A DNA stretch of 22,573 nt from a virus. The notes under the pieces are model-generated. The model saw only the letters and a list, made by a program, of their open reading frames with translations, ran no database searches and had not been told where the DNA came from. The position numbers were made by a program, and so were the translations under genes. The DNA lies in the IMG/VR virus record IMGVR_UViG_3300021962_000703, positions 1 to 22,573 of that record; one strand, given 5' to 3'. Of this stretch, positions 1 to 22,573 are shown piece after piece. Position 1 is the first letter of the stretch. Every line of letters starts with the position of its first letter.

Positions 1-3000
1 TTTCATCCCAACTGTAAATACTCCAGAAATTCGAAGCTGTCGAATCTGTTTCGACTAATACAGAGAATGGTCTTATTTTTGCGATACAACTGCTGTATTT
101 TCTTCCTCGATTAGTAACAGCTACGCCGGTCACACGACCTTGTGTATCAATAGTAGCTACTGCTTTAGCACCGATTCCGTTTCCTTCAAACTCTACTGGC
201 GGAATTACTCTGTATCCAAATCCAGGATTAGTAACATCAATGGTATCAATTTCTCCATCTACTATATTAACCCTTAGTGTTGCCTGTGTAACTCTGCTGG
301 TTCCTACTTCTGCTAGATCTGCATAGGTATCTACACTGGTATCATATAAATTTAATACTGCATTCGGCGCAGTATCTACGAGATTCAAATTAGCAAAATT
401 TATAATATCAGCAAATGGTTCTAAAGTTAATGTCGAGTTAATACTTACTATTAAATTTTTCAATGCTTGTATTCTATTAACAAACATTGTTTGTCTCGGA
501 CGGAAATTTAGACCGTATTGTTGTTTTGCTGGTAATGCGGAATCTGGTACTCTGTTACCTGCTAAATCTCTACCAACTAAACTATCAATCCATTTATTTT
601 CTAATTGTACTGTTGGTAAACTATCAGCGTCTCCCTCAGTTAATAACTGATATTCTTTGTGTACAAGATTGGTAGCTTTACCGCTATTATTTTTATAATA
701 TTGTACATTAATAGTTGCGGTATCGACATCTAAAACATTATCAAAATTATATGTAAGGAACTTATCAGAATCAATTAAACTTATAAATGTAACTCCAGAG
801 CCTCCTGGATTATTAATCAAAGAAGCAACTGCTGATGCTGATTGATTCCTTCCCAATACGTTAGGAACAACGACACTATTTTTAACCCAATAGTAATAAA
901 GAGTTTCAGTCGCAACACCAGTTGTTGGATTGTATAATTCTTTCACAGAATAAACATTGTCATTAGGATATAACGGTTGTCCTGATATTCCTTCGGCCAA
1001 TCCGTCATTGGTGTCTGCTAACACAGCCCACTCACTAGGAAGTAATGGAGTTTCTACCCACTCATAGATATCAATACTAGCACCAGTTGCTAAGGTATTC
1101 CAATGTCCAATCCTATATGATAGATCACCTTGTTCATGATAAACCCATTTTGCTGTAGATATGTTCCACCATATTTTTCCAACATTATTTTCAGTCCAAG
1201 CCATGTCAGGAATAACATTTTGTTCTTCAGTACCAACGTTATAAATTGCAGGATCATATATAGTTTTGAAACTGATCTCTTGTTCCGCTGAATTTAAAAC
1301 TTTTAACTTAGCATGATCAACATAATCTAGATCTTGTATTTTAATATTATTAATATTGTCATACAATACAATACTTTTAATCATTGATAAATCTACTGTA
1401 GGTTGTTGTGATGCTAATGTTTGCAATGAATTTACAGTAGAATCTTTCTTGAATAATCTAATATATCCTATCTGGCTATCATCTATTGGTGATTTATATT
1501 TCGGTGATCCGACAACGATAGTAGAATATGTACAAGATAAACTAAATCCAAAATTTTCATATGGAGTTAGATCTGTGTCTAATTTTTCTGCCAAGAAATA
1601 AGTATTGCCTTTTTTCTCATAGACATATACAGCGCCAGCATACCCTTTTTCTTCAACTATTCTTGTTCTGTTTTCATCGAATGATGTAGTACGGCTATCA
1701 AAATTAATAAGATTAACAAAAGTAGAATCTTTAGCGCCGATAACTATTTTTTCAGCCGCTGGTGTCATACAAATACTTTGTCCGAAATATTCGTTAGGGA
1801 ATCTTTCGTAACTTTCTATTTTCTGTTTTAATCTATATTCTAAACTTGCAAATCCAGCAGTTCTAAAAATATATGCTGAACCTTGATTCTGTAAATTAAT
1901 GTCTGCTTTAGGACTTGTTATTATTAATGTTGTACCTGTATAATCAACATTAATCGAATGCCCAAACTGGTCTCCCGAACTAATTGCTGATGTTGTGTCT
2001 AAATCATTTATGTCGTCTAATGATCCAGCGGTAATTGTTTGTTTAAATTCGTATAAATCATTCTCATTTCTTTGATAGATAAAAACTTTACCTGACGCCT
2101 GTGTGGTGCTATCTCCTACTTGTTGCCAATTAGACGAATCTGTAGGATCTTCGTTATAACTTCTTAATGTACTATCAGCACCAAATACCGAATCAACTAA
2201 TTTATAATATTGATATTTAGAATCATCACCAGCATCTGCTCCTGAGACTGTCATGTCTTGATATTTGACTACTTCGCCCTCAATGTATTCAATGTCTGGT
2301 CTCCAATGACCTCTGTAATTTGCGAAATATTGTCCGTCTGCTTTAGGTAATCCAATGGCTAATATACTTCCGTCCCTGTTCATAGCCATGCTGTGGCCAA
2401 AATCGTCACCTTGTTTTATTAATTCAGCGACTTGCGTACTTCCTATTAATCCTAGTGCTAATGTAGAACCATCATCATTTACAGAAATATTTGTAGGTAA
2501 AGAACATTGTGTAGATATTGGATCAACTAATAACCAATCATTTGATTCAATAGTTATTGTGCTTCCATCTCCTGGATTGTCATATTTTGCCTGCCATAAA
2601 TCTCCAGCGTGCCAAACAATGCTTCCTGCAATATACGGACTTGAAGGATTATAGATGCCTGCATAATTTGCATTTTCTAAATGACTCCAAGATGTTCCAT
2701 TATATTTGTAAAGATAAACTCTTCCTCTTCCGTCTACTGATCCAGGAGCAGAAACTGCCATGTAATAGTTTGTACCGCTTTGACTTATTGTTACCGAAGT
2801 TCCGAATAATTCTCCTTCATTTGGTCTAGGGCTTACAAATGAATTTACTTGAACCCACTGCTGTCCTACATATTCATATATGGTTATAAACCCTTGATTT
2901 GTATATCCGCTACCTCTTCCTGCATTAGTAGCATCTATAATTGTAGCTGGTTCCCAATCTTGTGTATTGAGATCAATACTACTTCCGTCACCAGGTGCTA

Positions 3001-6000
3001 CATCATTAATACATTTCCATAATTTTCCGGAATATAATACAATGTCATTAACCTGATACGATGCAGAAGGATTATAATTTCCTTTATAATAACTATCAAT
3101 TCCACTAGCTTCTGGTGCTGATATTATTAAGAATCTACCGTCTGGACTTAGTTTCATTTCTTTACCAAAAGAACCTACTACTTCACTTGTAAATCCTGAC
3201 GGTGGCGAAATTATCTGTTTCAAAGAAAGCCCTGCAGTTGTTTCTATATAGGTCATTGCTAACCCTGAACCAGGAATACTAGAAATTACTAATTTGTGTA
3301 AATCATCATAAAGAACTTTATATCCTGTATTAAGAGGAGTTGTTGTTCCGTATTCTAAAAGTGATTTAGATGTGTATTGTTGTTTTTTCTCTATAACTTC
3401 CCATTTGTTACTACCGTCATTGTCGATCCAAAATTTCGAACCTGATTTAAGTAACGCTACTGCGCTTTGATCTAGATCTGTATAAGATTCAAATCTAGCA
3501 TTTGTTAGTAGATAAAGAGAGGCCAGCGTACTATCCGCCACATCCGGATTCTGTATAGTCGCATCAACACTTACTGTTATGGTTGTTTTTCCAGTTGCTG
3601 TGATTTTATAAAATCCAGTTAGATTGTCTACTTTTTTTATTCCGACGATTTCATTAACTTGTAAATCGTGTATTCTGTTTAATTCAACTTCAACTGTAGC
3701 ATCTGTTTTAGTAACTCCTATAATGTTTAATTCAGGTGCTTTATTAAATCTTAATACATCCCAACTATAGTTGTTGTCAAATGTAATCCATATGTGATCG
3801 TTCTCTAAAAACGTTTCTATGTCTAGATTTAGTATATCATCTCTATTTTTTACTTTGTGTTGAACGTTGTCTGTTCTAACATAACCTGCAACTCTAGTAG
3901 GATCAGCATCATAAGATGTTGGATTAACATTAACAGTAAACGGTAATGGTTTAATAGAAAAATCTGTTTCTAATATTCTATAATATTGATCTGACACATT
4001 TGAAGGTAAATTGCTTACAAATAGAATCGGCTGAGGATTGATAGAAAACTGATCTTTTTCTATATTAAATTCTAGTTCTTTAAGCTGATCTATTCCTCCA
4101 AATTTACCTACTAAGAATGCCCATTCTTCATTTAATTTTACACTAGATGCTCCGGCACGGCTTAACTTATTAAACACTTTAGTTACAGCATTGTTTGTGC
4201 CTTTTTCTCTAATAAAGCCCTGATATAATTGGAACTGTGTAATAGAATCTTCTGCGAGATTTTCTAAATATTCTCTAGACTGATATCCCACAGAATGTCT
4301 TGCTAATCTACGTTGATTAGCGCCTACTCCTTCTGAATTCACATCGTAGTAATCGTCAAACTGATTAATTCTATAATCAAAGTTAGGAACTAATTGTTTT
4401 TCAGGAGAAGAATCTAATTTAGTCCAATATGTATCGTTGAAGGTTTCTGTACCTAATTGATTAATTAAGCTGGTCCAATTATAAGAACGATATGAAACTA
4501 TATCTCCAAGTTTATAATCAGTGAATGGTTGCCATACTTGTATATTAACATTGTCAAACAAGAATCCAGGTGATGTATAATCACCGTCCCAATCTACAGT
4601 TCTAAATGCTTGTGTTTTAATACGTTCTTGTCTATATCCTGTAGTTTGATCATAGATAACATCATTGAATACTGTTCTATCATCAAATACTGTAACGTGT
4701 TCTTTAAGGACATAGAATAGTTTAATATAATAGATACCGTTAGTGGTATTAGTCGGTTCTATCACAACATTCTGGAATTGTCTATTAACATTAATAAATT
4801 GTGGCTCTAATGGTTTTCCATCATCTTTTAATACTTGATAATCGTAGAACCCGTCTAAGATATTATCTGATACCCCTACTGGTATTTCAACATCAATTTT
4901 TTCTGCGGCAGGGCTTAGTGTAATTAATGATCCGATTTCCCAATTGTGTTTGGTCCAGAACATAAATTCTTTAGACGAGGTGACCCAATCCTGTGAAGCA
5001 CCTAATTGCGGATCATATCTATCAAATACAAATCCTTGATCTTTCAGCCATTCTTGATATCCTAGTAGTAAATCAACTACTGCCTGTATTGTTGTTAATT
5101 TTGTACCGTATGCTACCTGAGAAACTCTTGTTCTATTGAAGCTTTTCCTTCTTAAGGCTCTTACATCATTAACTGTTGGGACTTCAGGCAATTTTTTCCA
5201 ATTTCTTTCTTCAAAATCGTCGCCGCCGGTATGTGTGGTTATCGATCTGTAAAATGCACTTCTATATCTAACAACTACTCCATTATTGTAAAGTTTATTA
5301 GCTTCCCAATCCGTAAATTCTTCGCTGACACCGCCCACTGAAATCGCAGGATCATTCGGCGATTCTAGAGGTTTATAATAATTGAATACAGGATTAATAT
5401 CATCATATCCAGTAGCCGTCCAGCCACCTTCTGTTTTTTCTAATATTACTCCGCTGTAAGCTACACTAGCGATAGGCGAACTTACATTAAAAATTATGTT
5501 ATAGTTTTCAGCAGGAACAAAAATACTGCTTGATGTTGATTTAGGATTTTTACTATCTAATAGATATTTTGTTTGTGCTTTATCAACAAATCCGCTAAGT
5601 CTAGCTGATAGATTAACATCGATAGATTTTATTTGAGAATCTAAGTCTGTTGTTTTCCTTCCTCTAGATTTAATATATCCTATTAGATATTTTGATAATC
5701 CGATTACATGTCCAACTCCTGAATCCGGAATAATCAAATCATTTATTGTCTGGAAAACATTAGATGTTGAATTAACTGTCTGTTCTAATATGTTAAGTTT
5801 AGTTCTAGATCTATCAAAGCTATCTGTGATAAATTCAAAAGGTTTCAATAAACACATCGCTAATACTACAGCAAATGGATATTCTGAACTAGATCTCCAA
5901 GCATATTCAACTGGGCCAACATCGCCTAATTTAAACGGTCCTGTATTATTAATTAAAGTAAAATCATTTGCTAATCCTGAATCTAACGGACTTAATAATC

Positions 6001-9000
6001 TTCCGTCACCATCTACTGGAATATGCGTTAGTAGTGTCGAACGTTTATACCTATTGTAAATACCAGCTCGGTTTCCGTGTTTAATTTCACCATTCGCTAA
6101 GTCTTCCCATAACACTAAGTTACCACTAGTATAAGGAGCTGGTCCGTATTCCTCTTCCCACCATGTTGGTTTTTCTGAGAATCCTAACATTTCCCACGGA
6201 CAACGATGTGGTCTATCAGTGTCGTAGAACCAACGATATACTCCTCTCCAATACCCGGGTAAGTTTTTAGTTCTAGTTGGATCTGTCATGTTAGAATAAG
6301 TATAGGTAAAAGAATTTTCAGTATCTAAATATTCGTTCTCAGTATAATTCACTGTTGAATTCTGAACCCATTTTAAGAATTCGGTTGCAACCACATCATC
6401 TAACGCTGGCTTTTCATACAATCCATATCCGTAATAGCCACCTACTATATTATCAATATCAAATAGTTCATAGTCATATTCTTCTTTAATATTGTTATAG
6501 ATTCTAAATTCTAATTCGAGTAATAGTTCATCTCTATAATCACCGTATGATTTGATTATGCTACCGTCGTGTCCTTGTATTACTTCTCTAGGTACTGTAT
6601 ACGTGTCGTCTATAAATTTTATAGGAGTATATTTTTTATACATTCCCATTGAGGTAGGAGTGGGTGGGACGTGACCACTAGCTGTAGATAGATACTCTCT
6701 TATTTCTATCTTATCACCTTCGCTCAAATTAACTGTTAATCTTACAAAACCAAAGGTACTATCAAATGTATAGTCACGAGAGTTAAGCAACTGTACATTG
6801 TTTAAATAAACATATACTGCTTTTCTGCTAGGAGTAATTAAATCAAATTTTTCTGATAATGCAAACGTTTTAATTCCGGTATCTTCTACCTCATATGATA
6901 TCTTAGTGTAAGCACCTGTACCTAAAACATCAGAATCTGAAAAAGGACTATCTGAATTTTTAGTTTTTGTAAGATCGGAAATAATGTCATCCACAAAATC
7001 TATTAGATTATCGTTGTAATCTAATTCGGTTGCTTTGATTAAGAAATTATTTTTAAAATCGGTATATGCTTTGCGTGCATATTGCAAAGACTTAATAATA
7101 TTATTTTCTTTGTCAGTTAATAAATGTATAGCTAATGGTGAACATCCAGAATGTTTTAAAAATCGTTTAGCATTTTTTTGATAATCATCAAGATCACGAA
7201 GATTAGATAATCCCGGAATGTTTCCACTAAATCTTTCATCAAATTCTACAGAGGACCCTATATGATCAATAGCTTCACCGAAGGTAAAGTTTCCTAACTT
7301 TTCATTTAAAGGATTTTTTTCTAGCCCTAGCGGAATTTCATAATATCCAGTAACTGGTTCTAAATCTGTTATTATTTTTATAACTACAACATCGTCTTGA
7401 ACAAACGTTTGGCTGAATGTAAAAACATTTCTATTCCTAGTATATGTTCCTGTGTAATCTTTTCCGTTTAGATAAAACTTAATTATTAATTTTTGTGATG
7501 TACTTTCTTTGGACCAATCAACACTATTAAAAGTTAGTTTATTAGTAGATTCTAAAATTTTAACATTATCAACGATCGGTTGTACAAGTTCATTATTTGT
7601 TTTTATCCAACCATTAGCATAATTGCCATCGATTTTATAGTAGCCTGTTTGAATATTTTTTGTAAATGATTGGAAATCTAGAGAATATGTAAAAGAATCA
7701 TTTTCCCAATCCCAAGTGAATAATATGTCTCCGATATTATCAATGTTTTGATAAGCGAGGCTGAATCCTAATTCAGTGTCGGTTATACTATTACCTAACT
7801 TGTAACTTAAGAGGTTTGTACCTATAAAGGTACTAACTGGATATGTATCGGCATTATTAAAACTTACACCGTTTTCATCATATGCATCAAACAGTGGTGC
7901 TTGATTAACTTTTGTTTTTTCTTGGCTTTTTACCCATTTAGTTCCATCGAAATGGAACATTTTTCCGCCATTAACTGTTCCTCTTCTACATAGGACACAC
8001 TCGCCTAAATTAGATGCAGAGTCTGTAGATGGCCTAAGTGATATTTGATTTCTACCATTATGATCTATAAAATCTACATAATAAATCTTATTATTAGCTA
8101 GATCGTCAGTGTCTGCTACGACTAAAATTCTCGCACCTTCAAACAGATCTTCACCATCGATATTATATCCAGTACTACCTTCTATGTTTGAAAATACATC
8201 AGTGGTAAAATCATCTACATAATCTACTGTCTGTTTCGCGGTGCTACCGTGATTGAATAATTGTAGATTAGGTTTAAATTCTATAATAGGACGTTTCGCT
8301 CTAGATGATTCAGTTGCTGGAAAGTCCTGTCCTCTAAATGTGTAAGCATATTCTAAAACGCTACGGTGAAACCATCGATTATATCTTGACCAAGGATTAG
8401 TATCTTGGCTGTCTCTCGAAATTGTTAGGTAATCTTTTTGTGATGGATATGCTGTAGCATCATCGAAAGGATCTGTATCAAATCCTTCGTTGTCAAAAAG
8501 CACTTCAGGTGTATCTGTGGTCAATACAGGAACTATTAGATCACTAAACTTAGTTAAGGTGATGGCATCTCCCACCCCTTCTATCAACCAAGACTCAGAA
8601 GCATACTTTGCTGGAGTGATGTTTCCTTGGAATTCAACTACTAATCCGTTTGTGAATGCTACACCATTACTGCTGGTGTATGTTGTTTTACCAAGGACTT
8701 CATTTTCTATATCGATGAATGTATTAGATTCGATGTCGGCAATGATAAATCTTCCGAATCTGTTTGGTGTGATCAAACTCTGATAATACAACACATCCGG
8801 AGCATCATAAGGAACTTTGAATGTTAATGTTCCATTAGCGATTCCATTGTTAGTGACACCATCGTTATATTCTAGAGCGGTTCCGCCTGCGATGTTTTCT
8901 ACGAATTTCCAATCCTCAGTTTCTAAATCAATAGTACTGCCGTCGAGTGGAGGAATATCTCTAACTGCTTGCCATAGCTTTTCATCATAGACAGCATATT

Positions 9001-9685
9001 CATTTGTTCTATAAAGTTTTTCAGGACGATATATCAATGATCCAGTATCATAATTGGTTCTAATGTATAGACCTTCGCCTGGAGAATTAACTATAAATTT
9101 GTATTCTTGTCCTCTATATAACGTTATAGCAGGGTTACCTGTTAGTCCGTCTGGAGTGAATATAAATGTTTCATCTACACCTTGTTTTACTTTATAGGTG
9201 CTAGTTACTGTTGCTCGTTGTCCATACACTGCCACCGCTGGTGGTCCAGATGGTTCCCAATAGTATTCTCTGTAGTTGATAAACTTATCCCAATTGATAG
9301 GGGGATTCCAACTGTAGTGTTCTTGGCTAGTGATTAAATCGTCACGTTCTTGATCGTTGCCAAAGAACTTGAGCATATTTTTAAAATCGAGATAGTCGTG
9401 GAAACTAGTGATGTTCTCACCGCTTTTGGTAATGACGCCTGGTTCTAACTGATATCTACTTCTTAGTGTTTGATCTGTATCGAGATATACATCCTTACCG
9501 TTGTAGGTTTTTCCATATCGCTTTCCTAGATATCCAACCAGCTTTTGTAATTTTCCTGGCTGTACCAATGGATCAACGACCGCAGACATAAACTTATCGT
9601 TGATATCTGTCTGAAAGGTATTGGGTAAAAGATCGCTGGTCTTTCTTATAGGTAATCCGCTTTCAGGAAACTGTTTATCTGCCAT
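1..9685 (-). CDS. Giant baseplate-associated virion structural protein, C-terminus beyond window
   Basis: The frame is open from the ATG at 9685 to the left edge: 3228 codons with no stop. I spot-checked the frame at several points. The start lies one base after the gp6 stop, with no strong Shine-Dalgarno, so translation is probably coupled. Visible parts, by residue: a conserved N-terminus (LPNTFQTDINDKFM, then DTDQTLRSRYQLEPGV) typical of large structural proteins of marine T4-like phages; an LYRGQEYKFIV beta module at 184-211; a W/Y module at 220-264; an aromatic-rich stretch (GYWRGVYRWFYDTDRPH, WEMLGFSEKPTWW) near 1140-1190; W/Y modules near 1460-1500 and 1714-1759; an FG-GAP-like propeller with further W/Y modules at about 2165-2730; and GxGY repeats at about 3140-3200. 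Following gene 6, it occupies the position of T4 gene 7 (wedge initiator, 1032 residues), but I cannot show homology to gp7. Role in baseplate or host contact is inferred from modules and position. Confidence 0.85.
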   Translation of the reverse strand, partial: MADKQFPESGLPIRKTSDLLPNTFQTDINDKFMSAVVDPLVQPGKLQKLVGYLGKRYGKTYNGKDVYLDTDQTLRSRYQLEPGVITKSGENITSFHDYLDFKNMLKFFGNDQERDDLITSQEHYSWNPPINWDKFINYREYYWEPSGPPAVAVYGQRATVTSTYKVKQGVDETFIFTPDGLTGNPAITLYRGQEYKFIVNSPGEGLYIRTNYDTGSLIYRPEKLYRTNEYAVYDEKLWQAVRDIPPLDGSTIDLETEDWKFVENIAGGTALEYNDGVTNNGIANGTLTFKVPYDAPDVLYYQSLITPNRFGRFIIADIESNTFIDIENEVLGKTTYTSSNGVAFTNGLVVEFQGNITPAKYASESWLIEGVGDAITLTKFSDLIVPVLTTDTPEVLFDNEGFDTDPFDDATAYPSQKDYLTISRDSQDTNPWSRYNRWFHRSVLEYAYTFRGQDFPATESSRAKRPIIEFKPNLQLFNHGSTAKQTVDYVDDFTTDVFSNIEGSTGYNIDGEDLFEGARILVVADTDDLANNKIYYVDFIDHNGRNQISLRPSTDSASNLGECVLCRRGTVNGGKMFHFDGTKWVKSQEKTKVNQAPLFDAYDENGVSFNNADTYPVSTFIGTNLLSYKLGNSITDTELGFSLAYQNIDNIGDILFTWDWENDSFTYSLDFQSFTKNIQTGYYKIDGNYANGWIKTNNELVQPIVDNVKILESTNKLTFNSVDWSKESTSQKLIIKFYLNGKDYTGTYTRNRNVFTFSQTFVQDDVVVIKIITDLEPVTGYYEIPLGLEKNPLNEKLGNFTFGEAIDHIGSSVEFDERFSGNIPGLSNLRDLDDYQKNAKRFLKHSGCSPLAIHLLTDKENNIIKSLQYARKAYTDFKNNFLIKATELDYNDNLIDFVDDIISDLTKTKNSDSPFSDSDVLGTGAYTKISYEVEDTGIKTFALSEKFDLITPSRKAVYVYLNNVQLLNSRDYTFDSTFGFVRLTVNLSEGDKIEIREYLSTASGHVPPTPTSMGMYKKYTPIKFIDDTYTVPREVIQGHDGSIIKSYGDYRDELLLELEFRIYNNIKEEYDYELFDIDNIVGGYYGYGLYEKPALDDVVATEFLKWVQNSTVNYTENEYLDTENSFTYTYSNMTDPTRTKNLPGYWRGVYRWFYDTDRPHRCPWEMLGFSEKPTWWEEEYGPAPYTSGNLVLWEDLANGEIKHGNRAGIYNRYKRSTLLTHIPVDGDGRLLSPLDSGLANDFTLINNTGPFKLGDVGPVEYAWRSSSEYPFAVVLAMCLLKPFEFITDSFDRSRTKLNILEQTVNSTSNVFQTINDLIIPDSGVGHVIGLSKYLIGYIKSRGRKTTDLDSQIKSIDVNLSARLSGFVDKAQTKYLLDSKNPKSTSSSIFVPAENYNIIFNVSSPIASVAYSGVILEKTEGGWTATGYDDINPVFNYYKPLESPNDPAISVGGVSEEFTDWEANKLYNNGVVVRYRSAFYRSITTHTGGDDFEERNWKKLPEVPTVNDVRALRRKSFNRTRVSQVAYGTKLTTIQAVVDLLLGYQEWLKDQGFVFDRYDPQLGASQDWVTSSKEFMFWTKHNWEIGSLITLSPAAEKIDVEIPVGVSDNILDGFYDYQVLKDDGKPLEPQFINVNRQFQNVVIEPTNTTNGIYYIKLFYVLKEHVTVFDDRTVFNDVIYDQTTGYRQERIKTQAFRTVDWDGDYTSPGFLFDNVNIQVWQPFTDYKLGDIVSYRSYNWTSLINQLGTETFNDTYWTKLDSSPEKQLVPNFDYRINQFDDYYDVNSEGVGANQRRLARHSVGYQSREYLENLAEDSITQFQLYQGFIREKGTNNAVTKVFNKLSRAGASSVKLNEEWAFLVGKFGGIDQLKELEFNIEKDQFSINPQPILFVSNLPSNVSDQYYRILETDFSIKPLPFTVNVNPTSYDADPTRVAGYVRTDNVQHKVKNRDDILNLDIETFLENDHIWITFDNNYSWDVLRFNKAPELNIIGVTKTDATVEVELNRIHDLQVNEIVGIKKVDNLTGFYKITATGKTTITVSVDATIQNPDVADSTLASLYLLTNARFESYTDLDQSAVALLKSGSKFWIDNDGSNKWEVIEKKQQYTSKSLLEYGTTTPLNTGYKVLYDDLHKLVISSIPGSGLAMTYIETTAGLSLKQIISPPSGFTSEVVGSFGKEMKLSPDGRFLIISAPEASGIDSYYKGNYNPSASYQVNDIVLYSGKLWKCINDVAPGDGSSIDLNTQDWEPATIIDATNAGRGSGYTNQGFITIYEYVGQQWVQVNSFVSPRPNEGELFGTSVTISQSGTNYYMAVSAPGSVDGRGRVYLYKYNGTSWSHLENANYAGIYNPSSPYIAGSIVWHAGDLWQAKYDNPGDGSTITIESNDWLLVDPISTQCSLPTNISVNDDGSTLALGLIGSTQVAELIKQGDDFGHSMAMNRDGSILAIGLPKADGQYFANYRGHWRPDIEYIEGEVVKYQDMTVSGADAGDDSKYQYYKLVDSVFGADSTLRSYNEDPTDSSNWQQVGDSTTQASGKVFIYQRNENDLYEFKQTITAGSLDDINDLDTTSAISSGDQFGHSINVDYTGTTLIITSPKADINLQNQGSAYIFRTAGFASLEYRLKQKIESYERFPNEYFGQSICMTPAAEKIVIGAKDSTFVNLINFDSRTTSFDENRTRIVEEKGYAGAVYVYEKKGNTYFLAEKLDTDLTPYENFGFSLSCTYSTIVVGSPKYKSPIDDSQIGYIRLFKKDSTVNSLQTLASQQPTVDLSMIKSIVLYDNINNIKIQDLDYVDHAKLKVLNSAEQEISFKTIYDPAIYNVGTEEQNVIPDMAWTENNVGKIWWNISTAKWVYHEQGDLSYRIGHWNTLATGASIDIYEWVETPLLPSEWAVLADTNDGLAEGISGQPLYPNDNVYSVKELYNPTTGVATETLYYYWVKNSVVVPNVLGRNQSASAVASLINNPGGSGVTFISLIDSDKFLTYNFDNVLDVDTATINVQYYKNNSGKATNLVHKEYQLLTEGDADSLPTVQLENKWIDSLVGRDLAGNRVPDSALPAKQQYGLNFRPRQTMFVNRIQALKNLIVSINSTLTLEPFADIINFANLNLVDTAPNAVLNLYDTSVDTYADLAEVGTSRVTQATLRVNIVDGEIDTIDVTNPGFGYRVIPPVEFEGNGIGAKAVATIDTQGRVTGVAVTNRGRKYSSCIAKIRPFSVLVETDSTASNFWSIYSWDE
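95..270 (-). repeat. GxGY-type beta repeats in giant protein
   Basis: Two units of about 37 residues are visible: GEIDTIDVTNPGFGY and GRVTGVAVTNRGRKY, linked by PPVEFEGNGIGAKAVATI. This V-x-V-T-N-x-G-x-x-Y pattern with G/A-rich linkers is common in tail and fibre proteins of marine T4-like phages. The repeat series may continue beyond the window. Confidence 0.5.
2520..2660 (-). repeat. W/Y module 5 of giant protein (CBM5/12-like)
   Basis: Residues about 2342-2389. It reads YNPSSPYIAGSIVWHAGDLW, then NPGDGSTITIESNDW. It is the best sibling of the module at 2945-3085 and lies between propeller blades two and three. The pattern Y-x2-G-x2-V-x3-G-x-LW is the usual look of CBM5/12-type domains. 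Confidence 0.55.
2945..3085 (-). repeat. W/Y module 4 of giant protein (CBM5/12-like)
   Basis: Residues about 2201-2247. It reads YNPSASYQVNDIVLYSGKLW, then GDGSSIDLNTQDWEP. The opening NPSxxYxxxxIVxxxGxLW and closing DW match the copy at 2520-2660 closely, so the two look like an internal duplication. It sits between the first two propeller blades. Confidence 0.55.
8895..9028 (-). repeat. W/Y module 1 of giant protein (CBM5/12-like)
   Basis: About 45 residues (220-264) with the core EYAVYDEKLWQAV, then PPLDGSTIDLETEDW. It shares with the modules at 2945-3085 and 2520-2660 the pattern LW[QK][AC], a run of about eight residues containing D and P, DGS[ST]I, and a closing DW. The pattern resembles small chitin-binding modules (CBM5/12 and ChiC-type) with spaced aromatics. 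Carbohydrate binding is inference. Confidence 0.5.
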
Positions 9686-9686
9686 A

Positions 9687-12600
9687 TTATTCTGTACTTG
9701 TTACAAATGCGTTGATATTCGCCCTAACTTCTGTCGCTGAAATGCTTGATACTATTTCAACATCATCAACTGTGGCTCCACTGATTAAAATCTCATCTGG
9801 TTGGCTCTGTATCTCAAATAGGCTACCGAACTCTTGATCTGTCTGTCTTGGAACTAAGACCATATTTGATATATCAGGAGCGACTTGATTAACGATATAT
9901 GTTATTAATTCGCTGACATAAAATCTGTCTCCGAAGTCCCAATTATTGATATCAAAAAATTCGTTGATAGCACTGACTATCCTAACTTTTAAGTCATTAT
10001 CGTTTATAGTTTCGCCAGGATTTTTTACTACCTTAAATGATGCCTGAAGTTTAGTTTCTGCTTTAGCACCAAATAAAACTTTGTATCTCACAGGATGATA
10101 TATTATTTCATCTGATATAGATTTGATAGCATTTAATTTTCCACCAAATGTGACCCTTAATGCATCTGTAGTTGGTGCTTCTGGTTCTGTCGTCGTTCCG
10201 CCTGCTAACCAAACTCTGTATGCTTGATCATAGCTACGTGTTAATAGATAGGTATCTATGATGTTGCTTGAACTAGGATCGATCCTGCGATCGACTGTGG
10301 CATTATGGATGTACTGGAATTTGATCTTATCTCTACCATACACCCCTTTGTAACCACTTTCTAAAACTAATGTGTTCGTGGTCCTATTCACACGCTTTAC
10401 TCTGTCTTCATTTACATCATAAAAATACACCAATTGTCCGTCTGGATAAGTTGTTGTATCATTAAAATCTAACAAAGACTCTTTCTGTAAAATTTTAATA
10501 GTATCATTTGTGTTATCGATTAGCTGATAGGCTGTAGCTCCCGAGACATCTACTATCTGTTGGAAAAACAAGAAATTTAGATCACTATCGACGCCTACGA
10601 TCTGCTCAAACGATTCTGGATTATCGATCACGCCATCGTCGTCGCTGTCATAGAATGCTAATTTGATCTCTTCGGCAGACTCGTACCCGTCGTCAAACTT
10701 GATAGTATCATCTATCTCGAAAGAGAAATCGCTGTATAATGGAGTGATGAAATCGCTACCTGTATTGATACCTAATACTTTGATCTGATCTTTAATGACA
10801 TTGCCTAATGTATCATTGTATTGTTTTTCGCTGGCATCGAAATAGAATCTATTCTGCTCTTTGCTACCAAACACATATTCCATAGATCTCACACGGACCA
10901 CATATTCATCTGCTTCTTTAACAAATGCTAGATACCAAGAGCTGTCTAGATTGCTGTTTGTGATATCGCCTGCTTTACCTAAACTAAATGCATTTAATAA
11001 ATTTAAGTTTGATGCTGTGATTATTTTCCAAGCAGATTCCTGCACATCGAATCGCAGACCAAAGTTTAAATTCTGGAAAATCTCATTGGTTATTTCTGTT
11101 TCTAAAGATGTTGGAAGATCATTAACGAATCTCGGAACTACTCTCGATGCTATCGCGCCTGAAGGCACAGTGTCACTGAAGCTCACAGGTCCTAGTCCTG
11201 AAGATAATATTCCTCTGTCTGCGTTGGTTCCATCACCTACGATGTTAATAGTTTTTGTCCAGATCCTATCTGTCTGCAATGGATCTGACGCATCAACATT
11301 AACTAATTTTCCTTTCCTAAATGCTTTACCTGTAGGTGGTATGAATTTAATCATAGCACCTGTGAATAGGTATTGTAAATTGTTCGTCGAATATGACCCA
11401 GTTTTTAATAAGGTATTATCAACAGCATTTTTAAAATATCCTGTTGTTAAATTAGTATCAGTGGTAACTTGTTCCCAGATAACATTGTTGTTAGCGAAGA
11501 TGATTTTTTCTTCTTTAGTTAGATAGAAATTATAGACATCGGTGCTGGAAAACAAAGGCTCGATACTGCGTTTAATAAAATTAATGATATCGATTCTTGA
11601 TGTAAATTTAAAGGTGATGTTCTTTTCAGTTTCTTCTTTGAAAATATATCCATCATCTGCGAACACATTGATATCGCTGTATTTTCCAGAAGCATCGATG
11701 ATCTCATAGTTCCGTGAAATACCGCTGGCTGTCCTATTCACTGATTTTACTTTTAAAATATCTTGTGAGCTAGATAGTGGTGCTAGGTTATAATCTTCAC
11801 CAGTTACCATCCTATTCTGTGTATAATAAACAGCAGGTGCGTTCTGTCTGATATTATCTGTGCTTTCTGATCCTGATGCTGTAGCTACAGTGTATTGTAA
11901 ATCTAATCCTATGGTCAATGTGTGTGACAATCCCTGTTTATTCACATAAGGAATAGCGATGTTGATACCTCTCATTTCATTTGGAGATATCGTGTAAGAC
12001 AATCCATTTGAAACTCTGTAGTATGTTCTAAATGCACCTTGTGGAAGATTACCATAGACGCCATCGGCGAATGTTAAATCAATTTTATCATCCTCTTTGG
12101 TGATAACATTATAGATATTTCTTATGTCCTGTGTCACAGAATTATAAGCGATATTGTTTCCTATCAGACTCTCGACTTTTTTCCACTCGTCTTGTTGTAC
12201 TCCGTCGGGGCTCAATTTAAACAACCAAACATCGTTGTTATTGATATTAGGTGTATCGATCGCGACCGTTTCGTTTGTGGTAGGAACATCGATTTCAAAA
12301 TCTGCGAGCTCTAATGATCCCTGTTTGAACATTAGATAAAATCCTGTGTTAGCACTGCCTGGACCTTTACCATCATTACGATAAATGAACCCCATCTGGT
12401 TTCCTGGCACCGGTGGTTCCTCGTAGATCTCTTCTGATCCTTGGAAACTAGTCGAAACTACTTCGAAAGCCATTCCTCTGCCACTGGCTGTTTTAGAATA
12501 AGTGAAGATAGGAACGTCAGTGTTGGTGCTCCTAAATCTATATTGTTCTGTCCTGATACCTTGGATGGTAGAGACCCCTTGGCTACGTCCGAATTCTGTG

Positions 12601-13100
12601 TTGTCGCTCATCGCAGAATTTAGGATCACTAAAAATTGTTCTAACCAATTATTGTTAGTTGGGTCGTTCCACTGTATAATCTGTTCTGCTAGATTTTTTC
12701 CGTTGCTATCAATAAGGCTTTCAGATGTAGTAACTGTAGCGAATTTTAATAGCCCTTGTCCAGGAACATTTCTCTTAGCGTTATAAGAAAGCATACGTGC
12801 CAATCTCAACACGCTTTCCCTGCGTTCTGCTAATTCGATAAAGTTTTCTCTTGATGCTAGATCAACACGGAATGCTAAACTCTGTCCTAGGAATGCTACG
12901 GCATCGATTAGTGCTAGATATTCTGATGACTCTACATAATCGTTGAAATCTTCTGGATAATTCTCACGGATATATGTGATAATCACCCTACGGAGATTCT
13001 CGAAGTCGTAGGATTTGAAATCAGCGTTTTTAAACGTTTGATAGATCCTAGTCCAATCTTCGTTTAGTAGTAAATTATTTTGTCTTGATGTAGTTGCCAT
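9687..13100 (-). CDS. 6: Baseplate wedge protein gp6
   Basis: A structural subunit of the baseplate wedge; in T4, gp6 dimers join the wedges into a ring around the hub. The N-terminus (DFENLRRVIITYIRENYPED and YLALIDAVAFLGQSLAFRVD, residues about 33-80) is the hallmark of the T4 gp6 family. A baseplate-J-like segment, RMVTGEDYNLAPL, lies near residue 428. The C-terminal region (about 985-1137), with INEFFDINNWDFGDRFYVSE, matches the conserved end of gp6. At 1137 residues it is much longer than T4 gp6 (660), with the extra length in the middle. That extra part holds an EF-hand-type loop at residues 818-829. The start is preceded by AGGAA at 13108-13112, seven bases before the ATG. It lies in the leftward baseplate operon, with a 42-base gap to gp25 upstream and one base to the giant gene downstream. 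Confidence 0.95.
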   Translation of the reverse strand: MATTSRQNNLLLNEDWTRIYQTFKNADFKSYDFENLRRVIITYIRENYPEDFNDYVESSEYLALIDAVAFLGQSLAFRVDLASRENFIELAERRESVLRLARMLSYNAKRNVPGQGLLKFATVTTSESLIDSNGKNLAEQIIQWNDPTNNNWLEQFLVILNSAMSDNTEFGRSQGVSTIQGIRTEQYRFRSTNTDVPIFTYSKTASGRGMAFEVVSTSFQGSEEIYEEPPVPGNQMGFIYRNDGKGPGSANTGFYLMFKQGSLELADFEIDVPTTNETVAIDTPNINNNDVWLFKLSPDGVQQDEWKKVESLIGNNIAYNSVTQDIRNIYNVITKEDDKIDLTFADGVYGNLPQGAFRTYYRVSNGLSYTISPNEMRGINIAIPYVNKQGLSHTLTIGLDLQYTVATASGSESTDNIRQNAPAVYYTQNRMVTGEDYNLAPLSSSQDILKVKSVNRTASGISRNYEIIDASGKYSDINVFADDGYIFKEETEKNITFKFTSRIDIINFIKRSIEPLFSSTDVYNFYLTKEEKIIFANNNVIWEQVTTDTNLTTGYFKNAVDNTLLKTGSYSTNNLQYLFTGAMIKFIPPTGKAFRKGKLVNVDASDPLQTDRIWTKTINIVGDGTNADRGILSSGLGPVSFSDTVPSGAIASRVVPRFVNDLPTSLETEITNEIFQNLNFGLRFDVQESAWKIITASNLNLLNAFSLGKAGDITNSNLDSSWYLAFVKEADEYVVRVRSMEYVFGSKEQNRFYFDASEKQYNDTLGNVIKDQIKVLGINTGSDFITPLYSDFSFEIDDTIKFDDGYESAEEIKLAFYDSDDDGVIDNPESFEQIVGVDSDLNFLFFQQIVDVSGATAYQLIDNTNDTIKILQKESLLDFNDTTTYPDGQLVYFYDVNEDRVKRVNRTTNTLVLESGYKGVYGRDKIKFQYIHNATVDRRIDPSSSNIIDTYLLTRSYDQAYRVWLAGGTTTEPEAPTTDALRVTFGGKLNAIKSISDEIIYHPVRYKVLFGAKAETKLQASFKVVKNPGETINDNDLKVRIVSAINEFFDINNWDFGDRFYVSELITYIVNQVAPDISNMVLVPRQTDQEFGSLFEIQSQPDEILISGATVDDVEIVSSISATEVRANINAFVTSTE

Positions 13101-13118
13101 TTATTCGTTCCTATATGA

Positions 13119-13126
13119 TATTTAGC
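13119..13126 (-). promoter_or_regulatory. Possible weak late promoter element before gp6
   Basis: The minus strand reads GCTAAATA, six of eight matches to the T4 late element TATAAATA. It lies in the only appreciable gap (13101-13142) of the baseplate operon. A start about six bases downstream would give a very short leader beginning close to the AGGAA at 13108-13112. The match is imperfect, so this is tentative. Confidence 0.25.
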
Positions 13127-13142
13127 ATACCCAATTAAGTGC

Positions 13143-13580
13143 TTAGTTAATGACAGAGTTCTCTTTGTCAAAATCAAATGTCATACGTTCATTCACATTG
13201 AATGGAACATAAGTAACATCTGCCTGTATGCGGATACCCTGGTCTGTGGTATCAACCTGTACTTCATTAACCACGATCCTCGGATCATAATTAATAATAT
13301 CTTCAACATCTTTAGCGATCATAGTTTTAACATCTTCTGTAAAGTTTTCAAACAACATATCCCATATCACGGTGCCAAATTCAGGATTTTCTAACTTCTC
13401 TCCCTTGCGAATATAGAAATGGTTGATCAAATCTTGCTTGACTAGATCTATGTCATAGAGTTTAAAATTACGACTGGTTTCTTTGCTACTAAACCCTTTG
13501 TAAGTAAATACTCCGCCTTTGTCTCCCACGGTAGCTACATTAGTCGCTACTGTTTTTTGATTGTAAAGTCTGTTAGCCAT
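13143..13580 (-). CDS. 25: Baseplate wedge protein gp25
   Basis: A small wedge subunit of the gpW/gp25 family, which in T4 helps trigger sheath polymerisation and sits against gp6 and gp53 in the inner baseplate. The family core is at residues about 45-77: DLVKQDLINHFYIRKGEK, then NPEFGTVIWDMLFE. The C-terminus holds the beta-alpha elements DPRIVVNEVQV and ADVTYVPFNVNE. The length, 145 residues, is close to T4 gp25 (132), with a longer N-terminus. The ATG shares one base with the gp5 stop (TAATG), and GAGAGGA lies about seven bases before it, so translation is likely both coupled and independently initiated. In T4, gene 25 is not next to gene 6; the 5-25-6 order is that of marine T4-like phages. 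Confidence 0.95.
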   Translation of the reverse strand: MANRLYNQKTVATNVATVGDKGGVFTYKGFSSKETSRNFKLYDIDLVKQDLINHFYIRKGEKLENPEFGTVIWDMLFENFTEDVKTMIAKDVEDIINYDPRIVVNEVQVDTTDQGIRIQADVTYVPFNVNERMTFDFDKENSVIN

Positions 13581-15169
13581 TATACGTTCCTCTCTCTATC
13601 AGTTTCTGCTGGATCTACGTATGTAGGAACTTGGTTTTCGTGCAACACCCAAGGTTCGTGCATCGGAATCCTTTTTACTATGCTATCAACTAAAAGTGTT
13701 TGATATTTGGTGCTCCAACTTAATGTAGGATCTGTCTTAGGATTTTTATGCGTTGATAGCGGATTAATCGCAGTAGCTTTTTGTGCTACTGGTCCATTCA
13801 TATCAATCCTTGTGGCTGTTTCAGTATGATTACCTCCACTATTGATATCAATGTTTCCTCTCGTGGTAATTTTTGTGCTTCCGCCGACTACTAAATCGCT
13901 GTTGCTACCAACTGTTATCTGTCTGTTGTTGCCAGCGATCATTTTAGTGTTCCACTTGCTTTCGATATAAACCCTACCACTTTCAAAATTATTTGAGTCA
14001 AGTTGTGCATTGTTTGAATATTCTGCAGATGCTTTTAAATTAATATTCCTTCCAGCTTCCATATTAATGTCTCTGTCTGCTTTGATGTTCAGATCATTTT
14101 CAGTGTGGATGCTTATGCTATCTCTAGCATAGATATCTATCTTGCCGTTTGATGTTAGTTCTATCCAAGTAGTTCCTTTTGAATTTCCAATATAAATTAA
14201 ATCTTCTGAATTGTGCATCAATAATTGATGTCCAGTTCTTGTTCTCAATCTCACATATTCATTGTATGGGATATCTGAATTACCTTTTTCACCGTTTTGT
14301 GTGTCAGCATAATCTACTGGTCCTTCACCTGCTGGTGTTTTTCTTTGATACCTATCATCACCATCGTCCATCACGAACTGTGTGCCACCTAATCTGCTCA
14401 CAGGTACTGGCTTAGGTGTTTGGCTTTCATTTACTCCTATCTTGGCTCGTTTTGCTCCATTCTTTCTATCGAGAGGTCCTGGAGTAGATATACCAAATAC
14501 CATACTAGGAACTTCTCTACGAGCTGATGATGTTGTGGTTCCTCTAGCATCATCTTCTATCAATCCTTGTCTTAGGAAATGTTCTGCGATAGGATGTAGA
14601 GGCTTTTTAAATTTTTCTACATCTATCTTTTTTCCTTTGGATCTGTTTAATCTTCTGTTCGCTTCTGCTACTGGTAACGGCATTTTTCCTGTACCAGGCC
14701 AGTTATAGGTCTTTTTATCAGCTTCGTCTATTTCAACTTCGCTCGATCCTGCTATAGCAGGAACCATATGGTTACCAAAATTACTAGGTATGCAACCGAT
14801 CCAGAACCCTTGTGAAGGATCTCCATCTACAAATGTTACTAATACCGTGACACCTACATCAGGTGGGACAAACCACATACCATAACTTTTTTGTGTATCA
14901 TTATATGCTTCGTAAGTGGATGCGCCGTCCTCTGTGCTGTTACCGCCCATAAATTCATAACCAGTGTATCCAAAGAATGGCATCGCACATCTTACCACAT
15001 AGGTTTGTGAATCATCTCCTAGAGTATTACCTTGTTCTCTTAACAGGGTAACTTCTAATGCTCCCATAAAACTAGGATCTAGATGGCTTACAATTTTTGC
15101 CAGATAGGTTCCTTCGCCGACTGATCGGGAATCTGTTTTGCTGATCGTTGATCTTTTTTCAATAGCCAT
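13580..15169 (-). CDS. 5: Baseplate hub spike gp5, without lysozyme domain
   Basis: The central spike of the baseplate that pierces the outer membrane. Residues about 20-128 form the gp5/VgrG-type OB-fold (TYLAKIVSHLDPSFMGALEV, then MWFVPPDVGVTVLVTFVDGD and GFWIGCIP). A linker follows (about 130-310; NWPGTGKMPLPVAEANRRLN). From about 310 to 455 come short strands of a triple-stranded beta-helix needle, for example KIDIYARDSISIHTENDLNI and ADRDINMEAGRNINLKAS. The C-terminal tail has HEPWVLHENQVPTYVDP. The length (529) is near T4 gp5 (575), but the T4 lysozyme domain between OB-fold and needle is replaced by the linker, as in cyanophage gp5. The start is one base after the hub-gene stop; GAGAAG lies upstream. 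It should form the hub with the protein encoded at 15171-17546. Confidence 0.93.
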   Translation of the reverse strand: MAIEKRSTISKTDSRSVGEGTYLAKIVSHLDPSFMGALEVTLLREQGNTLGDDSQTYVVRCAMPFFGYTGYEFMGGNSTEDGASTYEAYNDTQKSYGMWFVPPDVGVTVLVTFVDGDPSQGFWIGCIPSNFGNHMVPAIAGSSEVEIDEADKKTYNWPGTGKMPLPVAEANRRLNRSKGKKIDVEKFKKPLHPIAEHFLRQGLIEDDARGTTTSSARREVPSMVFGISTPGPLDRKNGAKRAKIGVNESQTPKPVPVSRLGGTQFVMDDGDDRYQRKTPAGEGPVDYADTQNGEKGNSDIPYNEYVRLRTRTGHQLLMHNSEDLIYIGNSKGTTWIELTSNGKIDIYARDSISIHTENDLNIKADRDINMEAGRNINLKASAEYSNNAQLDSNNFESGRVYIESKWNTKMIAGNNRQITVGSNSDLVVGGSTKITTRGNIDINSGGNHTETATRIDMNGPVAQKATAINPLSTHKNPKTDPTLSWSTKYQTLLVDSIVKRIPMHEPWVLHENQVPTYVDPAETDRERNV

Positions 15170-15170
15170 A

Positions 15171-17546
15171 TTAACTTCTCAAATGATCCGGTATTATTGG
15201 ATTAGTTTCTGTTACTTTTCTACTTACGCTTCCTGTTCCTGTTAATATATTAGGAATTATCGGATCTGTTACTGTTACTCTCGCTTCTTGTTCTTTAGTA
15301 AAAGAAACTTGCAACGCTGTATTTTTATCTGCTGGTAACTCTTGTAGTTCTTTACTGCCGTCTGCGAAATCGCTAGGTTGTGCTGGCATTCTAACACAGC
15401 TTAATCTTTGGATAAACTTACCATCTTTAAAATCATTCTCACAGGCTGTGACTCTATAAATTCCAGTAAATTCGCTTTCTGTTTTTTGGAAATCATATGT
15501 TCCTTTAACGTCATTTAAATCTATAGGATTGCGGAAAGTGATGTATGTATAAACCGTTCCGCTTTCATAGTTCATCGTTCCGTCTGAGGTGATCTGTGCT
15601 GAAGGATCTGTAGCACCTGCGAAATAATTATTCACTCCACTATCCACCAACCAATAAGGATCTCCTAAAATTTCTAACTGAACAGTGACTAAGTCTCCAC
15701 TGCTACCATTAATAAATGCTCTTTGGAAAGATTCAGCGACCAGCTGTTCTGATGATTTTCCAGCATTACCGCCTTTAAATCTCGTGAGTGCTTCGGGATC
15801 TCTTTTTGTCCTAGCCCTTCCTAAATTAGCGAGCTGTGAGCCACTTGCAGGTCCTACTGTTTTTTCTGTTTTAGTCTGTAAATTTTCAGCGGTACCTTGT
15901 TGGTTTTGTTCGATTAAATTTCCCGAATCTCCTTCATTGGATGAGTTAGCACCTGCGAAAAATAAATTATTAATCTGTATATCAAAACTTAAAACATCAG
16001 TGTTCTGTCCAGTATAGATATAGTTATACTCTTTGCTGATCTTGCGTTGTATCTCTTGGTATCCAACAGGCATAGAATTAGGATTACTGAAAATGCTGTG
16101 ATGAACTAAGAATGGTACTACACGGAAAGTGATTTTTCTAGCATAGTCTCCTACGATCGGATCGAAGTCTAATAGCTCTATCTGTACATCGAGCCGGAAC
16201 CATTTAATATGTCCTTCGGGTGTTAATTTTTTAGGATCCATTGCATCTCGAGCATACTTAGAACTTAAGATTATTTGGTTTATTATCGATGTCAATGTCT
16301 GGCTCTGCGCAAACTGGAATGTACGTTTTTTAGGATCTATTGTCATCTTATCTCTATTGATTTTTCCGTTTTCTTCTACATCGCCGTGTTTTTTGAAAGC
16401 ATAGTTTCCGCCTTGCGTTTGATCAAATCCTAGATCTGCATTTCCGATTACGTTGATAGATTCTGCAGGAGGTAACTGCGGTGTAGTTCCTTTCAACATC
16501 GACGGAACATATCTAGTATCTACTGTAGGATTTGTTATTTTTTCATTAGGGTCCTGCGTGGCACCTTTATCTGTTTCACCTTGATTGTATCGATAAAATA
16601 CTGTAGAATCTTCAGGAAACTGTATATCATAGATATCCGCTACGCCTATCTGTCTTTCTACTACTAATTTTTCTTCGATTCGATTTAACACTGAGGCTAA
16701 ACTTTCAGGTCCTGATCTTAAAATTTCTTCTACAGTACCTTTTTGTCCTGAAACTATTTTTAGATCATTATATGTGATGTTAGTTACATCTGAAAATCCT
16801 TGATGGCTGTAAGGTACTGCTTCTACTTTATAAACGCTTCCGCTTTCAGTAGTATTGAATCTAACCGTAACTATTTTCATAGTGAAAAACTTTGGTTTGA
16901 TGCTGGTTATTAATTCTCCGGTTTCTTTGTATCCTTTAAAATCTAATCTTAACACATAGGGAGCATTATTCAAATAATTTGCGAATCCTGAATTTACCGC
17001 CGAGTTCTGGAGACTTTGTAAAAACTGTCCCATACTATAAGGTTCAAAAACTTCAAACTCGATTTTAAAAACATTAGAGTTTCCTGATTTAGCATTAGCC
17101 GCGATCGATGATCTTAGAGAAAAATCATTAACATAAAATTCAGGAGTTCCTGCGGCATTTTTGGCACGTTGGCTGTCAAATCTTCCGCCACTACTAAAAA
17201 CTATATTTTTTAATTCAGATTCATTGTTCCGATAACTTCTAGGATCATTAAACTGTTCTTTGTTAAGACAGGCCATAGTCCATAATGGAGTGTAAGATGC
17301 GAATGCTTCGAGCGGATTAGGAATTATATTTTCTAAATTCTTTTTGATCGTGACCGGTTTATTTGGATCGGCGAATGATGTGCTTTTGCCGCTTTGTATT
17401 TCGTCAGTCGCTTTAGCAAATTGGTCTGCGGTTAATCTAGTTGCTTGACCTTTGGATAAATGGCTTGGAAAGGGAGATTTATTTAAAGTAGTGCCGTCTG
17501 GTTTTCTTTGAGCATTAAAGACCGAAGTTCCTATATCTCTAGCCAT
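15171..17546 (-). CDS. Large baseplate hub-type structural protein (gp27 position)
   Basis: A 791-residue protein directly upstream of gp5, the place where a gp27-like hub subunit is expected. Conserved-looking segments include AFASYTPLWTMACLNKEQFN (near 80), FKIEFEVFEPYSMGQFLQSL (near 160), SLTSIINQIILSS-like helix with IKWFRLDVQIELLDFDP (near 440), VVPFLVHHSIFSN (near 475), LEILGDPYWLVDSG (near 630) and TGIYRVTACENDFKDGKFIQ (near 710). I recall similar proteins annotated only as structural proteins in cyanophages. Assignment as a gp27-type hub partner of gp5 is inference from position and from the beta-rich look; it is twice the length of T4 gp27 (391). The ATG is one base after the gp53 stop, with AGGAG seven bases before it. 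There is no signal peptide or membrane segment. Confidence 0.75.
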   Translation of the reverse strand: MARDIGTSVFNAQRKPDGTTLNKSPFPSHLSKGQATRLTADQFAKATDEIQSGKSTSFADPNKPVTIKKNLENIIPNPLEAFASYTPLWTMACLNKEQFNDPRSYRNNESELKNIVFSSGGRFDSQRAKNAAGTPEFYVNDFSLRSSIAANAKSGNSNVFKIEFEVFEPYSMGQFLQSLQNSAVNSGFANYLNNAPYVLRLDFKGYKETGELITSIKPKFFTMKIVTVRFNTTESGSVYKVEAVPYSHQGFSDVTNITYNDLKIVSGQKGTVEEILRSGPESLASVLNRIEEKLVVERQIGVADIYDIQFPEDSTVFYRYNQGETDKGATQDPNEKITNPTVDTRYVPSMLKGTTPQLPPAESINVIGNADLGFDQTQGGNYAFKKHGDVEENGKINRDKMTIDPKKRTFQFAQSQTLTSIINQIILSSKYARDAMDPKKLTPEGHIKWFRLDVQIELLDFDPIVGDYARKITFRVVPFLVHHSIFSNPNSMPVGYQEIQRKISKEYNYIYTGQNTDVLSFDIQINNLFFAGANSSNEGDSGNLIEQNQQGTAENLQTKTEKTVGPASGSQLANLGRARTKRDPEALTRFKGGNAGKSSEQLVAESFQRAFINGSSGDLVTVQLEILGDPYWLVDSGVNNYFAGATDPSAQITSDGTMNYESGTVYTYITFRNPIDLNDVKGTYDFQKTESEFTGIYRVTACENDFKDGKFIQRLSCVRMPAQPSDFADGSKELQELPADKNTALQVSFTKEQEARVTVTDPIIPNILTGTGSVSRKVTETNPIIPDHLRS

Positions 17547-17547
17547 C

Positions 17548-17847
17548 TTATACTCCTAGAAACTTTTCCAAATTACTTCTTTTAGGAAGATAAATTGTCA
17601 CTCCTGGCTCAAAATCATATATAGGATCTCTTAATACACTCATATTTCTTTGCACAAATACCCACCATAACTTAGCCGATCCATAAAGATCGTAAGCTAA
17701 TAGATCTGGTCTGTGTTTGTATTGATTTTCTATGGTATATTGAAAATCATCAGATTCAGCAGGAACTGGTCGTATTTCTAGTAACTCGAGGTATGATTTA
17801 TTCTGAGAAGTAGTTGCCCACGGACTTGTTTTTTTATAAACTGCCAT
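17548..17847 (-). CDS. 53: Baseplate wedge protein gp53
   Basis: A small wedge protein that in T4 connects the inner baseplate ring around the gp6/gp25 core. The family core is clear at residues 42-88: QYKHRPDLLAYDLYGSAKLW, then RDPIYDFEPGVTIYLP. This is a LysM-like fold whose final strand ends in IYLP. It has 99 residues, while T4 gp53 has 196, so only the conserved domain is kept, as in marine relatives. The ATG shares one base with the gp48 stop (TAATG), and AGGA lies upstream. Its position between gp48 and the hub gene fits early baseplate assembly. Confidence 0.9.
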   Translation of the reverse strand: MAVYKKTSPWATTSQNKSYLELLEIRPVPAESDDFQYTIENQYKHRPDLLAYDLYGSAKLWWVFVQRNMSVLRDPIYDFEPGVTIYLPKRSNLEKFLGV

Positions 17848-18971
17848 TATAGATATCCTATTCCATCTGGATCCGCTGTAATTCCTCTAGCAAAGTCTTG
17901 TAGATTAAATTTACGTAATCTTTCTCTGCTGTACACCGGTACCACGGTGACCGAAATATCACTTAAAACAGGAACCCAAGTGCTGGTTCCAAATGTATTA
18001 CATTTGACATAATTTACATCATTAGGTAAATCGACACTGAAACTTTTAATGATCACAGGAACTTTATCAAATACTGATGATCCGTATCCTGTAAGATTAC
18101 AAACTAATGGAGGATTACCTGCATTTTCTCCCTGTCCGAAAAACATTTTAGTTGCGGTACGGAAGAATGTGGTCGCCGCTATCCAATATGCGGCATCTGT
18201 TTCTGTCTCTGCGGAGAATTGTCCAGCTATTGAGATATCATTTACTTGGCTATTTTTATAAGCATAATAAGGTTGGTTGCTATGTACTGTATCGATCTGA
18301 GAATAATTTGCAGAAGTAGCTACACTAACCGTAGGGAGATAAGGCCATACAACTCCGCCCGTATTTTCTAATAATTTAAACAGCGGACTGTCGAAAATAT
18401 TCCATTGGCAGGTTATTCGTACTCGCCAATCGTCTTTGGCTCCTGGTTCTACTTTTATCGCTGAACCTGTCTGTTTAAAAAGCTCACCGCCTGCTGGAAG
18501 ATTTGATCCTCTAACCAAACTTAAGAGATTATTAATATTGCCTGCGGCTTTTGAAACTGTTCCTGCGAAACTTGAAATACCGCTGGCTAATCCGCCGCCT
18601 GTGATTTTACTCAATGCTCCTTGGATGTCTGGAGTAAGACTGCTGGTCGATCCTGCTACGGTTTGCAAATTACCTATCCCGCCTGGGATGTTGCTCTGTA
18701 CGGTATTGCTGATTCCGCCTAACGCAGAAGGTGCTCCACCTAATAATGCCTGTGCGTTCTGTGTAGCAGTATTGATATTAGGAATATTTGTTCCGCTAAG
18801 TCCGTTTAGACCGCTACCAATACCTCCTGATAGCTGATTAATTTTAGCATCTAATCCAGCTTTACCAAGAGGATTTTGCGTCAGCAGATTTCCTCCTAGG
18901 TTGGATGCTTGATTTAATGATTGCTGAGTCGATGTCAGCAATTTTGCCAAAGGATTTATCGATAATGCCAT
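17847..18971 (-). CDS. 48: Baseplate tail tube cap gp48
   Basis: A protein of the gp48/gp54 family, tube-like proteins that cap the hub and start tail tube polymerisation. The recognisable domain is at residues about 178-374: DDWRVRITCQWNIFDSPLF, VVWPYLPTVSVATSANYSQI, AAYWIAATTFFRTATKMFFG and VNYVKCNTFGTSTWVPVLSD. The first 150 residues are of low complexity, rich in G, N, S, L and Q. The length (374) is close to T4 gp48 (364). It is the first gene of the leftward operon; AGGAAA lies at 18985-18990 and a late promoter element at 18999-19006. The related gp54 is an alternative, but gp48 is the usual annotation at this position. Confidence 0.85.
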   Translation of the reverse strand: MALSINPLAKLLTSTQQSLNQASNLGGNLLTQNPLGKAGLDAKINQLSGGIGSGLNGLSGTNIPNINTATQNAQALLGGAPSALGGISNTVQSNIPGGIGNLQTVAGSTSSLTPDIQGALSKITGGGLASGISSFAGTVSKAAGNINNLLSLVRGSNLPAGGELFKQTGSAIKVEPGAKDDWRVRITCQWNIFDSPLFKLLENTGGVVWPYLPTVSVATSANYSQIDTVHSNQPYYAYKNSQVNDISIAGQFSAETETDAAYWIAATTFFRTATKMFFGQGENAGNPPLVCNLTGYGSSVFDKVPVIIKSFSVDLPNDVNYVKCNTFGTSTWVPVLSDISVTVVPVYSRERLRKFNLQDFARGITADPDGIGYL

Positions 18972-18998
18972 TTTGATTAAATTGTTTCCTATTAACTC

Positions 18999-19006
18999 TA
19001 TTTATT
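18999..19006 (-). promoter_or_regulatory. T4-type late promoter for the baseplate operon
   Basis: The minus strand reads AATAAATA, which fits the T4 late element TATAAATA at seven of eight positions and the looser NATAAATA form. Transcription would start near 18993 and give a leader of about 20 bases before the gp48 ATG, with AGGAAA at 18985-18990. This element is recognised by gp55 with RNA polymerase in T4-type phages, and gp55 is encoded just across the divergent region. Confidence 0.65.
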
Positions 19007-19024
19007 CAGATAATAATGTGCTAT

Positions 19025-19030
19025 TATAAT
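19025..19030 (+). promoter_or_regulatory. Probable -10 box of the gp55 promoter
   Basis: A perfect TATAAT lies 17 bases before the gp55 ATG. No good -35 box is present: at a 17-base spacing the bases are TTATTC. The transcript would begin just before the ribosome site AGGAG at 19038-19042. The promoter is weaker than the one before gp47 or may need a phage activator; no MotA box was recognised. Confidence 0.4.
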
Positions 19031-19047
19031 AAGTAATAGGAGAACAT

Positions 19048-19902
19048 ATGAGCTTACCAAAACAGAAATATCTAAATAACAGAGACCTCTTAAAAGAGAT
19101 CCATAGGTCTAAAAATACTTACTGTACCTACACAGACAAAGAGTATCAAGACTACGACATCATACTAAGCGATCTCGATCGTATCAACATACGTACCATA
19201 GCAGAAGCAAAACGCAATCGTGCGGCTAGATTAGCAAGAGCAAACTGGGAGGCCGCACAACGGGCATCACAGAAAAAATTAAGCCAAAAAGAGTTCGAGA
19301 TAGACTATCGCAAAATGCAGAAAGAAGATTTAGTTTTCCGTATTATGACTTTTGATCACGTACCTAAAGCACCCGGTAGAAAAAAGACCGTAAAAACTGT
19401 AGCAGATGCACACGAACGCTGTAACTTTCCTCCATTCCAGCATTGGAAATTTGACGAGAAAGGTAACCTAATATTAGTAGGTAAAAGCCATTGGCGAGGC
19501 GATCTAGAAAAAGGCGAGTTTAACAAAGAGCACGGACAGATGACAGATAATCTAGCACGTATGTTCTTAAAGCTATGCGAACGCTATGCTACCCGTGGTA
19601 ACGTTCGTGGATATACCTACAATGACGAAATGCGTGGACAAGCGATATTGCAATTAACACAGATTGGATTACAGTTTGATGAAAGCAAATCGGATAATCC
19701 TTTCGCTTACTATACCGCGGCAGTAACCAATTCATTCGTTAGGATCATTAATATAGAAAAACGCAACCAAAATATCAGAGATGACATTTTAGAAATCAAT
19801 GGAATGACTCCTAGTTGGACTAGGCAGAATGCAGGTGGAGACACAGGCGAAAGCGGTGCTGTCACTGACATTGATCCTAAAAAAATCAATGACGAAGATT
19901 GA
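19048..19902 (+). CDS. 55: Late-transcription sigma factor gp55, extended form
   Basis: A divergent sigma-70 family factor that directs host RNA polymerase to phage late promoters. The N-terminal KYLNNRDLLKEI (residues 7-18) parallels the T4 gp55 start (YVNNKELLQAI). The sigma-region-2-like part is at about 168-240: ARMFLKLCERYATRGNVRGY, YNDEMRGQAILQLTQIGLQF and NPFAYYTAAVTNSFVRIIN, followed by IEKRNQNIRDD. The protein has 284 residues against 185 in T4. The extra length, about residues 20-165, is charged and contains KAPGRKKTVKTVADAHERCN and HWKFDEKGNLILVGKSHWRG. AGGAG lies five bases before the ATG. The gene diverges from the late baseplate operon it should activate and is followed by gp47-gp46, as in the T4 order 55-47-46. 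The tail GDTGESGAVTDIDPKKINDE is acidic and could carry the clamp-binding function, which is inference. Confidence 0.9.
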   Translation: MSLPKQKYLNNRDLLKEIHRSKNTYCTYTDKEYQDYDIILSDLDRINIRTIAEAKRNRAARLARANWEAAQRASQKKLSQKEFEIDYRKMQKEDLVFRIMTFDHVPKAPGRKKTVKTVADAHERCNFPPFQHWKFDEKGNLILVGKSHWRGDLEKGEFNKEHGQMTDNLARMFLKLCERYATRGNVRGYTYNDEMRGQAILQLTQIGLQFDESKSDNPFAYYTAAVTNSFVRIINIEKRNQNIRDDILEINGMTPSWTRQNAGGDTGESGAVTDIDPKKINDED

Positions 19903-19908
19903 CAATCT
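19896..19908 (+). promoter_or_regulatory. 13-base palindrome over the -35 box of the gp47 promoter
   Basis: AGATTGACAATCT is a perfect inverted repeat of six bases around a central A. It covers the gp55 stop codon and the TTGACA box. It could be an operator, but chance is possible for so short a site. Confidence 0.25.
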
Positions 19909-19927
19909 GTTGAAATCAGTGTATAAT
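19899..19927 (+). promoter_or_regulatory. Consensus sigma70-type promoter for gp47-gp46
   Basis: TTGACA (19899-19904) and TATAAT (19922-19927) are separated by exactly 17 bases, a perfect match to the bacterial housekeeping promoter. The start would fall near 19934, right at the ribosome site AAAAGGAG (19933-19940), so the leader would be very short. The -35 box overlaps the gp55 stop codon. It is suited to early transcription by unmodified host polymerase. Confidence 0.75.
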
Positions 19928-19945
19928 AGCACAAAAGGAGAATAG

Positions 19946-20956
19946 ATGGCATTATTCAAGAAAGCCGCTTGCTTCACAGATATCCATTTTGGATTGAAGT
20001 CTGGCAGTAGGATACACAATCAGGACTGTGAAGAATTCGTGCAATGGTTCTGCGACACCGCCAAGGCACAAGGTTGTGAAACAGCGATATTCTTAGGCGA
20101 TTGGCATCACAATCGTAGCACCACTGATGTATCCACTATGAACTATACCGTTAGCAATCTAGAGAAACTAAATGCTAACTTTGAAAAAGTATATTTCATC
20201 TTAGGCAATCACGATCTATTCTACAAAGACAAGCGTGAGATCAATTCCATAGAGTTTATGCGATTGTTTCCAAATGTCGTTCCGATCAAGGAGCCATTCA
20301 CGGAAGGTGATGTGACATTCTTGCCGTGGTTAGTGGGTGAAGAATGGAAACAGGTTCCTAAGATTAAATCTAGATATGTGTTTGGACATTTTGAATTACC
20401 GTTATTCTATATGAACGCTATGGTACAGATGCCCGATCACGGTACATTACAAGGCGATCACTTTATTAATCAAGAGTATGTGTTCTCAGGACACTTCCAT
20501 AAGCGACAGGCCAAAGGTAACATCACTTATATCGGTAATGCGTTTCCACACAATTACGCAGATGCAGGAGACGATGAACGAGGAATGATGATATTAGAGT
20601 GGGGTAGCAAGCCTGAATATCATACTTGGCCAGAGCAACCTGTATATCGTACCTATAAGTTAAGCCAAATCATAGACACTCCGGACGAGTTATTGAAACC
20701 TAAGATGCATTGTAGGGTTACTATCGATTTGCCTATCACATTCGAAGAGGCGAGTTTTATCAGAGAAAACTTTATGCCACAGTATGATCTACGTGAGCTG
20801 ATGTTGATACCTGAAAAAGTAGAACTAGAATCAAATGCGGCTCCGGTAGAGCTACAGTTTGAAAGCGTTGATACTATCGTTATGAATCAGATCAACGCTA
20901 TCGAAAGCGATGCCTATGACAAAAACTTATTATTGGATATCTACAAAGATCTATGA
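19946..20956 (+). CDS. 47: Recombination nuclease subunit gp47 (SbcD/Mre11-like)
   Basis: The metallophosphoesterase subunit of the gp46/gp47 complex, which resects DNA ends for recombination-dependent replication and takes part in host DNA breakdown. All metal-binding motifs of the family are visible: D12-x-H14 (FTDIHFG), GD52 in FLGDWHHNR, GN88HD in ILGNHDLF, H148 in VFGHFEL, and GHFH at 182-185. The length (336) matches T4 gp47 (339). AAAAGGAG lies five bases before the ATG. The stop overlaps the gp46 start by four bases (ATGA), as is usual for subunits made in fixed ratio. A strong sigma70-type promoter lies directly upstream. Confidence 0.96.
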   Translation: MALFKKAACFTDIHFGLKSGSRIHNQDCEEFVQWFCDTAKAQGCETAIFLGDWHHNRSTTDVSTMNYTVSNLEKLNANFEKVYFILGNHDLFYKDKREINSIEFMRLFPNVVPIKEPFTEGDVTFLPWLVGEEWKQVPKIKSRYVFGHFELPLFYMNAMVQMPDHGTLQGDHFINQEYVFSGHFHKRQAKGNITYIGNAFPHNYADAGDDERGMMILEWGSKPEYHTWPEQPVYRTYKLSQIIDTPDELLKPKMHCRVTIDLPITFEEASFIRENFMPQYDLRELMLIPEKVELESNAAPVELQFESVDTIVMNQINAIESDAYDKNLLLDIYKDL

Positions 20957-22573
20957 TTAAAATAAAAAATCTTACAGTTAGAAACTTTATGAGCGTGGGC
21001 AATCAAACCCAGGCTATCGATTTTGACAAGGGACAGTTAACGTTAGTGCTTGGCGAAAACTTAGACCTCGGCGGTGATGACAGTGGCGCTAGGAATGGTA
21101 CAGGTAAGACCACCATAATCAACGGATTGAGTTATGCAATATACGGCCAAGCACTAACAAATATCAAGAAAGACAACCTAGTTAATAAGATCAACAGCAA
21201 AGGAATGCTGGTAACAGTTACCTTTGAAAAAGATGGCGTTGAGTATCACGTTGAACGAGGACGCAAACCTAATGTATTAAAATTCAGTGTCAATGGTCAA
21301 GAGCAGGACGTGGAGGATCTAGACGAATCACAGGGCGATAGCCGAGAAACACAGAAAGCCATCGACGATATGATGGGTATGAGCCACGATATGTTCAAAC
21401 ATCTAGTAGCATTGAACACCTATACCGAACCGTTTCTAGCAATGAAACCTACAGAACAGCGCAACATTATCGAGCAACTGTTAGGTATTACTTTATTGAG
21501 TGAAAAATCTGAAGCGTTAAAAGAGCAGATGAAGATTACCCGAGATGCTATCTCTACAGAAAACACTAAATTAGAAACTATCAAAGCGTCCAACGAGAAA
21601 ATCAAACAAAGCATAGAGTCTATAGAACGCAAACAGCGGATGTGGGATGAAAGCAAAGAGAAAACTATAGAAGATTTACTAAGAGCCAAAGAACTTTTGG
21701 CTAACATCGATATCGATAATGAAATTACAGCACAGAAACAACTAGTAGAATGGAACAAACAGAAACAAGAAAAGGATAATCTCGATGGTTTGATAGCGAG
21801 ACAATCTACAGCGTTAGATAAAGAACAAAAAACATTAGATAGATTAGAAAAAGAACTGATTAGCCTGAAAGAACACAAGTGTCACGCCTGCGGACAGGAT
21901 ATACACGATGATAAACACGACGATATGGTTACAGAGAAACAAAATCAAGTCGATGAAAGTGCTGTGGCTGTCAAAGAAGCAGAAGAAGAAATCACAGCAC
22001 TACAAGAAGCGTTAGAATTAGTAGGAGAGCTAGGTAACTGTCCTAAGGTGGAATACGATAGTCTAGAACAGGCGCTAGAGCACCGTAGCACGCTGAGCAA
22101 GTTGGATCAGGATATAGAGGTTAAGGAGAAGGAAGAAAACCCTTACACGGAGCAGATTAAAGAATTAGAAGAATCAGCGGTACAGGAACTAGATTTCACA
22201 GCATTAAATGACTTGACTAGGGTAAAAGAACACCAAGAGTTCTTGTATAAATTGCTTACAAACAAAGATTCGTTTGTTAGAAAGCGCATCATCGATCAGA
22301 ACTTACAGTTCTTGAATCAGCGACTAACTTATTATCTCGCTAAGATAGGATTACCACATATAGTGGAGTTTAACAATGATTTAACAGTGATAATTACACA
22401 GTTAGGACAGGACTTAGACTTCGATAATCTAAGCCGTGGTGAGCGAAATAGGCTCATACTATCTATGAGTTGGGCTTTCCGTGATGTTTGGGAAAACCTA
22501 TACCACTCAATAAACTTATTATTCATTGACGAACTAGTAGATTCGGGCATGGACGCCAGCGGTGTTGAATCAA
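20953..22573 (+). CDS. 46: Recombination ATPase subunit gp46 (SbcC/Rad50-like), 3' end beyond window
   Basis: The SMC-type ATPase partner of gp47. The start overlaps the gp47 stop, and 540 codons are present with no stop; T4 gp46 has 560, so only a short C-terminal piece should be missing. The N-terminus NLTVRNFMSVGNQTQAIDF and the Walker A loop ARNGTGKTT (K52, T53) are clear. A long charged coiled-coil region (about 170-440) is split by a zinc hook, HKCHACGQ (C310, C313). The ABC signature LSRGERNR (L493-) and Walker B LLFIDE (D526, E527) follow. Relative to T4 (GRNGGGKST), the loop before Walker A carries an insertion, NLDLGGDDSGA. No good ribosome site precedes the ATG, so translation depends on coupling to gp47. 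Confidence 0.96.
   Translation, partial: MIKIKNLTVRNFMSVGNQTQAIDFDKGQLTLVLGENLDLGGDDSGARNGTGKTTIINGLSYAIYGQALTNIKKDNLVNKINSKGMLVTVTFEKDGVEYHVERGRKPNVLKFSVNGQEQDVEDLDESQGDSRETQKAIDDMMGMSHDMFKHLVALNTYTEPFLAMKPTEQRNIIEQLLGITLLSEKSEALKEQMKITRDAISTENTKLETIKASNEKIKQSIESIERKQRMWDESKEKTIEDLLRAKELLANIDIDNEITAQKQLVEWNKQKQEKDNLDGLIARQSTALDKEQKTLDRLEKELISLKEHKCHACGQDIHDDKHDDMVTEKQNQVDESAVAVKEAEEEITALQEALELVGELGNCPKVEYDSLEQALEHRSTLSKLDQDIEVKEKEENPYTEQIKELEESAVQELDFTALNDLTRVKEHQEFLYKLLTNKDSFVRKRIIDQNLQFLNQRLTYYLAKIGLPHIVEFNNDLTVIITQLGQDLDFDNLSRGERNRLILSMSWAFRDVWENLYHSINLLFIDELVDSGMDASGVES

Follow-up and report, generated by a model that had tools for sequence, protein, structure and literature searches.

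A giant virion protein encoded in the window, i.e., the whole 22,573-nucleotide stretch analysed from the IMG/VR virus record IMGVR_UViG_3300021962_000703, was found to carry a predicted seven-bladed propeller with three small CBM5/12-fold modules, and this conserved combination probably provides docking or adhesion elements rather than chitin-type sugar binders. The FG-GAP propeller is built into a virion protein of T4-like jumbo myoviruses that is probably a neighbour of the baseplate, with the modules placed on the adjacent blades 2, 3, and 4 and presumably emerging from the same face. There, the modules may anchor the giant protein to baseplate or fibre proteins next to it, or engage in generic contacts of low specificity.

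The giant ORF belongs to phrog_10938 by its profile match and by its position after the gp25- and gp6-like baseplate genes (Table 1). The gene order gp5-gp25-gp6-giant protein was the same as in the T4-like jumbo myoviruses 121Q and PA5oct, and genes for a late sigma factor, SbcD and SbcC were found nearby on the opposite strand. Complete relatives of the protein are mostly ~4200–4930 aa long, which shows that the window copy is without its C-terminal part, and one relative (L104) sits on a 280-kb contig. The PA5oct homologue gp355 is annotated in its record as seen by ESI-MS/MS, and CBB_236, the likely homologue in phage CBB, was identified in virions by 21 unique peptides (PMC5259590). By analogy with these homologues, the giant protein is probably located at the baseplate in the virion, and its probable host is likewise judged from the homologues. 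No solved relative of the giant protein was detectable by sequence, and no relative in bacterial genomes was confirmed. In two relatives (L019, 4852–11917 and 11901–18432; L021, 4852–12073 and 11901–13908) the giant ORF consists of two overlapping frames split inside the propeller, which may reflect a frameshift from sequencing or a genuine division of the gene. In Vibrio phage 2.275.O (L073), a large protein annotated as "carbohydrate-binding module family 5/12" (9998–13861) is found directly before the giant gene, at the place of the gp6-like protein.

Table 1. Features of the giant protein gene and its neighbours in the window (nucleotide positions of the window; aa, residues of the giant protein).
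Feature	Position	Strand	Residues	Remarks
Giant virion structural protein ORF	2..9685	minus	3228 aa	Open at contig end; phrog_10938 "virion structural protein", E 1e-295
Seven-bladed FG-GAP/integrin-type beta-propeller (predicted)	1445..3376	minus	aa 2104–2747	
M1	8897..9034	minus	aa 218–263	Outside propeller; profile match; closest relative of M4 within the protein
M2	5186..5311	minus	aa 1459–1500	Outside propeller; Pfam and profile match
M3	4412..4537	minus	aa 1717–1758	Outside propeller; Pfam and profile match
M4	2945..3079	minus	aa 2203–2247	b-c loop of blade 2; PF02839 match above the cut-off (27 vs 26.2 bits)
M5	2522..2656	minus	aa 2344–2388	d-a connection from blade 3 to blade 4; PF02839 18 bits, E 9.7e-5
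M6	2111..2308	minus	aa 2460–2525	Longer module; b-c loop of blade 4; family-profile match, E 0.0004
Baseplate wedge subunit (gp6-like)	9687..13100	minus		Directly upstream of giant gene; phrog_10646, E 2e-295
Baseplate wedge gp25-like protein	13143..13580	minus		PF04965
gp5-like baseplate hub protein	13580..15169	minus		phrog_13211, E 3.5e-44; PF04717

PF14312 (FG-GAP_2) matched the giant protein with an E-value of 7.4e-15 (55.3 bits; Pfam cut-off 23). An AlphaFold2 model of the window propeller made from a 27-sequence alignment (pLDDT 80.9, pTM 0.81) showed integrin alpha chains as top PDB matches in Foldseek, and its matches in a viral library included FG-GAP proteins from both phages and giant viruses. 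One relative that is naturally without M5 and M6 (L012) was modelled as seven blades of four strands each (pLDDT 85.7, pTM 0.88) and matched integrin alphaX (Foldseek E 4.8e-14). Seven four-stranded blades were found in the predicted secondary structure of both L012 and the window; the N-terminal strand at aa 2104–2109 is the last strand of blade 7, with the closure of the propeller read from strand order and count. In the window model, blade 6 has a hairpin in its b-c loop too. Since the L012 propeller is complete without M5 and M6, the modules are additions to a whole propeller and their W/Y segments are inserts. Small beta-rich repeats near blades can in general mimic modules, but a reading of the W/Y segments as ordinary blade strands was ruled out by the alignment and model of L012, is at odds with the PF02839 match over the cut-off, and must be regarded as extremely improbable. 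The original prediction of an FG-GAP propeller with inserted CBM5/12-like modules that lie outside the blade strands was thus borne out by Pfam, by AlphaFold2, and by a natural variant lacking two of the modules.

The three segments on which that prediction was based, two close copies (2945–3085 and 2520–2660) and a longer variant, were all present in one open frame on the minus strand and correspond to M4, M5, and M6; the proposed span of 2258–3085 covers M4 and M5 and cuts through M6. They are a subset of six CBM5/12-like modules in the giant protein, the other three (M1–M3) being outside the propeller. PF02839 (CBM_5_12) matched the whole protein with an E-value of 4.4e-15 (55.9 bits), and both PF02839 and PF14312 were above the Pfam cut-off in the same protein. 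Individually, M2, M3, and M5 were below the PF02839 cut-off, M1 and M6 were detected only by the profile built here, and a search in NCBIfam gave no match at all. M4 and M5 were identical at 20 of 43 positions, a score that was reached in 0 of 2000 shuffles, while M1 and M4 were the highest-scoring pair (19/42 identical) and M2 and M3 formed a second pair. Chance origin of the module similarity was ruled out by the Pfam scores and the shuffles. A recent two-copy duplication of M4 and M5 was not favoured, since M1–M4 outscores M4–M5 and the positions are fixed across relatives. M6 showed no detectable similarity to M4 or M5 in pairwise comparison; it resembles the remaining modules weakly, and its core aromatics are kept in relatives.

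Modules and blades had also been predicted to alternate. This order was seen in the alignment and in two structure predictions, except that only M5 is found between two blades, M4 and M6 lying inside blades 2 and 4 according to strand order in the predicted structures. The b-c and d-a loops of beta-propellers are on one face, and M4, M5, and M6, which occupy such loops, should therefore project from one face; judging from this topology, they would form one crowded patch there. The confidence for M5 in the window model was moderate (block pLDDT about 64–72). An extra module was found in the c-d loop of blade 2 in one relative (L062), which would place it on the opposite face, so the one-face rule is not absolute.

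Conservation was analysed in 64 dereplicated full propellers, comprising the window and IMG/VR relatives collected by searches that favour close sequences. M4 was present in all 64 and M5 in 61, whilst M6 was detected in 59 by profile and in 63 by aligned residues; four relatives hold M6 residues below the profile threshold, and M6 is truly absent only in L012. M5 is absent in L007, L008, and L012. The mean pairwise identity was 0.44–0.47 for the modules compared to 0.47–0.66 for blade and linker segments. In 33 close pairs, which share sequences and are not independent, the modules had a median omega of 0.09 and the blades one of 0.05, and module dN was ~1.5 times blade dN. The modules are thus under purifying selection that is somewhat relaxed compared to the blades, and no diversifying selection on the modules was seen in these pairs. 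The CBM5/12 core pattern of aromatics and Gly/Val was conserved, with Y2210, V2216, Y2218, W2223, and W2244 in M4 and equivalents in M5 and M6. It might be argued that the modules are expendable spacers, i.e., stable domains of small size that propeller loops tolerate and that have no dedicated binding role, as would fit the loss of M5 or M6 in the relatives named above, the further module in L062, and the small modules nested in M4–M6 of relatives. However, the constant presence of M4, the occurrence of at least two of the three modules in 63 of 64 relatives, the low omega, and the strictly conserved core positions make this explanation unlikely.

Several variants of the propeller were observed among the relatives. 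When L031 was compared to L036, L041, L045, and L068, module dN was ~three to four times blade dN, which suggests module replacement or recombination in the L031 lineage. A second small module with the pattern YTIxxLGTTDWxxIxGTxGxxYxVGDxFxAxxxGxGTGT was found nested within M4, M5, or M6, or just ahead of blade 4, in L005, L006, L048, L049, L052, L059, L036, L045, and L055 (alignment columns about 120–215, 545–625, 720–780, and 880–925), giving a three-level nesting of domains. Four relatives (L006, L036, L045, and L055) contain a conserved ~90-residue insert (NHNxxTGQxVxYxNGTYxG...TSPPPPxDYTILYxxR) in the c-d loop of blade 3 (alignment columns about 405–525). One more CBM5/12-like module, missing from the window, was found in the C-terminal part of L006 (aa 3966–4008), L012 (aa 3682–3725), and L015 (aa 3832–3871).

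The modules share with CBM5/12 domains (PF02839; ChiA1 chitin-binding domain, PDB 1ed7; chitinase, 2rts) the succession of W/Y, Y, G-D-x-V-x-Y, W/Y, and a terminal W, as well as a similar length and the profile match. They differ in the second half, where M4 and M5 instead have the conserved loop GDGS(S/T)I; M1 has a DGSTI loop, and M2 and M3 have a Phe in this half. The stretch that separates the core W/Y from the terminal Trp contained no Trp in M4 or M5 of any of the 64 relatives, and thus neither module has a surface Trp of the ChiA1 W687 type or of the CBM5 type in its second half. This stretch is the one in which chitin-binding members such as ChiA1 (W687) have their chitin-contacting Trp. 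The PF02839 match to M4 spans only positions 1–24 of 44, which correspond to the structural first part, and the conserved aromatics of the modules are those of the fold core. An additional aromatic in M5, W2358, is Trp in 89% and aromatic in all of the relatives, and could act as an unconventional contact. A profile of the six modules matched best, among solved structures, the chitin-binding modules of chitinases and chitin deacetylases (2rts, E 2.9e-6; 3wx7, E 9.3e-6), and the same profile matched the N termini of phage fibre and spike proteins (9rkv residues 29–67, E 0.0012; 8fqc gp124 residues 30–67, E 0.014). Residues 1–175 of the Milano gp124 are a tail-binding module, the globular domains 26–120 and 121–175 of which are wedged between baseplate wedge proteins (PMC10811340), and the distal CBM of the neck fibre of phage A-1(L) showed no binding to host cells (PMC10966104).

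The missing contact Trp, the tail-binding location in gp124, and the lack of binding in A-1(L) together make docking or generic adhesion moderately more probable than binding of the chitin type. Several points weigh against a docking role: the solved chitin-binding modules outscore the spike and fibre matches, W2358 is conserved, the faster module dN is partly to be expected of binding surfaces, and the pLDDT of M5 is moderate. The original prediction had the modules presenting several sugar-binding surfaces on one disc, in which case they would be genuine carbohydrate-binding modules mediating multivalent adhesion to host glycans. Their family membership by profile, their number on one face, their faster change compared to blades, and W2358 are consistent with this, and repeated CBMs in phage adhesion devices have a precedent in the Vinitor162 Tal, for which five CBMs per subunit are predicted (PMC8540738). 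However, the absence of the contact Trp from M4 and M5, the restriction of the Pfam match to the core half, the strong purifying selection, and the like modules M1–M3 elsewhere in the giant protein leave sugar-binding surfaces unsupported, and we consider this a possible but clearly less probable explanation. It is somewhat more doubtful still that the propeller acts as an integrin-like adhesion head, in which the ligand face with three grafted lectin-type modules would make up a multivalent receptor-binding patch, and modules would be gained, lost, or swapped to shift adhesion. Docking or generic adhesion of the giant protein through its modules thus remains our preferred interpretation, and a phage tail protein labelled as CBM5/12 does not necessarily bind sugar.

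Compared to the integrin alpha propeller (PF14312; PDB 5es4, 9t5z), the window propeller likewise consists of seven four-stranded blades and has FG-x-S and GAP-like motifs, and differs in its three small CBM-fold modules on blades 2–4, in an identity of only ~10–15%, and in being part of a phage virion protein. In I-domain integrins, a domain is inserted between blades 2 and 3. Phage FG-GAP_2 propellers are known from Vibrio phage nt-1 ORF127, S-TIM5 gp054, Phosso protein 108, C48C1, and an uncultured freshwater phage, and no CBM5/12 match was found in these five proteins. Sinorhizobium phage Phosso (L075) also has a separate giant protein (57900–68978) with at least nine FG-GAP_2 repeats and laminin-G-like domains, and is therefore another case of integrin-type repeats and a lectin-like domain in one phage protein. 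In the Milano tailspike gp124 (8fqc) and the phage 7-7-1 tail fibre (9rkv), the module-like stretch is found near the N terminus and not in a propeller. The giant proteins of phrog_10938 (121Q gp582, PA5oct gp355, Atu_ph07 gp180) showed a homologous core and the same gene order, and most contain a CBM5/12-like module; in the homologues from Atu_ph07, Phosso, PA5oct, and SCTP-2, a module was found at a location similar to that of M2, which suggests positional equivalence. FG-GAP_2 was matched in 5 of 11 scanned members, which most likely are the window protein and four IMG/VR relatives. The stretch equivalent to the 846 residues of the window measures 324 residues in PA5oct and 240 in 121Q, and Atu_ph07 and Phosso have ~1490 residues of other make-up there. 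No match of a known phage to the propeller part was found, the listed tblastn matches all being in the upstream core (query up to aa 2561). As had been supposed, no described phage protein with both a propeller and CBM5/12 modules was found in the open-access literature. Across the jumbo myoviruses, giant virion proteins are encoded beside baseplate genes, and one of these proteins here gains a clear domain anatomy, in which a domain-in-domain build, with small modules on a propeller face, is kept across a large group of environmental phages. As far as seen, this combination of known parts appears to be new and occurs in a group of uncultured jumbo phages.
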